DNA of 64,000 nt from Eubacteriales bacterium (GTDB lineage Bacteria; Bacillota; Clostridia; Oscillospirales; Oscillospiraceae): assembly GCA_030536515.1 (NCBI GenBank), contig JAUNPV010000004.1, positions 78,173 through 142,172 of the forward strand, read 5' to 3'. The position numbers and the translations under genes are program-made. The notes beneath the pieces are model-generated. The model did no database searches, was not told the DNA's origin, and saw only the letters and a list, made by a program, of their open reading frames with translations. This document shows, piece by piece, positions 1 to 64,000 of this stretch. The stretch's first letter is position 1. Each line of letters starts with the position of its first letter.

Positions 1-151
1 TCGATTGGCTGCTGAATCCGTAATTTCATGCGGTATCCTATTTCGTGGTATGGGTTTTGGGAGGAAATAAATAGCGAACCACCGTCCTGGCCTATTTTGC
101 AGCAGCCATTATTCAGGGCGGTGATAACCAATCTGATGTGATTACTGCTTG

Positions 152-205
152 GGGATGTTCCGACAAAGTGCCTGTCGAATTTTGTTCGGCGGGCACTTTG
201 TCATA
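152..205 (+). terminator. Long hairpin, probable terminator
   Basis: GACAAAGTGCC pairs with GGCACTTTGTC around an inner GTCGAA/TTCGGC stem and a TTTT loop. A T-rich tract (AATTTTTAATA) follows on the plus strand. It probably terminates a gene lying to the left of the window. Confidence 0.5.
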
Positions 206-563
206 CGAATTTTTAATATAACGATTTATTGTTTTACTGCTTGAATCATGATAGCTATACTGTCTTTCTGTGGGAAACACTTCCACAGTCTGCTTGCTGA
301 CAGCCTCATACGACTATTACGTCAGATTGCAGAAGAAAGTAAAAAATCAATCTGATTTCAGAATATATTTTAGCCTTTCAGCAAAAAATAGTTAGATATT
401 TCAACATTCGTAAAGGCGTTTCAGACAATGAAAAAATCTATCAAAATGTTCAAAAATAGCAAAAATCAAATTTTCAAATATGTTTTCAAATTCACACAAA
501 AATCTAACTTTTTCAGCTTATTGAAATCAAATAGTTTCGATAATTCTATGGTCATTTTTTGAG

Positions 564-596
564 CTATGATCAAACTATGGTCAAACTATGGTCAAG
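564..596 (+). repeat. Three 11-bp tandem repeats, CTATGRTCAAA
   Basis: Units start at 564, 575 and 586, exactly one helical turn apart, and a partial CTATGGTCA lies at 546. This phasing is typical of a protein-binding array such as arm-type integrase/excisionase sites or iterons. It lies about 70 bp from the 3' end of tRNA-Thr. Confidence 0.6.
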
Positions 597-629
597 CAGA
601 CTATTTCGGCAGATTTACAAAAAAGTAAA

Positions 630-664
630 ACCCCCTAAAGCCGTTACGGCTCTAGGGGTTTTTG
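630..664 (-). terminator. Terminator of tRNA-Thr, probably bidirectional
   Basis: The hairpin pairs ACCCCTAGAGCC with GGCTTTAGGGGGT around a short loop. On the minus strand it is followed by TTTTACTTTTTT, directly downstream of the tRNA. The plus strand also has a TTTTT tract. Confidence 0.8.
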
Positions 665-740
665 TGGAGCTAGTGACCTGACTCGAACAGGCGACCTTCT
701 CATTACGAGTGAGATGCACTACCGACTGTGCTACACTAGC
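665..740 (-). tRNA. tRNA-Thr (anticodon CGT)
   Basis: A cloverleaf is readable on the minus strand. Acceptor arms GCTAGTG and CACTAGC pair, an encoded CCA ends the gene, the T arm contains GTTCGAGTC, and the anticodon stem TCTCA/TGAGA encloses loop CTCGTAA with anticodon CGT. The gene is 76 nt including CCA and a terminator follows immediately. Confidence 0.93.
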
Positions 741-791
741 GTGCTCAGCCCAATTATTATAGCTGGGTTTGGGCTGAATGTCAATAGCTTT

Positions 792-1358
792 TTATACCTG
801 TGCGCCCAGCTCTTTGATTTTCTCCCGGATGGACAGGAGGTCATCAAAGGTTTCCGGGCGTTTGGTCACGTCCCGGAGGAGGGCGGAGGGGTGGTAGATG
901 GCGGTCATCCAGACGCCGTTTTTCTCCATCCACTGGCCGTGCTGGCGGGTGATGCGGAAGTTTTCGTCGATGAGGCGCTGGGCGGCAATGCGGCCCAGGC
1001 AGACGATAATCTTCGGGCGGACCAGAGCCGCTTGACTGCGCAGATACCCGATGCAGGCATCCTGCTCGGTCTCCAATGGGTCCCGGTTCCGGGGCGGGCG
1101 GCATTTGACGATGTTGGCAATATAGCAGTTGGTGTTCCGGTCCAGGTCGATGATGGCGAGCATATCGTCCAGCAGCTTTCCGGCGGGGCCTACAAAGGGG
1201 ATGCCCTGCCTGTCCTCCTGCTCCCCCGGGCCCTCGCCCACCAGCATCACGTCCGCCTCCCGGCAGCCGACCCCGAAAACCACGTGGTTTCTGGTTTCGC
1301 ACAGGCCACAGCGGGTGCATTCCAGGCAGGTCTGGCAGAGTGTTTCCCAGTCAAGCAT
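792..1358 (-). CDS. Uracil-DNA glycosylase, family 4 (Fe-S type)
   Basis: This enzyme removes uracil from DNA and starts base-excision repair. The protein has 188 residues, normal for family 4. Motif A is GEGPGEQED (41-49) and the second catalytic motif is HPSALLRD (156-163). Cysteines 14, 17, 86 and 102 have the spacing of the [4Fe-4S] ligands of thermophilic family-4 enzymes. Its ATG overlaps the stop of the upstream DacF-like gene by one base (TGATG), and a GGAGGAAT ribosome site lies inside that gene, so the two are translationally coupled. Confidence 0.93.
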   Translation of the reverse strand: MLDWETLCQTCLECTRCGLCETRNHVVFGVGCREADVMLVGEGPGEQEDRQGIPFVGPAGKLLDDMLAIIDLDRNTNCYIANIVKCRPPRNRDPLETEQDACIGYLRSQAALVRPKIIVCLGRIAAQRLIDENFRITRQHGQWMEKNGVWMTAIYHPSALLRDVTKRPETFDDLLSIREKIKELGAQV

Positions 1359-2887
1359 CAGTAATTCCTCCTGCGGGCCTCCCGGCGGCGGCGTCTCCGG
1401 GCCCGCATCCGGGAGCGCATATAGGCGTTGAAGGCCAGATAGGCCATGGCAAGGCCCAGAATAATCACACAGATGGTGCCGATGACGGACAGGATTCCCG
1501 ATTCATCGGAGTCTCTGCGGACGGCGGTGGAGCGGATGGTAACGCCGGTGTCGTTGGCGGCTTTCACATTGCCCATGGCGTACACCTCCGCCTCGGCCAT
1601 ACAGCAGTTGCGGTACCAGATTTCCATGGTGCCGATTTTCTGGTCCTTGGCCACGGGGGCGGTGAGGTCGCCGTCGGTGATGAAATAGTTGACGGTCAGG
1701 TTGTTCATGGTGGCCGCAATGGGCACCACGGAGTCATAATCCACAATGGCCTGGCCCACGGCGTTGCTCTCGCCGCCGGCCACCGGGAACTGGCTCAGTG
1801 ACATTCCCTCGTAGAGGAGCCGGTTGACCTTATACTTGTCAAAGCCCAGGCTCAGCAGCTCCACCATTTCGTTGAAGTTGCCGTAATACTGGATACGCCA
1901 GCTGTCCGGCACGGTGGTACGGACGGCGCCCAGGACCACCGCCACATAGCTGAGGTTCCGGGTTGGGTCGTCGGACTTGGTTTCGGCGGTGATGGCCAGG
2001 TTTGCGCCGGTGGTGCTGTGGTAGCTCTGGACGCCGCCGGTGACCCGGCTGTCGATGAATTCCAGAATGTCGGACTGCTCCATCATATAGTTCTTGGTCA
2101 CCAGCTTGCGCTCCTCCGAGCGGTCGGTGGCCGGGACCGTGTAGCTGGTGGTACCGAAGGCCTTTTTGAACGCCTCATTTTTCATGGCCTCCACCACAAT
2201 CTTGGCCATGTCCCGGGCGGTGGTGTAGGAGTGGGACACGGTTTCCAGGCCGTGGACATTGGAAAAATCGGTGGTGGTGCAGCCCATCTGCTTGACCCGG
2301 GCGTTCATCAGGCTGACAAAGGCCTGCTGGGTCCCCGCCACGTGCTCGGCCAGGGCAATGGCGGCATCGTTGGCGTTTTCCAGGAACATACAGTAAATCA
2401 GGGATTCCACGCTCAGCTGCTCGTCGTGCTTCAGCTTCACATCCAGCGAACCGATGGGCAGCTTGGAAATGTTGACGCTGTTGACCTTGACCATTTCATC
2501 CGGCTCACAGCTTTCCAGGGCAATCAGGGCGGTGACCATTTTGGCCAGGTTGCCGGGGCACAGCTTGGTATCCGGGTTGTAGGAATAGACCACGGTGTTG
2601 GTGGCTGTCTCATACAGGAACACGCCCTGGGCCGTATCCAGCTTCCGCTCGGTGCCCGCCAGGGGAACCAGGCCGTTGATGGTGTGGCAGCCGTTCTGGA
2701 TGCTGACGGTGCCGTAGACCGCCTTGGGGTCCTGCTCCTTCACCCCGCCGGCATCCAGGGGCAGCGTCTCCCCCACGGTCTCCCCGGTGGAAGCCGGGGC
2801 GGTCTGCTCAGCGGAAACAGGCAGGGCCAGACACTGGAAAAGCAGGGCAAGACCCAACAGCAGCCACAGAAATTTCATTTTTTTCAT
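1358..2887 (-). CDS. DacF-like D-Ala-D-Ala carboxypeptidase homologue lacking the catalytic serine
   Basis: The 509-residue protein has an N-terminal signal peptide, a peptidase-S11-like domain (about 85-330), a C-terminal domain, one membrane helix near 467-489 and an Arg-rich cytoplasmic tail. This is the layout of a membrane-anchored low-molecular-weight penicillin-binding protein. The active-site motifs are broken: the SxxK position reads N113-L-A-K116, SxN reads N171-A-N173, and KTG reads V282-T-G284. The fold should be intact, but DD-peptidase activity by the known mechanism is not expected. It may bind peptidoglycan or act as a scaffold. A second degenerate paralogue lies upstream, and the uracil-DNA glycosylase gene is coupled downstream. 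Confidence 0.85.
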   Translation of the reverse strand: MKKMKFLWLLLGLALLFQCLALPVSAEQTAPASTGETVGETLPLDAGGVKEQDPKAVYGTVSIQNGCHTINGLVPLAGTERKLDTAQGVFLYETATNTVVYSYNPDTKLCPGNLAKMVTALIALESCEPDEMVKVNSVNISKLPIGSLDVKLKHDEQLSVESLIYCMFLENANDAAIALAEHVAGTQQAFVSLMNARVKQMGCTTTDFSNVHGLETVSHSYTTARDMAKIVVEAMKNEAFKKAFGTTSYTVPATDRSEERKLVTKNYMMEQSDILEFIDSRVTGGVQSYHSTTGANLAITAETKSDDPTRNLSYVAVVLGAVRTTVPDSWRIQYYGNFNEMVELLSLGFDKYKVNRLLYEGMSLSQFPVAGGESNAVGQAIVDYDSVVPIAATMNNLTVNYFITDGDLTAPVAKDQKIGTMEIWYRNCCMAEAEVYAMGNVKAANDTGVTIRSTAVRRDSDESGILSVIGTICVIILGLAMAYLAFNAYMRSRMRARRRRRREARRRNY

Positions 2888-2945
2888 AATTATCCCTCAA
2901 AATTCTTCCGCCGGGGCTTCCCGGCGAAGACGTTGTATCGCAGAT

Positions 2946-3968
2946 TTAGTTCTGAATTCCCTGATTCAGCAGCTCCGTCATGTCCTCGTAATCGCCAAAG
3001 TGCTTAACGCTCCACCCATTATCCGCCATGACCCGCTCCGACCCCAGGACGATGCCAATATACAGCCCATTATCCTCCACCGTGCAGACCAGTCCTCCCC
3101 CGGTGTCCCGGCGGTAAGCCTGCATTCCGCCGGTGACCCGGGGATCCATAAAGTCGAAAAGATTTGTCTGCTCCATCATGTAGTTATGGGTCATCAGTTC
3201 CCGCTTCTCACAGCAGTTTGTCGCAGGAACCACATACTCGGTCATACTGAAGAAATCCCGGAAGGTGTCGTTTTGAATGGCTTCATAGATGATTCTCAGC
3301 ATATCCCGGGCGGTGGTGCGGTTTTTCTCGGCATCCAGCCCATGGACATCTGAAAACGCCGTATCGGTGCAGCCGATTTCCTTCACCCGGCTGTTCATCA
3401 AATCCACAAAATTCCATTGGCTCCCCGCCACCTGCTCAGACAGGACGATGGCAGCATCGTTGGCACCTTCCAGCAGCATACAGGCAAGCAGGTCACGGAC
3501 GGTCATCTCCTCCCCGGCCTGAAGATTCTGATTTAACGCACCCGCAGGCAGGTTCCAATTCTCCCGGGCCCCAACCGTCACCCCATCCTCCAAAGAGCAG
3601 TTTTCCATGACAATCAGAGCTGTCACCAGCTTGGTCAAGCCGCCGGGGGCCGCCTGGGCATCCGGTGCACGGGAGCAGACAATGCTTCCGCGGTTCACAT
3701 CATACAAAAGCATACTTTTTGCCGAGCCGAAGGTGAGCGCATAGCCGTCCTCCTCCAGGCTGAGCTCCGGCATGGCTTGGGCCTGGGTCTCAGCGGGAAT
3801 CGTGGTCTCCGGAGCCGCTGTGGTTGCAGCTTCGGTGGGAAGGCTGGTCTGCAAAAGCTCCTCTCCGGTGGCCGCCGGGGCATCCTTGGCGGCGCAGCCG
3901 GACAGCGTCAATGACGCTGCGGCCGCTGCGGCGCACAGCAGCACCGAAAAGAATCGAAATTTTTTCAT
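2946..3968 (-). CDS. DacF-like lipoprotein, serine-less carboxypeptidase homologue
   Basis: This 340-residue paralogue of the downstream gene starts at the ATG preceded by GGAGGTAAATTT; a longer frame exists upstream but has no ribosome site. It has a lipoprotein signal with lipobox LSGC (Cys25), then a Thr/Ala/Pro-rich linker, then the S11-like domain. Catalytic positions are again replaced: the SxxK serine is Gly110 (GLTK), SxN reads GAN, and KTG reads VTG. Unlike its neighbour it lacks the C-terminal membrane segment. Both copies losing the same three motifs suggests one ancestral inactivation before duplication, with the fold kept for binding. Confidence 0.83.
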   Translation of the reverse strand: MKKFRFFSVLLCAAAAAASLTLSGCAAKDAPAATGEELLQTSLPTEAATTAAPETTIPAETQAQAMPELSLEEDGYALTFGSAKSMLLYDVNRGSIVCSRAPDAQAAPGGLTKLVTALIVMENCSLEDGVTVGARENWNLPAGALNQNLQAGEEMTVRDLLACMLLEGANDAAIVLSEQVAGSQWNFVDLMNSRVKEIGCTDTAFSDVHGLDAEKNRTTARDMLRIIYEAIQNDTFRDFFSMTEYVVPATNCCEKRELMTHNYMMEQTNLFDFMDPRVTGGMQAYRRDTGGGLVCTVEDNGLYIGIVLGSERVMADNGWSVKHFGDYEDMTELLNQGIQN

Positions 3969-3997
3969 AAATTTACCTCCATTACCCCATTCCGGGG

Positions 3998-4026
3998 TTG
4001 TCCGTTGGCGGGAAATCGTGTATAAT
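3998..4026 (+). promoter_or_regulatory. Sigma-A-type promoter for the comEA operon
   Basis: TTGTCC and TATAAT are separated by exactly 17 bp, about 65 bp upstream of the comEA-like start. Confidence 0.65.
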
Positions 4027-4046
4027 GTCATTGATATGACTGTAAC

Positions 4047-4075
4047 ATTATATCAGCTTTTTGTCTTCCAGTCAA
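4047..4075 (-). promoter_or_regulatory. Sigma-A-type promoter for the DacF-like genes
   Basis: On the minus strand TTGACT and TATAAT have a 17-bp spacer, about 80 bp upstream of the lipoprotein start. It is divergent from and close to the comEA-operon promoter. Confidence 0.65.
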
Positions 4076-4093
4076 TGCGGAAGGGGGATTCCC

Positions 4094-4474
4094 ATGAAAA
4101 AACCGGCGGTGCAGCTTCTGGTGGCGGTGACGTGCGTCTTTGCCGCCTTTACCCTGGGGCTGCTTCTGGGCCGCAGCGGCAGCCGCGGCGGGGTACATCT
4201 GGCTGTGCCCGCCGCCATGCAGACCGCCCCGGCGGAAACGGAGCCCCTCCCCTCCGCCACCCAGCCCCTGGTCCGGTTTCCCATTGACCTGAACAGCGCC
4301 GGACTGGACGAGCTCATGGCCCTGCCCGGCATCGGGGAGGTGCTGGCCCGGCGGATTCTGGCCTACCGGGCGGAGCAGGGGGAATTTTCCACTGTGGAGG
4401 AGCTGCTGAATGTGGAGGATATTGGAAAAAAACGGCTGGAGCAGATTATGGAACTGGTGAAAATCGGAGGTTAG
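4094..4474 (+). CDS. comEA: ComEA-like helix-hairpin-helix protein
   Basis: The 126-residue protein has an N-terminal membrane anchor (about 5-25), a low-complexity linker, and a C-terminal helix-hairpin-helix DNA-binding domain (about 62-124: LNSAGLDEL, LPGIGEVLA, VEDIGKKRL). ComEA proteins bind incoming DNA at the outer membrane face during transformation. The start follows AGGGGGATTCCC. It is the first gene of a run with the two-component system and exonuclease III; no comEC is adjacent, so a competence role is likely from the family but not shown by context. Confidence 0.85.
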   Translation: MKKPAVQLLVAVTCVFAAFTLGLLLGRSGSRGGVHLAVPAAMQTAPAETEPLPSATQPLVRFPIDLNSAGLDELMALPGIGEVLARRILAYRAEQGEFSTVEELLNVEDIGKKRLEQIMELVKIGG

Positions 4475-4477
4475 GCT

Positions 4478-5158
4478 ATGAAAATACTGGTGGTAGACGA
4501 CGAGGCCCTGCTGGTCAAGGGTATTCGGTTTAATTTGCAGAACGAGGGCTACGAGGTCATCACAGGCGGCGACGGGCTGGAGGCGGTCCAGGCCGTTCAG
4601 AATCAGGACCCGGACCTGGTGGTGCTGGACGTGATGATGCCCAATATGGACGGGCTCACCGCCTGCGCCAAAATCCGGGAGTTTTCCGACGTGCCCATCA
4701 TCCTGCTGACGGCCAAGGCCGAGGATATGGACAAGCTCATGGGCTTTGACCACGGGGCGGACGACTATCTGACCAAGCCCTTCAACATCCTGGAATTAAA
4801 GGCCCGCATCCGGGCCCTTTTACGGCGGGCGGGACCCCGGGGGGAGAAGGCTGTGGGCAATCAGCTGACCATCGGCACCATCACCTTGGATCTGGATGCC
4901 CGGAACGCCTACCGGGACGGCGCTCTGGCGGACCTGACCGCCAAGGAATTCGACGTGATTGAATTTCTCATGCGCAATCCCAACCGGGTCTACTCCCGGG
5001 AGGCGCTGCTGGACACCATCTGGGCCTATGAATACCGCAGCGACATCCGCACGGTGGATGTGCACATCCGCCGCCTCCGGGAGAAGCTGGAAGAAAATCC
5101 GGCGGAGCCGAAATACATTTTGACGAAGTGGGGCGTTGGCTATTATTTCCGAAAATGA
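4478..5158 (+). CDS. OmpR/PhoB-family response regulator
   Basis: This DNA-binding regulator (226 residues) has a receiver domain (1-115) with acidic pocket D7-D8, phospho-acceptor D51, T78 and K100, and a C-terminal winged-helix domain (about 130-226). It starts 3 bp after the comEA stop and overlaps the kinase gene, which is its likely phosphodonor. The stimulus cannot be read from the sequence. Confidence 0.93.
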
Positions 5159-6578
5159 GAAAAAGCCCTTCTGGGGCTACCGAAACACCCAGACCCGGTA
5201 TGCCATGACCTATGTGGTCATCACCACCGTGGTGCTGCTGATTCTGAATATCTACTGCTCCAACATCAGCCAGCGGCTGTTCTGCCAGAGCAAGGAGGCC
5301 GCCATGGTTGAAAAATGCCAGCTGGCCTCTGACGAGATTGCCACCCTGGACGTGCTGAGCCCCACCACCGTGGCGGGGATTATGGGCCAGATGGAAAGCC
5401 TCACCGCCAACCGGGTCATCGTCACCGACCAGGGGGGCAACGCCCTGTACGACAGCGGCGGGGAGTATGTGGGTGCCTATGTGCTGTTCCCGGAGATTTT
5501 GAAGGCCCTGGACGGCAACGACGTGTTCTCCTGGGACTACCGGGACAGCGCCATGTTCTCCCGGGCCGCCACCCCCATCGTCTACTACGGGGCCAATGTG
5601 GGCTGCGTGTACATGGCCGAGCACGACACCTCCCAGGGCGTGCTGCTGCTGAAGCTCCAGGGCACCGTGCTGCGGGTGACGCTGATGCTGGAGGTGCTCA
5701 TCACCCTGTTCTCCATCATCTTCTCCCGGGGCTTCTCCCGGCGGCTCAGCAAAATCATGCGCCATATGCGCACCATCCAGGAGGGAGACTACTCCCAGAA
5801 GCTGAACATGGGCGGCAACGACGAGCTGACGGTGCTGGGCAACGAATTCGACGACCTGACGGACCGGCTGCAAACCTCCGAGCAGAAGCGCAGCCGCTTT
5901 GTCTCCGATGCCTCCCACGAGCTGAAAACCCCTCTGGCCTCCATCAAGCTGTTGTCGGACTCTATTTTGCAGTACGACATGGATTTGCAGACCGTCCGGG
6001 AATTTGTAGGCGACATCGGCGACGAGGCGGAGCGGTTAAACCGGATGACCACCAAGCTGCTGTCCCTGACCAAGGCCGAGGGCCTGCCCGATTCGTCGGA
6101 AAGCGAGATCATCTACATGGCCCCCACCGTCCGGCGGGTGGCGAGAATGCTGAAGCAGACGGCCCTGAAGGCGCAGGTCACCTTCCAGCTGGAGCTGGAG
6201 GGGGACAGCCCGGTGCTGATTTTGGAGGACGACCTGTACCAGATTGTCTTTAATCTCATGGAAAACGGCATCAAATACAACATCGCCGGGGGCCGCCTGA
6301 CGGTGCGCCTTCACCGGCAGGAGGAAAACGCCCTGCTGGAGGTCTCCGACACCGGCATGGGCATCGACGGGGAGGCTCTGAAGCACGTGTTCGAGCGGTT
6401 CTACCGGGTGGACAAGGCCCGGTCACGGGCCACCGGCGGTAGCGGCCTGGGCCTTGCCATCGTGCGGACCATCGTCCAGCGGAACCGGGGCACCATCGAG
6501 GTCAGCTCCGTGGTGGACCAGGGCACCACCTTCACGGTGAGCTTTCCGGCCTTTGACACGGAGGTAGACCAGGTATGA
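5136..6578 (+). CDS. Membrane sensor histidine kinase
   Basis: The 480-residue kinase has TM1 (about 24-44), an extracellular sensor region (45-175), TM2 (about 177-198), HAMP, a HisKA domain with H261 in SHELKTP, and an HATPase domain with N box [10 protein letters not shown] and G boxes DTGMGID and GGSGLGLA. It should phosphorylate the response regulator encoded just upstream. The frame given starts at a TTG inside that gene; an ATG at 5205, immediately before TM1, is an alternative. Its stop overlaps the next gene (ATGA). Confidence 0.92.
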
Positions 6579-7066
6579 AGCGTGGGCTGATTCTGATGAT
6601 TTTGGCAGCCGTGCTGCTGTCCGGCTGCACCGCCTCGGCAGGGGGGCTCAAGGAGCCGGTGACCTTTTACTACCTGCTGGAGCAGTACACCTACGGCCAG
6701 GATGCCCAGGTCTTTGCCCCCGAGCAGTGGGAGGCCGCCGGTCACCGGCAGGACCTGACGTATCTGCTGTCGCTGTACCTGATGGGGCCGTCCCAGGAGG
6801 GCCACCTGTCCCCCCTGCCCCGGGACACCAAGGTCTATTCCACCAAGGAGCTGGACCGGGATGTGTTTGTGAACATTTCCGACACCGGCGCCACCCTCAG
6901 CGACACCGCCTTTACCCGGGCCTGCGCCTGTCTGGCGCTGACCTGCTTTGACCTGACGGATGCCCAGTCGGTCACCGTCCGCAGCGGGATGCGCTCCATC
7001 ACCATGACCCGGGACACCCTGATTTTAGTGGACGACAGTCCCATGACCACGGAGGAAACAGCATGA
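6575..7066 (+). CDS. Lipoprotein with GerMN-like domain
   Basis: The 163-residue protein has a lipoprotein signal with lipobox LLSGC. The rest resembles the GerMN (spore germination/sporulation) fold: [12 protein letters not shown], then a [13 protein letters not shown] stretch and an alternating strand/helix pattern. The domain call rests on pattern recognition. It overlaps both neighbours by 4 bp, so it belongs to the two-component operon and could be a sensor accessory or envelope protein. Confidence 0.65.
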
Positions 7067-7818
7067 AATTCATTTCCTGGAATGTAAACGGCCTGCGGGC
7101 CTGCGTCGGCAAGGGCTTTGCCGATTATTTCCATGAGGCGGACGCGGATTTTTTCTGCTTGCAGGAAACAAAATTGCAGGCAGGGCAGATTGACCTGGAC
7201 CTGCCCGGCTATCACCAGTTCTGGAGCTACGCCGAGAAGAAGGGCTACTCCGGCACGGCGGTCTTTGCCAGGGAGGCTCCCCTGTCCGTGAGCTATGGGG
7301 TGGGCGTGCCGGAGCTGGACACCGAGGGGCGGCTTATCACCCTGGAATACCCGGATTTCTACCTGGTCACCTGCTACACCCCCAACGCCCAGCAGGAGCT
7401 GGCCCGGCTGGACCACCGGCTGAAATGGGATGCGGCCTTCCGCCATCACCTGTGCGCCCTGGACCGGGTAAAACCGGTGGTGGCCTGCGGCGATTTGAAC
7501 GTGGCCCATCAGGAAATCGACCTGAAAAATCCCGGCTCCAACCGGGGAAACGCAGGCTTCTCCGACGAGGAGCGGGCCAGCTTTGGCGCATTGCTGGAAA
7601 GCGGCTTTACCGACAGCTTCCGGCATCTGTACCCGGACCGCACCGGGGCCTACAGCTGGTGGAGCTACCGGTTCAACGCCCGGAAGAACAACGCCGGCTG
7701 GCGCATCGACTATTTTCTGGTGTCCGACCGTCTCTGCGGCAGCATCACAGCCGCCGCCATCCACAGCCACATCACCGGCTCCGACCACTGCCCGGTGGAG
7801 GTGGATTTGGAATTCTAA
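7063..7818 (+). CDS. exoA: Exodeoxyribonuclease III (AP endonuclease)
   Basis: This Mg-dependent 3'-5' exonuclease and AP endonuclease acts in base-excision repair. The 251-residue protein matches the family throughout: N-terminal ISWNVNGLRA, metal ligand E in LQETKLQ, YTPN, the GDLNVAH catalytic loop, and SDHCPVEVDL at the end. It overlaps the lipoprotein gene by 4 bp (ATGA), so it is cotranscribed with the two-component system, and a strong terminator follows. Confidence 0.95.
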   Translation: MKFISWNVNGLRACVGKGFADYFHEADADFFCLQETKLQAGQIDLDLPGYHQFWSYAEKKGYSGTAVFAREAPLSVSYGVGVPELDTEGRLITLEYPDFYLVTCYTPNAQQELARLDHRLKWDAAFRHHLCALDRVKPVVACGDLNVAHQEIDLKNPGSNRGNAGFSDEERASFGALLESGFTDSFRHLYPDRTGAYSWWSYRFNARKNNAGWRIDYFLVSDRLCGSITAAAIHSHITGSDHCPVEVDLEF

Positions 7819-7820
7819 AC

Positions 7821-7866
7821 AAATATCATTGCGGGCCGGCGCTAACGCCGGCCCGCAATGATATTT
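7821..7866 (+). terminator. Strong rho-independent terminator, bidirectional
   Basis: A perfect ~20-bp stem (AATATCATTGCGGGCCGGCG and its complement) has a 4-nt loop and ends in TTTT. It lies between convergent genes. Confidence 0.85.
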
Positions 7867-8243
7867 TACAGCATGATTCCGATTTGACCGTTTTTCTTGA
7901 CCAGGTAGCCGTCCTTCAGACGTTCCAGGTAGGAAAAGGGCTCCTCCGGGCTGATGGGGACGAAGGTTCCCGTGGGCCGGTCGTGGCGGGGGATGATGAG
8001 AAACCTTGGCTCCTCCCCCTTCAGCCGCTTAATTGGGACCCGGGTGTCCAGACCGAAGCCCCCGTCCATGGGCACCAGTACCCCCAGGTTTTCCCGTCCG
8101 TCCCGCCACCGGACCTCCAGCCGGCACACCACCGACCCGGTCAACCGGCACCGGCAGTGAAAGGCATAGTAAAGCCCCTGGCGCAGCACCTGCACCTTCC
8201 CCACCTGGTCAGACCCAAAATAAACGCCGTAGCTTCCTTCCAT
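7866..8243 (-). CDS. Hypothetical protein, 125 aa
   Basis: I do not recognise this protein. The chosen ATG has an AGAGGTGGTACAT ribosome site; the longer upstream frame runs through repeat DNA and has no site. It is soluble, lacks a signal peptide, and is rich in beta-strand patterns (GVYFG, VVCRLEV, ENLGVLVPM), consistent with a small beta-barrel-like fold. It lies alone between a terminator and a dispersed palindromic element. Confidence 0.7.
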   Translation of the reverse strand: MEGSYGVYFGSDQVGKVQVLRQGLYYAFHCRCRLTGSVVCRLEVRWRDGRENLGVLVPMDGGFGLDTRVPIKRLKGEEPRFLIIPRHDRPTGTFVPISPEEPFSYLERLKDGYLVKKNGQIGIML

Positions 8244-8300
8244 ATGTACCACCTCTTGGTGAAGGGTATGCAGATAGAAGCGTCCATATACTAAAACGTA

Positions 8301-8443
8301 TGTCATTGCGAAGCCAGTGCTCACACTGGCTGTGGCAATCCGTTCTTTCTCATTTTTCAAAGATAAAATGAGCTGCCTAGTGTGAACACCATGCAGTGGG
8401 GATGCGGATTGCGAACCAGTCTTCGGACTGGTTCGCAATGACA
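8301..8443. repeat. TGTCATTGCGAA-family palindromic element, full copy (143 bp)
   Basis: It opens with TGTCATTGCGAA and closes with TTCGCAATGACA, a perfect 12-bp terminal inverted repeat. Inside are a CCAGTG..CACTGG hairpin followed by GGCAATCCG and a second hairpin at ACCAGTCTTCGGACTGGT. It lies between the hypothetical gene and mazF. Confidence 0.85.
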
Positions 8444-8453
8444 TTCTGTTTTT

Positions 8454-8822
8454 TTAACTGAATCGTCCGCCGTGGAGGCCGAAGCTGACGGCGATGGCGT
8501 CGTCTACCTGGGACATCTGCTTTTCGTCCAAATGGCCCATGTGCTCCCGGAGGCGGCGCTTGTCGATGGTGCGGATCTGCTCCAGGAGGATGATGGAGTC
8601 CTTGCTGAGCCCTACGCTGCCTCCGGCGATGTTGATATGGGTGGGCAGCCGGGCCTTTCCCGTCTGGCTGGTGATGGCGGCGGCGATTACCGTGGGAGAA
8701 TGGCGGTTGCCGGTATCATTTTGTACAATCAGGACCGGGCGGGTTCCCCCCTGCTCGCTTCCTACCACAGGCGACAGGTCTGCGTAAAATATGTCGCCCC
8801 GTTTTACATTCCCTTCTGTCAT
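8454..8822 (-). CDS. mazF: MazF/EndoA-type mRNA interferase, no adjacent antitoxin
   Basis: The 122-residue protein closely follows the Bacillus EndoA/MazF pattern: VKRGDIFYADLSPVVGSEQGG, RPVLIVQND, then LLEQIRTIDKRRL. This family cleaves single-stranded RNA at specific sequences and is normally held by a cotranscribed antitoxin. Here the upstream gene is a lipoprotein ending 135 bp away, and no antitoxin-sized frame lies between. The start follows GGAG. The nnrD-lipoprotein-mazF order resembles the Bacillus acpS-ydcC-alr-ndoAI-ndoA region without alr and ndoAI. Confidence 0.92.
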   Translation of the reverse strand: MTEGNVKRGDIFYADLSPVVGSEQGGTRPVLIVQNDTGNRHSPTVIAAAITSQTGKARLPTHINIAGGSVGLSKDSIILLEQIRTIDKRRLREHMGHLDEKQMSQVDDAIAVSFGLHGGRFS

Positions 8823-8957
8823 TTGCTTCACGCTCCGTGCATAATTCCCTGCGCTACCCTTTTTCCTATGTAACGCAGTGATTGTATTGTGCCACAAATC
8901 CGATGAAAATATACGGTGCAGCCTTCACAATATCCTATGCCCGGATGCGCCCGGAGG

Positions 8958-9518
8958 TTACGTGATAACAACGTTTTTGATGACAAGCGACACAATCCGC
9001 TTTTGGCCGTAGAGGATGTCCGCCCGGGCGGGAAGGTCCTGGCAATCCAGCCAGATATCCAGGTGGAGGGCATCGTCCCGGTAGCTGTCGTCCATGGACA
9101 GGCGGATAAGCCCATCCTCGGTGGAGGCGGCAGTGAGGCAGCCGCTGCGCAGAGTCTTCAGCAGCACCCAGGGGCTGCTGACGGGGGATATCTGCCCCTC
9201 GGCCAGCAGGTCAAACTGGAGGGCCGTGCCGTCAAAGGTCAGGCTGCCCCCCTGGGCCCCAGCGGCGCCGGTGATGCCCGCCAGGGTCTCCGGGGCGGTG
9301 ACGGTGAAGCTAAGACTCCCCGCTGCATCCGCCTGGCAGGCCATGGAGAAGTCGTAGAGCCTGTCCCCGTAGTCCGCCGTAATCTGCGCATCAAAGCACA
9401 CCTTCTCCGCCCGGAGCAGCCTGGTGCGCAGGGCCATTCCGGTTTCGAGGGCCCGGTCTTGGTGGGAGCAGCCGCAGAGCATCAGCACGCACACGGCCAG
9501 AACCGCCAGCTTTTTCAT
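8958..9518 (-). CDS. Lipoprotein, YdcC/LolA-like
   Basis: The 186-residue protein has a lipoprotein signal (lipobox MLCGC). The remainder reads as repeated beta strands with SLSFTVTAPETLAGI and LTFDGTALQFDLLAEG, typical of the LolA/LppX-like half-barrel seen in Bacillus YdcC. Position beside nnrD and mazF supports that reading. The start follows AGGCGG, 11 bp after the nnrD stop. The exact ligand is unknown. Confidence 0.65.
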   Translation of the reverse strand: MKKLAVLAVCVLMLCGCSHQDRALETGMALRTRLLRAEKVCFDAQITADYGDRLYDFSMACQADAAGSLSFTVTAPETLAGITGAAGAQGGSLTFDGTALQFDLLAEGQISPVSSPWVLLKTLRSGCLTAASTEDGLIRLSMDDSYRDDALHLDIWLDCQDLPARADILYGQKRIVSLVIKNVVIT

Positions 9519-9529
9519 ACAATTCCGCC

Positions 9530-10351
9530 TTATTTCAGTAGTCGGGGAAGGACATTCAGCATATCCGTCGGCAGCATCCCATACTGGCCCAGGGTCCGGG
9601 CGCATTCATCTCCGGCGGCCCCGTGAAGCCAGGCCCCGCAGGCAGCGGCCTCCAAAGGCGCAATTCCCGCCCCCAGCAGGGCGGTGATAATGCCGGACAG
9701 CACGTCCCCGCTGCCGCCCACCGCCATGCCGGGGTTCCCGGTATGGTTTCGGTAGGCTGTTTTTCCGTCGGTGATGCAGGTGTCATGGCCTTTCAGCAGC
9801 ACGATACAGCCGTATTCCCGGGCAAAGTCCCCGGGCTCCCCGCCCCCCAGCCGGGCAAACTCCCCGGCGTGGGGCGTCAGCACCGTGGGGGCAGCCCTTC
9901 CACGCAGTATATCCCTATGCGCCGCCAGCACATTTATGCCGTCGGCATCCAGAACCACAGGGCAGCGGGCGTTTTCCAGCACCGCCTGCACCACGGCCAG
10001 GGTTCCCACCGACTGGCCCAGGCCGCAGCCCACAAGGACGGCATCCATCCGGGGCAGCCTTGCAAGAATTTCCGGCACGGCCTCCTCGCCCAGCATTCCC
10101 CCTGCATCCGCCAGCGGGAACACCACCGGCTCATGGAGCTTCACCGCCTCGATGGCATAAATGCTTTCGGGGACCCCCAGAAACACCAGCCCCGCCCCGG
10201 CCCGCAATGCCCCCATGGCCGCCAGATACGCCGCTCCGGTATACCCCCGGCTGCCGCACAGCAGCAGAACTTTCCCGCAGGTGCCCTTGTGGGCATCGGG
10301 GCTCCGGTCCGGGAGGAGGTCCAAAACCGCATCGTGGTTCAGAATTTTCAT
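9530..10351 (-). CDS. nnrD: ADP-dependent NAD(P)H-hydrate dehydratase
   Basis: It repairs hydrated NAD(P)H by ADP-dependent dehydration. The 273-residue ribokinase-fold protein has KGTCGKVLLLCGS, GAAYLAAMGALRAGAG, LTPHAGEFARL and the catalytic/anion-hole motif GGSGDVLSGI. It is the stand-alone dehydratase without the N-terminal epimerase domain. The ATG follows AAAGGCGGGATACC; the longer frame upstream has no ribosome site. It heads the lipoprotein-mazF operon. Confidence 0.93.
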   Translation of the reverse strand: MKILNHDAVLDLLPDRSPDAHKGTCGKVLLLCGSRGYTGAAYLAAMGALRAGAGLVFLGVPESIYAIEAVKLHEPVVFPLADAGGMLGEEAVPEILARLPRMDAVLVGCGLGQSVGTLAVVQAVLENARCPVVLDADGINVLAAHRDILRGRAAPTVLTPHAGEFARLGGGEPGDFAREYGCIVLLKGHDTCITDGKTAYRNHTGNPGMAVGGSGDVLSGIITALLGAGIAPLEAAACGAWLHGAAGDECARTLGQYGMLPTDMLNVLPRLLK

Positions 10352-10376
10352 GGTATCCCGCCTTTCCTTTTCTTTT

Positions 10377-10405
10377 ATTATAGTCCTCCTGCCGCAGATT
10401 GTCCA
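10377..10405 (-). promoter_or_regulatory. Sigma-A-type promoter for nnrD operon
   Basis: On the minus strand TGGACA and TATAAT have a 17-bp spacer, about 25 bp upstream of the nnrD start codon. Confidence 0.65.
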
Positions 10406-10467
10406 TCGGCAATTCTCCGCCTGTGTACAATTCCGTTGCCGCCCTTGAGAAAAAATGCAAAAAGGGC

Positions 10468-10496
10468 TTGCACTTTCCATCGGGATGTGCTAGGAT
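10468..10496 (+). promoter_or_regulatory. Sigma-A-type promoter for the pheST T-box transcript
   Basis: TTGCAC and TAGGAT have a 17-bp spacer; transcription should start near 10503, at the beginning of the T-box leader. Confidence 0.7.
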
Positions 10497-10502
10497 AACA
10501 GG

Positions 10503-10765
10503 GATATTTCAAAAGCTGCGATTGGGCTGCCTTGTGTTGGTTTGCGTGGTCAGCGAGAGCGGGATGGTGGGAGCCGCTTGCGTGCAATGCCGGGCTTTCT
10601 CCCAGGAGCTGCCGCCTGAAGGTTTTTCTGGTAGGGTGCGCCGGGTGACTCCGTTATGGGTTGCGAGCGTAAATGCGCTTCTAAGCTGCGCCTTTTGGCG
10701 AAAAAGCGGGTGGTACCGCGGAAGGATTGCCTTTCGTCCCGGTTGTCGGGATGGAAGGTATTTTT
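10503..10765 (+). promoter_or_regulatory. T-box leader, Phe specifier
   Basis: The conserved T-box sequence AAGCGGGTGGTACCGCGG lies at 10703-10721, and the stem-I signature GAGAGC...GGTGGGAGCC lies at 10555-10575. Aligned with the Tyr T-box in this window, the specifier position carries TTC (10597-10599), a Phe codon, in agreement with pheS downstream. A terminator (about 10729-10765, CCTTTCGTCCCG pairing with CGGGATGGAAGG, then TATTTTT) competes with the antiterminator. Uncharged tRNA-Phe should allow read-through. Confidence 0.92.
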
Positions 10766-10791
10766 ATTTTCCCAAATTTGGAGGAATCAAC

Positions 10792-11835
10792 ATGAAAGAA
10801 CAATTAGAGCAGATCAAATGTCATGCTCTGGCGGCGCTGGATGCTGCCGACGCTCCTGCCGCTCTGGAGGAGCTGCGGGTCAAACTGCTGGGCAAAAAGG
10901 GCGAGCTCACCGCCGTGCTCAAGCAGATGGGCAAGCTGAGTCCCGAAGAGCGGCCTGTCATGGGCCAGATTGCCAACGCCGTCCGGGCGGAGATTGAAAA
11001 GAAGCTGGAGGACCGGAAAGCTGCCATCCACGCCGCCGCTCTGGAGGCCAAGCTGGCCGCCGAGGCCATTGACGTGACCATCCCCGGTGACAGCTTCCCC
11101 GTGGGCCATCAGCACCCCATGAACCAGGTGCTCCAGCAGATTAAGGACATCTTCGTGGGCCTGGGCTACCAGGTGGTGGACGGCCCCGAAATCGAGCTGG
11201 CCAGCTACAACTTCACCCGGCTGAACATCGAGGAGGGCCACCCCTCCCGGGACCGGTCCGACACCTTCTATTTTAATGACGACGACTCCGTGCTGCTTCG
11301 GACCCAGACCAGCCCCATGCAGATTCGGGTCATGGAAAACGCCAAGCCCCCCATCTGCATCCTTGCCCCCGGCCGGGTGTTCCGGAAGGACGAGGCCGAT
11401 GCCACCCACTCCCCCATGTTCCATCAGATCGAGGGTCTGGTGGTGGATGAGCACATCACCATGGGCGATTTGAAGGGAGCCCTCATCACCATGATGCAGA
11501 AGATCTACGGCCAGGACGCCACCATGCGCTTCCGTCCCCACCACTTCCCCTTCACCGAGCCCAGCTGTGAAATGGATATGCAGTGCCACAAGTGCCACGG
11601 CACCGGCGAAATCGACGGCCAGGTCTGCTCCACCTGCCACGGTGAGGGCTGGATTGAGCTGCTGGGTGCCGGCATGGTCCACCCGGAGGTCCTGCGGGGC
11701 TGCGGCATCGACCCGGAGAAGTACTCCGGCTTCGCCTTCGGCATGGGTCTGGAGCGGACGGCCATGGGCCGTATGCGCATCAACGACCTGCGGCTGATTT
11801 TCGACAACGACGTTCGGTTCCTGAACCAGTTCTGA
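10792..11835 (+). CDS. pheS: Phenylalanyl-tRNA synthetase alpha subunit
   Basis: This is the catalytic subunit of the tetrameric Phe-tRNA synthetase. The 347-residue protein has the N-terminal coiled coil, then class II motifs (HPMNQVLQQIKDIF, FYFNDD, LRTQTSPMQIRVM, and GFAFGMGLERTAM near the C-terminus). A CHKC...CSTC pair of CxxC knuckles precedes GWIELLGAGMVHPEVL. The ATG follows GGAGG directly after the T-box terminator; longer frames through the leader are not genes. Confidence 0.97.
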   Translation: MKEQLEQIKCHALAALDAADAPAALEELRVKLLGKKGELTAVLKQMGKLSPEERPVMGQIANAVRAEIEKKLEDRKAAIHAAALEAKLAAEAIDVTIPGDSFPVGHQHPMNQVLQQIKDIFVGLGYQVVDGPEIELASYNFTRLNIEEGHPSRDRSDTFYFNDDDSVLLRTQTSPMQIRVMENAKPPICILAPGRVFRKDEADATHSPMFHQIEGLVVDEHITMGDLKGALITMMQKIYGQDATMRFRPHHFPFTEPSCEMDMQCHKCHGTGEIDGQVCSTCHGEGWIELLGAGMVHPEVLRGCGIDPEKYSGFAFGMGLERTAMGRMRINDLRLIFDNDVRFLNQF

Positions 11836-11850
11836 TAGGAGGGATTGACA

Positions 11851-14238
11851 ATGAAGCTCAACAGAAAATGGCTGAATGAAGAATTCGTGGACCTGTCCCA
11901 GGTTTCCGACAAGGATTTTGTGGAGACCATGACGGTTTTCGGTCAGAAGGTGGAAACCTACGAGCGCATGGACGCCGAGATTAAAAACGTGGTGGTGGGC
12001 AAGGTAGTGTCCATGGTGGCCCATCCCAACTCTGACCATATGTTTATCTGCCAGGTGGACGTGGGCGGCGCAGAGCCGGTGCAGATTGTCACCGGCGCAC
12101 AGAACGTCCACGAGGGGGACCTGGTCCCCGCCGCGCTGCACAACTCCTGGCTCCCCGGCGGCGTGCACATCACCAAGGGTAAGCTCCGGGGCGAAATCTC
12201 CAACGGAATGCTCTGCTCCTTTGCGGAGCTGGGCCTGACCCAGAACGACCTGCCGGGGGCCTACGCCGACGGCATCTGGATTCTGAACGACGAGGACTGC
12301 CGGATTGGCCAGGACATCAACCTGGTCATCGGCAACGACGACACCGTTGTGGACTTTGAAATCACCAACAACCGGCCCGACTGCTACTCCATCATGGGCC
12401 TGGCCCGGGAGGCTGCCGCCGCCTTTGCCCTGCCCATGCGCCACCACGAGCCTGTGGTTCATGGCAGCGATGCCGGGGATATCTACGACTATCTGGATGT
12501 GGACGTGCCTGCCGCCGAGCTGTGCAACCGCTACTCCTCCCGGATGGTGGCCAATGTGAAAATCGGCCCCTCCCCCAAGTGGATGCGCCAGCGCTTAAGA
12601 GCCAACGGCGTCCGGCCCATCAACAACATCGTGGACATCACCAACTACGTCATGCTGGAATACGGCCAGCCCATGCACGCCTTTGACTACCGCTATGTGG
12701 GCGACAGGAAGATTATCGTCCGGGAAGCCGAGGAGGGCGAGACCCTGACTACCCTGGACGGCACCGTCCGGACCCTGAAGGCGGGAATGCTGGTCATTGC
12801 CGACGAGCACCGGGCCATCGGCCTGGCCGGCATTATGGGCGGCGAGAACTCCGAAATCATGGACGACACCACCATGGTGGTCTTTGAATCCGCCAACTTC
12901 AACGGCACCTCCATCCGCCAGACCGCTCTGGCGCTGGGAATGCGGACCGAGGCCTCCGGCAAATTCGAAAAGAGCCTGGACCCCATGATGACCGTTCCCG
13001 CTGTCCAGCGGGCCTGCGAGCTGGTGGAGCTGCTGGGCTGCGGCGACGTGCTGGGCGGCACCATTGACATCATCAACTATGTGCCCGAGGAAAAGACCGT
13101 GCCTCTGGAGGTGGACAAAATCAACCGCCTGCTGGGCACCGATATCTCCCGGGAGGATATGGTCAAGTATCTGAACCGGCTGGAGATTCCCGTGGAGGGC
13201 AATGAAATTCTGGTTCCCTCCTTCCGGCCCGACCTGAACCTGATGGCGGACATTGCCGAGGAGGTGGGCCGGTCCTACGGCTACAACGAGATTCCCACCA
13301 CCGCCTTCAAGACCTCCACCCAGGGCGGCTATTCCCCGGAGATGAAGGTAGAGGCCAAGGCAGGCACTCTGTGCCGGGCCATGGGCTACAGCGAAATCAT
13401 CACCTACTCCTTCGTGTCTCCTCTGGTTTTCGACCAGATTCGGCTGCCCCAGGACTCCCCCCTGCGCAACGCCATGCGGATTCAGAACCCCCTGGGCGAG
13501 GACACCTCCATCATGCGCACCATCGCCCTGCCCTCCATGCTGGAAATTCTCTCCCGGAACTTTGCCTACCACAACAAGGCCGCCAAGCTCTACGAGCTGG
13601 CAAAGATTTACCTGCCTGTGGAAGGCCAGGCCCTGCCCGATGAGCCTAAGATGCTGCTGCTGGGCACCTACGGTGCCGGGGAGACCTTCTTCACCCTGAA
13701 GGGCGAAATTGAGGCGGTGTTCACCGGCCTGCGGCTGCACAAAGCCGCCTACCGGGCCGTCACCGACAACCCCAGCTATCACCCCGGCCGGTGCGCCGAA
13801 ATCTCCATGGACGGCGAGGTTGTGGGTGTCATGGGCCAGGTCCATCCCCTGGTCGCCAAGAACTACGGGATTGACGGCGAGGTCTACTGCGCCGAAATCA
13901 GCTTCACCAAGCTCCTGTCCCACCAGCTGCCCGACCCCACCTACGCCCCCCTGCCCAAGTACCCCACGGTGCTGCGGGACCTGGCGCTGGTCTGCGACGA
14001 GGCCGTCACCGTGGCCCAGGTGGAGGATGTCATCACCGCCGCTGCCGGAAAGCTGCTGCGGGACACCAAGCTGTTCGACATCTACCGGGGCGTTGGCGTG
14101 CCCGAGGGCAAAAAGAGCATGGCCTTCTCCCTGGCCCTCCGGGCCGACGACCGGACCCTCACCGACGCCGACTCCGAGGGGGTTGTCGCCAAGGTGCTGG
14201 CGGCTTTGAAGGAGAAGCTGGACGCAACCCTGCGCTAA
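11851..14238 (+). CDS. pheT: Phenylalanyl-tRNA synthetase beta subunit
   Basis: This is the editing and tRNA-binding subunit (795 residues). Domains in order are the EMAP-like tRNA-binding domain (about 40-150), B3/B4 editing domain (about 205-380), B5 (about 400-470), the catalytic-like core (about 480-690) and a C-terminal anticodon-binding FDX-ACB domain (about 700-795). The ATG is chosen because AGGAGGG lies 7 bp upstream; the frame could open two codons earlier at TTG. It is cotranscribed with pheS under the Phe T-box. Confidence 0.97.
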   Translation: MKLNRKWLNEEFVDLSQVSDKDFVETMTVFGQKVETYERMDAEIKNVVVGKVVSMVAHPNSDHMFICQVDVGGAEPVQIVTGAQNVHEGDLVPAALHNSWLPGGVHITKGKLRGEISNGMLCSFAELGLTQNDLPGAYADGIWILNDEDCRIGQDINLVIGNDDTVVDFEITNNRPDCYSIMGLAREAAAAFALPMRHHEPVVHGSDAGDIYDYLDVDVPAAELCNRYSSRMVANVKIGPSPKWMRQRLRANGVRPINNIVDITNYVMLEYGQPMHAFDYRYVGDRKIIVREAEEGETLTTLDGTVRTLKAGMLVIADEHRAIGLAGIMGGENSEIMDDTTMVVFESANFNGTSIRQTALALGMRTEASGKFEKSLDPMMTVPAVQRACELVELLGCGDVLGGTIDIINYVPEEKTVPLEVDKINRLLGTDISREDMVKYLNRLEIPVEGNEILVPSFRPDLNLMADIAEEVGRSYGYNEIPTTAFKTSTQGGYSPEMKVEAKAGTLCRAMGYSEIITYSFVSPLVFDQIRLPQDSPLRNAMRIQNPLGEDTSIMRTIALPSMLEILSRNFAYHNKAAKLYELAKIYLPVEGQALPDEPKMLLLGTYGAGETFFTLKGEIEAVFTGLRLHKAAYRAVTDNPSYHPGRCAEISMDGEVVGVMGQVHPLVAKNYGIDGEVYCAEISFTKLLSHQLPDPTYAPLPKYPTVLRDLALVCDEAVTVAQVEDVITAAAGKLLRDTKLFDIYRGVGVPEGKKSMAFSLALRADDRTLTDADSEGVVAKVLAALKEKLDATLR

Positions 14239-14249
14239 AAAATCCACCC

Positions 14250-14360
14250 TGTCATTGCGAACCAGTGCCTCAGCACTGGTGTGGCAATCCGAATCCCCAT
14301 GTACCACGTAAGGGAGAACGGATTGCCACAGCCAGTGTGCCCACTGGCTTCGCAATGACA
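14250..14360. repeat. TGTCATTGCGAA-family palindromic element, full copy (111 bp)
   Basis: It opens with TGTCATTGCGAA and closes with TTCGCAATGACA. Left and right halves each contain a CCAGTG...CACTGG hairpin plus GGCAATCCG or its complement, so the whole element can fold on itself. It sits just after pheT and may double as its transcription end. Confidence 0.85.
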
Positions 14361-14407
14361 AGGTGCTGGATTTTGGGTAAATCACAAAAAATTTACCATT
14401 TCCGGGC

Positions 14408-14436
14408 TTTACAGCCTTGGCTTTTTGGATTATAAT
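14408..14436 (+). promoter_or_regulatory. Sigma-A-type promoter for ireB
   Basis: TTTACA and TATAAT have a 17-bp spacer, about 30 bp upstream of the ireB ribosome site. Confidence 0.7.
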
Positions 14437-14468
14437 GTATCTATCTCTATAAAAGGAGGCCGCATACC

Positions 14469-14723
14469 ATGACAGATAAGGTTACACAGAAATTTACCGT
14501 TCCCAGCGATGATAAGGAAAGCATGAGGCAGATTCTTCGGAATGTGTACACGGCCTTGACAAAAAAGGGCTATAATCCTATCAACCAGATTGTGGGCTAC
14601 CTGCTCACCGAGGACCCCACCTATATCACCAACTACTCCGGTGCCCGCAGCATGATTTGCAAAATCGACCGGGACGAGCTGATGCAGGTGCTGGTGCGGG
14701 AATACCTGTTCGAAAAAGAGTAA
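14469..14723 (+). CDS. ireB: IreB-family regulatory phosphoprotein
   Basis: The 84-residue protein matches the UPF0297/IreB family along its whole length (FTVPSDDKE, VYTALTKKGYNPINQIVGYLL, DPTYITNYSGARS, REYLFEKE). In enterococci IreB is phosphorylated by a PASTA-type Ser/Thr kinase and affects cephalosporin resistance; in Clostridia it usually precedes ruvX. Here it stands alone with its own promoter, an AGGAGG site and a downstream hairpin. Confidence 0.93.
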   Translation: MTDKVTQKFTVPSDDKESMRQILRNVYTALTKKGYNPINQIVGYLLTEDPTYITNYSGARSMICKIDRDELMQVLVREYLFEKE

Positions 14724-14735
14724 CCAACCCCACGC

Positions 14736-14767
14736 CACAGGGCTTTTGCCAAGGCAAAAGCCCTGTG
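14736..14767 (+). terminator. Hairpin after ireB
   Basis: CACAGGGCTTTTGCC pairs perfectly with its complement around a 2-nt loop. The following T tract is weak (ATTTGT). Confidence 0.6.
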
Positions 14768-14869
14768 ATTTGTACCTTGACAGCTGCATACTTTTTCCTC
14801 CGTCTTTGCCAATTCTTCCCATAATGTTACGTAAACCTGCTTGATACCCAGGTTTGCACCACAAACTGC

Positions 14870-14898
14870 TTGACTTTTTAGTAACAATATGTTACAAT
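14870..14898 (+). promoter_or_regulatory. Sigma-A-type promoter for the 96-aa gene
   Basis: TTGACT and TACAAT have a 17-bp spacer, about 30 bp upstream of the start codon. Confidence 0.7.
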
Positions 14899-14929
14899 TC
14901 AACTACAATTTCTTCAGGAGGTACCTAAC

Positions 14930-15220
14930 ATGGCTGACGAAAACGCCGTTCTGATGTATAAAGGTCGTCCGCTGATGCGGAAAGACAACCTGATTTACTA
15001 CGGCTCCATGGCCGATAGCCACATTGTCCAGCTCCAGATTCTGGAAACCAAAAAGGTAAACGATATGGACCTGGCCACCCGTGTTTCCATCCAGCTGCAG
15101 CTGACCGACCCCGCTGCCAGAAGCCGGGACCGGATCGTGAAAAAAAGCGAAAAAGACGGCCTCTACACCGCCCTTGACCTGGGCTGTGTGTGGCTGGAGC
15201 GCGCGCTGGCAGGAAAATAA
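14930..15220 (+). CDS. Conserved hypothetical protein, 96 aa
   Basis: I recognise no characterised family. The protein is small, soluble and well expressed by the look of its AGGAGGTACCTAAC site and near-consensus promoter. It begins MADENAVLMYKGRPLMRKDN and ends in a helical WLERALAGK segment, with a mixed beta/alpha pattern in between (HIVQLQILETKKV, VSIQLQLTD). No signal peptide, cysteine or metal motif is present. The next gene begins 65 bp downstream after a CGTGACCTGAGGTCACG dyad. Confidence 0.8.
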   Translation: MADENAVLMYKGRPLMRKDNLIYYGSMADSHIVQLQILETKKVNDMDLATRVSIQLQLTDPAARSRDRIVKKSEKDGLYTALDLGCVWLERALAGK

Positions 15221-15234
15221 CCTGCCAGTTTCCG

Positions 15235-15251
15235 TGACCTGAGGTCACGTT
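15235..15251. promoter_or_regulatory. Perfect dyad CGTGACCTGAGGTCACG
   Basis: A 17-bp perfect inverted repeat lies between the 96-aa gene and the NlpC/P60 gene. It could be an operator or a short mRNA hairpin; no protein can be named. Confidence 0.4.
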
Positions 15252-15285
15252 TGAAAGAGAAAAGACGGAGGCAAAAGTATCAAGT

Positions 15286-16251
15286 ATGAAATTCACCAGA
15301 ACCCTCATCACCCTGGCCCTTGGGCTGGTTCTTTCCGCAGGCATTCTTCCCCTTTCCGCAGCGGCGGCCCAGGAAACCATGTACGGCATCGGCTTTGTCA
15401 CCGGCGACTCCCTGCGGCTCCGGGCCCAGGCGGACACCAATGCGCAAATCCTGGCCAACGCCCCCCGGAATGACTGCGTGGCAGTCATCGCCAAGGAGGG
15501 CCAGTGGTACAAGGTCAGCTACAATCTCACCGTCGGCTATATGCACCAGGACTACCTGGACGTGCTCACCAAGGAGAACGCCGAGCTGGGCTACGGAAAA
15601 ATCACCGGCACCAATGTCAACCTGCGCTCCGGCCCCTCCACCGCCCACGCTGTGGTGGAAACGGCGGACAGCGGCGAAAAATGCTACATCATCGGCCTGA
15701 ATGAGGGCTGGTATAAGGTCCTGTTTCAAGGTAAAACCTGCTATGTCCGCAGCGACTTTGTGGAGCTGACGGAAATCCCCTATGAAAACCAGGCTTCCCC
15801 CAACACCCCCCAGTATTTCCGCCGGGGCAAGCCCATCGGCGCCCTTCCCGGCGCCTCCGGCAGTGCTTCCTCCGGCAGCGTCACCGGCGCTGACATTCTC
15901 GCCGAAGCGGAAAAGCACCTTGGCGCTCCCTACGTCAACGGCGGAACCACCCCCAGCGGCTTTGACTGCTCCGGGTTTGTGTACTATGTGCTATGCCAGA
16001 TGGGCATTTCCACCTCCCGGATGATTGGCGACATGGCCGCCCAGGGCACAGCCGTGGACAAGTCCCAGCTGGAGCCCGGCGATGTTGTGATTTTCTCCAA
16101 TACATACGGCCGGGGCCTTTCCCACGTGGGCATCTACGCCGGCGACGGCCAGTTCATCCACGCCCCCAACTCCCGCTCCACCGTGTCCTACTCAGACCTC
16201 ACCACCGGCTACTGGTCGGACCACTACCACAGCGCCAGACGCATGAGCTAA
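15286..16251 (+). CDS. Secreted NlpC/P60 peptidoglycan endopeptidase with two SH3b domains
   Basis: It probably cleaves gamma-D-Glu-diaminopimelate stem-peptide bonds outside the cell. The 321-residue protein has a signal peptide (1-28), SH3b domain 1 (about 33-95: GDSLRLRAQAD), SH3b domain 2 (about 103-165: GTNVNLRSGPS), a linker, and a C-terminal NlpC/P60 domain (about 200-321) with catalytic Cys in GFDCSGFVYY, His in SHVGIYAG and a third polar residue in FIHAPNS. A GACGGAGG site precedes the start and a terminator follows. Confidence 0.95.
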   Translation: MKFTRTLITLALGLVLSAGILPLSAAAAQETMYGIGFVTGDSLRLRAQADTNAQILANAPRNDCVAVIAKEGQWYKVSYNLTVGYMHQDYLDVLTKENAELGYGKITGTNVNLRSGPSTAHAVVETADSGEKCYIIGLNEGWYKVLFQGKTCYVRSDFVELTEIPYENQASPNTPQYFRRGKPIGALPGASGSASSGSVTGADILAEAEKHLGAPYVNGGTTPSGFDCSGFVYYVLCQMGISTSRMIGDMAAQGTAVDKSQLEPGDVVIFSNTYGRGLSHVGIYAGDGQFIHAPNSRSTVSYSDLTTGYWSDHYHSARRMS

Positions 16252-16258
16252 AAAATCA

Positions 16259-16290
16259 ACTCCCGAACGAACTGTTCGGGAGTTTTTTGT
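16259..16290 (+). terminator. Terminator after the NlpC/P60 gene
   Basis: ACTCCCGAAC pairs with GTTCGGGAGT around a 5-nt loop, followed by TTTTTTG. Confidence 0.9.
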
Positions 16291-16305
16291 CTAACCGAAG
16301 ATATT

Positions 16306-16440
16306 GCGTAGGGACAGCCCTTGCGGCTGTCCGGGGCTGCGAACCCTGGCGCTTTGGAAAATGGACACGCCCGTAGGGCCCGGCATCCCTGACGGGCCCC
16401 TTCGGAAGGACCCGGGAGGGGGCAAGCCCCTCCCCTACGG
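16306..16440. repeat. GTAGGG/CCCTAC-ended palindromic element
   Basis: The segment starts CGTAGGGACAGCC and ends CCCCTACGG, with internal GC-rich hairpins (ACAGCCCTTGCGGCTGT and others). Similar ends recur at 27247, 56363, 57555 and 59921. It separates convergent genes. Confidence 0.6.
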
Positions 16441-16441
16441 A

Positions 16442-16930
16442 TTATGTAATCAGGTCGTAGGCCAGCCTCGGGTCGCCGTTTGCCAGGTGGATGATGCCGC
16501 AGTATTGAAAGCCGTTTTTCTCCAGGGTGTGCTGCATGACCCGGTTGTCCCGGTGGGTGTCGATGCGCAGGCAGGCCGCCCTCGTCCGGGCGAAGGCCAC
16601 GGCGGCGGCCACGACTCCCCCGGAGCCGTCCCCGGCGATGCGGTGGATGACCCCATAGGGGCCGCTGCTGTGCCAGGCCCCGTCATAGATGACGGCGTAG
16701 GTGGGGTCCGGCTCTGTGGTAAAGAAAAACACCCCGTGGACCCTTTCCCCCCGGACCGCCGCATAGAGGCGGCCGGTTTCGATGTCCCGGACCGTCTGCT
16801 CCACCGGCGGATTTCCGGTCCCCCACTGGCTGGGGTTGCCGGTTTTCGCCATAAAGGCCCGGGCATAGGCGTAAATTTCCAGAATGCGGGGCAAATCGTC
16901 CCGGACTGCTTTGCGAATGACGTAGCTCAT
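16442..16930 (-). CDS. GNAT-family N-acetyltransferase
   Basis: The 162-residue protein begins with the GNAT strand YVIRKAVRDDLPRILEIY and carries a C-terminal LRIDTHRDNRVMQHTLEKNGF segment, the usual acetyl-CoA pocket region. The ATG follows GGAGGAAGT; the longer upstream frame overlaps the spoVAD promoter and is rejected. Substrate unknown. It is divergent from spoVAD. Confidence 0.85.
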   Translation of the reverse strand: MSYVIRKAVRDDLPRILEIYAYARAFMAKTGNPSQWGTGNPPVEQTVRDIETGRLYAAVRGERVHGVFFFTTEPDPTYAVIYDGAWHSSGPYGVIHRIAGDGSGGVVAAAVAFARTRAACLRIDTHRDNRVMQHTLEKNGFQYCGIIHLANGDPRLAYDLIT

Positions 16931-16978
16931 ACTTCCTCCCGGCGGCCTGGGCAGACCGCTCTGCAATCCATTTTCTAT

Positions 16979-17007
16979 AGTATAAATCATCCGCATGATT
17001 TTGACAA
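16979..17007 (-). promoter_or_regulatory. Sigma-A-type promoter for the GNAT gene
   Basis: On the minus strand TTGTCA and TATACT have a 17-bp spacer. It physically overlaps the sigma-G-type promoter of spoVAD on the other strand. Confidence 0.6.
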
Positions 17008-17022
17008 GCTCTGCGCATAATA
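16993..17022 (+). promoter_or_regulatory. Sigma-G-type promoter for spoVAD-spoVAE
   Basis: GCATG, an 18-bp spacer, then CATAATA match the forespore sigma-G consensus (GHATR-N18-CATWHTA) at every specified position. spoVA operons are classic sigma-G targets. The start codon lies about 30 bp downstream. Confidence 0.82.
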
Positions 17023-17052
17023 AGGTCAAAGAAAAACAGGAAGGTGAACAAC

Positions 17053-18069
17053 ATGGCAAGTCAAAAGCGGGGCCGGCAGAGCTTTGCGCTCGCCGAGCCG
17101 CCGAAGATTACGGCCTGGGCCAGTGTGGTGGGGAAAAAGGAGGCCGAGGGGCCTCTCAGCCACACCTTTGACATCAAGTGCCGGGACACCTACTTCGGCC
17201 AGGCCACCTGGGAGCAGGCGGAGAAGCATATGCAGCAGCTGGCCCTGCGGAAGCTGGCGGACAAGGCGGGTATGCAGCAGACGGAGTTTGACCTGGTGTT
17301 TTCCGGGGACCTCTTAAACCAGTGCATCGGCTCCTCCTTTACCCTGCGCAACACCGGCATCCCCCACCTGGGCCTCTACGGGGCCTGCTCCACCATGGCC
17401 GAGAGCCTGCTGGCGGCCTCCATGGCGGTGGGCGGCGGCTTTGCGGACAGGGTGGTGGCCATGACCTCCTCCCATTTTGCGTCCTCCGAGCGGCAGTACC
17501 GCTTCCCCCTGGGCTACGGCGGCCAGCGGACCCCCTGCTCCCAGTGGACCGTCACCGGCTCCGGGGCGGCTCTGGTGTGCCGGGAGGGCAAGGGACCGAA
17601 AATCACCGCCTGCACCGTAGGCACCGTCAAGGACCTGGGCATCACCGATGCCAACAACATGGGCTCCGCCATGGCCCCGGCGGCCTACGACACCATCCGG
17701 GCCCACTTTGACGACCTGAAAACCGGGCCAGAGGATTTCAGCCTCATCGTCACCGGGGACCTGGGCCAGCTGGGCAAGGAGATGCTGCTGGAGCTGGCCA
17801 AGCGGGACGGGGTGTCCCTGGGGGGCAAGCTGGCCGACTGCGGCACCATGGTGTTCGACAACACCACCCAGGACGTCCACGCCGGGGGCTCCGGCTGCGG
17901 GTGCAGCGCGGTGACATTGTGCGGGGAGCTGCTGGGCAAGCTCAGCAGCGGGAAGCTGAAAAAAATTCTGTTCTGCGGCACCGGGGCCCTGCTGTCCCCC
18001 ACCTCCACCCAGCAGGGGCTGCCCATTCCCGGGGTGTGCCACGCCGTTTCCATTCAGGGAGGTGCGTAA
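17053..18069 (+). CDS. spoVAD: Stage V sporulation protein AD
   Basis: SpoVAD is part of the inner-membrane SpoVA channel that moves dipicolinic acid into the forespore and out at germination. The 338-residue protein has the thiolase-like fold of the family, with GACSTMAESLLAASMAVGGG and RQYRFPLGYGGQRTP. The ATG at 17053 is preferred over the GTG at 17044 because AGGAAGG would abut the latter. A sigma-G-type promoter lies upstream. No spoVAC precedes it, unlike the common AC-AD-AE order. Confidence 0.96.
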   Translation: MASQKRGRQSFALAEPPKITAWASVVGKKEAEGPLSHTFDIKCRDTYFGQATWEQAEKHMQQLALRKLADKAGMQQTEFDLVFSGDLLNQCIGSSFTLRNTGIPHLGLYGACSTMAESLLAASMAVGGGFADRVVAMTSSHFASSERQYRFPLGYGGQRTPCSQWTVTGSGAALVCREGKGPKITACTVGTVKDLGITDANNMGSAMAPAAYDTIRAHFDDLKTGPEDFSLIVTGDLGQLGKEMLLELAKRDGVSLGGKLADCGTMVFDNTTQDVHAGGSGCGCSAVTLCGELLGKLSSGKLKKILFCGTGALLSPTSTQQGLPIPGVCHAVSIQGGA

Positions 18070-18070
18070 C

Positions 18071-18427
18071 ATGGACTATGTAAAGGCGTTTCTGGTGGGC
18101 GGGGCCCTGTGCCTCATCGGCCAGATTTTAATTGACAAAACCAAGCTGACTCCGGCGAGAATATTGGTGAGCTATGTGGTCATCGGCGTGATTGCCGGGG
18201 CGGCGGGCATTTACAAGCCCCTCATCGACTTTGCCGGGGCCGGGGCCACGGTCCCTCTGACGGGCTTCGGGAGCCTGCTTGCCAAGGGGGTGAAGGAGGC
18301 GGTGGACCAGCAGGGCTTCCTGGGGATTTTCCTGGGCGGGCTGAAGGCCGCCGCCGGGGGCATCACCGCCGCCATCACGGCAGGGCTGCTGGCCAGCCTT
18401 CTGTTCCGGGCCAAGGATAAATCCTGA
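18071..18427 (+). CDS. spoVAE: Stage V sporulation protein AE
   Basis: This 118-residue, very hydrophobic protein has about four membrane segments and the family's FLVGGALCLIGQILID opening and GFLGIFLGGLKAAAGGITAAI segment. It is a SpoVA channel membrane subunit. The ATG lies one base after the spoVAD stop, with GGGAGGTG upstream, so it is translated together with spoVAD. Confidence 0.95.
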   Translation: MDYVKAFLVGGALCLIGQILIDKTKLTPARILVSYVVIGVIAGAAGIYKPLIDFAGAGATVPLTGFGSLLAKGVKEAVDQQGFLGIFLGGLKAAAGGITAAITAGLLASLLFRAKDKS

Positions 18428-18477
18428 ATTTCCGGGCATGATAGGTAAGCGGAAATACCGCAGAAGGAGGAAGAACC

Positions 18478-18576
18478 ATGAACAATCAGAATCAGAACAA
18501 GAACAACCAGAACCAGAATCAGAACCAGAACAACAACCAGAATCAGAACAATTCCGAGAACCGGAACTGCCGCTAA
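18478..18576 (+). CDS. Asn/Gln-rich micro-protein, 32 aa
   Basis: The small frame has a strong site (AAGGAGGAAGAACC-ATG) and encodes 32 residues, of which 17 are Asn and 8 Gln. It opens MNNQNQNKNNQNQ and ends NSENRNCR. It sits 50 bp after spoVAE and just before a terminator, so it probably shares the forespore transcript. Composition resembles other very small hydrophilic spore proteins, but I know no named family. Codons alternate AAC/AAT/CAG with no frame break. Confidence 0.72.
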   Translation: MNNQNQNKNNQNQNQNQNNNQNQNNSENRNCR

Positions 18577-18585
18577 CCCGATATG

Positions 18586-18620
18586 AAAAATATCCTGTCC
18601 AGCCCGGACAGGATATTTTT
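18586..18620. terminator. Bidirectional terminator after the micro-protein
   Basis: AAAAATATCCTGTCC pairs with GGACAGGATATTTTT, with T runs on both strands. It separates the plus-strand spoVA transcript from the minus-strand NUDIX remnant. Confidence 0.9.
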
Positions 18621-18982
18621 CTATTTCAGTTCCCAGCGCCATCCGCCGTTTTCCCGGAAATAGAAGAACTCGCTGAGTCCGTCCTCCAGGAAAATTTTCA
18701 TCATCTGGTCCATGTCATTGGCCAGGGCCATGCCGGGCAGCTCGTCCAGCCGGACCCAATAGACCGCCCCCTCCGCCGAGGAATGAAGCTGGCCTTCAAA
18801 ATGTTCGGTTTTGTAAAACAGCACCATGTACCGGGTCCCATCGTCTCTGACCCAGTCCTTGACGCCGCACAGCTGGGGGCTGTGGACCGTCAGGCCGGGT
18901 TGCGCCGGTCCTGGACCAGAACCATGTCCCCATGGCAAATCATGCACATATTGGTCAAAATACATTCTTCCGTTCGTGCCAA
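18621..18982 (-). pseudogene. NUDIX hydrolase pseudogene (internal deletion removing the Nudix box)
   Basis: The start TTG at 18982 with a GGAGAA site opens a typical NUDIX N-terminus (ARTEECILTNMCMICHGDM, then VLVQDRRNPA) that hits a stop after about 30 codons. The matching C-terminal half resumes in another frame with LTVHSPQLCGVKDW, RYMVLFYKTEHFEG and LEDGLSEFFYF. Compared with intact proteins of this type, about 35-40 codons are missing at the joint, including the catalytic GX5EX7REUXEE box. The gene is therefore both frameshifted and catalytically dead. Confidence 0.82.
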
Positions 18983-18995
18983 ATTAGTTTCTCCT

Positions 18996-20330
18996 TTACT
19001 GCATCAAAGTGCTGGGCTTCACCGCCTGGACGCAGAGGGTAATCTGGTCCATGGTGAGGGCGGTCCGCTTTTCCTGGCCGGGGCGGCCAAGGGTGGTGAC
19101 CGTCACATAGCGAGTCATGCCCTCCGTCTGCTTCACCGGTGCCCAGATGAACAGGTACTGCTTTTCGCCGCTGTCCGTTTGGACGGTGATGCTGTCACAG
19201 GTGAAGCTCAGCTCCCCCACTTGGAGCTGGGTTGTCTCCCGCTGGGGCTCCATGCCGTTTTCCCGTGCCGACTGGCAGAGGGAATCCGCCTGCTCCGTGA
19301 AATAGCTCATGTCCGGGTCATTGTTCACGGTTTGCATCTCATAGACCACATACACCCCTTCGTTTTCCGGGGCAAAGGCCGCCGAGTAGCCATTGCCTCC
19401 GGCGGGCTCCCAGCCCTGGGGGACGGTGATATCCACAAGAGCGTCGCCCTCCCGGATGGTGAAGGTACCGTCGCCGTTGTCCGGGTTTCCCGACAGCAGA
19501 CGTTCCCAGCGTTGGGCGTTCTCCCGGGCCTCCTGGGGCAGCTCAATCGGCGGCTGGGTGTCAAAAGAGCGGTAGCGGAGGGTGGCGGTGCAGGCTTCAA
19601 AGTCCACCTCCCGGTCCGGGACCTGCGCCATGGTAACGGTAAACTCCTGGGCCAGGGGCAGACAGGTTTTGGCATCCAGGTACAGCCGCACGCCGCATTC
19701 GCTGGGAGTAAGGCTCAGGGTTCCCATACGGTCCGTCAGCGGCTCCATATCCTTCAAAAGGCGTTTCAGCATGGGCAGAGCGGCCTCACCGGGGACGGTG
19801 GCCGTTAAGCAGTGGGCCGCCGTTCCCTCCCACTGGGTCACAGTCCGGTCCCATTGAATTTTGGCCCCGTCCAGCAGAGCGTCGGCGCTCATAACCATTG
19901 CCTCCGGGTCCAGGTCCACCTCCGTCCGGGTCCACCTGCCGTCCTCACCGTTGGTGTAGCGGACCGTCTTTCCATCCTGCATGAGGGTGTAGACCTGGCT
20001 GTTCAGCCGGGTCCGCTGGTCCATGTCCACCTCCGGGGAATAGTGGTGCAGGGCAGCCGTCACGTCGGTTTTGCTTACAAAGGGGGTCCGGGCAACGGTG
20101 GTGGAAGCATCCAGCCGCAATTGCTCATACACTCTGTGGTAGCTTCCCAGGGCAGGCAGCTCCATGGAAAGGCGAAGCTCCACGGTCATATCCACCTGGG
20201 TGCACATCCGCCCATAGGCGGCCTCCCGGTAGGCACTCCACACCTCCTCCGGGGTTTTCGGCCTGCCGCAGCCGGTGAGCAGAAGCAGCACCAGGCCCAG
20301 CAGAATGCCCAGACTTGTCTTTCGTTTCAC
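18996..20330 (-). CDS. Large hypothetical lipoprotein, 444 aa
   Basis: A lipoprotein signal ends in LLLTGCG. The N-terminal half (about 30-230) shows the long beta-strand pattern of LolA/DUF6612-like lipoproteins (MTVELRLSMEL, VYTLMQDGKTVRYTNGEDGRW). The C-terminal third (about 290-440) looks like a second beta/alpha domain (ALVDITVPQGWEPAGG, YFTEQADSLCQSARENG, FTCDSITVQT). The function is unknown; a cell-surface role is inferred from the signal only. Confidence 0.8.
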   Translation of the reverse strand: MKRKTSLGILLGLVLLLLTGCGRPKTPEEVWSAYREAAYGRMCTQVDMTVELRLSMELPALGSYHRVYEQLRLDASTTVARTPFVSKTDVTAALHHYSPEVDMDQRTRLNSQVYTLMQDGKTVRYTNGEDGRWTRTEVDLDPEAMVMSADALLDGAKIQWDRTVTQWEGTAAHCLTATVPGEAALPMLKRLLKDMEPLTDRMGTLSLTPSECGVRLYLDAKTCLPLAQEFTVTMAQVPDREVDFEACTATLRYRSFDTQPPIELPQEARENAQRWERLLSGNPDNGDGTFTIREGDALVDITVPQGWEPAGGNGYSAAFAPENEGVYVVYEMQTVNNDPDMSYFTEQADSLCQSARENGMEPQRETTQLQVGELSFTCDSITVQTDSGEKQYLFIWAPVKQTEGMTRYVTVTTLGRPGQEKRTALTMDQITLCVQAVKPSTLMQ

Positions 20331-20351
20331 GTTGCCACCTCCATAAAAGCC

Positions 20352-20400
20352 AAAACGGGATGGATATACTTACCTAATATAAGTATATCCGTCCCGTTTT
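20352..20400. terminator. Bidirectional hairpin between addA and the lipoprotein gene
   Basis: AAAACGGGATGGATATACTT pairs with AAGTATATCCGTCCCGTTTT around a 9-nt loop. It terminates addBA transcription; the lipoprotein gene starts just beyond it. Confidence 0.8.
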
Positions 20401-20414
20401 CCTATTGCAACTGT

Positions 20415-23400
20415 TTAATCTGCACAAATTTCCACAAAGGAATTTGTCTGAAAGAAATAAAGATAGCGGTGCTTGATGGGCTTTTCGTAGATGCGGCTCA
20501 GGGCCTCGCCGTAGGTGCGGATTTGGGGGGCGTAGCGGCGGGCGGCGGCATCCTGGGTTTCGGCGGTGACCCGGTCGGTTTTGAAATCCACGACGGTGAT
20601 GCCGTCCGCCTCCAGCAGGGCGCAGTCCACCACGCCCTGGAGCAGCACCTGCTCCCCTTCCAAATCGTCGCCGTAGTGGCTGCCCCGGTCCAGAATGGAG
20701 AATTTGAACTCCCGGAGGCAGTCCGCCCCGGCCCGGAGCTTTTCGCCCAGAGGCGTTGCAAAAAAGGCGGCGATTTTCCCGCAGTCCACCATAGCCCCCT
20801 GGTCGGCGGTGAGAAAGCCCTTCTCCACCAGCTCCTGAATCTCCCCGGCCACCGCCTGGGGGCTGCCGCAGTTTTCATAGCGGATGTATTGCAGGGCCGC
20901 GTGGATAACGGTGCCGTACTCGGTTTGGGAGGTCTGGGTGGCGGCGAAGGCGGGGGCCCGCCAGGTCCGCTGAAGGGGCTTTGGCTCCCGGGTCTTTTCG
21001 GCGGCCTCGGCGTCCTTCACCCGGCCCTTCCGTCCGGTGGCGGTCTGCTTGGAGGGCGTCACCGTGGCGGCCTGGTGGGGGTAGCGAAAGGCAAGGGCCT
21101 GCTTTAGCCGGGCGGCGGCATCCCCCGGAAGGGGCTGCCTCTGCTGGGCCGGTGCGGCGGCAGCCTGGATTTCCTCCGGGGCCGCTGTGACCTGGATGTT
21201 CCAGGGGTGTCCGTCGGACACCGTCTCCATAGGACGGCCCCCCAGGGCGTGGAGGGCCCCGGCCTCGGTCCGGCGCAGGGCCGCCAGCAGCACCCAGTCG
21301 CCCAGGCAGATGGCGTCCCGACACAGCAGCTCCCCGCCGTCAAAGTCCTGCCGCAGGGCAGCGTCCTGCAAATCGGCGGGCAGATTCCGGGCGGCGTAGG
21401 TCATAATGAGCCGGTCCTTGGCCCGGGTCATGGCCACATACAGCACCCGCATTTCCTCGGACACGCTCTCCTGCTCCATTTTGGCGGCAATGGCCCCCTT
21501 GGACAATGACGGATACCGGACCCGAACGTCGTGGTCCGCCGCACTGAGGCCCAGGCCCAGGGTCTTGTCGCAGAGGATGGGGGCCCGGAGGCTCTCCTGG
21601 TTGAATTTCCGGGACAGGTTGCACAGGAACACCACGGGAAATTCCAGGCCCTTGGACTTGTGAATGCTCATAATGCTGACACTGTCGGCCCCGGCGGCGG
21701 AGGCGCTCACCAGGCCCCGGGCCTCCATAGCGTCCAGATGGTCCAGAAACTGGCTCAGGTCCAGCAGGCTCCCCTTTTCGCACTGGGCGGCCAGTTGGAA
21801 AAATTCCTGCAAATTGGCGCTTTTGGCCGTGCCGCCGTCCATGGCGGCGTAGACGCTGTCCAGCCGGGTCTCGGTGAAGCAGGCCTCCAGCAGGGCCGTC
21901 AGGGTGTCCATCCGGGCCTTCCGGCGGAGGCGGTCCAGGGTTTCCAGAAAAGAACGGACCCTGGGGCTGTCGCTTTTCAGCAGAGCGTCATAAAAGGGCC
22001 CCTGGGTGCGGCCGCTGCGGATGGCGGCCAGGTCGTCGGCGGTGAAGCCGAAAATGGGGCTGGCCAGGGTGCTGAGCAGGGGGATATCCTGCCGGGGGTT
22101 GACGATGGTCTGCAAAAAGGACCGCAGGGTGCCGATCTCCTGAGTTTGCAGCAGGTCCGTGCCGCCGCCGGAGGCGCACCGGATGCCCCGCTGCTCCAGG
22201 GCCCGCTGGAAATACCCGCCGGCGCTGCCGGGAGAGCGGAGAAGAATCACAATGTCCTGGGGCTCCACCGGCCGCAGGGTGTCCCCCTGGCGAACAAGGG
22301 TTCCCTCTTTCAGCATGGTCTGGATGCGCTCTGCCACGAAGGCCGCCTCCTCGGCGTAGGTGTCCTCCCGGACCTCAATGGCGTACAGTTCCGTCCCGGC
22401 ATCCCCCAGGGGGATGTGGGGCACTCCCTCCCGGAGGGCCTCGGCCTGGCCGTAATGCAGGCCGCCCACGTGGGGGCGCATACAGGTCTCAAACACCTGG
22501 TTCACAGCGTCAATCACCTCCGCCCCGGAGCGGAAGTTGTGGCTCAGCAGCACCTTCCGGCCCTGGCCCGGCTGGGCCTGGTCGGCGGGGATGAAGCTGT
22601 GGTATTTTTCCAGGAAAATGCCGGGGTCCGCCAGCCGGAACTGGTAGATGGACTGCTTTACGTCCCCCACCAGAAAGCCGTTATGCCGCTCCTGGGTCAG
22701 GGCGGAGAAAATGGCGTCCTGAACGGCGTTGGAGTCCTGGTACTCGTCCACCAGCACCTCCCGGTACCGGCGGCCGATTTCCAGGGCGGCGGCGGTGGGA
22801 GCGGTTCTGGATTTTCCCAGCAGCAAATCCAGGGTCTTTTGCTCCAAATCGGAAAAATCCAGCACCCGGCGGGATTTTTTGGCAGACTGGAAGTCCCTCT
22901 CAAACTGCCGCACCAGGGCCACCAGCCCCCGGGCCCCCGCCTCATTCCGGCGCAGGTCCTCCAGCAGCTGCCGGGAGTCGTCGGCAAAGCTCCTGAGCTT
23001 GCGCTCCATACCCTGTTTGCAGGCATTCCGGGCGGCCTTAATCCGGGCGGCCAGGTCCTCGTCGCAGTTTTTCTTGGGGAACACCAGACGGCCATAGTCA
23101 ATGGTCCGGTTTCGATGGACGGTATCCCAGTCCGGGGCCCCTGCCAGAATTTGCAGCTGGACAAGGGTCTGCCGGAGGTTTCCGGCGGGCTTTTCCATGC
23201 CCTCGCTTTTGTCTGCCTCCTGAATGCACCGGGTCAGCACCCGGATGTGGCAGGCTAAGTATTCCTTCATATCCTCCATCAGGTAGCGGCCCCAGAGGGT
23301 CTCGGCGGCATCCTCCGCCTCCTCCACCCGGGCGGCGGCCAGGCACTCGTCCAGCCAGCCATCGGGGTCTAAGTGGCAGCGGGCGCTGTCGTAGACCTTT

Positions 23401-23933
23401 TCCACAATCTGCGGCACCTTTCCGTCGTCCCGGCCCAGGCCCTGGGTGTCCACAAAGGCCTTGAAGTCCTCGCTCATGGCCTCGCTTCCGTAGGTCCGGT
23501 CCAGCATGGCCTCCATCACCGTGTCCCGCAGCTCCCGGCACTCGTTTTCATCGGCCACCCGGAAGTCCGCACTTAGGTCCAGCCGGTAGGCGTACTCCCG
23601 CAGCAGGTCGCCGCAGAAGCCGTGGACCGTGGATATCTTCGTCAGGAACAGCCGCTGCATCTGCTTTTGCAGGTGGCGGTTTTCAGGCTCCGCCGCAATC
23701 CGCTGGGACAGCTTGGCAGCAATTTTCCCCCGAAGCTCCGAGGCGGCGGCCTTGGTGTAGGTAATAATCAGAAAATCGTCCAGATTGGCAGGGTCTCTGG
23801 GGCTTGTCATGTATTCCAGCAGCCGGTCCACCAGGACCTTGGTCTTGCCGGAGCCTGCGGCGGCGGATACCAGCAGCCGCCCGCCACGGTCATGGACCGC
23901 CTGGCTCTGCTGGGGCGTCAGTTTTTCAGCCAT
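20415..23933 (-). CDS. addA: AddA helicase-nuclease
   Basis: AddA resects double-strand breaks to Chi-like sites with AddB. The 1172-residue protein has a UvrD-type SF1 helicase with Walker A SAAAGSGKT near the N-terminus, VDEYQDSN (Walker B) and VLYVAMTRAKDRL (motif VI), and a C-terminal RecB-type nuclease with FSILDRG..LLQGVVDC and VVDFKTDR. The ATG follows AAAAGGAGGTGCACC and lies inside the end of addB (8-bp overlap). Confidence 0.97.
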   Translation of the reverse strand: MAEKLTPQQSQAVHDRGGRLLVSAAAGSGKTKVLVDRLLEYMTSPRDPANLDDFLIITYTKAAASELRGKIAAKLSQRIAAEPENRHLQKQMQRLFLTKISTVHGFCGDLLREYAYRLDLSADFRVADENECRELRDTVMEAMLDRTYGSEAMSEDFKAFVDTQGLGRDDGKVPQIVEKVYDSARCHLDPDGWLDECLAAARVEEAEDAAETLWGRYLMEDMKEYLACHIRVLTRCIQEADKSEGMEKPAGNLRQTLVQLQILAGAPDWDTVHRNRTIDYGRLVFPKKNCDEDLAARIKAARNACKQGMERKLRSFADDSRQLLEDLRRNEAGARGLVALVRQFERDFQSAKKSRRVLDFSDLEQKTLDLLLGKSRTAPTAAALEIGRRYREVLVDEYQDSNAVQDAIFSALTQERHNGFLVGDVKQSIYQFRLADPGIFLEKYHSFIPADQAQPGQGRKVLLSHNFRSGAEVIDAVNQVFETCMRPHVGGLHYGQAEALREGVPHIPLGDAGTELYAIEVREDTYAEEAAFVAERIQTMLKEGTLVRQGDTLRPVEPQDIVILLRSPGSAGGYFQRALEQRGIRCASGGGTDLLQTQEIGTLRSFLQTIVNPRQDIPLLSTLASPIFGFTADDLAAIRSGRTQGPFYDALLKSDSPRVRSFLETLDRLRRKARMDTLTALLEACFTETRLDSVYAAMDGGTAKSANLQEFFQLAAQCEKGSLLDLSQFLDHLDAMEARGLVSASAAGADSVSIMSIHKSKGLEFPVVFLCNLSRKFNQESLRAPILCDKTLGLGLSAADHDVRVRYPSLSKGAIAAKMEQESVSEEMRVLYVAMTRAKDRLIMTYAARNLPADLQDAALRQDFDGGELLCRDAICLGDWVLLAALRRTEAGALHALGGRPMETVSDGHPWNIQVTAAPEEIQAAAAPAQQRQPLPGDAAARLKQALAFRYPHQAATVTPSKQTATGRKGRVKDAEAAEKTREPKPLQRTWRAPAFAATQTSQTEYGTVIHAALQYIRYENCGSPQAVAGEIQELVEKGFLTADQGAMVDCGKIAAFFATPLGEKLRAGADCLREFKFSILDRGSHYGDDLEGEQVLLQGVVDCALLEADGITVVDFKTDRVTAETQDAAARRYAPQIRTYGEALSRIYEKPIKHRYLYFFQTNSFVEICAD

Positions 23934-26900
23934 GGTGCACCTCCTTTTCGATTTCCTCCCAGAACCGCTGGGCGGACATGGTTTTGTAGTTTCGGCGGCC
24001 CTCCACGCTCTCCTTGTGGCAGACGCTGCCATAGGGGCAGTAGGCGCAGGCATCGTGGGCGCTGCCCCGGGTGTAGGGGTTGGGGGTCACGTCCCCGGAG
24101 GCAATCTGCCCCACCAGGTCCGACAGACGGCGGAAAACATACTCTTCCAGCGCCCCCAGCTGCTCCCGGCTGGCCAGGTCCCCGGCCAGGGTCCCGTCCT
24201 TTTTGACACAGTAGTCCATCCGCTGGGGCTTTTCCCCAGGCTCCATGGCCTGCAAAACCGCCTCGTCCTGCAGCAGAAGCCCCCGGCGCTTCCACTGGGC
24301 GGCACGCTCCTTTTTGGCCTGATCCCCGTCCAGCCGTCCGTCGGCGGACAGGTAGGGGGCCCGGGCGGGGAAATACTGGACCCCGGCGGCTCTGGGGTTT
24401 TCCCCCAGCATATCCCCGTTTTCCAGGGCAAACAGGTACAGCAGCATTTGAAGCCCCACGCCGTTATATACGTCGCAGTAGTCAAAATCCTTTTTGCCGG
24501 TTTTGTAATCCACCACCCGGTAGTAGCTGGTGAAGCCGTTGTTCCAGACATCCACCCGGTCCACAAAGCCCCGGAGGATGGCGTTCATATGGGGATTGGG
24601 GATGGCAATGGGCGGAAGGTCTCCGTCGCTGCCGAAGCCCAGCTCGAAGGCCTGGGGGGCAAAGGCCGCCTGGGACAGCTCCTGCCACAGCTCCGCCACC
24701 ACCATATCCAGCTCCCGGAGGTTCCGGCGGAACAGGTAGGTTAAGCGCTCGGACTGTATCTGGCTGAACCGCTCTCTGGCGTATTCGTCGCTGAAGCGGT
24801 GGGCAATGTCCATGGTCTGCTCCAGGGTGACCCGGTGGAAGCCACCCAGCTCCCGGATGCACCGGGCGGTGTTTTCCAGGACGGCGTGGACATAGGTGCC
24901 GAATTCCGCCGGGTCCACCGTGGCCTCCTTCCGCTCTTTGGCCCGGAGGCCGTATTTCAGGAAGTAGGACAGGCGGCACTCCGCCTGGCGGTCAATCTGG
25001 GAGGCGGAGAGGTTCAATGTCTTCCCGTAAAGCCCCCGGATGTTTTCCCGGTCCACGGTTCCCAGGCCGTAGTCCCGGCGGCGGCAGGTCTGGGCGTAGG
25101 CCTCCCCTGCCCCCAGCTTCCGGGCAAGCTCCTCCTGGCCCCAGCGGGCGAGATAGGCCCCCGCCTCCTCCCGGTCGGCGCAGGCAAAGCCCAGGTCCTG
25201 CCCCTCCTTGGTCTGCCCCTGAGCCGCCTGGGCCAGGCGGCGGAAGACGAAGGAGGGCTGCTCGCCGGAGCACAGCAGCAGCACCGTTTCCGAGGCCCCG
25301 CAGAAGCAGCCGTAAATTTCCGCAAATTCCGCCTGGATGCCCTCCATGGACCCACCGGTGAGGGGCACTCCCAGCCGCCGCAGGGCGTCCCGCTCCTGGT
25401 CGGACAGAACACCGGCAGCGCCGTTGTAGCCCGGGAGCTTGCCCTCCTCGGCCCCCAGCAGAATCAGATGCTTCTGGCGGTTGCAGCGCATGGCGGTCAC
25501 CGGCCCCTGCTGGACGGCATCCAGCACCGGCGGGATGGTGCCCACGTCGTACTGGCTCAGCAGGAGCCGGAACAGCCGGGTGAAGTGCTCGGCTTCCCAG
25601 TGGGTGTCCCCCAGCACGTCGTACATCTGCTCCAGGGCAGAAATCAGGATTTCCCACAGCTGGTTGAGAATCTGGGCGGACCGGTTGTCCCCGGCATCGT
25701 CCATGTCCCGGGCCAGCTGAGACAGCCGACTGCCCAGCTGAATATCCTCCAGAAAGCCGTAGAGGGCCAGCACCTGCTGGCGCAGGGCGGTGGCCTCCCG
25801 GAAGCCCTTCTGAAGCCGGGCCAGCGGGGCAATCGCCCGGTCCCTGGCACGGTTCAGTTCGTCCAGGGCCTCCCTGGATTCCTCCGTCCAGACACCGCTG
25901 AGACCGTCGGGGTGGTTTTCCCAGATTTCCGTCCATCTTTTCCCACGGATGCCCCAGATGACAGCGTAGTTTTCCACCAAATCGCAGGTATCGGGACTCA
26001 GCGGCGACAGGGCCGAGCGGAGATAGCGCAGGGTGCTGCGCTGGTCAAAGCCGGAAAGGGCGGCATCCAGGGCGGTGAGCACCGTGGAAATCACGCTTTT
26101 CTGCAAAATCTCCTCGGTGCCGGACCGGTACAGAGGGATGTGGAACCGGTGAAAAATCAGGTCGATGAGGGGCTGATACACCGCCATATCGGTGCACACC
26201 AGGCTGATGTCCCGGTAGCGGCAGCCGCTGCCCACCAGGGCCCGGACCCGGGCGGCGGCCCGGAGGCACTCCTGGTAGGGGGATTCGGCACGGCAGACCG
26301 TCAGCCCGGGAATCACCGTGCCCTGGGGCAGGACCCCCTGAAAGAGCTTTTCCCGCAGGGGAACCAGGGGGCCGTCGCCGCCGGGGATGACCTCCACGTC
26401 GTATTCTGCGCCGGTGCGGCGGGCAAACTGTAAAAGGTGCTGGGCGGTGGCCCCGGCCTTTTCGAAGGCCAGCAGGTCCGAGTCCGCCCGGTCGCAGTTG
26501 AGGCTGATGGTGACCTGGGGAGATTCTACAATAAGATGCTCCAGGATTGCCATATTCTGGCGGGTAAAATCCGGGAAGCCGTCTATGTAAAACACATGAT
26601 TTATCGCAAAATCTCCCTGCTCCAGCTGCTCCAGCAGCCAGGTCATCTGGTCTCTCGGGTCCCGCTTGCCCCGGGCGCAGAGGCTGTCGTAGCCCTCCAT
26701 CAGCAGGGAAAGCTCCTCCAGCTTCTGGGCAAGGCTCCCCTCCGCCGCTGCCCCGGCTTGGCTCAGGTCCTGGGGGGTGATGCAGCAGCGCTTGAATTCG
26801 TCCACGGCATCGATGAGGCCCGTGAGAAACTCCGGCCTGGTCTCCACCGAGGCGTAGGCCTTCAGCCGGGAGCTGAGCTGGCGGGCGGCGGCGGCCATGG

Positions 26901-27174
26901 CCACCACCCGGCCGCCGCTGTCCAGGCATTCCTGGGCGGCGCTGCCCAGCTCGTCCGCCACCCGGCGGGCCAGGCGGGTAAAGGACAGCACCTCCGCATA
27001 GCGGCTGGCGGTATCCCCGGCGGCGGCGCAGAGCTGCCGCTCGGCCTGGTGGCTGATCAGCTCCGGGACCATCAAAATCCGCTTGTCCTGCCGGTTGTGA
27101 ACATCCCGGGCAATCCGGGCAAATATCTCATCCTGATTGGCCGTCCAGTCCCGGCCCAGTAAAACATGAAGCAT
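23926..27174 (-). CDS. addB: AddB helicase-nuclease subunit
   Basis: This is the partner of AddA (1082 residues). The C-terminal nuclease has VVDYKTGKK, and the Fe-S cysteine set is a lone Cys in RQAECRLSYFL plus C-x2-C-x5-C in CAYCPYGSVC, the same spacing as Bacillus AddB. The N-terminal site where Bacillus AddB has a Walker A reads LLGRDWTANQDE, so the GKT is gone. The start ATG follows AGGAGGCAGCTCC; an earlier frame start lies in the promoter. Confidence 0.95.
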   Translation of the reverse strand: MLHVLLGRDWTANQDEIFARIARDVHNRQDKRILMVPELISHQAERQLCAAAGDTASRYAEVLSFTRLARRVADELGSAAQECLDSGGRVVAMAAAARQLSSRLKAYASVETRPEFLTGLIDAVDEFKRCCITPQDLSQAGAAAEGSLAQKLEELSLLMEGYDSLCARGKRDPRDQMTWLLEQLEQGDFAINHVFYIDGFPDFTRQNMAILEHLIVESPQVTISLNCDRADSDLLAFEKAGATAQHLLQFARRTGAEYDVEVIPGGDGPLVPLREKLFQGVLPQGTVIPGLTVCRAESPYQECLRAAARVRALVGSGCRYRDISLVCTDMAVYQPLIDLIFHRFHIPLYRSGTEEILQKSVISTVLTALDAALSGFDQRSTLRYLRSALSPLSPDTCDLVENYAVIWGIRGKRWTEIWENHPDGLSGVWTEESREALDELNRARDRAIAPLARLQKGFREATALRQQVLALYGFLEDIQLGSRLSQLARDMDDAGDNRSAQILNQLWEILISALEQMYDVLGDTHWEAEHFTRLFRLLLSQYDVGTIPPVLDAVQQGPVTAMRCNRQKHLILLGAEEGKLPGYNGAAGVLSDQERDALRRLGVPLTGGSMEGIQAEFAEIYGCFCGASETVLLLCSGEQPSFVFRRLAQAAQGQTKEGQDLGFACADREEAGAYLARWGQEELARKLGAGEAYAQTCRRRDYGLGTVDRENIRGLYGKTLNLSASQIDRQAECRLSYFLKYGLRAKERKEATVDPAEFGTYVHAVLENTARCIRELGGFHRVTLEQTMDIAHRFSDEYARERFSQIQSERLTYLFRRNLRELDMVVAELWQELSQAAFAPQAFELGFGSDGDLPPIAIPNPHMNAILRGFVDRVDVWNNGFTSYYRVVDYKTGKKDFDYCDVYNGVGLQMLLYLFALENGDMLGENPRAAGVQYFPARAPYLSADGRLDGDQAKKERAAQWKRRGLLLQDEAVLQAMEPGEKPQRMDYCVKKDGTLAGDLASREQLGALEEYVFRRLSDLVGQIASGDVTPNPYTRGSAHDACAYCPYGSVCHKESVEGRRNYKTMSAQRFWEEIEKEVHHG

Positions 27175-27198
27175 GGAGCTGCCTCCTCTCTTTTTTAC

Positions 27199-27237
27199 AT
27201 CATACCACACAATCGGTCCAAATAATAGGGTGTAATT
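27199..27237 (-). promoter_or_regulatory. Promoter of addBA, sharing a 39-bp block with pcrA
   Basis: The minus strand reads an extended -10 (TGGTATGAT) preceded by AATTACACCC and TTGGACCGAT. The 39-bp block aligns without gaps to 36960-36998 upstream of the PcrA-like gene (27 of 39 identical). No good -35 hexamer is present at 17 bp, so the conserved upstream bases may bind a regulator. Confidence 0.6.
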
Positions 27238-27246
27238 GAATAATAT

Positions 27247-27296
27247 GCGGCCCCCTCGACGGGGGCCGACGGAACGGATAAATCCGTTCCCTACGG
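27247..27296. repeat. GTAGGG/CCCTAC-family element, half copy
   Basis: Two GC-rich hairpins lie in tandem: GGCCCCCTCGACGGGGGCC, then GGAACGGATAAATCCGTTCC followed by CTACGG. The spoIIR stop codon (TAG) is formed by the end of the element. Confidence 0.7.
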
Positions 27297-27893
27297 TGTG
27301 TGTTCAAAGATTCTGTTTTCCAGCTTTCCCAAAGCGTCCAGCAGGTAAAAGCGGAGCTGATAGTCCTCGCCTGTCAGGGTTTTGGTCATGGTTTCGGAGA
27401 AGCCCGCCTCCACGGCGGCGTCCCGGAAGCCCTGGGTGGTGGCGGGCAGGCACAGGGTCGGGAAGGCCACGCACCACCAGTTGTGGCCCCGGCCCTCCCC
27501 AATGGTGATGCGCAGGGCCTCGTAGACCCCGGCGGGCAGAGAAAAGGTGTCGTAAACCCGCCTGTCAAAGGCCTCCCGGCACAGTGTGACCACCGCATCG
27601 GGCTGCACCCCCGCCCGTTCCAGAACGCCGTTGGCAATGCGCTGGATTTTGGGCAGGCTTTCCTGCAAATACGCCTTGGCCTGCTCCATGTCCGCCACCT
27701 TGGCAAGGTCCGACTGGATGCCGGAAATCACCGCATCCCGGACCTGCAATTTGATGCTCTGGTCCGCCCGGCTGTCGGAATTGGCCACCACGTGGAGCCG
27801 GATCAGACGCTTATCCAGGCTGCGCCTGTCGGAAAGCAGGGCCCCTCCCCAGAAAAAGGCTGCCAAAAGCAGGCAGATGCTCAGAGATTTCAT
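27291..27893 (-). CDS. spoIIR: Stage II sporulation protein R
   Basis: SpoIIR is the forespore signal that triggers SpoIIGA to process pro-sigma-E in the mother cell. The 200-residue protein has a short signal/anchor helix and the family core IRLHVVANSDSRADQ..KLQVRDAV, ending in YQLRFYLLDALGKLENRIF. I use the ATG that gives the signal sequence (MKSLSICLLLAAFFW); the longer frame runs into repeat DNA. It lies just downstream of the ispE terminator. Confidence 0.95.
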   Translation of the reverse strand: MKSLSICLLLAAFFWGGALLSDRRSLDKRLIRLHVVANSDSRADQSIKLQVRDAVISGIQSDLAKVADMEQAKAYLQESLPKIQRIANGVLERAGVQPDAVVTLCREAFDRRVYDTFSLPAGVYEALRITIGEGRGHNWWCVAFPTLCLPATTQGFRDAAVEAGFSETMTKTLTGEDYQLRFYLLDALGKLENRIFEHTP

Positions 27894-27904
27894 ATGTTTA
27901 CCCA

Positions 27905-27946
27905 CAAAAAACACCGTCCATACAGAAATATCTTCAGTATGGACGG
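27905..27946 (-). terminator. Terminator of ispE transcript
   Basis: CCGTCCATAC and GTATGGACGG form a perfect 10-bp stem, followed on the minus strand by TGTTTTTTG. It lies between repeat copy 1 and spoIIR. Confidence 0.85.
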
Positions 27947-27968
27947 ATTTTGGGATAATTATACAGTT

Positions 27969-28171
27969 CAGTCTGTCGAAAACCCCCTTCGGGGCTTTCC
28001 GACAGAAGGGATGCAGCCTGCTGCGTGCATAATTTGTACGCCTATGGCGTACAAATTCCACACTTGCAGTCTGAGATGTATTTTCGTCCAGGTACGCGCC
28101 CCGGCCGAAAATGATTTAGAATTTATTTGCCGCTGCGGCGGCAAACTCTGCGAGGCTTTTTCGACGCCCTG
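27969..28171. repeat. Four-hairpin 203-bp repeat, copy 1
   Basis: The element starts CAGTCTGTCGAAAA and ends TTTTTCGACGCCCTG, an imperfect terminal inverted repeat. Internal hairpins include AATTTGTACGCC/GGCGTACAAATT, an ATTTTCG...CGAAAAT stem and TTTGCCGC/GCGGCAAA. It differs from copy 2 at three bases. It lies between ispE and its terminator, 7 bp from the ispE stop, and short ACAGTT flanks both sides. Confidence 0.88.
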
Positions 28172-28177
28172 ACAGTT

Positions 28178-29035
28178 TTACACAGGCTTTGCAATATAGA
28201 TGTGGGGATAGTTGGTCTTGAGCATATCGCAGACCACGGCGGCGTATTCGAACTTGGGCAGGATGGAAAACACGGCGGAGCCGGAGCCGGTCATCTGCTG
28301 GGCCATGGAGCCGTAGCTGTTACAGATGGACTTGATGTAGTTCAGCTCCAGATGCTCCTGGGTGACCACGGGGTCAAAGACGTTGTAAACCCGCTGGCAG
28401 ACCTTTTCCAGGTCCCCCGCCAGCAGAGCGGTCTCCATGGCCCGGTTGTCTGGATGGTGGGCAATGGCCACCTGGTCCATTTTCCGGTACAGCTCCGGGG
28501 TGGACACGGAGAAATCCGGCTTGCAGACCACGAAAATGCAGTCGGGCATATCCGGCAGCTTCCGCAGCCGCTCCCCCCGGCCCTCCACCATGGCGGTGCC
28601 GCAGAGGGTGCAGAAGGGCACGTCGCTGCCCACCTGGGCACCCAGCTCCGCCAGGGCCATAATAGAAAGAGGCTCCCCAAAGTGGCGGTTCAGGGCACGG
28701 AGCACCGCAGCGGCATCGGCGCTGCCGCCGCCCATGCCGGCCCCGGCGGGGATGCGCTTGGTGATGCGGATTTCCAGGCCCTCCGGGTCCTTTTCCAGGG
28801 TGTCGCAGTAGACCCTGGCGGCCTTCCAGGCCAGATTGCTTTCGTCGGTGGGGATGGATTCATCGGAGCACAGGAGCTTCCAGGGCTTTCCGGTGCCCAC
28901 GTCAATCTCCACATCGTCCCGGATGGAAATGGTCTGCATGACGCTTTGCAGATCGTGGTAGCCGTCCTCCCGCTTGCCCAGAATGTCCAGAGTCAGGTTC
29001 AGCTTGGCGAATGCGCCTTCGTACAGTGTGGTCAT
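28178..29035 (-). CDS. ispE: 4-diphosphocytidyl-2-C-methylerythritol kinase
   Basis: IspE phosphorylates CDP-methylerythritol in the non-mevalonate isoprenoid pathway. The 285-residue GHMP kinase has AFAKLNLTLDI at the N-terminus, the ATP-binding GAGMGGGSADAA loop and the C-terminal MTGSGSAVFSI motif. The ATG at 29035 has GGAG at 9 bp; a GTG two codons earlier is possible. The family is often next to sporulation genes in Clostridia, as with spoIIR here. Confidence 0.96.
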   Translation of the reverse strand: MTTLYEGAFAKLNLTLDILGKREDGYHDLQSVMQTISIRDDVEIDVGTGKPWKLLCSDESIPTDESNLAWKAARVYCDTLEKDPEGLEIRITKRIPAGAGMGGGSADAAAVLRALNRHFGEPLSIMALAELGAQVGSDVPFCTLCGTAMVEGRGERLRKLPDMPDCIFVVCKPDFSVSTPELYRKMDQVAIAHHPDNRAMETALLAGDLEKVCQRVYNVFDPVVTQEHLELNYIKSICNSYGSMAQQMTGSGSAVFSILPKFEYAAVVCDMLKTNYPHIYIAKPV

Positions 29036-29066
29036 ATGCACTACTCCTTTTTTTCACAGTGCTCTC

Positions 29067-29095
29067 ATTATATCGAATTTTTTCGAATTTTGCAA
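29067..29095 (-). promoter_or_regulatory. Sigma-A-type promoter for ispE
   Basis: On the minus strand TTGCAA and TATAAT have a 17-bp spacer, within the sequence ATTCGATATAAT also seen at the ldhA promoter. Confidence 0.72.
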
Positions 29096-29157
29096 CGGCC
29101 ATTCTCATAATTTTTCCGTTTCTGCATATGATAGGACCGTGCAAAGGAGGGTTTGAT

Positions 29158-29349
29158 ATGGATACACTGGCGATGATTCTGTCCATCATTGGCTGCCTGA
29201 ACTGGGGCCTGGTGGGGATTTTTCAGTTTGACCTGGTGGCGTGGCTGTTCGGCGGCTCCCTGCTGAGCCGGCTGGTCTACACCCTGGTGGGCCTGGCGGG
29301 GCTGTGGAGCATTTCCTTTCTGTTCCGCCGGAATGGGGTCAAGGAATAA
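29158..29349 (+). CDS. DUF378-family small membrane protein
   Basis: The 63-residue protein has two membrane helices with the family hallmarks SIIGCLNWGLVGIFQFDLVAWLFG and VYTLVGLAGLWSISF. A strong AAAGGAGGG site precedes the ATG. Function is unknown. It is a single-gene unit ending in a terminator. Confidence 0.88.
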   Translation: MDTLAMILSIIGCLNWGLVGIFQFDLVAWLFGGSLLSRLVYTLVGLAGLWSISFLFRRNGVKE

Positions 29350-29351
29350 AA

Positions 29352-29390
29352 AATCGGGAGGATGTTTGATTCATCCTCCCGATATTTTTT
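29352..29390. terminator. Terminator after the DUF378 gene
   Basis: ATCGGGAGGATG and CATCCTCCCGAT form a perfect stem, followed by ATTTTTT. The opposite strand also carries a T run, so it serves both convergent genes. Confidence 0.9.
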
Positions 29391-30426
29391 AGTTGCAGCG
29401 GACGATGCAGCGGGCCTCCTGGTCGCCGTATCTGGCGATGACCTCGGTGGTGCCCCATTTCAGCGCCTTGATGTTGCCCTGGTCATCCACGGAGACAATG
29501 TGGTCGTGCTCCACGCTCCACTCCACCTCGTCCTGCTTCAAATCGCAGTCCAGCAGCAGCTGGTATTCGTAGTAGACATTCAGGGTGATATCGGTCTTTT
29601 TCAGCTTCAGGGTCACGTCGGTGCGAAGGCCCGGCTCGGTGGCCACGGTGGTCTCGGCAGTCTCACCCTCGGCGGCGGTCTCAGCCGTCTCGGGGACGGT
29701 GGGGGCCTCGGTGGGGACGGTCTCCTCCTCGAATTTGCAGATGACCTTGCAGGTCTGCTGGAAGCTGCCGCAGACGATGTAGACCTCGGTCTCGCCCTCG
29801 GACACGGCGGTGATGCGGCCGTCCTCGGTGACGGTGGCGATGGACTCATCGGCAGAGGCGTAGGTCACCTTGTCGGTGGTGTTCTCGGGGATGACCCCCA
29901 CGTGAATCAGGAAATACTGGCCCTCCTGGGTCAGCACCGCCTCGCCGCCGCTGTTCAGCGCCAGGCTCTGGCAGGGAATGGCGTACTCCGTGGGCTCGGT
30001 GGTCACGGTCTGGACTGCCTCGGTGGTGGGCACAGTCTCCGGGGCCAGGCCCGGCAGAATGTAGCGGAAGCACAGGAAGGCGGTGGCCAGCAGCAGCAGA
30101 GCGATGAGCACCGTCAGGCCGATGATGACAAAGATGTTGGTGTGGGGGCGGTCGTCCTCCGGCTCGTCATCCTCGTCATTCTCCCCGTCCAGGACCACGG
30201 TGTCGTCCTTCGGCGGGGCGTTCACCTCGTCAAAGTCAAAAATCTCCCGGTGCTTTTTCCCGGCGTAGCGGCCCTTGCCGGTGCGGGGCTCCTCGGTCGC
30301 TTCGCCCAGGTCCAGGGATTCCCCCAGAAAATCCATTGCAGCGTCCCGGGAGCAGCCGCAGATGGGGCAGCAATCCGCCGTATCCGGATAGGTGGTGCCG
30401 CAGATGTCACAAATAATTTTTCCCAT
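29389..30426 (-). CDS. Zinc-ribbon membrane protein with Ig-like (Big-2) domains
   Basis: The 345-residue protein opens with a CxxC...CxxC zinc ribbon (CDICG, CPICG), followed by an acidic linker, one membrane helix (about 97-120), and two extracellular bacterial Ig-like domains separated by a Thr/Glu-rich linker: one with ADESIATVTEDGRITAVSEGETEVYI, the other with HIVSVDDQGNIKALKWGTTEVI. Topology places the ribbon inside and the Ig domains outside. It is divergent from a kinase-like membrane protein of the same general plan. Confidence 0.82.
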   Translation of the reverse strand: MGKIICDICGTTYPDTADCCPICGCSRDAAMDFLGESLDLGEATEEPRTGKGRYAGKKHREIFDFDEVNAPPKDDTVVLDGENDEDDEPEDDRPHTNIFVIIGLTVLIALLLLATAFLCFRYILPGLAPETVPTTEAVQTVTTEPTEYAIPCQSLALNSGGEAVLTQEGQYFLIHVGVIPENTTDKVTYASADESIATVTEDGRITAVSEGETEVYIVCGSFQQTCKVICKFEEETVPTEAPTVPETAETAAEGETAETTVATEPGLRTDVTLKLKKTDITLNVYYEYQLLLDCDLKQDEVEWSVEHDHIVSVDDQGNIKALKWGTTEVIARYGDQEARCIVRCN

Positions 30427-30508
30427 GATGATACCTCCATCGGTATAGGCATCGGAAAATCAGGGGTGCTTTTTCTCCAATATGCCTAGTGTACCATTAT
30501 CGTTTGAC

Positions 30509-30537
30509 ATTATAACACTCTTTTCCAAGGATTACAA
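30509..30537 (-). promoter_or_regulatory. Sigma-A-type promoter for the Big-2 gene
   Basis: On the minus strand TTGTAA and TATAAT have a 17-bp spacer. It is back-to-back with the kinase promoter, 11 bp apart. Confidence 0.65.
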
Positions 30538-30548
30538 CTACAAAAGTG

Positions 30549-30577
30549 TTGCATTTTTTGTCATTTTATCTTATGAT
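30549..30577 (+). promoter_or_regulatory. Sigma-A-type promoter for the kinase-like gene
   Basis: TTGCAT and TATGAT have a 17-bp spacer, about 65 bp upstream of the start codon. Confidence 0.7.
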
Positions 30578-30644
30578 AGAGTAGGTGTTGTGAAGCTGGG
30601 CGGAATGCCCGGGCCCCTGCACCTAGAAAAAGGAGGAGATCAGA

Positions 30645-33419
30645 ATGTCAGAACAAAAAATCATCTCTCCTTTGCTGGACGGATTTGCCATGGGCAATCC
30701 CATGAGCGATCATGACGGCGTTCGCTGCTGTCCCGCCATAAAGGAAAATTCCCAACAAAAATACATAGTCAAAATCATCTCCATTCCCTCCAGCCAGGTC
30801 CAGATGGACGCTCTGCTGCTGGCCGGGGCCTACAAGGACGCCTCGGAGGCCATGGACTATTTCAAAACCGTGGTGGACGATGTGTACCGGGAGGCGGAGC
30901 TTTTGCAGAAGCTGGCCCAGCTGGAGGGCTTCCTGGGCTACGAGGGCTGGCAGATGGAGCCCATCACCCGGCGGCGGCTGGGGTATGAGGTGTACCTGCT
31001 GGGGGAGTACCGCCGGTCCCTGGACAAGTTTGTCCGGAAGAACCCCATCACCCATTTGCAGGCCATCAACCTGGGGCTGGATATGTGCTCGGCTCTGTCG
31101 GTATGCCGCCAGGCGGGGGCCCTGTATGTGGACCTGAAGCCCACCAACATCTTTGTCTCGGACAAGAAGGAATACCGCATCGGCGATTTGGGCTTTGTGT
31201 CTCTGGATGCCCTGAGCTACACCGCCCTGCCCGATAAATACCGCAGCCCCTACACCCCGCCGGAGCTGCTGGACCCCATGGCCAGCGTCGGCATGACCAC
31301 CGACACCTACGCCCTGGGCATGATTCTCTACCAGATTTATAACGACGGCCAGCTGCCCCCGGCTGACAGCCAGGAGATTCCCTCCCCTGCCCATGCCGAC
31401 TATGAGCTGGCGGAGGTAATCTTAAAGGCCATTTCCGCAGACCCTGAGGCCCGGTGGCAGGACCCCCGGGAGATGGGCCAGGCATTGGTTGCCTATATGC
31501 AGCGCAACGCCGTCAACGACGTTCCCATCACCCCCTACATCCCCCTGGAAACCCCGGAGGAGCCGGCAGAGGCTCGGGAGGAAGCCCCGGCGGAGACTCC
31601 GGCGGAGGACGAGACCGTCCCCGGGGAGGAGGACGCCCAGTCCCTGATGCCCCATGAGATGTCCGACGAGCTGTCCAAAATGGTGGCCAAGGCCGACGAT
31701 CTCATTGCCCACGAGCCTCCCGCCGGAATCGAAGTCCCCCAGGAGCCGGAGCCGGAGGACCCCTTTGCCTTCGCCAAGGAGGACGAGGTGGACGACAGCG
31801 ACGTGCCCCAGGAGCCTCTGATGGAGGAGCCGCCGGAGGACCAGGAGAAGAAAAAGCCCGGCAGCTTCGCCTCCGGCGAGGGCAAGAAAATGGCCAGGCG
31901 GTTCCTGGCCAACCTGGCCGCCGTGGCCGTGGTGGCGGGCGTGGGCTTCGGCACCTTCTGGTGCTATCAGAATCTGTATCTGCAAACCGTCAACGGCCTG
32001 TCCATCACCGGGGACCGGAGCCAGCTGACGGTGAGCGTGGATTCCAAAATCCATGAATCCCTGCTCCACGTTTCCTGCGCCGACCAGTACGGCAACGTCC
32101 TGACCCAGGATGTCATCAACGGCCAGGCTACCTTCGGCGGTCTGAACCCCAACACCATGTACACCGTTTCTCTGGACATTGACGGCTTCCACAAGCTGGT
32201 GGGCAAAACCTCGGAGGTGTTCACCACCGACACCACCACCCGGATTGTCTCCTTCACCTCGGTGGCCGGCTCTGAGGACGGCACCCTGATTCTGAACTTC
32301 ACCGTGGACGGCGACGAGCCGGAGCAGTGGCAGCTGACCTACAGCGCCCCCGGCGAGGAGGCCAAAACCGAGACCTTCACCGGCCACTCCCTGACCCTGG
32401 AGGGGCTGAAGGTGGGCAAGGTGTACACCTTCACCCTGGATGCCGGTGAGGACCTGTCCCTGGGCGGCAAAACCACCCTGGATGTCATGGCCGCCCGGCT
32501 GATTCTGGCGGAGGATATCAACGTCACCACCGCCGGCGGCGGGGATGTCACCGTCCGGTGGAAATCCCCCGGCGACATTGTGGTGGACAGCTGGAAGGTC
32601 CGCTGCTACAGCGACAGCGGCTATGAGCAGGAGTTCACCGTGCAGGACACCGAGGCCTACTTCACCGGCCTGGACTCCAGCGTCAGCTACACCGTGGAGA
32701 TTGTGGCCTCGGGCATGACCCAGGCCGCCCGGGCCAGCATCACCGCCAGCCCCATCACCGTCACCGATTTCCGGGTGGAGGAGCAGGACGACGGCCTGAC
32801 CATCTCCTGGGACTATGACGGCGACGCCCCCGAGGGCGGCTGGCTGCTGCTGTACAGCGTGGACGGCAGCGCAGGCCAGAGCGTCCTCAAATCCGACACC
32901 GCCCAGGTGGTGCTGATGCCCCGCATCAGCGATGCCAAGTACCGCTTTGAGCTCCGGGCCGCCGACGGCGTCACCGTGTTCAACAGCGTCCAGACCCACA
33001 CCTCCGGCCAGGCCCCGGCCTATGAGAAAAACGGGCTGGCCGCCGGGGATGTCACCGCCCGGCTGCTGAAAACCCCGGAGAAGGCGGGCTGGCGGTATGA
33101 AAGCCTCAGCGCCGAGGACTTCACCAGCGAATTTACCCCGGGCGAGTCCATTTCCGTGGTGCTGGAAAGCAGCAAAACCTTCTACCACCCCGGCGAGCAG
33201 GTAAGCGTGCTGTTTGTCATCCGGGATGCCGACGGCCGGGTTATCAGCAGCCTCACCGGCCAGCAGAAGAAAATCTGGAAGGAAATCTGGGAGGGCGGCG
33301 ACACCAAGCTGGGCGAGCTGGACGTGCCCAACGCACCGGACTATGCCGGGGACTACACCCTGAATATCCTCATCGACGGCCAGCTGCTGGCCGAGGCAGA
33401 TTTTACCATTATCCCGTAA
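30645..33419 (+). CDS. Membrane Ser/Thr protein kinase-like protein with Fn3-like repeats
   Basis: The 924-residue protein has an N-terminal kinase domain (about 1-290): VAIK-type K43, YVDLKPTN with catalytic D163 and N168, D181-LG in place of DFG, and an APE-like PPELL. The glycine loop is weak and HRD reads YVD, so it is atypical but keeps the residues needed for catalysis. An acidic Pro/Glu linker (about 300-405), one membrane helix (about 410-432) and four or five beta-sandwich (Fn3-like) repeats follow. There are no PASTA repeats. AAGGAGGAGATCAG precedes the ATG. Confidence 0.85.
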   Translation: MSEQKIISPLLDGFAMGNPMSDHDGVRCCPAIKENSQQKYIVKIISIPSSQVQMDALLLAGAYKDASEAMDYFKTVVDDVYREAELLQKLAQLEGFLGYEGWQMEPITRRRLGYEVYLLGEYRRSLDKFVRKNPITHLQAINLGLDMCSALSVCRQAGALYVDLKPTNIFVSDKKEYRIGDLGFVSLDALSYTALPDKYRSPYTPPELLDPMASVGMTTDTYALGMILYQIYNDGQLPPADSQEIPSPAHADYELAEVILKAISADPEARWQDPREMGQALVAYMQRNAVNDVPITPYIPLETPEEPAEAREEAPAETPAEDETVPGEEDAQSLMPHEMSDELSKMVAKADDLIAHEPPAGIEVPQEPEPEDPFAFAKEDEVDDSDVPQEPLMEEPPEDQEKKKPGSFASGEGKKMARRFLANLAAVAVVAGVGFGTFWCYQNLYLQTVNGLSITGDRSQLTVSVDSKIHESLLHVSCADQYGNVLTQDVINGQATFGGLNPNTMYTVSLDIDGFHKLVGKTSEVFTTDTTTRIVSFTSVAGSEDGTLILNFTVDGDEPEQWQLTYSAPGEEAKTETFTGHSLTLEGLKVGKVYTFTLDAGEDLSLGGKTTLDVMAARLILAEDINVTTAGGGDVTVRWKSPGDIVVDSWKVRCYSDSGYEQEFTVQDTEAYFTGLDSSVSYTVEIVASGMTQAARASITASPITVTDFRVEEQDDGLTISWDYDGDAPEGGWLLLYSVDGSAGQSVLKSDTAQVVLMPRISDAKYRFELRAADGVTVFNSVQTHTSGQAPAYEKNGLAAGDVTARLLKTPEKAGWRYESLSAEDFTSEFTPGESISVVLESSKTFYHPGEQVSVLFVIRDADGRVISSLTGQQKKIWKEIWEGGDTKLGELDVPNAPDYAGDYTLNILIDGQLLAEADFTIIP

Positions 33420-33437
33420 AATTGTATGAATTTCTCC

Positions 33438-33479
33438 GCCCCGGATTGTGTGTTCTGCACAATCCGGGGCTTTCCTTGT
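33438..33479 (+). terminator. Terminator after the kinase gene
   Basis: GCCCCGGATTGTG pairs with CACAATCCGGGGC around a 7-nt loop, followed by TTTCCTT. Confidence 0.85.
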
Positions 33480-33610
33480 CGGATTCCACAAAGGCACCGG
33501 CCCGGCGGCGGTCCTTCCTTATGGAAAACCCAGATTTCTTCCGGAATTCACACATTGCAGGATAAAGTGTGATATAATGCTGCCGAATGAAATGCAAAGG
33601 AGCCAATCGG

Positions 33611-34159
33611 ATGCGCGGAAAAAGTCACATTTGTCTGGGTCAGTATCTGACGGAGCATTATCTGGCGGGAGCCTCCAAAATCCATCGCAGAGCCTTTCTC
33701 ATCGGCTGTGTGGAGCCGGACCGGAATCCCGCTACATATTTCAAAGGTTCTATCCGCCACCAGTGGCTGCGGGGCCACAATTACCGCAACGCCCGCCGGT
33801 TCATGCGGCGGATTTCCTGGCGGCTGGAGGGGAAGGAGCGGCTGAACTGCTTCGACTTCTACACCCTGGGCAAGCTGATTCACTATACTGCCGATGCCTT
33901 CACCCTGGCCCACAACGACTGGTTCACCACGGACCTGGAGGAGCACCGGGTCTATGAGGCGGAGCTGCAAAACCACTTCCTGGACTACATGAAGCAGGAC
34001 CCCCAGGTGAACCCCCGGACGGCGGTGAGCATCATGGAGGCCATCAGTCAGTATCACCGGGAGTATGACGCCCAGCCGGCCAGCATCTACACCGACACCC
34101 GCTTCGCCCTGACGGCCTGCTGCTGTGTGCTGGCGGTGCTGTTTGTCCAGCCTATCTGA
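33611..34159 (+). CDS. Zinc-dependent phospholipase C-like protein
   Basis: The 182-residue protein matches the small clostridial PLC/S1-P1-like family: KSHICLGQYL, FLIGCVEPDRNPATYFKGS, GHNYRNARRF, LGKLIHYTADAFTLAHN, with His/Asp residues placed as zinc ligands. A C-terminal hydrophobic segment (ALTACCCVLAVLFV) may anchor it. The ATG at 33611 has AAAGGAG 8 bp upstream. Its stop overlaps the VanZ start (TGATG). Substrate is not known. Confidence 0.82.
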   Translation: MRGKSHICLGQYLTEHYLAGASKIHRRAFLIGCVEPDRNPATYFKGSIRHQWLRGHNYRNARRFMRRISWRLEGKERLNCFDFYTLGKLIHYTADAFTLAHNDWFTTDLEEHRVYEAELQNHFLDYMKQDPQVNPRTAVSIMEAISQYHREYDAQPASIYTDTRFALTACCCVLAVLFVQPI

Positions 34160-34734
34160 TGTACAGAGTGATTTCCCTGTCCCTGGACGCTGCGGTGGGG
34201 ACGCTGGTGCTGACACCCGTGTTTTTCCTGCTGGGCAGACGGCGACATCAGGACACCGGGTTGACGGTGCAGTATCTGCTGTTTGCGGTGTATCTGTGCG
34301 GTGTCTATGCGGCGGCGGGACTTCCCGGCTTTCACAGGGTGACCTACCGGCCCCGGGTGAATCTCAGCTTTTTTGCCTATATGTTCTCGGATTACCGGAG
34401 CAGCCTTTTGAATGTCCTGTTTTTTCTGCCTCTGGGGTTCTTTCTCCCCATGCTCTGGCGGCGGTTCCGGCAGCCGCTGCGGACCCTGCTGTTTGGGCTG
34501 GGAGCATCGGCCTTTGTGGAGCTGTTCCAGCTGCTGACCCCCCGGGCCACCGACGTTAACGACCTCATGACCAACACCGCCGGGACCCTGGCAGGCTATG
34601 TGCTGGCCATTTTCGTCCAGTGGCTGTCCCCCTCCATGATTCCGGACAACGACAGCCGGGATGTGTACTGGATATGCGGCCTGGCCGTCGCCACCATGTT
34701 CCTGGTCCATCCGCTGATTACGATGCTACTGTAA
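34159..34734 (+). CDS. VanZ-family membrane protein
   Basis: The 191-residue protein has about five membrane helices and the VanZ core: VNLSFFAYMFSDYRSSLLNVLFFLPLG, then FVELFQLLTPRATDVNDLMTNTAGTLAGY. VanZ proteins are linked to low-level teicoplanin resistance, but most chromosomal copies are uncharacterised. It is translationally coupled to the PLC-like gene. Confidence 0.9.
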   Translation: MYRVISLSLDAAVGTLVLTPVFFLLGRRRHQDTGLTVQYLLFAVYLCGVYAAAGLPGFHRVTYRPRVNLSFFAYMFSDYRSSLLNVLFFLPLGFFLPMLWRRFRQPLRTLLFGLGASAFVELFQLLTPRATDVNDLMTNTAGTLAGYVLAIFVQWLSPSMIPDNDSRDVYWICGLAVATMFLVHPLITMLL

Positions 34735-34760
34735 AAGCCCTCCCGGCCGGGAGGGCTTTT
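34733..34760. terminator. Bidirectional terminator
   Basis: AAAAGCCCTCCC pairs with GGGAGGGCTTTT around GGCC, between convergent genes. Confidence 0.9.
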
Positions 34761-34763
34761 CTG

Positions 34764-36905
34764 TTACGCAAGGACCTCCAGCTTCACCGCCGGGCCAAAG
34801 GTTCTGGGGGTGTGGATGGTGTCGAACTGGATGATGTAGCCCTCCTGGTCACGGGGGGTTCCGATAACGCTGCCCTCGCCGAACACCGGGTGGCGGATGC
34901 GCTTTCCCACCCACTGGGAGAGCCTCGGAGTCCCCTCTCCCCTGCCCTCGGTTTTGCTGATGCTCTCCCGGGTCCGCTCCTCCAGCGCCGGGTCCAGAGG
35001 CACGGCGTAGTCCACGTTCTCCTTTTCCGCATTGAACAGGAACCGGCTGGGGCTGCGGAAGGAGCCGTCGTAGTTGCTGCCGGCGGCATCTGACAGCAGC
35101 AGCCGGTCCTGGGCCCGGGTGAAGGCCACGTAGGCCAGCCGCCGCTCCTCCTCCAGCTTTTCCCGGGTGTTGGCCCGTTTCCCGGGGAATATCCCCTCGG
35201 ACAGTCCCGCCAGGAACACCACCGGAAATTCCAGCCCCTTGGCGGCGTGGACGGTCATCAGCTTCACCGCCTGGGTCCGCTCGGTCTGGTCCATGTTGGT
35301 AAACAGGGCCGCATGGTCCAGGTAATTGCCCAGGGTCACCGTTTCTCCTGCCTTCCGCTGGAAATCGTAAATGGCCTGCTTTAATTCCGCCAGGTTGTCC
35401 AGCCGCTCCTCCTCGGCGCAGGTCCGCAGCATATCCTCGTAGCCGCTTTCGCTGAGAACCTGGGCCAGCAGGTCCGTCAGGTCCAGGCCGTCGTAAATGG
35501 CCCGGAATTTTTCAATCAGCCGCACATAGTCCCTGGCCCGGCTCCGGCGGAACAGGTCCGTTTCCAGATTGGAAGCCAGCGCCTCGTAAAGGCTGCACCC
35601 GTAGAGCTGGGCGTAGTCCTTCAGGGCGGCAATCCGGGTCCGGCCCACCCCCCGGCGGGGGTCGTTGACGGTGCGCAGGAAGCTGACATCGTCGCCGCTG
35701 TAAATCATTCTGAGGTAGCACAGCACGTCCTTGATTTCCTTGCGCTTGTAAAATTCCACGCCGGAGTAGAGGATGTAGGGGATTTTATTGCGAATCAGAG
35801 ATTCCTCAATGGCCCGGGACACATAGTGGGCCCGGTAGAGCACCGCCATGCCGGACATTGGCTTTCCCGCCTCCCGGAGGGCGCGGATGTTGGCGGTAAT
35901 CCAGTCCGCCTCCAGGGCGGCGGTTTTGGCGTGGAAGTACAGGGGCTTGGGGGCCGAGGGCCGGACGGCGGTGAGCTGCTTTTTAAGCCTCTCCCGGTTT
36001 TTGTCGATGAGGGCGTTGGAGGCCGCCAGAATCTCCGGGGCCGAGCGGTAGTTGGTGTTCAGGTAGATGGTTTTCACATTTTCATGGCGGGCGTCAAATT
36101 CCAGAATGAATTTCACATCGGCCCCCCGCCAGGTGTAGATGGTCTGGTCCGGGTCCCCCACCACGAACAGATTTCTGTGGTAGCCGGAGAGAATGTCCGC
36201 CAGGGCGTACTGGTCCTTGTCGATGTCCTGAAATTCGTCCACCATGATGTATTCCAGCCGCCGCTGCCACTTCTCCCGGACCTGACGGTCCTGCTCCAGA
36301 ATGTAGAGGGTGAAGTAGATGAGATCGTCAAAATCCAGGCCGTAGCACTTGCGCTGCTCGTAGAAGAAGCGGTACATGACCTTGTCTTTCAGGGTGGCGG
36401 CCTCCTGGGCCAGCTTCAGCAGGGCCTCGGGGCTGCCGATGAGGGTTTTCACATAGCCCCGGCCCCCCTTTCGCCAGCCGATGTGGTCGATGGCCTCCTT
36501 GATGGTCATGTCCCGGCTGGTGAGCCCCAGGTCCTCAAAGACCCAGCGGAGCATGGCCTCCTTGTCCTCCTGGTCCAGGACGATGAAGGTGCTGGGGTAC
36601 TGGACCACATGGCAGTCCTCCTTCAATAGTCCCACACAGAAGCCGTGGAAGGTGGTAATGCGCCCCAGGTCCCGGTCGGGCAGGAACCGGCGGATGCGCT
36701 TTTTCATCTCAGCGGCGGCCTTGTTGGTGAAGGTGACGCAGAGGATGTTGGCGGTGGAAATGCCCAGCTGGTCCACCAGGTACAGATACCGGGCGGTAAG
36801 GGTCCCGGTTTTACCGGACCCGGCCCCCGCCACCACCCGGACCGCCCCCTCGGTGGTCATCGCCGCCTGCCGCTGGCTTTCGTTCAGCTTTTCCAAATAC
36901 TCCAT
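34764..36905 (-). CDS. pcrA: UvrD/PcrA-type SF1 DNA helicase
   Basis: This is a 3'-5' DNA helicase of repair and replication. The 713-residue protein has Walker A VVAGAGSGKT, MVDEFQDID, GDPDQTIYTWRGA, VKLMTVHAAKGLEFPVVFLAG and VAFTRAQDRLLL, in order. The C-terminal segment resembles PcrA's RNA polymerase-binding Tudor-like region (VGKRIRHPVFGEGSVIG). The ATG is preceded by AGGAGGATGCACC. Its promoter shares a block with that of addBA. Confidence 0.95.
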   Translation of the reverse strand: MEYLEKLNESQRQAAMTTEGAVRVVAGAGSGKTGTLTARYLYLVDQLGISTANILCVTFTNKAAAEMKKRIRRFLPDRDLGRITTFHGFCVGLLKEDCHVVQYPSTFIVLDQEDKEAMLRWVFEDLGLTSRDMTIKEAIDHIGWRKGGRGYVKTLIGSPEALLKLAQEAATLKDKVMYRFFYEQRKCYGLDFDDLIYFTLYILEQDRQVREKWQRRLEYIMVDEFQDIDKDQYALADILSGYHRNLFVVGDPDQTIYTWRGADVKFILEFDARHENVKTIYLNTNYRSAPEILAASNALIDKNRERLKKQLTAVRPSAPKPLYFHAKTAALEADWITANIRALREAGKPMSGMAVLYRAHYVSRAIEESLIRNKIPYILYSGVEFYKRKEIKDVLCYLRMIYSGDDVSFLRTVNDPRRGVGRTRIAALKDYAQLYGCSLYEALASNLETDLFRRSRARDYVRLIEKFRAIYDGLDLTDLLAQVLSESGYEDMLRTCAEEERLDNLAELKQAIYDFQRKAGETVTLGNYLDHAALFTNMDQTERTQAVKLMTVHAAKGLEFPVVFLAGLSEGIFPGKRANTREKLEEERRLAYVAFTRAQDRLLLSDAAGSNYDGSFRSPSRFLFNAEKENVDYAVPLDPALEERTRESISKTEGRGEGTPRLSQWVGKRIRHPVFGEGSVIGTPRDQEGYIIQFDTIHTPRTFGPAVKLEVLA

Positions 36906-36959
36906 GGTGCATCCTCCTGATATTCCCCGCCTGCAAGGCAGGGCGGTTTGATATTTCAA

Positions 36960-36998
36960 ATTGTATCACAGCATCCGTCCAATAAAACGGGTACAATT
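36960..36998 (-). promoter_or_regulatory. Promoter of pcrA, sharing a 39-bp block with addBA
   Basis: The minus strand has an extended -10 (TGATACAAT) preceded by AATTGTACCC and TTGGACGGAT. It aligns without gaps to 27199-27237 (27 of 39 positions). Confidence 0.6.
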
Positions 36999-37013
36999 AC
37001 AGAAAAATAGCAC

Positions 37014-37042
37014 TTGCATTATTCCACCGGCCGTGGTATAAT
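37014..37042 (+). promoter_or_regulatory. Sigma-A-type promoter of the aro operon
   Basis: TTGCAT and consensus TATAAT have a 17-bp spacer; the start should lie near 37049, about 24 bp before the leader peptide. Confidence 0.82.
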
Positions 37043-37072
37043 GTCCGCAGCTACAGGACGGAGGACAATTCC

Positions 37073-37135
37073 ATGGTCATGGTCAATGCTGCACAGTTTT
37101 ACTTTAGCTATTACTTTTTTACCGGTAAAAAGTAA
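37073..37135 (+). CDS. Aro operon leader peptide, Phe/Tyr-rich (20 aa)
   Basis: GGAGGA lies 7 bp upstream of an ATG opening 20 codons and a TAA. Residues 9-16 read FYFSYYFF, seven aromatic residues in eight codons, using both Phe and Tyr. This is the hallmark of a ribosome-mediated attenuator for Phe and Tyr, and the operon downstream makes exactly those amino acids. The last codons overlap a hairpin (CTATTACTTTTTT with AAAAAGTAATAG). The peptide itself is probably not functional. Confidence 0.85.
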   Translation: MVMVNAAQFYFSYYFFTGKK

Positions 37136-37141
37136 TAGAGA

Positions 37142-37218
37142 TTTGTGCTGCAACCCTTTTCCTGCTGCAAAACCGTATTTTCGCCGCCGCACGAATTTCT
37201 CGTGCGGCGGTATTTTTT
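37142..37218 (+). promoter_or_regulatory. Attenuator: antiterminator and rho-independent terminator before aroF
   Basis: The terminator pairs CCGCCGCACGA (37184-37194) with TCGTGCGGCGG (37200-37210), then TATTTTTT. An alternative pairing matches TTTGTGCTGC (37142-37151) to GCCGCACGAA (37186-37195), 9 of 10 with one wobble, which would break the terminator. A ribosome at the leader stop codon would cover the first strand, favouring termination. A ribosome stalled on the Phe/Tyr codons would leave it free. Confidence 0.8.
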
Positions 37219-37232
37219 AGGAGATGACAGTT

Positions 37233-38234
37233 ATGATTGCAATTTTAAAGCACGACGCAACCCCCAGCCAGGTGGAGCATCTGGTGAGCTGGCTGAAAAA
37301 TATGAATCTGGACGTCCACATTTCCCAGGGCGCCGAGGTCACGGTCCTGGGTCTGGTGGGCGACACCAGCCGGGTGGACATGGACCTGCTGAAAAGCCTG
37401 GACATGGTGGATTCCGTCAAGCGGGTGAGCGAGCCCTTCAAGCAGGCCAACCGGAAGTTCCACCCCCTGGACACCGTGGTGGAGGTAGGCGGCGTAAAAA
37501 TCGGCGGCGGCCATTTCGCCATGATTGCCGGTCCCTGCTCCGTAGAATCCGAGGACCAGATTATTGAGGTGGCCCAGGCCGTCAAGGCCTCCGGGGCCAA
37601 CATTCTCCGGGGCGGCGCCTTCAAGCCCCGGACCTCTCCCTACGCCTTCCAGGGCATGAAGGGCGAAGGCATTCAGCTGCTGATGAAGGCCCGGGAGGCC
37701 ACGGGCCTGCCCATCGTCACGGAGATTATGAACATCTCCACTCTGGACCTGTTTGCGGACGTGGACATCATCCAGGTGGGCGCCCGGAATATGCAGAATT
37801 TTGACCTGCTGAAGGAGCTGGGCAAGACAAACAAGCCCATTTTGCTGAAGCGGGGCCTGGCCAACACCATCCAGGAGCTGCTGATGAGCGCCGAGTACAT
37901 TATGAGCGAGGGCAACGACCGGGTGATTCTCTGCGAGCGGGGCATCCGCACCTTTGAGACCGCCACCCGGAACACCCTGGACCTGTCCGCCGTGACGGTG
38001 CTGCACAATCTGACCCACCTGCCCGTGGTGGTGGACCCCAGCCACGCCACCGGCAAGGCCAACCTGGTGGCCCCCATGGCCTACGCCGCCGCTGCCTGCG
38101 GGGCCGACGGCATTATGATTGAGGTCCACAACAACCCCTCCTGCGCCCTGTGCGACGGCGCGCAGTCCCTGACCCCCGTCCAGTTTGACGCACTGAACAA
38201 AAAGGTGCAGAAAATCCGCGAGGCCATCCTATGA
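37233..38234 (+). CDS. aroF: 3-deoxy-7-phosphoheptulonate (DAHP) synthase
   Basis: This is the first shikimate-pathway enzyme, joining erythrose-4-phosphate and PEP. The 333-residue protein is type I-beta: an N-terminal ferredoxin-like domain (about 1-65), used for Tyr/Phe feedback in the Thermotoga enzyme, precedes the TIM barrel with GPCSVES, RGGAFKPRTSPYAFQG, VQVGARNMQNF, LLKRG and VDPSHATG. I prefer the ATG at 37233, 9 bp from AGGAG, over the ATG at 37224 that nearly touches it. Stop overlaps tyrA (ATGA). Confidence 0.95.
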   Translation: MIAILKHDATPSQVEHLVSWLKNMNLDVHISQGAEVTVLGLVGDTSRVDMDLLKSLDMVDSVKRVSEPFKQANRKFHPLDTVVEVGGVKIGGGHFAMIAGPCSVESEDQIIEVAQAVKASGANILRGGAFKPRTSPYAFQGMKGEGIQLLMKAREATGLPIVTEIMNISTLDLFADVDIIQVGARNMQNFDLLKELGKTNKPILLKRGLANTIQELLMSAEYIMSEGNDRVILCERGIRTFETATRNTLDLSAVTVLHNLTHLPVVVDPSHATGKANLVAPMAYAAAACGADGIMIEVHNNPSCALCDGAQSLTPVQFDALNKKVQKIREAIL

Positions 38235-39061
38235 CCGTTGGAATTTTAGGGCTGGGCCTCATCGGCGGCTCCATGGCCCGGGCCTATGCCATGGCGGGCC
38301 ACACGGTGCTGGCCGCCGACACGGACGAGGCCATGCTGTCCTTCGCCATGCTGGCGGGAGCGGTCCACGGGCGGCTGGATGCGGAAGGCATTTCCAAATG
38401 CGGCCTTCTTCTGCTGGCCATCTACCCCGACGGCTCCGCCGCCTGGCTGGAGGAAAACGCCCGTTTTGTGTCCAAGGACGCTCTGGTGCTGGACTGCTGC
38501 GGCACCAAGGAAAAAATCTGCGCCCGGTGCTTCCCGGTGGCCGCGCAGTTCGGCTTCACCTTTGTGGGCGGCCACCCCATGGCCGGGTCCCAGTTTTCCG
38601 GCTTTAAGTACAGCCGGGCCACCCTGTTCCGGGGTGCGCCCATGGTGCTGGTGCCGCCGGTGTTTGACGATATTCTCCTGCTGGACCGGGTGAAGGCCGC
38701 ATTGGCCCCCTGCGAATTCGGCTCCTTCTCGGTGACCACCGCCCGGGACCACGATAAAATGATTGCCTTTACCTCCCAGATGCCCCATATTTTGAGCAAC
38801 GCCTTTATCAAATCCCCCACTGCCCTCCATCACAAGGGCTTCTCCGCCGGAAGCTACCGGGACCTGACAAGGGTCGCCTGGCTGAATCCCCAGATGTGGG
38901 CGGAATTGTTCCTGGACAACCGGGAAAATGTGCTTTTTGAGCTGGATACCTATATGAATCATCTCGCCGCCTACCGGGACGCCATTGCCCGGGGCGACGA
39001 AGCGGAGCTGACACGCCTGCTGGAAGCAGGCAAAAAGCAGAAGGAGGCGGTGGACGGATGA
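38231..39061 (+). CDS. tyrA: Prephenate dehydrogenase
   Basis: It oxidises prephenate to 4-hydroxyphenylpyruvate in the Tyr branch. The 276-residue protein starts with the NAD-binding GILGLGLIGGSMARA, carries DCCGTKEKIC and the family GHPMAGS signature, then the C-terminal helical dimer domain with FSAGSYRDLTRVA. It has no fused chorismate mutase or ACT domain, so transcriptional attenuation is the visible control. It overlaps both neighbours by 4 bp. Confidence 0.94.
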   Translation: MTVGILGLGLIGGSMARAYAMAGHTVLAADTDEAMLSFAMLAGAVHGRLDAEGISKCGLLLLAIYPDGSAAWLEENARFVSKDALVLDCCGTKEKICARCFPVAAQFGFTFVGGHPMAGSQFSGFKYSRATLFRGAPMVLVPPVFDDILLLDRVKAALAPCEFGSFSVTTARDHDKMIAFTSQMPHILSNAFIKSPTALHHKGFSAGSYRDLTRVAWLNPQMWAELFLDNRENVLFELDTYMNHLAAYRDAIARGDEAELTRLLEAGKKQKEAVDG

Positions 39062-40092
39062 CCACAGTGCCCGTAACAGCGTCCAAAAACTACAATATTG
39101 TCATCGGCCACGGGCTTCTTGGCACCATCGGCACGGAAGTGCGGAAGCTGGGGAAGGCGGAAAAAATCTGCATCGTCAGCGAAACCACCGTCTGGCCTCT
39201 GTATGGGGAGATCGTGCAGGAGAGCCTGGAGCGGGAGGGGTTTGCCGTCTGCTCTTATGTGTTCCCCGCCGGGGAGGCCTCCAAGAATGGCACCGTCTTT
39301 TTGGAGCTTCTGAATTTCCTGGCCGCCCGGCAGCTGAGCCGGTCGGATATGATTGTGGCCCTGGGCGGCGGCGTGGTGGGGGATCTGGGGGGCTTTGCCG
39401 CCGCCTGCTTCCTCCGGGGCATCCGGTTCGTCCAGGTCCCCACCACATTGCTGGCCGCTGTGGATTCCTCCGTGGGCGGCAAAACCGCCATTAACCTGCC
39501 TGCCGGGAAGAACCTGGCGGGGGCCTTCTGCCAGCCCAGCCTGGTGCTGTGCGACCTGGACACCCTGGCTTCCCTGCCGGAGGCAGTTTTCCGGGACGGC
39601 TGCGCCGAGGTCATCAAGTACGCCATGCTCTACGACCCGGCCCTCTTTGCCTATCTGGAGGAAGCGGGCCCGGGCTTTGACCGGGAGCAGGTGGTCAGCC
39701 GGTGCGTCACGCTGAAGCGGGACGTGGTCCGGGAGGACGAATTTGACACCGGGGCCAGAATGAAGCTGAATCTGGGCCACACCGTGGGCCACGCTGTGGA
39801 GGCGGAAAGCGCCTTTGCCCTGTCCCACGGCCAGGGGGTTGCCATTGGCATGGCCGTCATCTGCCGGGCCGCAAATATTCCCGACTGTGGCCGTCTGCTG
39901 GCCCTGCTGGAACGGTTCGGCCTACCCACTGACACCCGGTATCCGGCGGAAGTCCTGATTTGTCATATGCTGTCCGACAAAAAGCGCACCGGCGGCACGG
40001 TGAATCTCATCATTCCCCGGGCCATTGGGGACTGCGCCGTGGTGCCCACCCCTGTGGACCGGCTGGAATCCATCCTGGAAGCGGGGCTTTGA
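39058..40092 (+). CDS. aroB: 3-dehydroquinate synthase
   Basis: It converts DAHP to 3-dehydroquinate with NAD and a divalent metal. The 344-residue protein shows the NAD site LGGGVVGDLGGFAAACFLRG, VPTTLLAAVDSSVGGKTAIN, the metal region RDGCAEVIKY and NLGHTVGHAVE with its histidine ligands. It overlaps tyrA by 4 bp and ends one base before the aroA start codon. Confidence 0.96.
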   Translation: MTTVPVTASKNYNIVIGHGLLGTIGTEVRKLGKAEKICIVSETTVWPLYGEIVQESLEREGFAVCSYVFPAGEASKNGTVFLELLNFLAARQLSRSDMIVALGGGVVGDLGGFAAACFLRGIRFVQVPTTLLAAVDSSVGGKTAINLPAGKNLAGAFCQPSLVLCDLDTLASLPEAVFRDGCAEVIKYAMLYDPALFAYLEEAGPGFDREQVVSRCVTLKRDVVREDEFDTGARMKLNLGHTVGHAVEAESAFALSHGQGVAIGMAVICRAANIPDCGRLLALLERFGLPTDTRYPAEVLICHMLSDKKRTGGTVNLIIPRAIGDCAVVPTPVDRLESILEAGL

Positions 40093-40093
40093 T

Positions 40094-41287
40094 ATGGACA
40101 TTACCATTTACCCCAAAAAGCTGACGGGGACCGTGGCCGCCATTCCCTCCAAGTCCCAGGCCCATCGGCTGCTGATCTGCGCCGCCCTGGGCCGGGGCCG
40201 CACCACCCTCCTCTGCCCGGAGACCAACCGGGATATCGAGGCCACCGCCGGATGCCTGCAGGCGCTGGGAGCCAGAATTGTTCGGACAAGCCTGGGGTTC
40301 GAAGTGGAGCCTATCGAAACCCCCTGCAAAAATCCGGTTTTGAACTGCCATGACAGCGGCTCCACCCTCCGGTTTTTGCTGCCGGTAGCGGGAGCTCTCG
40401 GCTGTGGGGCGGTGTTTCAGCTGGAAGGGCGGCTGCCCAAGCGGCCCCTGTCCCCCCTGTGGGAGGAGCTGGAACGGATGGGCTGCCACCTGTCCCGGCC
40501 CACGGCGGACACCGTCCGCTGTGAAGGGCAGCTGCACCCCGGCGATTTCACCATCGACGGCGGCGTTTCCAGCCAGTTCATCACCGGGCTGCTGCTGGCG
40601 GCGGCCATTCTGCCGGGAAAAAGCCGGGTCATCCCCACGGGGAAGCTGGAATCCCGGCCCTACATTCAAATGACCCTGGACGCTCTGGAAGCCTTTGGGG
40701 TCCGGTCCCGGGACCTGACCCTGGAAGGGGGACTTCTGCGGTCCCCGGGGACCCTGGCGGTGGAGGGGGATTGGAGTAACGCCGCCTTTTTCCTGGCGGC
40801 CCAGGCTCTTGGCAGTCGGCTGGAGGTTACGAACCTCTCCCCTGCCTCGGCCCAGGGCGACCGGGCGGCGGCAGAGCTGATTCCCCAATTGTCCGATTTT
40901 TCCACCATTTCTGCCGCTGACATCCCGGATTTGGTGCCCATTTTGTCCATCGTGGCCGCCTGCAACAAGGGGGCGGTGTTCACCGATATCCGGCGGCTTC
41001 GGCTGAAGGAGTCCGACCGGGTGGCCTCGGTGATTGCCATGGTGGAGGCCCTGGGAGGCCGGGCGGAGGCCGATGAAAACAGCCTGACCGTCTACGGCAC
41101 CGGCCTGACCGGCGGCACCGTGGACAGCGTGGGCGACCACCGCATCGCCATGTCCGCTGCCGTTGGTGCCACGGTCTGCACGGAAAGAGTGACCATTCTG
41201 GGGGCGGAATCCGTGGGAAAGTCCTATCCCCAGTTTTGGGAGGAATACCGCCGGTTAGGAGGAAATTATGAGCAGTACCTACGGTGA
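40094..41287 (+). CDS. aroA: 3-phosphoshikimate 1-carboxyvinyltransferase (EPSP synthase)
   Basis: It transfers the enolpyruvyl group of PEP to shikimate-3-phosphate. The 397-residue protein has IPSKSQAHRLLICAAL, SGSTLRFLLPVAGAL, the GGVSSQFITGLLLAA loop, NAAFFLAAQ and RLKESDRVASV. The start is the ATG of MDITIYPKK; frames reaching further upstream run into aroB. The last 20 bp contain the ribosome site and start of aroC. Confidence 0.95.
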   Translation: MDITIYPKKLTGTVAAIPSKSQAHRLLICAALGRGRTTLLCPETNRDIEATAGCLQALGARIVRTSLGFEVEPIETPCKNPVLNCHDSGSTLRFLLPVAGALGCGAVFQLEGRLPKRPLSPLWEELERMGCHLSRPTADTVRCEGQLHPGDFTIDGGVSSQFITGLLLAAAILPGKSRVIPTGKLESRPYIQMTLDALEAFGVRSRDLTLEGGLLRSPGTLAVEGDWSNAAFFLAAQALGSRLEVTNLSPASAQGDRAAAELIPQLSDFSTISAADIPDLVPILSIVAACNKGAVFTDIRRLRLKESDRVASVIAMVEALGGRAEADENSLTVYGTGLTGGTVDSVGDHRIAMSAAVGATVCTERVTILGAESVGKSYPQFWEEYRRLGGNYEQYLR

Positions 41288-42356
41288 AAATTTGAAATTA
41301 TCCATTTTCGGCCAGTCCCACGGCCCCGCCGTGGGCATGACCCTGGACGGCATTCCGGCGGGTCTGCCTGTTGATTTTGCTGAATTGCAGGCCTTTCTCA
41401 GCCGCCGAGCCCCCGGGCAGAACGCCTGGTCCACCCCCCGGAAGGAGGCGGATGCCCCGGAGTTCTTAAGCGGACTGCTGGACGGCTTCACCTGCGGGGC
41501 CCCCATTGCGGCGGTCATCCGAAGCAGCAACACCCGGTCCGGGGACTATGCGGACCTTACTGACTGCCCCCGGCCCGGCCACGCCGACTACACCGCCCAG
41601 GTGAAATACGGCGGCTTTCAGGACCCCCGGGGCGGCGGCCATTTCTCCGGCCGGCTGACAGCTCCCCTGTGCATCGCCGGAGGTCTGTGTAAGCAGTGGC
41701 TCCGGGCGGAGGGCGTTGAAATCCACGCCCACATTTACGCCATTGCCGCCGTGAAGGACCTGCCCTTTGACGACCTGCACCCCCAGACAGAGGACATCGG
41801 GACGGACTTTCCGGTACTGGACCCTGCCGCCGGTGAAAAAATGCGGGCGGCCATTGCCGCCGCCCGGGAGCAGGGGGACAGCGTGGGGGGCATTGTGGAG
41901 TGCGCCGTCACCGGTCTGCCCGCCGGTCTGGGAGAGCCCATGTTCGGCGGCATGGAGGGGCGGCTGGCCCAAATTCTCTACGGCATTCCCGCCGTGAAGG
42001 GCGTGGAATTCGGCGCAGGCTTCGCCGCTGCGGCCATGCTGGGCAGCGAAAATAACGACGATTTTACCATGGCAGACGGCCAGGTCCGCACCTGCACCAA
42101 CCACTGCGGCGGCATTCTGGGCGGCATTTCCAACGGGATGCCCCTGATTTTCCGGGCGGCCTTCAAGCCCACCCCCTCCATCTCCCGGCCCCAGCTCTCC
42201 GTGTCCCTCAGCCGGGGAGAAAGCCGGGTGCTTGAGGTCCATGGCCGCCACGACCCCTGCATCGTGCCCCGGGCAGTGCCGGTGGCGGAGGCCGCCGCCG
42301 CAATCGCCATTTTTGATTTATTCCTTGGAAATACCCAAACAAACAGGAGGAAATAA
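41268..42356 (+). CDS. aroC: Chorismate synthase
   Basis: It makes chorismate from EPSP with reduced FMN. The 362-residue protein has SIFGQSHGPAVGMTLDGIPAG, the SRRAPGQNAWST segment, YGGFQDPRGGGHFSGR and the flavin-site GILGGISNGMPL. It starts 20 bp inside aroA after GGAGGAAATT. The shikimate order in this operon is not the pathway order. Confidence 0.96.
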   Translation: MSSTYGENLKLSIFGQSHGPAVGMTLDGIPAGLPVDFAELQAFLSRRAPGQNAWSTPRKEADAPEFLSGLLDGFTCGAPIAAVIRSSNTRSGDYADLTDCPRPGHADYTAQVKYGGFQDPRGGGHFSGRLTAPLCIAGGLCKQWLRAEGVEIHAHIYAIAAVKDLPFDDLHPQTEDIGTDFPVLDPAAGEKMRAAIAAAREQGDSVGGIVECAVTGLPAGLGEPMFGGMEGRLAQILYGIPAVKGVEFGAGFAAAAMLGSENNDDFTMADGQVRTCTNHCGGILGGISNGMPLIFRAAFKPTPSISRPQLSVSLSRGESRVLEVHGRHDPCIVPRAVPVAEAAAAIAIFDLFLGNTQTNRRK

Positions 42357-42357
42357 T

Positions 42358-43500
42358 ATGGAATTGAAGGATTTACGTGGAGAAATCGACCAAATTGACG
42401 AGGAGCTGGTCCGTCTGTTCTGCCAGCGGATGGACGTGGCCGCCCGGATTGCCGATGTGAAAAAGGAGCAGCATCTGCCCATTTTCGTCCCGGCCCGGGA
42501 GCGGGAAAAGCTCCAGGACGTGGCGAAAAAGGCCGGACCCGACATGGAAAACTACACCCGGGTGCTGTACTCCATGCTCTTTGAGCTGAGCCGCAGCTAC
42601 CAGAGCAAGCGAAACGGGGCTGTCAGCCCCCTGTACGGCGAAATCACCCGGGCCATTGAGAATACGCCCAAGCTCTTCCCCCAGGCCCCCATGGTGGCCT
42701 GCCAGGGCGTGGAGGGAGCTTATTCCCAAATTGCCTGCGAAAAAATGTTTAAAAACCCCTTTATCCTGTATTTCAAGAACTTTGAGGCGGTTTTCTCCGC
42801 CATTGACCAGGGGATGTGCCAGTACGGCATTCTGCCCATTGAAAACTCCACCGCCGGGTCTGTGAAAAAGGTCTACGATTTGATGATTCAGCACAATTTC
42901 TCCATCGTCCGCACCTTCCGCCTGAAGGTGGACCACAATCTGCTGGTCAATCCCGGCACCAAGCTCTCCGACATCCGGGAGGTCTACTCCCACGAGCAGG
43001 CCATCAGCCAGTGCCAGGACTTTTTGCAGAGCCTGCCCGGAGTCAACGTGATTCCCGTGGGCAACACCGCCATTGCGGCGGAGATGGTGGCCTCCTCGGG
43101 CCGGAAGGACGTGGCCGCCCTGTCCAGCCGGTCCTGCGCCGAGCTGTACGGCCTGAGCTGCCTGGCCGCCGCCGTCCAGGACAAGGGCAACAACCGGACC
43201 CGGTTCATCTGCATCAGCAAGAATCTGGAAATCTATCCCGGCTCCGACAAGACCAGCATTATGATGATTCTCAACCACAGGCCCGGCGCTCTGTACAAGG
43301 TGCTGGCCCGGCTTTACACCCTGGGCATCAACGTGACCAAGCTGGAATCCAGGCCCATTCCCGACCGGGAGTTTGAGTTCATGTTCTATTTCGACCTGGA
43401 AACCTCCATCTACTCCGGGGAGTTTGTGCAGCTGATGTGCGAGCTGGACGAGCTGTGCGAGGAATTTAAGTATTTGGGCAGCTACACCGAGGTGGTCTGA
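42358..43500 (+). CDS. pheA: Bifunctional chorismate mutase / prephenate dehydratase
   Basis: The 380-residue fusion makes phenylpyruvate. The N-terminal AroQ-type mutase (about 1-90) has the LRGEIDQIDEELVRLFCQRM helix. The dehydratase domain (about 110-290) carries GVEGAYSQIACEKMF and the NRTRF motif. The C-terminal ACT domain (about 300-380) has LESRP, the Phe-binding site for feedback inhibition. AGGAGGAAATAAT precedes the ATG, and the stop overlaps the next start (TGATG). Confidence 0.96.
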   Translation: MELKDLRGEIDQIDEELVRLFCQRMDVAARIADVKKEQHLPIFVPAREREKLQDVAKKAGPDMENYTRVLYSMLFELSRSYQSKRNGAVSPLYGEITRAIENTPKLFPQAPMVACQGVEGAYSQIACEKMFKNPFILYFKNFEAVFSAIDQGMCQYGILPIENSTAGSVKKVYDLMIQHNFSIVRTFRLKVDHNLLVNPGTKLSDIREVYSHEQAISQCQDFLQSLPGVNVIPVGNTAIAAEMVASSGRKDVAALSSRSCAELYGLSCLAAAVQDKGNNRTRFICISKNLEIYPGSDKTSIMMILNHRPGALYKVLARLYTLGINVTKLESRPIPDREFEFMFYFDLETSIYSGEFVQLMCELDELCEEFKYLGSYTEVV

Positions 43501-44717
43501 TGAACTGCGGACTGCTGGGCCGGGTTTTGGGCCACTCCTACTCCCCTCAGATTCACGCCATGCTGGGGGACTACCCCTATTCCCTCTTTGAAAAGGAGCC
43601 GGATGAGGTGGGGGATTTCCTGAAAAACGGGGATTTTACCGGCATTAACGTAACCATTCCTTATAAAAAGACGGTCATTCCCTTTTTGGACGAGCTGACC
43701 CCTGCGGCGGAAAAAATGGGGGCGGTGAACACCGTGGTCCGCCGCCCGGATGGGGCCCTGCTGGGCCACAACACCGATTATTTCGGCTTTGTCTCTCTGG
43801 TGCAGCACAGCGGCATTCCTGTTCAGGGCCGGAAGGCGCTGGTGCTGGGCAGCGGCGGGGCCTCCGGCACTGCCGTCCAGGCCCTCAGGGACCTGGGGGC
43901 GACTCCCATCGTGATTTCCCGGTCCGGGGAGAACAACTACGGTAACCTCTGCCGCCATGCGGACGCCTGTCTCATCGTCAACGCCACCCCCGTTGGAATG
44001 TACCCGAAAAATGGGGTTTCTCCCCTGGATTTGGCGGCTTTTCCCCATTTGGAGGGGGTGCTGGATGTGATTTACAACCCGGCCAAAACCCGGCTGCTGC
44101 TGGATGCCGAGGCGCTGGGAATCCCCGGCGAGAACGGGCTGTGGATGCTGGTGGCCCAGGCCAAGGAGGCGGCGGAGTATTTCACCGGCCAGCCCATTTC
44201 CGATGCGGTCATCGCCCCCATTCACCGCAGGCTCAGCGTGCAGATGAAAAACATCGCCCTCGTTGGAATGCCCGGCTGCGGAAAGACCACCGTCGGGCGG
44301 CAGCTTGCACAACGGCTGGGGCGGAAATTTGTGGATTTAGACGATGAACTTGTGAAGGATGCCGGGTGCTCCATCCCCGATATCTTCGCCCGGGAGGGCG
44401 AGGATGGGTTCCGGGCCCGGGAAACGGCGGTTTTGGAGCGGTTTTCCAGGGAGTCCGGGCTGGTCCTCGCCACCGGCGGAGGCTGCGTCACCCAGGCGGA
44501 GAACCTGCCTCTGCTGTGGCAGAACAGCACTGTGTGCTGGCTCCAACGGGATACCGCCGCCCTGGCCACCGACGGCCGGCCCCTTTCCCAGGGGGGGAAG
44601 CTGGAAGAAATGTACCGCATCCGCCGTCCGCTCTATGAAAAAGCCGCCGATTTAACCGTTCAAAGTGACGAAAACGCCGCAGAAGCCATTGCGGCCCGTT
44701 TGGAGGAAACATTATGA
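43500..44717 (+). CDS. aroE-aroK: Shikimate dehydrogenase-shikimate kinase fusion
   Basis: One 405-residue frame joins two pathway enzymes. The AroE part (about 1-247) has LGHSYSPQIHAML, GINVTIPYKK with the catalytic Lys, NTDYFGF with the catalytic Asp, and the LGSGGASGTAVQAL NADP loop. The AroK part (about 250-405) begins at ALVGMPGCGKTTVGRQLA (Walker A), then FVDLDDEL, GGGCVT and RPLSQGGK. No stop or ribosome site lies at the joint. It probably carries out steps four and five. Confidence 0.93.
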   Translation: MNCGLLGRVLGHSYSPQIHAMLGDYPYSLFEKEPDEVGDFLKNGDFTGINVTIPYKKTVIPFLDELTPAAEKMGAVNTVVRRPDGALLGHNTDYFGFVSLVQHSGIPVQGRKALVLGSGGASGTAVQALRDLGATPIVISRSGENNYGNLCRHADACLIVNATPVGMYPKNGVSPLDLAAFPHLEGVLDVIYNPAKTRLLLDAEALGIPGENGLWMLVAQAKEAAEYFTGQPISDAVIAPIHRRLSVQMKNIALVGMPGCGKTTVGRQLAQRLGRKFVDLDDELVKDAGCSIPDIFAREGEDGFRARETAVLERFSRESGLVLATGGGCVTQAENLPLLWQNSTVCWLQRDTAALATDGRPLSQGGKLEEMYRIRRPLYEKAADLTVQSDENAAEAIAARLEETL

Positions 44718-45145
44718 AAATTCTGGTGCTGAACGGCCCCAACCTCAATATGCTGGGCATTCGGGAGCCGGGAATTTACGGAAAAAGCACCTTCGCCGAC
44801 CTGCTGCGCCTGCTGGAGGACACCGCCCGGGCCGAAGGCCTGGACATCGAGCAGTACCAGTCCAACCACGAGGGGGACCTGGTGGATAAGATTCAGTGGG
44901 CCTACGGACGGGTGGACGGCATCGTCATCAACCCGGCGGCCTACACCCACACGTCGGTGGCCATTCTGGATGCCCTGAAGGCGGTGTCCATCCCGGCGGT
45001 GGAGGTCCACATCTCCGACGTGGACGCCCGGGAGCCCTTCCGCCAGGTGTCCTACGCTGGAAGGGCCTGTGTCAAGACCATCAAGGGCCAGGGGCTGGAG
45101 GGGTACCGGCAGGCGATTTTGTACTTAAAGGAGCGGCTGGCATGA
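44714..45145 (+). CDS. aroQ: 3-dehydroquinate dehydratase, type II
   Basis: It dehydrates 3-dehydroquinate. The 143-residue protein has LNGPNLNMLGIREPGIYG with the active-site Tyr, YQSNHEGDLVDKIQ, VINPAAYTHTSVAI, EVHISD and the final GRACVKTIKGQGLEGY. It overlaps the fusion gene by 4 bp. It completes the set of seven shikimate steps in this operon. Confidence 0.96.
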   Translation: MKILVLNGPNLNMLGIREPGIYGKSTFADLLRLLEDTARAEGLDIEQYQSNHEGDLVDKIQWAYGRVDGIVINPAAYTHTSVAILDALKAVSIPAVEVHISDVDAREPFRQVSYAGRACVKTIKGQGLEGYRQAILYLKERLA

Positions 45146-45243
45146 ACGGAGTCGTCTGCCACCGGTAGGGAATCACCGGGGATTATGACGATTTTGAGGA
45201 TGCAGAGCAGCTGATTGCCTTTATTTTGACTGGAAAACGTTAG
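45142..45243 (+). pseudogene. Short interrupted ORF after aroQ
   Basis: An ATG overlapping the aroQ stop (ATGA) opens MNGVVCHR, then a TAG, then continues in the same frame as GITGDYDDFEDAEQLIAF and ends at a second TAG before the terminator. The tight coupling and acidic helical second part suggest a small gene broken by an amber codon. I cannot assign it to a family. Confidence 0.35.
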
Positions 45244-45280
45244 AAAAAGGTCCCGGGAAAAATTTCCCCGGGACCTTTTT
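45244..45280 (+). terminator. Terminator of the aro operon
   Basis: AAAAAGGTCCCGGG pairs with CCCGGGACCTTTTT around an A/T-rich loop, with a T run. Confidence 0.9.
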
Positions 45281-45290
45281 GCACAGTTTT

Positions 45291-48200
45291 TTATTCCACG
45301 GATTTCAGTGCTTCCGCCATGTTGATTTTTTGGAGCTTGAAGTAGAAGATGAAATTCACGGCGATGGCGGCCAGGAAGGTCAGGGCGATGGCCCACACAT
45401 AGGAAATGGGCTCCACCAGGGGCTTGAACCACACCAGGTCAATTTTTATCTGGCTCATCACGAACACCAGCAGCCCCATGCCCAGGGGCAGGCCCAGCAG
45501 GGTCCCCGCCACCGTCAGGGTCATGTTCTCCTTGAACACATAGGCGGCGGTCTCCACGGCGTTGAAACCCAGGACCTTGATGGTGGCAATCTCCCGGAGC
45601 CGCTCGTTGATGTTGATGTTGGTCAGGTTGTACAGCACAATCACCGCCAGAAGCCCGGCGCAGAAGACAATGACCCACACCACCCCGTCCAGAGCCTCCA
45701 TCATGCCGCCTACGGTGTCGGCAATGTCCTGGCTGACGGCAATGTTCATGACATAGCTTAAATCCGACACTTTTGCACCCAGCTGGTGGACATCCACCCC
45801 GTCCTTCACCGTCAGGAAGGCCATCTGCTCCTCCGGCAGGCTCCCCCACTGGTCCCGGACGGTCTCCGGGGCCACAATGGCGTAGTTGTGAACGTGATTG
45901 TCAAAAATGCCGCTGACGGTGACCTCCAATGTCTCCAGGTCGGCGTTTCGCAGCCGGACCACATCTCCCACGTCGATGTGCAGCGCCTCGGCAGCGCCCA
46001 CGGACAGCAATACCTGGCCTTTTTCTGGCAGCGGCAGCTGATGCCCTGCGCTGTGCAGCTGGATGAAATCCGCCATTTTCTCCCCGCCGGAGAGCAGATA
46101 CACCCCCTTCTGCTGCTCGTCAAACAGGAGGTCCACGCTGCTCTGGTGGTAGAACATGGTATCCTTCGCATCCGCCGCCACCTGGCTGAGAAAACTGCTT
46201 TGCTGGCTCTTGGTCAGGCCCTCCTGGAAATAGACGGACATATCATAGTTGGTGACCTCTGCAAACTGGTAGTCCACCACGTTGACGATGGAGTCCCGGA
46301 GGCCGAAGCCCGTCAGCAGCAGGGCGGTGCAGCCGCCGATGCCCACCAGCATCATGGCAAGCCGCTGGCGGTAGCGGAAGATGTTGCGCAGGGACACCTT
46401 GTCCAGGAAGGGGATTTTCTCCCAGAAGGGCAGGTATTCCAGCAGAATTTTCTTGCCTGCGTTGGGTGCCTTGGGGCGAATCAGCTCCGCAGGGTGCTCG
46501 GCCAGGGTCCTGTGGCAGCTGTACCAGGTGACAAAAAGCATCACGCCGGTGTACAGTGCCGACACCCCCAGGCACAGGGGCCAGTCGATGGTGAGCACCA
46601 CATTGGGGGTGATGTAGAGCATGATGCAGTAGGCGTTCCACAAAATCTGAGGGAAGACCACGCTGCCCGCCAGAACCCCCAGGCCGCAGCCGAGGACGGC
46701 GCCTGTGCCGGAGTAGGCCAGGTATTTGCCGATGATGGCCCCATCCCGGTAGCCCAGGGCCTTCAGCGTGCCAATCTGGGTCCGCTCCTCGTCAATCATC
46801 CGGGTCATGGTGGTGATGCACACCAGGGAGGCCACCAGCAGGAAGAACACCGGCATCACCCGGGACACCCCCGCCACAATGTCGGAGCTGCTTTCCAGGT
46901 TGTTGTAACCCTGGTTCGTGGCCCGGTCCAGCAGGTACACATCGCTGGGCTCCATGGCATCGATGTCCGCTCTGGCCTGTTCCAGGTCCGCCTTGCCGTC
47001 CTTCAGCTCCCGGATGCCCTTGCGCAGCTCCCGGTCGGCGTCCTTTTTGCCGCTTTCGTATTCCTTCCAGCCGTCGTCCAGCTCCTTCTCGCCCTCGTTG
47101 AGCTTGGCCCAGCCGGCGGTCAGCTGGCTCCGGGCGGCGCTCAGCTCCTTCTGCCCGGCATCAATCTGCTGCTGGGCCATTTTCAGCACGTCCTCGGCGG
47201 CATCCAGCACCGCCTCCTGCTGATACAGCGCCTCGTATTCCACGTCCAGAGCCTCATAGGCAAGAACCGTCATCTGATGCTCCGCCTTCTGGCCTTCCAG
47301 CACTGTGCGGCTGGCACTACACTCCATCTGACGGGCGGCAAGCTCGCTGCGCCGGGTCATCAGGGAGGTCATCTGGGCCTGGAGGTCCGGGTCCAGCAGA
47401 GAGTCGGGGTCGCTGAACATGGATTCCATTTCAGCGTCAATGGCGGCGATTTCCGCCGAAAGCTCCGCCGATTCCTGATCCAGCGTCCGGATTTCCTCGT
47501 CCAGTCTTTTGATTTCAGCGCAGGCCTTCTCATAGCCAGGACGCATGGCCTGGTCCCGCTGCTCCAGGTCCTGCCACTGCTCGTCGATTCGCTCCAGGGC
47601 TGCGGCCTTTTCCGTTTCAAAGGCCTTCCGGGCGGCGCTCATCTGGCGCTTCTTTTCGTTCAGGGACACCTGGCCGATTTTCAGCTCCAGCTCGCCGTCC
47701 TCCAGCTTTTTCCGGCTTTCGGCCAGCTCCTCCTGGCCGCTGCGCAGCTCCGTCCATGCCCCGTGAAGCCGGTCCTCCGCCTCCAAAATGGCGTCTGCCA
47801 GCTCCTTCCTGCCGTCCTGGTATTCCTCCACCCCATCTGCATAGGCCTGCTCCGCTTCCTTTTTTACCTCCCGGAAGCGCTGGTTTGCCAGCTCCGTCAG
47901 GGCTGGCTCCAGGGCCTCCTCAGCGTCGTCCAGGGCCTGCTTGTAGCGGTCTGAATAAACGGCATAGGTTTGGGGCAGGGTGATGTCGATTTCCATGAAA
48001 TAGTCCACATCGAAGGCATCCCGGGGAATGAAAAAATAGTTTGCAAGGGTGCCGCTGCCAACCGAGGTGGTGCCCCGGTTCATGTCCATGTACAGCGGCG
48101 TGGCCACATAGCCCACCACCGTGAAGGTCTTGACGGTCACCGCCTCGAGGCTGTCCTCGCTGTTGCTCTGGGACAGGGTCACGGTTTTGCCCAGAAGGGC

Positions 48201-48632
48201 CTCGCCGCCGTTATAGCCGTCGGCCAGGCACTCGTCGGGCTTTTCCGGCATCCGCCCGCCCCGGAGCTCCAGGCGGTTCACCTGCTCGGGGATTTGGTAG
48301 AAGCGGTAGACGGAATTTTCCTGGCTGCCCTGAAGCTGGGCAATAAAGTCCATGAAAACAACGCCCTCCGCATCCTTGACCTCCGGGAGGGCTTCAATTG
48401 CTTCCAGATGCTCCTGTGTCCAGCCGTAGTCGTTGAGCAGCCGGAAGTCGAACATATTCTGCCGGTCCATGTAGGCCTGGCCCGTGGCCACCATGTCGGT
48501 CTTGGTCATCAGCAGGCCCAAAAACAGCCCGGCGCCCAGGGCAATAATGGCCGCAATGGCAATGTAGCGGCCGAAGGAGCGCCGAATGGACTGGCTCAGG
48601 TTTTTTGCCATGGCATTGCGTTTCATTACCAT
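45291..48632 (-). CDS. ABC transporter permease, FtsX-like with large coiled-coil domain
   Basis: The 1113-residue protein has one N-terminal membrane helix, then a long extracellular region (about 45-600) whose middle (about 240-560) is a Glu/Leu/Gln-rich coiled coil, then two FtsX-type membrane blocks (about 615-800 and 985-1110). It resembles MacB/FtsX-type exporters or mechanotransmitters. The ATG at 48632 has AGGGAG 5 bp upstream; 48626 is an alternative. It overlaps its ATPase gene. Confidence 0.88.
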   Translation of the reverse strand: MVMKRNAMAKNLSQSIRRSFGRYIAIAAIIALGAGLFLGLLMTKTDMVATGQAYMDRQNMFDFRLLNDYGWTQEHLEAIEALPEVKDAEGVVFMDFIAQLQGSQENSVYRFYQIPEQVNRLELRGGRMPEKPDECLADGYNGGEALLGKTVTLSQSNSEDSLEAVTVKTFTVVGYVATPLYMDMNRGTTSVGSGTLANYFFIPRDAFDVDYFMEIDITLPQTYAVYSDRYKQALDDAEEALEPALTELANQRFREVKKEAEQAYADGVEEYQDGRKELADAILEAEDRLHGAWTELRSGQEELAESRKKLEDGELELKIGQVSLNEKKRQMSAARKAFETEKAAALERIDEQWQDLEQRDQAMRPGYEKACAEIKRLDEEIRTLDQESAELSAEIAAIDAEMESMFSDPDSLLDPDLQAQMTSLMTRRSELAARQMECSASRTVLEGQKAEHQMTVLAYEALDVEYEALYQQEAVLDAAEDVLKMAQQQIDAGQKELSAARSQLTAGWAKLNEGEKELDDGWKEYESGKKDADRELRKGIRELKDGKADLEQARADIDAMEPSDVYLLDRATNQGYNNLESSSDIVAGVSRVMPVFFLLVASLVCITTMTRMIDEERTQIGTLKALGYRDGAIIGKYLAYSGTGAVLGCGLGVLAGSVVFPQILWNAYCIMLYITPNVVLTIDWPLCLGVSALYTGVMLFVTWYSCHRTLAEHPAELIRPKAPNAGKKILLEYLPFWEKIPFLDKVSLRNIFRYRQRLAMMLVGIGGCTALLLTGFGLRDSIVNVVDYQFAEVTNYDMSVYFQEGLTKSQQSSFLSQVAADAKDTMFYHQSSVDLLFDEQQKGVYLLSGGEKMADFIQLHSAGHQLPLPEKGQVLLSVGAAEALHIDVGDVVRLRNADLETLEVTVSGIFDNHVHNYAIVAPETVRDQWGSLPEEQMAFLTVKDGVDVHQLGAKVSDLSYVMNIAVSQDIADTVGGMMEALDGVVWVIVFCAGLLAVIVLYNLTNININERLREIATIKVLGFNAVETAAYVFKENMTLTVAGTLLGLPLGMGLLVFVMSQIKIDLVWFKPLVEPISYVWAIALTFLAAIAVNFIFYFKLQKINMAEALKSVE

Positions 48633-49327
48633 TCAATCTCCCTGATGTCCTGAGGGTGGTCGTTTTTCGTGATGGAGCTGACGGTGCCGTTTTTCACCCG
48701 AATCACCCGGTCCGCCATGGCGGTCAGGGCGGAGTTGTGGGTGATGATGATGACGGTCATGCCGGTTTTCCGGCCGGTGTCCTGCAAAAGCTGCAAAATG
48801 GCCTTGCCGGTCTGATAGTCCAATGCGCCAGTGGGCTCGTCGCACAGCAGGAGCTTGGGATTTTTGGCCAGCGCCCGGGCGATGGCCACCCGCTGCTGCT
48901 CGCCGCCGGAGAGCTGGCTGGGGAAATTCTTGGCCCGGGCCCCCAGGCCCACCTCCTGCAGCACCGTCCGTGCATCCAGGGGATTTTTGCAGATTTGGTT
49001 GGCAAGCTCCACATTTTCCAGAGCCGTCAGATTGCCGATGAGGTTGTAAAACTGAAACACAAAGCCCACGTCCAGCCGCCGGTACTCCGTCAGCTGGCGC
49101 TTGTTCATGGAGGAGATGTCCCGGCCGTCCAGGGTGACGGTGCCGGTGGACAGGGTGTCCATGCCGCCCAAAATATTCAAAAGCGTGGTTTTCCCGGCGC
49201 CGGAGGGCCCCACAATCACCACCAGCTCCCCCTTTTCCACCTCAAAGGAGGCATCGTGCAGCGCGTGGATTTCCACCTCGCCCATGTGATAGGTCTTCCC
49301 CACATCATGGAATTCTACAAATGCCAA
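48626..49327 (-). CDS. ABC transporter ATPase (LolD/MacB type)
   Basis: The 233-residue ATPase has Walker [12 protein letters not shown], the signature [17 protein letters not shown], Walker [13 protein letters not shown] and H-loop ITHNS. It drives the FtsX-like permease encoded by the next gene. I chose the TTG at 49327, with GGAGGT 8-9 bp upstream, over the TTG at 49342 that overlaps the ribosome site. Confidence 0.94.
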
Positions 49328-49415
49328 AGAGCCCACCTCCAAATCACAGTTCTACTGATATTTTATCACAGGCACCGGGGAGTTCCCAAACTTTTTGTAA
49401 ATTTTACGGCAGGAT

Positions 49416-49446
49416 ACAAAGAATCCCTCCCGGTCAGGGAGGGACT
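49416..49446. repeat. Hairpin flanking repeat copy 2, left copy
   Basis: AATCCCTCCCGGTCAGGGAGGG followed by ACT touches the CAG end of the repeat. The same hairpin recurs right of the element (49650-49675), differing at one base. Confidence 0.75.
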
Positions 49447-49649
49447 CAGTCTGTCGAAAAACCCCTTCGGGGCTTTCCGACAGAGGGGATGCAGCCTGCT
49501 GCGTGCATAATTTGTACGCCTATGGCGTACAAATTCCACACTTGCAGTCTGAGATGTATTTTCGTCCAGGTACGCGCCCCGGCCGAAAATGATTTAGAAT
49601 TTATTTGCCGCTGCGGCGGCAAACTCTGCGAGGCTTTTTCGACGCGCTG
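49447..49649. repeat. Four-hairpin 203-bp repeat, copy 2
   Basis: Same length as copy 1 with three base differences. It fills the gap between the ABC ATPase gene and the end of the GtrA gene. A ~25-bp hairpin sequence is present directly on both sides, as if duplicated. Confidence 0.9.
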
Positions 49650-49684
49650 AATCCCTCCCGGTCAGGGAGGGATTCCTCTTTTTT
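49650..49684. terminator. Terminator hairpin flanking repeat copy 2, right copy
   Basis: AATCCCTCCCGG pairs with the complementary AGGGAGGGATT, followed by CCTCTTTTTT on the plus strand. It is the second copy of the hairpin left of the element. Confidence 0.7.
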
Positions 49685-49695
49685 CTGTGCCGAAA

Positions 49696-50109
49696 TTACT
49701 TCTTCCGGAACACCAGCAGCTTGCTGGCGAAGTAGTTGAGCACCACCACCAGGACGCTGGTGATGATTTTCCAGAGATTGCCATTCCAGCCCAGCAGGTC
49801 CACGGTAATCAGCAGAATCACCGTTTCCATGACCCCGGAGGCCAGGCGGCAGCCCACGAACTTGGTCAGCTCCGGCAGCACCACCTTGGCGGACCAGTCG
49901 TGGCTGCGGAAGACAAAGGGCTTGTTGGTGACAAAGGCAAAGGCCACCGCCACCACCCAGGCGATCATATTGCTGACGGCGGCGGACAGCCCCAGCAGAT
50001 TGTAAACCGGCAGATACACCAGATAGTTGACGGCCGTGGTCAAAACGCCAAAGACCAGATAGGCGATGACATCCCAGTGTTTGCGAATCAGGGCAATGAT
50101 TTTCTCCAT
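49696..50109 (-). CDS. GtrA-family membrane protein
   Basis: The 137-residue protein has four membrane helices and the GtrA pattern: YLVFGVLTTAVNYLVYLPVYN, AWVVAVAFAFVTNKPFVF, KFVGCRLASGVMETVILL, NYFASKLLVF. GtrA proteins help transfer lipid-linked sugars across the membrane. The ATG follows AGGAGCATATT. No glycosyltransferase is adjacent. Confidence 0.9.
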   Translation of the reverse strand: MEKIIALIRKHWDVIAYLVFGVLTTAVNYLVYLPVYNLLGLSAAVSNMIAWVVAVAFAFVTNKPFVFRSHDWSAKVVLPELTKFVGCRLASGVMETVILLITVDLLGWNGNLWKIITSVLVVVLNYFASKLLVFRKK

Positions 50110-50137
50110 AATATGCTCCTTCGATGGTATTTTCTGC

Positions 50138-50167
50138 ATTATAGCACATAGAATAAGGGTTGTGCAA
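50138..50167 (-). promoter_or_regulatory. Sigma-A-type promoter for the GtrA gene
   Basis: On the minus strand TTGCAC and TATAAT have an 18-bp spacer, about 30 bp upstream of the start. Confidence 0.65.
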
Positions 50168-50226
50168 GGGTTATTTCTGCAATGTCACCCGCCCCAGCCG
50201 CCTTTCTTATTTTTTTCGATTCACTC

Positions 50227-50255
50227 TTGACAAATGCCGTTCTATTCGATATAAT
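50227..50255 (+). promoter_or_regulatory. Sigma-A-type promoter for ldhA
   Basis: TTGACA and TATAAT are both consensus with a 17-bp spacer, about 30 bp upstream of the ldhA start. Confidence 0.85.
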
Positions 50256-50265
50256 ATTATCGAAT
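50244..50265. promoter_or_regulatory. 22-bp perfect dyad over the ldhA -10 region
   Basis: ATTCGATA-TAATAT-TATCGAAT is perfectly symmetrical and covers the -10 hexamer and the start point, an ideal repressor site. It does not look like the Rex consensus (TTGTTAAnnnnTTAACAA). Confidence 0.6.
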
Positions 50266-50285
50266 TAAAAAAGGAGGAACACCCT

Positions 50286-51269
50286 ATGAAACTTGCTTTC
50301 TTTGATACCAAGTCCTACGACATTCCCGGCTTTGACCGCTATGCCATTCCCGCCGGTGTGGAGGTCAAGTATTTCGAGCCCAACCTGGATGAGGACACCG
50401 TATCCCTGGCCGCCGGCTTTGACGCTGTGTGCGTGTTCGTCAACGACACCGTCAGCGAGGCGGTGGTGAACGCCCTGTACGAGCTGGGGGTCAAGGTCAT
50501 CCTGCTGCGGTGCGCCGGCTTCAACAATGTGGATATCCGGGCCTGCCAGGGCAAGCTCCGGGTGTTCCGGGTCCCGGCCTACTCCCCCCACGCCGTGGCC
50601 GAGCACGCCATGGCCCTGCTGCTGACCATCAACCGCCGCATCCACAAGGCCTATATCCGGACCCGGGAGTTTAATTTCAGCCTCCAGGGCCTGGCGGGCT
50701 TCGACCTGTACGGCAAAACCGTGGGCATCATCGGCACCGGCAAGATTGGCCGGGTGTTTGCCGACATCTGCAAGGGCTTCGGCATGAAGGTGCTGGCCTA
50801 CGACAAGTTCCCCTCCCCCGGCCTGGACTATGTGGAGCTGCCGGAGCTGTTTGAGCGGTCCGACATCATCTCCCTCCACTGCCCCCTGACGGAGGAGACC
50901 CACCACATGATTGGTGCCGACTCCATCGCCCGGATGAAAAAGGGCGTCACCATCATCAACACCTCCCGGGGCGCTCTGGTGGACACCGAGGCATTGATCA
51001 ACGGCATCAAGGAGAAAAAGGTGGGCGCCGCCTGCCTGGATGTGTACGAGGAGGAGGGCGAGGTGTTCTACGAGGACTTCTCCGGCCACATCGTCCAGGA
51101 TGACAAGCTGGTGCGGCTGATTGCCATGCCCAACGTCATCGTCACCTCCCACCAGGCCTTCCTGACCACCGAGGCCCTGGACAACATCGCCGCCACCAGC
51201 GTTGACAACCTGGTGCGCTTCCGGAACGGGACCCCCAACGAGGCCACGGAAGTGCTGTACCAGAAGTAA
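50286..51269 (+). CDS. ldhA: D-lactate dehydrogenase (NAD-dependent)
   Basis: It reduces pyruvate to D-lactate to recycle NADH in fermentation. The 327-residue D-2-hydroxyacid dehydrogenase has GFNNVDI, the dinucleotide loop GIIGTGKIGRVFADICKGFG, INTSRGALVDTEAL with catalytic Arg, the Glu in YEEEGEVFYED and the His in VTSHQAFLTTEAL, the version seen in fermentative D-LDH. AAAGGAGGAACACCCT precedes the ATG, and a repeat-derived terminator follows. Confidence 0.93.
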   Translation: MKLAFFDTKSYDIPGFDRYAIPAGVEVKYFEPNLDEDTVSLAAGFDAVCVFVNDTVSEAVVNALYELGVKVILLRCAGFNNVDIRACQGKLRVFRVPAYSPHAVAEHAMALLLTINRRIHKAYIRTREFNFSLQGLAGFDLYGKTVGIIGTGKIGRVFADICKGFGMKVLAYDKFPSPGLDYVELPELFERSDIISLHCPLTEETHHMIGADSIARMKKGVTIINTSRGALVDTEALINGIKEKKVGAACLDVYEEEGEVFYEDFSGHIVQDDKLVRLIAMPNVIVTSHQAFLTTEALDNIAATSVDNLVRFRNGTPNEATEVLYQK

Positions 51270-51287
51270 GTCCCTCCGCCCATCCCC

Positions 51288-51336
51288 TGTCATTGCGAAG
51301 CCGGTGCTGCTGACCGGCTTCGCAATGGCATTTTTT
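51288..51336 (+). terminator. TGTCATTGCGAA-type hairpin acting as ldhA terminator
   Basis: The compact unit reads TGTCATTGCGAAGCCGGT, a short loop, then ACCGGCTTCGCAATGGCA, followed by TTTTTTG. It has the ends of the dispersed palindromic family and the T run of a rho-independent terminator. Confidence 0.8.
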
Positions 51337-51367
51337 GTGGGAAAGTTCAGGGTTTCGTCACAGATTA

Positions 51368-51397
51368 TTTACAGAATTTTGATAGGATTGCTATATT
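51368..51397 (+). promoter_or_regulatory. Promoter of the acyltransferase gene
   Basis: TTTACA and TATATT have an 18-bp spacer, about 25 bp upstream of the start codon. Confidence 0.6.
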
Positions 51398-51421
51398 GTT
51401 TGCAAAAAGGAGAGAGCGTTC

Positions 51422-52216
51422 ATGGAAACTACCCGGAAGGACCGGTCGTTTTCTTATCTGTGCTACCGGTTTATCCGGTGGCTGGTGTGGGTATTCTACC
51501 CAAGGACGGCCATGGAGGGGCTGGAAAACTGGCCGTCGGAGCCCTGCATTCTGGTGGGGAACCACTGCCAAATGAACGGGCCCATTGTGGCGGAGCTGTA
51601 CATCCCCGGCAAGCGGAGCATCTGGTGCGCCGGGCAGATGATGCACCTGAAGGACGTGCCCGCCTACGCCTACCAGGATTTTTGGAGCGGCAAGCCCAGG
51701 GGGACCCGGTGGCTTTATCACATTCTGTCCTACCTCATTGCGCCGCTTTCCGTATGCGTGTTCAACCGGGCCCACACCATCGGGGTCTACCGGGATGCCC
51801 GGATTGCCTCCACCTTCAAAAAAACCGTGGCAGCCCTGGAGGACGGGGCCAATGTGGTGATTTTTCCGGAGCATCTGACGCCCCACAACCACATTGTCTA
51901 CGATTTTCAGGACAAATTCATCGATGTGGCCCGGCTTTACTACAAGCGCACGGGAAAGGCCCTGGCCTTTGTGCCCATGTACATCGCCCCCAGACTGCGA
52001 AAGGCCGTCTTCGGCCAGCCTGTGTACTTTGACCCGGAGACTCCCAAGGCCCAGGAGCGCACCCGGGTAGCCGAAGCCCTGATGGACCGGATTACCGCCC
52101 TGGCAGAGAGCCTGCCGCCCCACACCGTGGTGCCCTACGCCAACATTCCGAAGAAAAGCTATCCCAAGAACATACCCGATAAGGTGGAGCCTGCCCATGA
52201 AGAAACCTGTTGTTGA
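51422..52216 (+). CDS. PlsC-like acyltransferase, divergent motifs
   Basis: The 264-residue protein has the fold of 1-acylglycerol-3-phosphate acyltransferases: an N-terminal hydrophobic segment (about 13-28), CILVGNHCQMNGPIV where HX4D normally lies, and VVIFPEHLTPHNH where FPEGTRS lies. The Asp of HX4D is replaced by Gly, and the EGT loop is different, so either it is a divergent subfamily or catalysis is altered. AAAGGAGAG precedes the ATG. It is coupled to a PAP2 gene. Confidence 0.78.
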   Translation: METTRKDRSFSYLCYRFIRWLVWVFYPRTAMEGLENWPSEPCILVGNHCQMNGPIVAELYIPGKRSIWCAGQMMHLKDVPAYAYQDFWSGKPRGTRWLYHILSYLIAPLSVCVFNRAHTIGVYRDARIASTFKKTVAALEDGANVVIFPEHLTPHNHIVYDFQDKFIDVARLYYKRTGKALAFVPMYIAPRLRKAVFGQPVYFDPETPKAQERTRVAEALMDRITALAESLPPHTVVPYANIPKKSYPKNIPDKVEPAHEETCC

Positions 52217-52877
52217 CTACCGGACCTTCCGGCTGAACAAATTAAGCGACCCGGAATTCTCCCATTTAAAGCTGCTCGGCGGCTGGATTGTGTATTTTCT
52301 CTTCTATTTTCTGACAGAAAATCTCATCCCGGCGGAGCGCTGCACCCCCATGCACTGCATTTTTGACGATATGATTCCCTTCCGGGAGGAATTTGTGGTG
52401 TTCTACGTGGGGTGGTATGTGCTGATTGTGGTCTCGCTGCTGTATTTCATGCTGTACAACGTGGAGGGCTTCCGGAACCTGTGCATCTACATTATGATTA
52501 CCCAGGCGGTGGCCATGACCATGTACATTCTCTTCCCCACCCGCCAGGACCTGCGGCCGGAGGTGTTCCCCCGGGAGAATTTCTTCACCTGGGTGGTGAG
52601 CATCCTCTACGCCTTCGACACCAGCACCGGCGTGTGCCCGTCGCTGCACGTGGCCTATTCCCTGGGCATCGGGTCGGTGTTTCTGAAGGAGAAGTCCGTA
52701 GGCGTTTTCTGGAAGGCCCTGATTGTGTTTCTGGTCATTATGATTTCCCTGTCCACCGCCTTCATCAAGCAGCACTCCGTGGTGGACATCTTCGCCGCTC
52801 TGGCCCTGGGCGTACTGGCGGAGGCGCTGGTGTACGGGAAGTATTGGGGTAAAAAGCTCCGTGCTATCCGCACCTGA
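52197..52877 (+). CDS. PAP2-superfamily membrane phosphatase
   Basis: The 226-residue protein has six membrane helices and the two C-terminal PAP2 motifs CPSLHVAYS and STAFIKQHSVVDIFAAL. It probably dephosphorylates a lipid or isoprenoid phosphate. It starts 20 bp inside the acyltransferase gene, which suggests a shared lipid pathway (inference). Confidence 0.88.
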   Translation: MKKPVVDYRTFRLNKLSDPEFSHLKLLGGWIVYFLFYFLTENLIPAERCTPMHCIFDDMIPFREEFVVFYVGWYVLIVVSLLYFMLYNVEGFRNLCIYIMITQAVAMTMYILFPTRQDLRPEVFPRENFFTWVVSILYAFDTSTGVCPSLHVAYSLGIGSVFLKEKSVGVFWKALIVFLVIMISLSTAFIKQHSVVDIFAALALGVLAEALVYGKYWGKKLRAIRT

Positions 52878-52914
52878 CCGCCCTTTCCCGACGCAGCAGC
52901 CCGTAACTACAGAT

Positions 52915-52957
52915 TGTCATTGCGAGCCAGTGCGTACACTGGCGTGGCAATCCGTAT
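52915..52957. repeat. TGTCATTGCGAA-family element, left half only
   Basis: It reads TGTCATTGCGAGCCAGTG, a loop, CACTGGCGTGGCAATCCG; the right terminal repeat is absent. Confidence 0.75.
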
Positions 52958-53064
52958 TCCCCCCTCTGCCCCCTCCCGGCGACGCACCCCAATACCTTCC
53001 CCCGGGGGCTGCGCAGCCGTTGCCGCTTTAGCGGCTTACGGATGCGGCGTCCCCCTTGCGGGGA

Positions 53065-53142
53065 GAAGGTATTCGCCCTATGGGAGCGCTCTGTAGGGGA
53101 GGGTCACTGACCCTCCCGTCGGCCCCCGGCGAGGGGGCCGCA
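53065..53142 (+). repeat. 78-bp direct repeat, copy A
   Basis: Starts GAAGGTATTCGCCCTATGGG and contains the hairpins GGGAGGGTCACTGACCCTCCC and GGCCCCCGGCGAGGGGGCC. Copy B (53275-53352) differs at one base. Confidence 0.85.
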
Positions 53143-53274
53143 AGCGGCTTTCCTTATTGGAAAGCCGCTTCAGTATCGTTTAGCATTCAACAGGCACGAA
53201 TGTTTCCGACATTCTGCCTTGCCGCCCGCATTCCTCATCCGTCACGCCTACGGCGTGCCACCTTCCCCCCGGGG

Positions 53275-53352
53275 GAAGGTATTCGCCCTATGGGACCGCT
53301 CTGTAGGGGAGGGTCACTGACCCTCCCGTCGGCCCCCGGCGAGGGGGCCGCA
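53275..53352 (+). repeat. 78-bp direct repeat, copy B
   Basis: Same as copy A except one base (GACCGCT for GAGCGCT). The copies are 210 bp apart in the same orientation. Confidence 0.85.
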
Positions 53353-53377
53353 GGTTTCCTTGTGTGCTTATAACAGC

Positions 53378-53405
53378 AAAATGGCAGGCCTTCGGCCTGC
53401 CATTT
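53378..53405. terminator. Terminator of yajC
   Basis: ATGGCAGGCC pairs with GGCCTGCCAT around a TTCG-type loop, with a T run on the minus strand after yajC. Confidence 0.8.
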
Positions 53406-53409
53406 CATA

Positions 53410-53787
53410 TTAGTTCTTCTCAGCCTTCTTGGCGGCCTTGGCCTTTGCCTTGGCTTCCTGGGCCTTCTTGGCCTGGGCCTTGGCGGCCTCGGCGGCGGTC
53501 TCGTTGGAGGAGATGGCCCACTTTTCCAGCTCGATGCGGACCTGGTCAGCGCCGGTCTCGATGACGATGCGGTTGTCCTTCACATTCACAACCGTGCCGC
53601 AGATGCCGCCGATGGTGATAATCCGGTCGCCGGTCTTCACGGCGGAGCGCATCTGCTCGGCTTCCTTCTTGCGCTTGTTCTCGGGGCGGATCAGCATGAA
53701 GTAGAAAATGGCAATCATCAGCACCATCATCACGAGGGTGCTGGCCATGCCGCCTGCGGGTGCGGTGGTGGTCAGATAATTCAGCAT
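53410..53787 (-). CDS. yajC: Preprotein translocase subunit YajC
   Basis: YajC is an accessory membrane protein of the SecDF translocon. The 125-residue protein has one membrane helix (about 15-35: TLVMMVLMIAIFYFMLIRP), the family ENKRKKEAEQMRSAVKTGDRIITIGGICGTV segment and an unusually long Ala/Lys-rich tail. It lies downstream of tgt and queA, the common queA-tgt-yajC order, with one insertion. Confidence 0.93.
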   Translation of the reverse strand: MLNYLTTTAPAGGMASTLVMMVLMIAIFYFMLIRPENKRKKEAEQMRSAVKTGDRIITIGGICGTVVNVKDNRIVIETGADQVRIELEKWAISSNETAAEAAKAQAKKAQEAKAKAKAAKKAEKN

Positions 53788-53927
53788 TGGATAAAAACTC
53801 CTTTGTGTGTAATATGTTATTTATTATAGCATTGTTTGCAAAAATTGCAAGGAAAATCTTTGACGGCACAAATCGTTTCCGGCGGTGCACCCAATACCTT
53901 CCCCCGGGGGTGCAATGACTGGGTTTC

Positions 53928-55058
53928 TTAAATTCTCCGGGACAGCTTTTCGGAATATTCCCTGCGGAAATCGCCGAAAGTGCCCTCGTCCAGGGCGGTT
54001 CGGATGCGCTCCATGAGTTTGTTGTAGAAATACAGGTTGTGCATGACGCACAGGCGCATGGCCAGCATTTCCTCCGCCACGAACAGGTGGCGGATATAGG
54101 CCTTGGTGTACCGGCGGCAGACGGGGCAGTCGCAGTGGGGGTCGATGGGGCTTTCGTCCAGCTGGTATTTGGCGTTTTTCAGGTTGATGGCCCCCTCCCA
54201 GGTAAAAAGCCGGGCGTGGCGGGCGTTCCGGGCGGGCATGACGCAGTCGAAGAAATCAACGCCTCTCGCCACCGCCTCGATGATGTTGGAGGGGGTGCCC
54301 ACGCCCATGAGATACCGGGTCTTTTCGGCGGGCATATGGGGCTCCACGGCCTCGATGATGTCGTACATCTCCTGGGCGGTCTCCCCCACCGCCAGGCCGC
54401 CGATGGCGTAGCCGGGCAGGTCCAGGTCGGCGATGCGCTTCATATGGTCCACCCGGATATCGGCGTAGGTGCCGCCCTGGTTGATGCCCCAGAGCATCTG
54501 GCGGGGGTTGACGGTGTCGGGCAGGCTGTTCAAGCGGGCGTTTTCCGCCTTGCACCGGACCAGCCAGCGGTAGGTCCGGTCCACGCTTTTTTGGACATAG
54601 TCCCGGGGGGCGGGGTTTTCGATGCACTCGTCAAAGGCCATGCAGATGTCGCTGCCCAGGTTGGACTGAATCTGCATACTCTCCTCGGGACCCATGAAAA
54701 TCTTGCGGCCGTCGATGTGGGAGGAGAAATAGACGCCCTCCTCCTTGATGCGCCGGAGGGAGGCCAGGGAAAACACCTGGAATCCGCCGGAATCCGTGAG
54801 AATGGGGCCGTCCCAGGTCATAAATTTGTGCAGGCCCCCCAGCTGGCGGACCACCTTGTCTGTGGGCCGCAGGTGCAGGTGGTAGGTGTTGCTCAGCTCC
54901 ACCTGGCAGCCGATGCTGCGCAGGTCCTCGGCGCTGAGAGCGCCCTTGATGGCCCCCTGGGTGCCCACGTTCATAAAGACAGGGGTCTGGACCACGCCAT
55001 GGGTGCAGGTAAATTCACCACGGCGGGCCTTGCCCTCGGTTTTTTTCAGTTCAAACAT
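53928..55058 (-). CDS. tgt: Queuine tRNA-ribosyltransferase
   Basis: It exchanges guanine 34 for the queuosine base precursor in GUN-anticodon tRNAs. The 376-residue TIM-barrel protein has GFQVFSL, LTDSGG, GINQGG, GGLAVGE, RYLMGVG and the zinc site CDCPVCRRYTKAYIRHL. The ATG follows GAAGGAGCAAAACT; the longer frame crosses a repeat element. It acts with QueA, encoded upstream on the same strand. Confidence 0.97.
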   Translation of the reverse strand: MFELKKTEGKARRGEFTCTHGVVQTPVFMNVGTQGAIKGALSAEDLRSIGCQVELSNTYHLHLRPTDKVVRQLGGLHKFMTWDGPILTDSGGFQVFSLASLRRIKEEGVYFSSHIDGRKIFMGPEESMQIQSNLGSDICMAFDECIENPAPRDYVQKSVDRTYRWLVRCKAENARLNSLPDTVNPRQMLWGINQGGTYADIRVDHMKRIADLDLPGYAIGGLAVGETAQEMYDIIEAVEPHMPAEKTRYLMGVGTPSNIIEAVARGVDFFDCVMPARNARHARLFTWEGAINLKNAKYQLDESPIDPHCDCPVCRRYTKAYIRHLFVAEEMLAMRLCVMHNLYFYNKLMERIRTALDEGTFGDFRREYSEKLSRRI

Positions 55059-55082
55059 AGTTTTGCTCCTTCGTGAGATTAC

Positions 55083-55215
55083 TGTCATTGCGAAACCAGT
55101 GCCGCAGCACTGGTTGTGGCAATCCGCTCCCCTGTGATGCTTCGCATTATGCGGTGCATTTCTCCGCATGGAGAACGGATTGCCACACCAGCGTGCGCGC
55201 TGGTTCGCAATGACA
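55083..55215. repeat. TGTCATTGCGAA-family palindromic element, full copy (133 bp)
   Basis: Opens TGTCATTGCGAA and closes TTCGCAATGACA, with CCAGTGC..GCACTGG and GGCAATCCG inside. It lies directly upstream of tgt, within the transcript if tgt is cotranscribed with queA. Confidence 0.85.
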
Positions 55216-55238
55216 TGGTATTTTCCAGTCTTTGCTGC

Positions 55239-56342
55239 TTATTTTTCCAGATAATAGCTTTTCGAATCGCACACGCCCACGTCGGGGCAGCGGAAGCCCT
55301 TGTGGACAGTGCCCTCGTAGGTGAAGCCGAGCTTTTCCAGCATGGCAAGGGAGGCGGTGTTGTGGGCCACCGCTGCTGCGGTAACCAGCGCAACCTCCGT
55401 CTGTTCAAACAGATAGGAAACGGCCTTTTTCACCGCTTCGGTGGCGTAGCCCCGGCGGTAGTAGGCGGGGCTGACGCAGTAGCCCAGCTCCACCGTCTCC
55501 ACCGCACGGTCACTGCGGTATTGCAGATTCAGGGTACCGATGACCCGCTTGTCCGCCTTGTGCCAGAGCATGAACCGGGCCTTCTGGCCCTTCATTTTTT
55601 CCATCAGCTGCCAGTATTCCCAGTTCTTTTCGGGGAACGGCTCGTAGCCGCCGTCCAGATAGCAGCTTTCCCGGTCGGAGAGAAAAACGAAGCAGTCGTC
55701 GCCGTCCCGGTCCTCAAAATTCCGAAGGATCAGCCGGTCGGTCTCCATGATGACCCCTTCCAGCCGCTTTTCCAGGCCGTTCAGCGCTGTCCGGCGGGGG
55801 GCGAATTTGATGTACAGCTTGGTGTCCTCCTCGGTCCCGTACCGGGTCTCGTGGAGAATGTCCTTCAGATAGCGGAAGCCGCATTTTTCGATGACCCGGC
55901 GGGACTGGCCGTTCCGGACGAAGTGGGCGCAGGTCAGATAATCATAGTGAAGCACCCCAAAGCAGTGGTCCATGACGGCCCTCACCGCCTCGGGCATCAG
56001 CCCCCGGCCCCACCAGGCCCTGCCCAGCACGTAGCCCAGCTCCCGGCCAAGCAGCTCCTGAGGAACCTCGGGACGCCCGTCCCCCTCCTCAATGCCCAGG
56101 GAGCCCACAACCCGGCCGGTTTCCTTCAGCTCCAAAGCCAGCACCTTTTTCTCCCGGATGAACATATCCAGAATCATTTTGGACTTTTCCAAATTCTCAT
56201 GGGGCATCCACCCCGCCATCTGCCCCACGCCGTCCACGCTGGCGTAGGCAAACAGGTCCTGCAAATCATCCTCCCGCCAGGGCCGGAGAATCAGCCGGGG
56301 CGTTTCGATACGGATGTTGGTCACATCAATGGGGGCAATCAT
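55239..56342 (-). CDS. Double GNAT acetyltransferase (two RimJ/RimL-type domains)
   Basis: The 367-residue protein is two similar GNAT domains in one chain. The first (about 10-180) has RLILRPWREDDLQDLF, GYVLGRAWWGRGLMPEAV and CGFRYLKD. The second (about 198-367) has DRLILRNFEDRDGDD, GYCVSPAYYRRGYATEAV and LGFTYEGTV. Each keeps the acetyl-CoA-binding loop. No stop or ribosome site separates them. Substrates are unknown. Confidence 0.9.
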   Translation of the reverse strand: MIAPIDVTNIRIETPRLILRPWREDDLQDLFAYASVDGVGQMAGWMPHENLEKSKMILDMFIREKKVLALELKETGRVVGSLGIEEGDGRPEVPQELLGRELGYVLGRAWWGRGLMPEAVRAVMDHCFGVLHYDYLTCAHFVRNGQSRRVIEKCGFRYLKDILHETRYGTEEDTKLYIKFAPRRTALNGLEKRLEGVIMETDRLILRNFEDRDGDDCFVFLSDRESCYLDGGYEPFPEKNWEYWQLMEKMKGQKARFMLWHKADKRVIGTLNLQYRSDRAVETVELGYCVSPAYYRRGYATEAVKKAVSYLFEQTEVALVTAAAVAHNTASLAMLEKLGFTYEGTVHKGFRCPDVGVCDSKSYYLEK

Positions 56343-56362
56343 TCAGTTTTCTCCTTTTTCAC

Positions 56363-56434
56363 TGTAGGGCGGCCAGACCTCTGGCCGCCATCGGCGTATG
56401 CCGCTGTATATTCAACACGTCAGGCCGCCCTACG
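56363..56434. repeat. GTAGGG/CCCTAC-ended palindromic element
   Basis: Starts TGTAGGGCGGCC and ends GGCCGCCCTACGG, with an internal GGCCAGACCTCTGGCC hairpin. It lies between queA and the double-GNAT gene. Confidence 0.75.
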
Positions 56435-56442
56435 GGTGCTAT

Positions 56443-57465
56443 CTATATAATGCACATGGCATCCCCAAAGGAGAAGAAGCGGTAGCGTTCCTTTACGGCC
56501 TCTTGGTAGGCGTTCAGCACGTGCTCCCGGCCTGCGAAGGCGGAGACCAGCATCACCAGGGTGCTTTCGGGGAGGTGGAAGTTGGTGATGAGGCCCTCCA
56601 TGGCCTTGAACCGGTAGCCGGGGTAGATGAAAATGTCCGTCCATTTGGACTTTGCCTTGAAGGTGCCGTCGTCATTTACCAGGGATTCCAGGGTCCGGCA
56701 GGAGGTGGTGCCCACGCAGATGATGCGGCCCCCCTGGGCCTTGGTCTGGTTGAGAATCTCGGCGGTCTCGGCGGAAATCATGCACAGCTCACTGTGCATA
56801 TGATGGTCCAGCACCTCCTCGGCCTTCACCGGTCGGAAGGTCCCCAGGCCCACATGGAGGGTGACGAAGGCGGTTTTCACGCCCTTTTCCCGGATTTTTT
56901 CCAGCAGCTCCCTGGTGAAATGCAGACCGGCAGTGGGAGCGGCGGCGGAGCCCACCTCCCGGGAGTAGACGGTCTGGTAGCGCTCCTGGTCAGCAAGCTC
57001 TGCCTTGATGTAGGGGGGCAGGGGCATTTTGCCCAGGCGCTCCAGCACCTCCAGGAAAATGCCCTCATAGTGAAATTCCACCACCCGGTTGCCGTCCTCC
57101 TGGACGGAGCGGACGGTGGCGGTCAGCTCCCCGTCGCCGAAGATGACCTGGCTGCCCGGCTGCATCTTCCGGCCGGGCTTGCACAGGCACTCCCAGCACT
57201 TGCCGCCCAGGTCCCGCAGCAGCAGCACCTCCACAGCCCCGCCGGTGGGCCGGTGGCCCAGCAGCCGGGCAGGCAGCACCCGGGAGTCGTTCATCACCAG
57301 GCAGTCCCCGGGGTTCAGGTAATCCAGAATGTCGTAAAAGTGCTTATGGGTCACCTGGCCGCTCACCCGGTCCAGCACCATCAGCCGGGAGGCATCCCGC
57401 TGCTGCAAGGGTGTCTGGGCAATCAGCTCCTCGGGAAGGTCGTAGTAAAAATCATGGGTTTTCAT
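56443..57465 (-). CDS. queA: S-adenosylmethionine:tRNA ribosyltransferase-isomerase
   Basis: QueA adds the ribosyl moiety of SAM to preQ1 in tRNA to make epoxyqueuosine. The 340-residue protein has [61 protein letters not shown] and [16 protein letters not shown]. The ATG follows GAGGAATTCC. It shares the queuosine pathway with tgt downstream. Confidence 0.97.
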
Positions 57466-57501
57466 GGAATTCCTCTTTTCGTAAATGGACATATTTTTAC
57501 T

Positions 57502-57530
57502 ATTATAACGTAGAAGGTAGAATTTTGCAA
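57502..57530 (-). promoter_or_regulatory. Sigma-A-type promoter for queA
   Basis: On the minus strand TTGCAA and TATAAT have a 17-bp spacer, about 35 bp upstream of the queA start. Confidence 0.75.
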
Positions 57531-57554
57531 CAGAGAAATTAGGCGCTTACACAC

Positions 57555-57663
57555 CCGTAGGGAACGGATTCATCCGTTCCATCGGCCCCCGGGGAGGGGG
57601 CCGCTTTGATTGCCGGACAATGGCGGCTTCGCCGCTCGGAACGGATAAATCCGTTCCCTACGG
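57555..57663. repeat. GTAGGG/CCCTAC-ended palindromic element, full copy (109 bp)
   Basis: Starts CCGTAGGGAACGGATTCATC and ends GGATAAATCCGTTCCCTACGG, with GGCCCCCGGGGAGGGGGCC inside. It fills the divergent gap between queA and dapA and matches the half copy at 27247. Confidence 0.85.
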
Positions 57664-57701
57664 CGCTCTTCCTGCATAGACTGGCGTGGAGGTATCTGCT
57701 T

Positions 57702-58580
57702 ATGGAACAATCTTTGTTTACAGGCGTCTGCACGGCGCTCGTCACCCCGTTTTTGGACGGGAAAATCAATTACCCCATGCTGGAGCGGCTGCTGGCCAGG
57801 CAGGTGGAGGCGGGAATCCCGGCGGTGGTGGTCTCCGGGACCACCGGGGAGGCTCCTACCCTGTCGGACTGCGAGAAGCTGGAAATGGTCCGCCGGGCCA
57901 AGGAATTTGTGGGACAGGACTGCCTGATTCTGGCGGGGACCGGCTCCAACTGCACCGAGCACGCCGTGGCCCTGAGCCGGGCGGCCCAGGAAATGGGGGC
58001 CGACGGGCTGCTGGTGGTGAGTCCATACTACAACAAGGCCACGGAGGAGGGGCTGATTGCCCACTACAGCGCCATTGCCGGGGCGGTCCGGCTGCCGGTG
58101 GTGCTGTACAACGTGCCCTCCCGGACGGGGGTGGACATGAGCGTGGAGGTCCTGCGCTGCCTTGCCCGGCTGCCCAACGTGGCGGGGGTCAAGGAGGCCT
58201 CCACCGACATTCTGAAAATCGCCAAAATCCGAGCTGCCTGTCCCCCTGATTTCAGCATCTGGAGCGGCAATGACGACCGGATTGCTCCGGTGATGTCCCT
58301 GGGCGGGGCGGGGGCCGTGTCGGTGGTGTCCAATCTGCTGCCGGTGGAGACCCTGGCCCTGACGGAGGCGGCCCTGGACGGGGACTTCGACACCGCCGCC
58401 CACATCCAGCTGCGGCTGCTGCCGCTGATTGAGGCGCTGTTCCGGGAGGTCAACCCCATTCCCGTCAAGGCCGCCATGAAGTGGCTGGGCTACGACTGCG
58501 GCCCCTGCCGCCTGCCCCTGACGGCTCTGACAAGCGAAAATGGGGCGAGGCTTAAAAAAGAGTTGTCGAATTGGGAATAA
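57702..58580 (+). CDS. dapA: 4-hydroxy-tetrahydrodipicolinate synthase
   Basis: It condenses pyruvate and aspartate semialdehyde at the start of the diaminopimelate/lysine branch, which also feeds dipicolinate for spores. The 292-residue TIM barrel has VVSGTTGEAPTLSDCE, GTGSNCT, SPYYNKATEEGLIAHY, LYNVPSRTGVDM and the Schiff-base Lys in VAGVKEAS. GGAGGT lies 8 bp before the ATG. Confidence 0.95.
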   Translation: MEQSLFTGVCTALVTPFLDGKINYPMLERLLARQVEAGIPAVVVSGTTGEAPTLSDCEKLEMVRRAKEFVGQDCLILAGTGSNCTEHAVALSRAAQEMGADGLLVVSPYYNKATEEGLIAHYSAIAGAVRLPVVLYNVPSRTGVDMSVEVLRCLARLPNVAGVKEASTDILKIAKIRAACPPDFSIWSGNDDRIAPVMSLGGAGAVSVVSNLLPVETLALTEAALDGDFDTAAHIQLRLLPLIEALFREVNPIPVKAAMKWLGYDCGPCRLPLTALTSENGARLKKELSNWE

Positions 58581-58666
58581 TATGATAGAATAACAAAAAT
58601 TTGCACGCCAAGGCACCCCTTGCCGGGGGCGTGGCCATGCAAACCATTTTACGGAGGAATTTACTT

Positions 58667-59914
58667 ATGAAATATGTCATCATCGGCGCCGGGTCCCGGG
58701 GCTCCATCTACGGAAGCTGGGCCCACAAAAACGGCGTGGAAATTGCCGCTGTGGCGGACATCCGCCCGGACCGCCTGGCCGATGCCGGGGCGAAGTGGAA
58801 CGTGCCCGAAAGCCGTCAGTTCACCGACGTCCGGGACCTGTTCGCCCTGGGCAAAATTGCCGACGCCGCCATCATTGCCACCATGGACCGGGACCACTTT
58901 GGCCACGTCATGGCCGCCCTGGACTGCGGCTACGACATTCTGCTGGAAAAGCCCATCTCCCCGGACCCCCGGGAGTGCATCGCCATTGAGGAAAAGGCCA
59001 ACGCCCTGGGCCGCAAGATTACCGTCTGCCACGTGCTGCGCTACACCAACTTCTTTACCAGCCTGAAATCCATCCTGGATTCCGGGGAGCTGGGCAAAGT
59101 GGTTGCCATCAAGCACGCCGAGAACATCGGCAATTTCCACATGGCCCACTCCTTCGTCCGGGGCAACTGGCGCAACGACAAGCTGTCCAGCCCCATCATC
59201 ATGCAGAAAAGCTGCCACGACCTGGACATTCTGCTGTGGCTCACCGGCTCCCACTGCACCCGGGTGGCTGCCTTCGGCTCCTTAAGCTACTTCAAGGAAA
59301 GCAACGCCCCCGCCGGGTCCACCGACCGGTGCGTTACCTGCCCGGTGGCAGAGGGGTGCCGCTATGAGGGCCGGAAGGCCTACCTGCCCGGCCTAGGCGG
59401 CTGGCCCACCGACGTGGTGTGCCTGGAGCAGACCGAGGAGGCTCTGATGGAGGCCCTGAAAACCGGCCCCTACGGCCGCTGCGTCTACCGGTGCGACAAC
59501 AACGTCTGCGACCACATGAGCGTCATTATGGAGTTTGAAAACGGCGTCACCGCCACCTTCTCCCTGACGGCCCAGACCTCCGCCTGCCACCGGAGCATCC
59601 ACATCATGTGCGAGGACGGCGAGATTGAGGCCGACGACGGCCAGCGCCAGATTGTGGTCCGCAGGCACGTTTCCAGCCAGAGCGACAGCTTCCAGGAGCG
59701 CATCGTCAACGTCCGCACCAACGGCTCCGGCCACGGCGGCGGCGACGCCGGCATCATGGAGGACTTCTCCGCCAGCCTGACCGCCGGCACAGGCGATTCC
59801 CGCAGCTCCATCACCAAGAGCGTAGAAAGCCACCTGATGGCCTGCGCCATCGAGGAGGCACGGCTGACCGGCAAGGTAATCACCCTGGAAGCGTACCGAA
59901 ACAGCTTAAAATAA
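58667..59914 (+). CDS. Gfo/Idh/MocA-family oxidoreductase with Cys-rich insert
   Basis: The 415-residue NAD(P)-dependent oxidoreductase has the Rossmann loop VIIGAGSRGSIYGSWA, EKPISPDPRECIAIEE and the substrate-binding HVLRYTNFFTSLKSIL segment. Between about 222 and 295 an insert carries CVTCPVAEGC and CDNNVCDHM, a cysteine pattern that could bind a metal. The substrate is probably a sugar or inositol derivative. GGAGGAATTTACTT precedes the ATG. Confidence 0.88.
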   Translation: MKYVIIGAGSRGSIYGSWAHKNGVEIAAVADIRPDRLADAGAKWNVPESRQFTDVRDLFALGKIADAAIIATMDRDHFGHVMAALDCGYDILLEKPISPDPRECIAIEEKANALGRKITVCHVLRYTNFFTSLKSILDSGELGKVVAIKHAENIGNFHMAHSFVRGNWRNDKLSSPIIMQKSCHDLDILLWLTGSHCTRVAAFGSLSYFKESNAPAGSTDRCVTCPVAEGCRYEGRKAYLPGLGGWPTDVVCLEQTEEALMEALKTGPYGRCVYRCDNNVCDHMSVIMEFENGVTATFSLTAQTSACHRSIHIMCEDGEIEADDGQRQIVVRRHVSSQSDSFQERIVNVRTNGSGHGGGDAGIMEDFSASLTAGTGDSRSSITKSVESHLMACAIEEARLTGKVITLEAYRNSLK

Positions 59915-59920
59915 AGCAGC

Positions 59921-59949
59921 TGTAGGGCGGCCTGCCCCCAGGCCGCCAC
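59921..59949. repeat. GTAGGG-type short palindrome
   Basis: TGTAGGGCGGCCTGCCCCCAGGCCGCC resembles one end of the element at 56363. Confidence 0.55.
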
Positions 59950-59995
59950 GTTTGCGCCCCAGGCGCAAGCCGGTTCCCTTACTGAATTGTATCTG

Positions 59996-60023
59996 TAAAA
60001 AAGCCGCCCGGGTGGGCGGCTTT
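59996..60023. terminator. Terminator hairpin, left copy beside repeat copy 3
   Basis: AAAGCCGCCCGGGTGGGCGG followed by CTTT lies directly before the CAG end of the repeat. An identical 24-bp copy follows the repeat at 60272. Confidence 0.85.
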
Positions 60024-60271
60024 CAGTCTGTCGAAAAACCCCTTCGGGGCTTTCCGACAGAAGGGATGCAGCCTGCTGCGTGCATAATTTGTACGCCTAT
60101 GGCGTACAAATTCCACACTTGCAGTCTGAGATGTATTTTCGTCCAGGTACAGAAGGTGAATTGCCCCGAAGGGGCAAGAGAGGCCACCCTGGGGTGCGCC
60201 CTGGACGAAAATGATTTAGAATTTATTTGCCGCTGCGGCGGCAAACTCTGCGAGGCTTTCTCGACGCCCTG
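60024..60271. repeat. Four-hairpin repeat, copy 3, long form (248 bp)
   Basis: Same ends and hairpins as copies 1 and 2, but with 45 extra bases in the centre, where TTTTCGTCCAGG and CCTGGACGAAAAT now form a perfect inverted repeat around another hairpin (TTGCCCCGAAGGGGCAA). It splits a terminator between convergent genes. Confidence 0.9.
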
Positions 60272-60299
60272 AAAGCCGCCCGGGTGGGCGGCTTTTTTA
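60272..60299. terminator. Terminator hairpin, right copy beside repeat copy 3
   Basis: AAAGCCGCCCGGGTGGGCGG followed by CTTTTTTA. Joined to the left copy without the repeat it would give one bidirectional terminator for the flanking convergent genes. Confidence 0.88.
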
Positions 60300-60755
60300 C
60301 AGTTTCATCTGGAAATCCATATGGCGGACGGTGAAGCCCAGGGATTCGTAGAGGCGGATAGCCGTTTCGTTCTGTGGGACGGCGCTCAGTTCCATGTCGG
60401 TGCAGCCACGCTCTTTGGCAATCTCCCGGAGCTCCAGCATCAGCTGTCTGCCAATGCCCTGGTGCCGGAAGGGCTCCGCCACACAGAGTTCTTCCACATA
60501 CAATATCTTCCGGGGCATCAGGCTCCAATGGTTCAGCTCCCGGAGATCGAAGCGGACATAGGCAGCCACTTCCCCGTTTGCTTCCGCAACATACATGAGC
60601 TTTTCCGCAAAGAACTTGGCAAAGCCCTTTTCATTGTAGAATTCTGCAGAAGGTCGAAAGATATCAGGCCGCCAATTCACATGAAGCTCATGAACCTGCC
60701 GTGCAAGACTGTTGACGGCCTCCCGGTCTGCTTCCTGAGCGGGGCGCAGAATCAT
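60297..60755 (-). CDS. GNAT-family N-acetyltransferase
   Basis: The 152-residue protein has MILRPAQEADREAVNSLARQ at the N-terminus, VEELCVAEPFRHQGIGRQLML (acetyl-CoA loop), and AIRLYESLGFTVRHMDFQMKL at the end, typical RimI-like GNAT. It overlaps the tyrS stop by 4 bp (ATGA), so it is the third gene of the Tyr T-box operon. Confidence 0.92.
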   Translation of the reverse strand: MILRPAQEADREAVNSLARQVHELHVNWRPDIFRPSAEFYNEKGFAKFFAEKLMYVAEANGEVAAYVRFDLRELNHWSLMPRKILYVEELCVAEPFRHQGIGRQLMLELREIAKERGCTDMELSAVPQNETAIRLYESLGFTVRHMDFQMKL

Positions 60756-61984
60756 GCCAGCACCGCCTTGTGGAAAACCTTCTTGCCCTTGCGGATTTTG
60801 ACGCCCTCACGGAGCATTTCCCCGGTGACGGCGAAGGTGGCGGCACTTACCTTTTCGTCATTGACGAACACGCCGCCCTGCTCCACCAGCCGGCGGGCCT
60901 CCTTGTTGGAGGACGCCAGGCCGCACGCCACCATCAGGTTCAGGATGCCCAGCTGGCCGTCCTTCAGCGCGTCGGCGGTGAGCTCGGTGGTGGGCATATT
61001 GGCATCGTCACCGGCCCCTGCGAACAGGGCGCGGGCGGCGGCCTGGGCCTTGTCGGCCTCCTGCTGGCCGTGGACCATCTTCGTCAGCTCGTAGGCCAGG
61101 ACCTCCTTGGCCTCGTTGATGCGCGCGTCCTTCCAGGTGTCCATTTCGTCAATCTGCTCCAGAGGCAGGAAGGTCAGCATCCGGATGCACTTCATTACGT
61201 CGGCATCGGCCACGTTCCGCCAGTACTGGTAGAAATCGTAGGGCGAGGTCTTGTTGGCGTCCAGCCAGACGGCGTTTCCGGCGGTCTTGCCCATCTTCTT
61301 GCCCTGGGAATCGGTGAGCAGAGTGATGGTCATGGCGTGGGCATCCTCCTTGCGGAGCTTCCGCCGGATGAGCTCCCGGCCGCCCAGCATATTGCTCCAC
61401 TGGTCGTCGCCGCCGAATTCCAGGTTGCAGCCGTAGGTCTGGTACAGGTGGTAGAAGTCGTAGGACTGCATAATCATGTAGTTGAATTCCAGGAAGGTCA
61501 GGCCGCCCTCGCCGTCCATGCGCTGCTTGTAGCACTCGGCCCGGAGCATATTGTTCACGGAGAAGCAGGCTCCCACCTCCCGCAGCAGGTCCACGTAGTT
61601 CAGATTCATCAGCCAGTCGGCGTTGTTGACCATCCGGGCCTTGCCCTCGCCGAACTCGATGAAGCGCTCCATCTGGCGCTTGAAGCAGGCGGCGTTGTGG
61701 TCGATGTCCTCACGGGTGAGCATTTTCCGCATATCCGACCGGCCGGAGGGGTCGCCGATCATGGTGGTGCCGCCGCCGATGAGGGCGATGGGCTTGTTTC
61801 CGGCCATTTGCAGCCGCTTCATCAGGGTCAGGGCCATAAAGTGGCCGGCGGTGAGGCTGTCGGCGGTGCAGTCGAAGCCGATGTAGAAGGTGGCCTTGCC
61901 GTTGTCAATGGCCTCCCGGACGGCCTCCTCGTTGGTGACCTGGGCAATCAGGCCCCGGGCAACCAGTTCATCGTACATTTTCAT
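60752..61984 (-). CDS. tyrS: Tyrosyl-tRNA synthetase
   Basis: It charges tRNA-Tyr. The 410-residue class I synthetase has YIGFDCTADSLTAGHF (HIGH-like), GGGTTMIGDPSGRSDMR, the KMSKS-like GKKMGKT, and a C-terminal S4 RNA-binding domain (about 340-405). Its ATG overlaps the peptidase stop by 4 bp, so tyrS depends on the T-box lying before the peptidase gene. Confidence 0.97.
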   Translation of the reverse strand: MKMYDELVARGLIAQVTNEEAVREAIDNGKATFYIGFDCTADSLTAGHFMALTLMKRLQMAGNKPIALIGGGTTMIGDPSGRSDMRKMLTREDIDHNAACFKRQMERFIEFGEGKARMVNNADWLMNLNYVDLLREVGACFSVNNMLRAECYKQRMDGEGGLTFLEFNYMIMQSYDFYHLYQTYGCNLEFGGDDQWSNMLGGRELIRRKLRKEDAHAMTITLLTDSQGKKMGKTAGNAVWLDANKTSPYDFYQYWRNVADADVMKCIRMLTFLPLEQIDEMDTWKDARINEAKEVLAYELTKMVHGQQEADKAQAAARALFAGAGDDANMPTTELTADALKDGQLGILNLMVACGLASSNKEARRLVEQGGVFVNDEKVSAATFAVTGEMLREGVKIRKGKKVFHKAVLA

Positions 61985-62916
61985 AGTTCATTTTCCTTTC
62001 CTTGCATCAAATTGGTCAGCGCATTGCGCAGAAGATGGACGTTTTTTTCATCCAGGACGGTGTCCCTGGGGGTGTGGATGCGGCCCAGCCAGGGAGCGGC
62101 CCGGCCCTGGCGCAGGGCGCAGATGCCCACGCCCCTGGGGAAATTGGCCTGGTCCGAGGGGTAGACGGCGAAGCCCCGTTTGCGGAGGAGGATGGATTTT
62201 TCGCCGTAGGTCCCGGCGATTTTCTCCAGAGCGGCCATGTCCTCCCGGGATTTTTTCAGCCTTTTCGTGGGAAACAGCCACAGCTGGTCCCCCTCGCCCA
62301 CGCAGTCCAGGTTCAGCACCGTCTGCCTGGGGGTCTGCTTTTTGTGCCGGCTCTGATACCCGGCGGAGCCCAGCAGACCGGCCTCCTCCAGGTCAAACAG
62401 GACAAAGCAGACCAGGCTCCGGTCCGCCTCCGGCAGAGTCCTGGCAATTTCCAGCAGGGTGATGACGCCGGAGGTGTTGTCGTTGGCGTTGTGGGGGTTG
62501 GCGGGGCCCAGGAAGAACAGGAAGAATACCACCCAGAAGGCAATGAGCCAGGTCCCGTGGCCCAGCTGCCAGCTGTGAAACGCCAGGCCCACGGGAATGG
62601 CCGGAATCAGAGGAATGGCCAGCATCACCGCCGCCACGGCCAGCTGATACAGCACAAACAGCCAGAAGCTGGTGGGGGTGATGAGGTTGGGAATGGGCAG
62701 CCGGGCGCAGGTGTCATAGTGGGCGGTGACCAGGTATTTCGCCGTGGCCGGGTCCCCGAGAATAAGGTTTCTGGCCCCAAGGGTTCCCTTCTCCACCCGG
62801 CTTTCATACCCCCAGGCGGCCGCCAGGGCCTGGACATCCTCCCGAAAGGCCCGCTTCTGCTTTCGGGATTTCCGGACGGGATAGGCAGACAGTACATCCA
62901 TTGGACACGTTAACAT
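61981..62916 (-). CDS. Membrane M28-type zinc peptidase
   Basis: The 311-residue protein has zinc-aminopeptidase motifs split by membrane helices: H66-Y-D68, two or three membrane helices (83-138), NDNTSG with D146, DLEEAG with E177-E178, LNLDCVGEGD, and a final His in IHTPRDT. All five expected M28 ligands or catalytic residues are visible. The ATG follows GAGGAACCTT. As first gene after the Tyr T-box it should be induced on tyrosine starvation together with tyrS. Confidence 0.88.
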   Translation of the reverse strand: MLTCPMDVLSAYPVRKSRKQKRAFREDVQALAAAWGYESRVEKGTLGARNLILGDPATAKYLVTAHYDTCARLPIPNLITPTSFWLFVLYQLAVAAVMLAIPLIPAIPVGLAFHSWQLGHGTWLIAFWVVFFLFFLGPANPHNANDNTSGVITLLEIARTLPEADRSLVCFVLFDLEEAGLLGSAGYQSRHKKQTPRQTVLNLDCVGEGDQLWLFPTKRLKKSREDMAALEKIAGTYGEKSILLRKRGFAVYPSDQANFPRGVGICALRQGRAAPWLGRIHTPRDTVLDEKNVHLLRNALTNLMQGKENEL

Positions 62917-62954
62917 AAGGTTCCTCTCTTTCTTTCTCAAAGCCGATACCACAC

Positions 62955-63262
62955 AAAAAAGCCCTCTGTCCCCACAGGGACAGAGGGCGTAAACTACGCG
63001 GTACCACCTCATGTTCGGCACTTACCTCACGGCAATGCCCTCGGGACGTCCAGCAACGTCTTTCGCTGTGTCGGGCGAACCCGTCCTCCCCTACTATTTG
63101 TCATTGCGAACCAGTGCTCACACTGGTGCGGCAATCCGTTCTTTCAGGGGGGCCACTCCGGGAGGTATTTGGGCGCAGCTTTCCCGCTGCCTTGCACCAA
63201 CCGGCAGCTCTCTGGCGGAAAGGGATTGCGCTTACTTGTTCCCTTCAACGTGTTATCTTTAT
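62955..63262 (-). promoter_or_regulatory. T-box leader, Tyr specifier
   Basis: On the minus strand the stem-I signature GAGAGCTGCCGGTTGGTGCAA (about 63197-63217) is followed by AAATACCTCC, where TAC (63165-63167) is the Tyr specifier. The T-box GAGGTGGTACCGCGTAG lies at 62994-63010, and the terminator GCCCTCTGTCC/GGACAGAGGGC plus TTTTTT at 62955-62988. A TGTCATTGCGAA half element lies between the specifier and the T-box. Confidence 0.92.
63099..63147. repeat. TGTCATTGCGAA-family half element inside the Tyr T-box leader
   Basis: TGTCATTGCGAACCAGTG, a loop, CACTGGTGCGGCAATCCG, then TTCTTTC. It occupies the region between stem I and the antiterminator, where stem III and spacers normally lie. 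Confidence 0.8.
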
Positions 63263-63263
63263 T

Positions 63264-63292
63264 AGGATAGCAAAGTTGATTGGATTTGTCAA
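63264..63292 (-). promoter_or_regulatory. Sigma-A-type promoter of the Tyr T-box operon
   Basis: On the minus strand TTGACA and TATCCT have a 17-bp spacer, just upstream of the T-box leader. Confidence 0.78.
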
Positions 63293-63897
63293 GGATTATT
63301 CGCTAAAAAGTTTTGAAATGCAGACTCATCCAGCTTGAAAGTCAGTCCATCATAGGTTTCTCCACAAACCTGGCGGAAGCCAACCTCCCGGTCACATACT
63401 GCAAATCCCAATTTTTCAGCCACATGAACCATACGCAAATTTCCAGACCATGTTTGAAGACACAGGTCTGATAACCCATTTTCCAGATGATATTGGATAA
63501 AGGCGGTCAGTGCCTGCGTACCCAGGTTTTTGCCCCAGAAGCAGCTTTCGTGAATATCCACGCCCAATGTATGATAAAAGGTTTCTGTTTCCCTCCCTTT
63601 TAAGGAACTGACCCACTCATAATTCTGATCGACCAGATAGGAACTTACCCGTCCAATATGATGCCCGTCCAGGGTATCTACCTCAAATGACCAGCGGAAT
63701 CCTTCCTTCTGTCGGGCTAGACCGGCAAGTTCTTCTTTTCGGTAGGAAACCGGGTCAAATTTTGCCAGTTCTTCTTCCATTTCCCAGGGAGCGTCCCACA
63801 AGGCCCACTGTGTGTCCGTCGTTTTCCAGCGAATCTCGTCGTCAATGTCACTTTCTTTTCGGTCCCGAAGGATGATATTTCGATATTGTATTTTCAT
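63289..63897 (-). CDS. GNAT-family acetyltransferase, AT-richer than neighbours
   Basis: The 202-residue protein reads as a RimJ/RimL-type GNAT: IILRDRKESDIDDEIRW, then GVDIHESCFWGKNLGTQALTAF (acetyl-CoA loop), and VAEKLGFAVCDREVG. The ATG follows GGAG at 10 bp. Base and codon use are clearly less GC-rich than in every other gene here, which points to recent acquisition. Its last codons overlap the Tyr T-box promoter. Confidence 0.85.
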   Translation of the reverse strand: MKIQYRNIILRDRKESDIDDEIRWKTTDTQWALWDAPWEMEEELAKFDPVSYRKEELAGLARQKEGFRWSFEVDTLDGHHIGRVSSYLVDQNYEWVSSLKGRETETFYHTLGVDIHESCFWGKNLGTQALTAFIQYHLENGLSDLCLQTWSGNLRMVHVAEKLGFAVCDREVGFRQVCGETYDGLTFKLDESAFQNFLANNP

Positions 63898-64000
63898 ATC
63901 TACGCTGCTCCTATTCTTCAGTGCAAACAAACGGGAGGGTCAGTGACCAATGTCACTAAGTTAGCGACATGATTCCAAAAGACAGTCCCATAACGAACGA

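Follow-up and report, generated by a model that had tools for sequence, protein, structure and literature searches.

The DNA in front of aroF in the window (the whole 64,000-nucleotide stretch that was analysed) very probably encodes an attenuator of transcription that is operated by the ribosome, as in the classic trp and phe leaders, and that would read both charged tRNA-Phe and charged tRNA-Tyr. The sequence supports this through the anatomy of the leader, a short open reading frame (ORF) that is conserved together with its frame, an antiterminator that covaries, and the content of the operon behind it. An attenuator had been proposed at this site in an earlier note made from the letters alone, and that interpretation largely holds, supported by the conservation of the leader, its frame and the covarying antiterminator.

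Leader anatomy and the aromatic operon

The promoter, the 20-codon ORF led by a Shine-Dalgarno (SD) site, the codon hairpin, the antiterminator arm and the terminator were all read within positions 37014-37218, 5' of aroF (Table 1). Reading the sequence confirmed the promoter, the SD site, the ORF with FYFSYYFF, the hairpin over its last codons and the terminator as the earlier note had described them. The hairpin spans the codons TAT-TAC-TTT-TTT, the Lys codons and the stop codon of the leader ORF, and a linker separates segment 2 from the terminator. The antiterminator had been placed at 37142-37151 with 37186-37195; its location was right, but its extent was not, as the actual pairing is longer, joining 37138-37151 to 37186-37199 and reaching into the terminator loop.

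The leader RNA gave a folding z-score of -6.3, with none of 200 shuffles equally good. The leader ORF was also the sole start with at least six phenylalanine or tyrosine (F/Y) codons in nine among the 443 SD-led start codons of the window, counted as ORFs of 10-45 codons (211 on the + strand and 232 on the - strand, nested starts counted separately). The same density was reached by 0 of 2666 SD-led starts in ten 64-kb first-order Markov sequences, read on one strand. The amino-acid leader families of Rfam (Phe_leader and others) gave no match in the window at gathering scores, and no match at E-values up to 5 in six loci, one of which (L003) contains the studied leader. A second copy of the leader was found in this genome neither by DNA search, in which the other match was the hairpin read on the reverse strand, nor by a covariance model under strict filters.

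Eight genes follow the leader in the order aroF-tyrA-aroB-aroA-aroC-pheA-aroEK-aroQ, with small gaps or none. Together, their enzymes run the pathway that starts from phosphoenolpyruvate and erythrose 4-phosphate and ends in the branches for Phe and Tyr. This is the shikimate operon content that had been claimed, and it was borne out by protein family searches in which some matches fell under the curated cut-offs. The aroE and aroK functions are carried by a single fused gene of 405 codons. For aroF, a start at 37233 appears more likely than one at 37224: residue 4 is where the match to the full-length profile sets in, and an SD-like AGGAG lies at 37219-37223.

A search for trpE, which gave matches in 14 of 14 control genomes (above cut-off in five), did not find the gene in this genome; the lack of a detected trpE is in keeping with a leader for Phe and Tyr, not Trp. 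A search for hisG in this genome likewise found nothing. With neither trpE nor hisG found, auxotrophy for Trp and His is possible in this organism, although the assembly is 98% complete in 48 contigs.

Table 1. Coordinates, strands and supporting evidence for features of the window
Feature	Position	Strand	Evidence
Sigma-70-type promoter, TTGCAT (37014-37019), 17-nt spacer, TATAAT (37037-37042)	37014-37042	+	sequence
Shine-Dalgarno site GGAGG of the leader ORF	37060-37064	+	sequence
Leader ORF MVMVNAAQFYFSYYFFTGKK, 20 codons and TAA	37073-37135	+	sequence; conserved in the genus
Segment 1 (GCTGCACAG), predicted outer stem with segment 2 when free of ribosomes	37088-37096	+	folding
Hairpin CTATTACTTTTT..AAAAAGTAATAG	37108-37138	+	folding, comparison of relatives
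Segment 2 (GAGATTTGTGCTGC), antiterminator 5' arm	37138-37151	+	pairing covaries across loci
Segment 3 (GCCGCACGAATTTC), antiterminator 3' arm, inside the terminator 5' arm and loop	37186-37199	+	pairing covaries
Intrinsic terminator, stem 37183-37210, U-run 37213-37218	37183-37218	+	sequence, folding
aroF, DAHP synthase	37224-38234	+	NCBIfam NF006421 and TIGR01361 above cut-off
tyrA, prephenate dehydrogenase	38231-39061	+	best family matches, under curated cut-offs
aroB, 3-dehydroquinate synthase	39058-40092	+	TIGR01357 above cut-off
aroA, EPSP synthase, ATG at 40094	40094-41287	+	TIGR01356 at 271.6 bits, under its cut-off of 287.25 (search started at 40097)
aroC, chorismate synthase	41268-42356	+	TIGR00033 above cut-off
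pheA, chorismate mutase-prephenate dehydratase	42358-43500	+	NF008865, 219.3 bits against 219; mutase-domain matches under cut-off
aroE-aroK fusion, shikimate dehydrogenase and kinase	43500-44717	+	best family matches, under curated cut-offs
aroQ, type II 3-dehydroquinate dehydratase	44714-45145	+	TIGR01088 above cut-off
T-box	62980-63257	-	covariance model match

Proposed mechanism

In the proposed mechanism, a ribosome would translate the 20 codons of the peptide as RNA polymerase transcribes the leader. When Phe and Tyr are ample, the ribosome would get to the stop codon, which lies in the 3' arm of the codon hairpin, and would cover segment 2; segment 3 would then pair with segment 4 to form the terminator, and the operon would be off. 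When Phe or Tyr is short, the ribosome would instead stall on the FYF-S-YYFF codons, covering segment 1 and opening the codon hairpin, so that the freed segment 2 could pair with segment 3 as the antiterminator and polymerase would read through. If the leader were not translated, segment 1 and the codon hairpin would hold segment 2, and the operon would be off again. We infer in this way the translation of the ORF, the stalling of the ribosome, the read-through and the response to both Phe and Tyr.

Conservation of the leader reading frame

The earlier note had proposed a comparison of aroF leaders among relatives, and had named an unconserved ORF and frame-breaking drift as signs against an attenuator. 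The comparison found the F/Y-rich short ORFs conserved and the antiterminator covarying, and neither of the two contrary signs was seen. A DNA search matched 86 of the 101 genomes of the genus, and 81 of these 86 aroF loci carried an SD-led F/Y-rich ORF (own genome included in both counts), with 18-22 codons and 7-9 F/Y in nine codons. The best match to GGAGG in the 81 leaders was 5/5 in 65, 4/5 in 15 and 3/5 in one. As for the exceptions, L073 and L085 stop at contig ends, while L096, L097 and L098 were without the ORF; at L098 the match to the protein sets in no earlier than residue 71, which makes its upstream region uncertain. At L096 and L097 the leader ORF is apparently absent, yet by eye the promoter and terminator before aroF seem kept.

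Named genome contigs were searched with a pattern of the hairpin and segment 2, which matched at least 119 stretches. In all 80 of those that were examined, an SD-preceded start opened an ORF with 5-9 F/Y in nine codons, a count to which the pattern alone supplies three F/Y codons in one frame. The gene behind these 80 loci was aroF in 68 cases, tyrA in two and a TrpX-like ABC transporter protein in nine, while L153 hits a contig end; the identity was tested for L162 (tyrA) and L115 (TrpX-like), and the other TrpX-like genes were named from translations, with only the start available at L107. One of the pattern loci, L109, comes from a cultured relative, [Clostridium] viride DSM 6836. At L125, on a contig of Candidatus Faecousia faecavium, the leader peptide was identical to that of the genus locus L016, which makes Faecousia (Oscillospiraceae) the probable identity of the genus.

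Removing 41 loci with identical leaders from a total of 161 left 120 non-identical leaders. Among them, start codon and hairpin were separated by seven different distances, from 29 to 50 nt, all of them 2 modulo 3, and the hairpin kept the frame in 120 of 120. In the six codons that lead up to the hairpin, F/Y codons made up 445 of 720 (62%) in the ORF frame, as against 104 of 600 and 73 of 600 (12-17%) in the other frames. TTT, TTC, TAT and TAC were all in use among the F/Y codons of the 120 leaders, and 117 of the 120 peptides held at least two F plus at least two Y, with W present in five and H in 20. The hairpin length was not a multiple of three in 13 of the 120 leaders, and several of those peptides extend beyond the hairpin. 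Judged from these patterns, the leader ORF is under selection.

These figures bear on two other explanations. It could be supposed that the element acts as RNA only (or as a DNA palindrome), with a protein or small molecule binding the conserved hairpin and the F/Y codons arising as a by-product of U-rich sequence. CTATTACTTT, and AGTAATAG with TTTGTGCTGC, are indeed almost invariant across the genus and among the pattern loci of Oscillospiraceae type, where the pattern required them. However, the six codons that come before the hairpin are likewise rich in F/Y, and are so in the ORF frame only, the frame stays intact despite changed lengths, and F/Y runs persist in class relatives amid varying surrounding sequence, which leaves this explanation very improbable. 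The second supposes an arrest peptide of the tnaC or erm type, in which a specific nascent chain stalls the ribosome on a free small molecule and not on uncharged tRNA. Key residues are fixed in known arrest peptides, whereas the order and number of F/Y differ among relatives here. Although the short SD-led ORF, the hydrophobic peptide and recurring pieces such as AAQFYF and FAAxY would suit an arrest peptide, the recurring AA(Q) codons fall in segment 1, where they are able to pair with segment 2, and we give this explanation equally little credence. The attenuator reading is preferred over both.

Covariation of the antiterminator and RNA folding

Segment 2 is mostly GNNNTTTGTGCTGC across the leaders, and its partner is the 5' arm and loop of the terminator. 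Over the 120 loci, the pairing of segments 2 and 3 was -15.4 kcal/mol for own and -13.2 kcal/mol for swapped partners, with 0 of 2000 permutations as good; when one locus was kept per segment-2 type (29 types), the values were -14.8 and -11.9 (sd 0.37) kcal/mol, with 0 of 5000. Changes of base pair were followed over 100 distinct combinations. Position 2 of the antiterminator was C-G in 55, A-U in 12 and U-A in 10; position 3 was G-C in 52, A-U in 17 and G-U in 17; and position 4 was A-U in 62, G-C in nine, U-A in seven and C-G in two, the rest being rarer types or unpaired at each position. Compensating pairs were seen as GAAG/CTTC (L114), GTCG/CGAC (L107), GTAA/TTAC (L109) and GTAT/ATAC (L137). 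Three loci ran contrary to this, with an own pairing far weaker than swapped at L110 and no better than swapped at L082 and L092.

Because the permutation ignores relatedness, a second set of loci was tested, which had been found by the covariance model and not by the pattern. It held 53 loci (24 order, 26 class and three phylum), of which 52 were analysed, without L270; the set leaves out other family and order loci of the covariance model and the class loci L314, L315 and L321. The antiterminator of this set gave -15.6 kcal/mol for own and -11.8 kcal/mol for swapped partners (0 of 3000 permutations), and the F/Y codon run with its own downstream segment gave -13.3 against -10.8 when swapped (0 of 3000). 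On this comparative evidence the antiterminator covaries, and the antiterminator (2:3) and terminator (3:4) pairings are mutually exclusive. In 88 of 100 combinations, the U at position 12 of segment 2 (37149) has no pairing partner in the antiterminator, although the strands on both sides are conserved, and this mismatch may itself be selected.

The pairing of segments 1 and 2 had a predicted probability of 0.85 in free RNA, and across leaders it was -8.98 kcal/mol against -5.28 kcal/mol in composition shuffles. The covariation expected between these two segments was not seen, as 962 of 3000 permutations were as good.

The leader was further folded to 37197, with segment 4 absent, under a masked ribosome of assumed footprint that had codons 9, 10, 11, 13-16 or the stop in its A site. 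The probability of the 2:3 pairing was 0 without a ribosome and 0 with the ribosome at the stop. It rose to 0.64-0.69 at codons 9-10 and was 0.56 at codon 14, but reached only 0.27 at codon 11 and 0.17 at codon 13, and was 0 at codons 15 and 16. Whenever segment 4 was included, the terminator prevailed at equilibrium in all the states folded. The switch is thus not visible when the full leader is folded to equilibrium, and it must be kinetic and decided by timing. Timing is taken to decide in attenuators of the trp/phe kind.

Distribution across Clostridia and target genes

A covariance model (R1) was built from 54 sequences and used on taxonomic draws of genomes, each of which includes the own genome and some nearer kin. 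It matched 126 of 300 genomes (55 of 106 genera) for the family, 56 of 394 (37 of 168 genera) for the order, 40 of 391 (26 of 223 genera) for the class and four of 299 genomes for the phylum. Among the matches listed, 71 family and order loci were examined, 51 stronger and 20 weaker. The stronger ones lie before aroF in 49 cases and before a TrpX-like protein, named from translation, in two (L244 and L264). The weaker ones lie before aroF in 16 cases and before a TrpB-like enzyme at L286 and L291 (L286 was tested); L282 looks degenerate, with a tyrS-like sequence further on, and L293 looks like a chance match. The leaders of L286 (KYWYFYF) and L291 (KYWRYFNFTFY) combine Trp with Tyr/Phe codons in front of this enzyme, and from their sequences the codon content of both seems fitted to the target gene.

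At the class level, an F/Y-rich ORF was present in all 29 loci examined, out of 43 matches listed. Aside from 26 that precede aroF, L313 precedes tyrA, L306 is followed by a weak pheA-like match and then aroB, and L321 has no operon gene behind its leader. Three phylum loci outside the class have a DAHP-synthase-like ORF downstream, as read from translation.

A separate sample consisted of 60 Clostridia aroF genes chosen by protein similarity alone. As these were the best 60 of 114 matching genomes by score, own genome excluded and not thinned by genus, the sample leans to closer DAHP synthases. An F/Y-rich SD-led ORF preceded 39 of the 60 (37 of the 39 with a terminator by rule), a T-box signature preceded two, and 19 had neither by the rules used, among which L354 and L374 are F/Y-rich by eye. 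The corresponding controls were 4 of 60 on the reverse strand and a mean of 1.6 in the Markov null; under stricter limits the counts were 29 forward, 0 on the reverse strand and 0 in the Markov null. In a tile control, 36 of 970 601-nt tiles of L099-L178 satisfied the loose F/Y rule, which is a weak control, the tiles including the leaders themselves.

We consider it reasonably probable that the common aromatic pathway across Clostridia is usually, and has long been, controlled by homologous leader-peptide attenuators with a dual Phe/Tyr code, reused with adjusted codons before tyrA, TrpX-like transporters and, with Trp-codon leaders, a TrpB-like enzyme. One RNA architecture would then make up an aromatic regulon beside the T-boxes of the synthetases.

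T-boxes in the same genome

The earlier note had expected translation-coupled attenuation for synthesis and T-boxes for the cognate synthetases. This agrees with the genes seen: of ten T-box matches in this genome, three of them above the gathering score, six lie directly 5' of synthetase genes (valS, metG, ileS, alaS, thrS and cysS). In the case of tyrS, an ORF intervenes between T-box and gene. The T-box of the window, which also holds the F/Y leader, precedes an M28-peptidase-like ORF (to 61981) that overlaps the next gene, tyrS (61984-60752), and from this layout a single T-box apparently controls both the peptidase-like gene and tyrS. At L038, on contig 27 of this genome, a TrpX-like transporter gene lies behind a T-box; in other genera a TrpX-like gene lies behind an F/Y leader.

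The use of T-boxes by this genome might suggest that one of them senses tRNA directly at the aroF leader. The T-box covariance model gave no match there, though it found one in the same window ahead of the ORF and tyrS, and such a T-box is hardly conceivable, being the least probable of the alternatives considered. By the preferred reading, that of an attenuator, many Clostridia appear to use leader-peptide attenuation to govern the step with which aromatic biosynthesis begins, whereas the T-boxes of the single genome studied for them mostly precede genes of synthetases. The compact element, with its covarying antiterminator, offers a sensor of two amino acids that can be tested directly, and a marker by which the regulon can be traced in uncultured bacteria of the gut.

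Comparison with known systems

In textbook accounts, control by leader-peptide attenuation belongs to Proteobacteria and control by T-boxes to Firmicutes. The pheL and trp leaders of E. coli share with the studied leader a peptide of cognate codons and a mutually exclusive antiterminator and terminator; pheL is known to read Phe only, unlike the Phe/Tyr leader described here.

The earlier note had set Firmicutes apart as relying mostly on T-boxes or TRAP. This contrast was too strong, because ribosome-mediated attenuators are reported in Firmicutes in three papers (PMC9413887, PMC6123439, PMC8632094). Candidate his attenuators are described there for the B. cereus group, Eubacteriales and Erysipelotrichales (PMC9413887), and branched-chain (ilv) attenuators for S. 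aureus and L. monocytogenes (PMC6123439). They belong to the same mechanism class as the studied leader and serve other amino acids.

In the literature covered on attenuators of Firmicutes and Clostridia, from which subscription journals are mostly absent, no report of the studied element was found. As far as these searches go, the RNA family, the dual Phe/Tyr code and the spread in Clostridia are new, while the kind of mechanism is already known. One of the nearest descriptions is that of the uORFC-13-1 motif, in which a uORF containing one or more Phe codons is followed by a terminator and aroF, and for which attenuation was suggested; it has 24 representatives, from Acholeplasma and environmental sequences only (PMC8632094). 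Compared by description only, it resembles the studied leader in its Phe-codon uORF, its terminator and its aroF gene.

For Actinobacteria, a 2005 study did not see a conserved RNA element upstream of operons for Phe or Tyr (PMC1262725). A putative leader peptide with Phe-Tyr-Phe has been described at aroF (DAHP synthase) of Corynebacterium glutamicum (PMC4046766), and aroR is reported to attenuate this gene with Phe (PMC11525245, which cites Neshat et al. 2014). On these accounts, the C. glutamicum leader and the studied one both place a peptide with Phe/Tyr codons at aroF. The C. glutamicum leader is actinobacterial, whereas the leader described here has more F/Y codons and stands before a whole aromatic operon.
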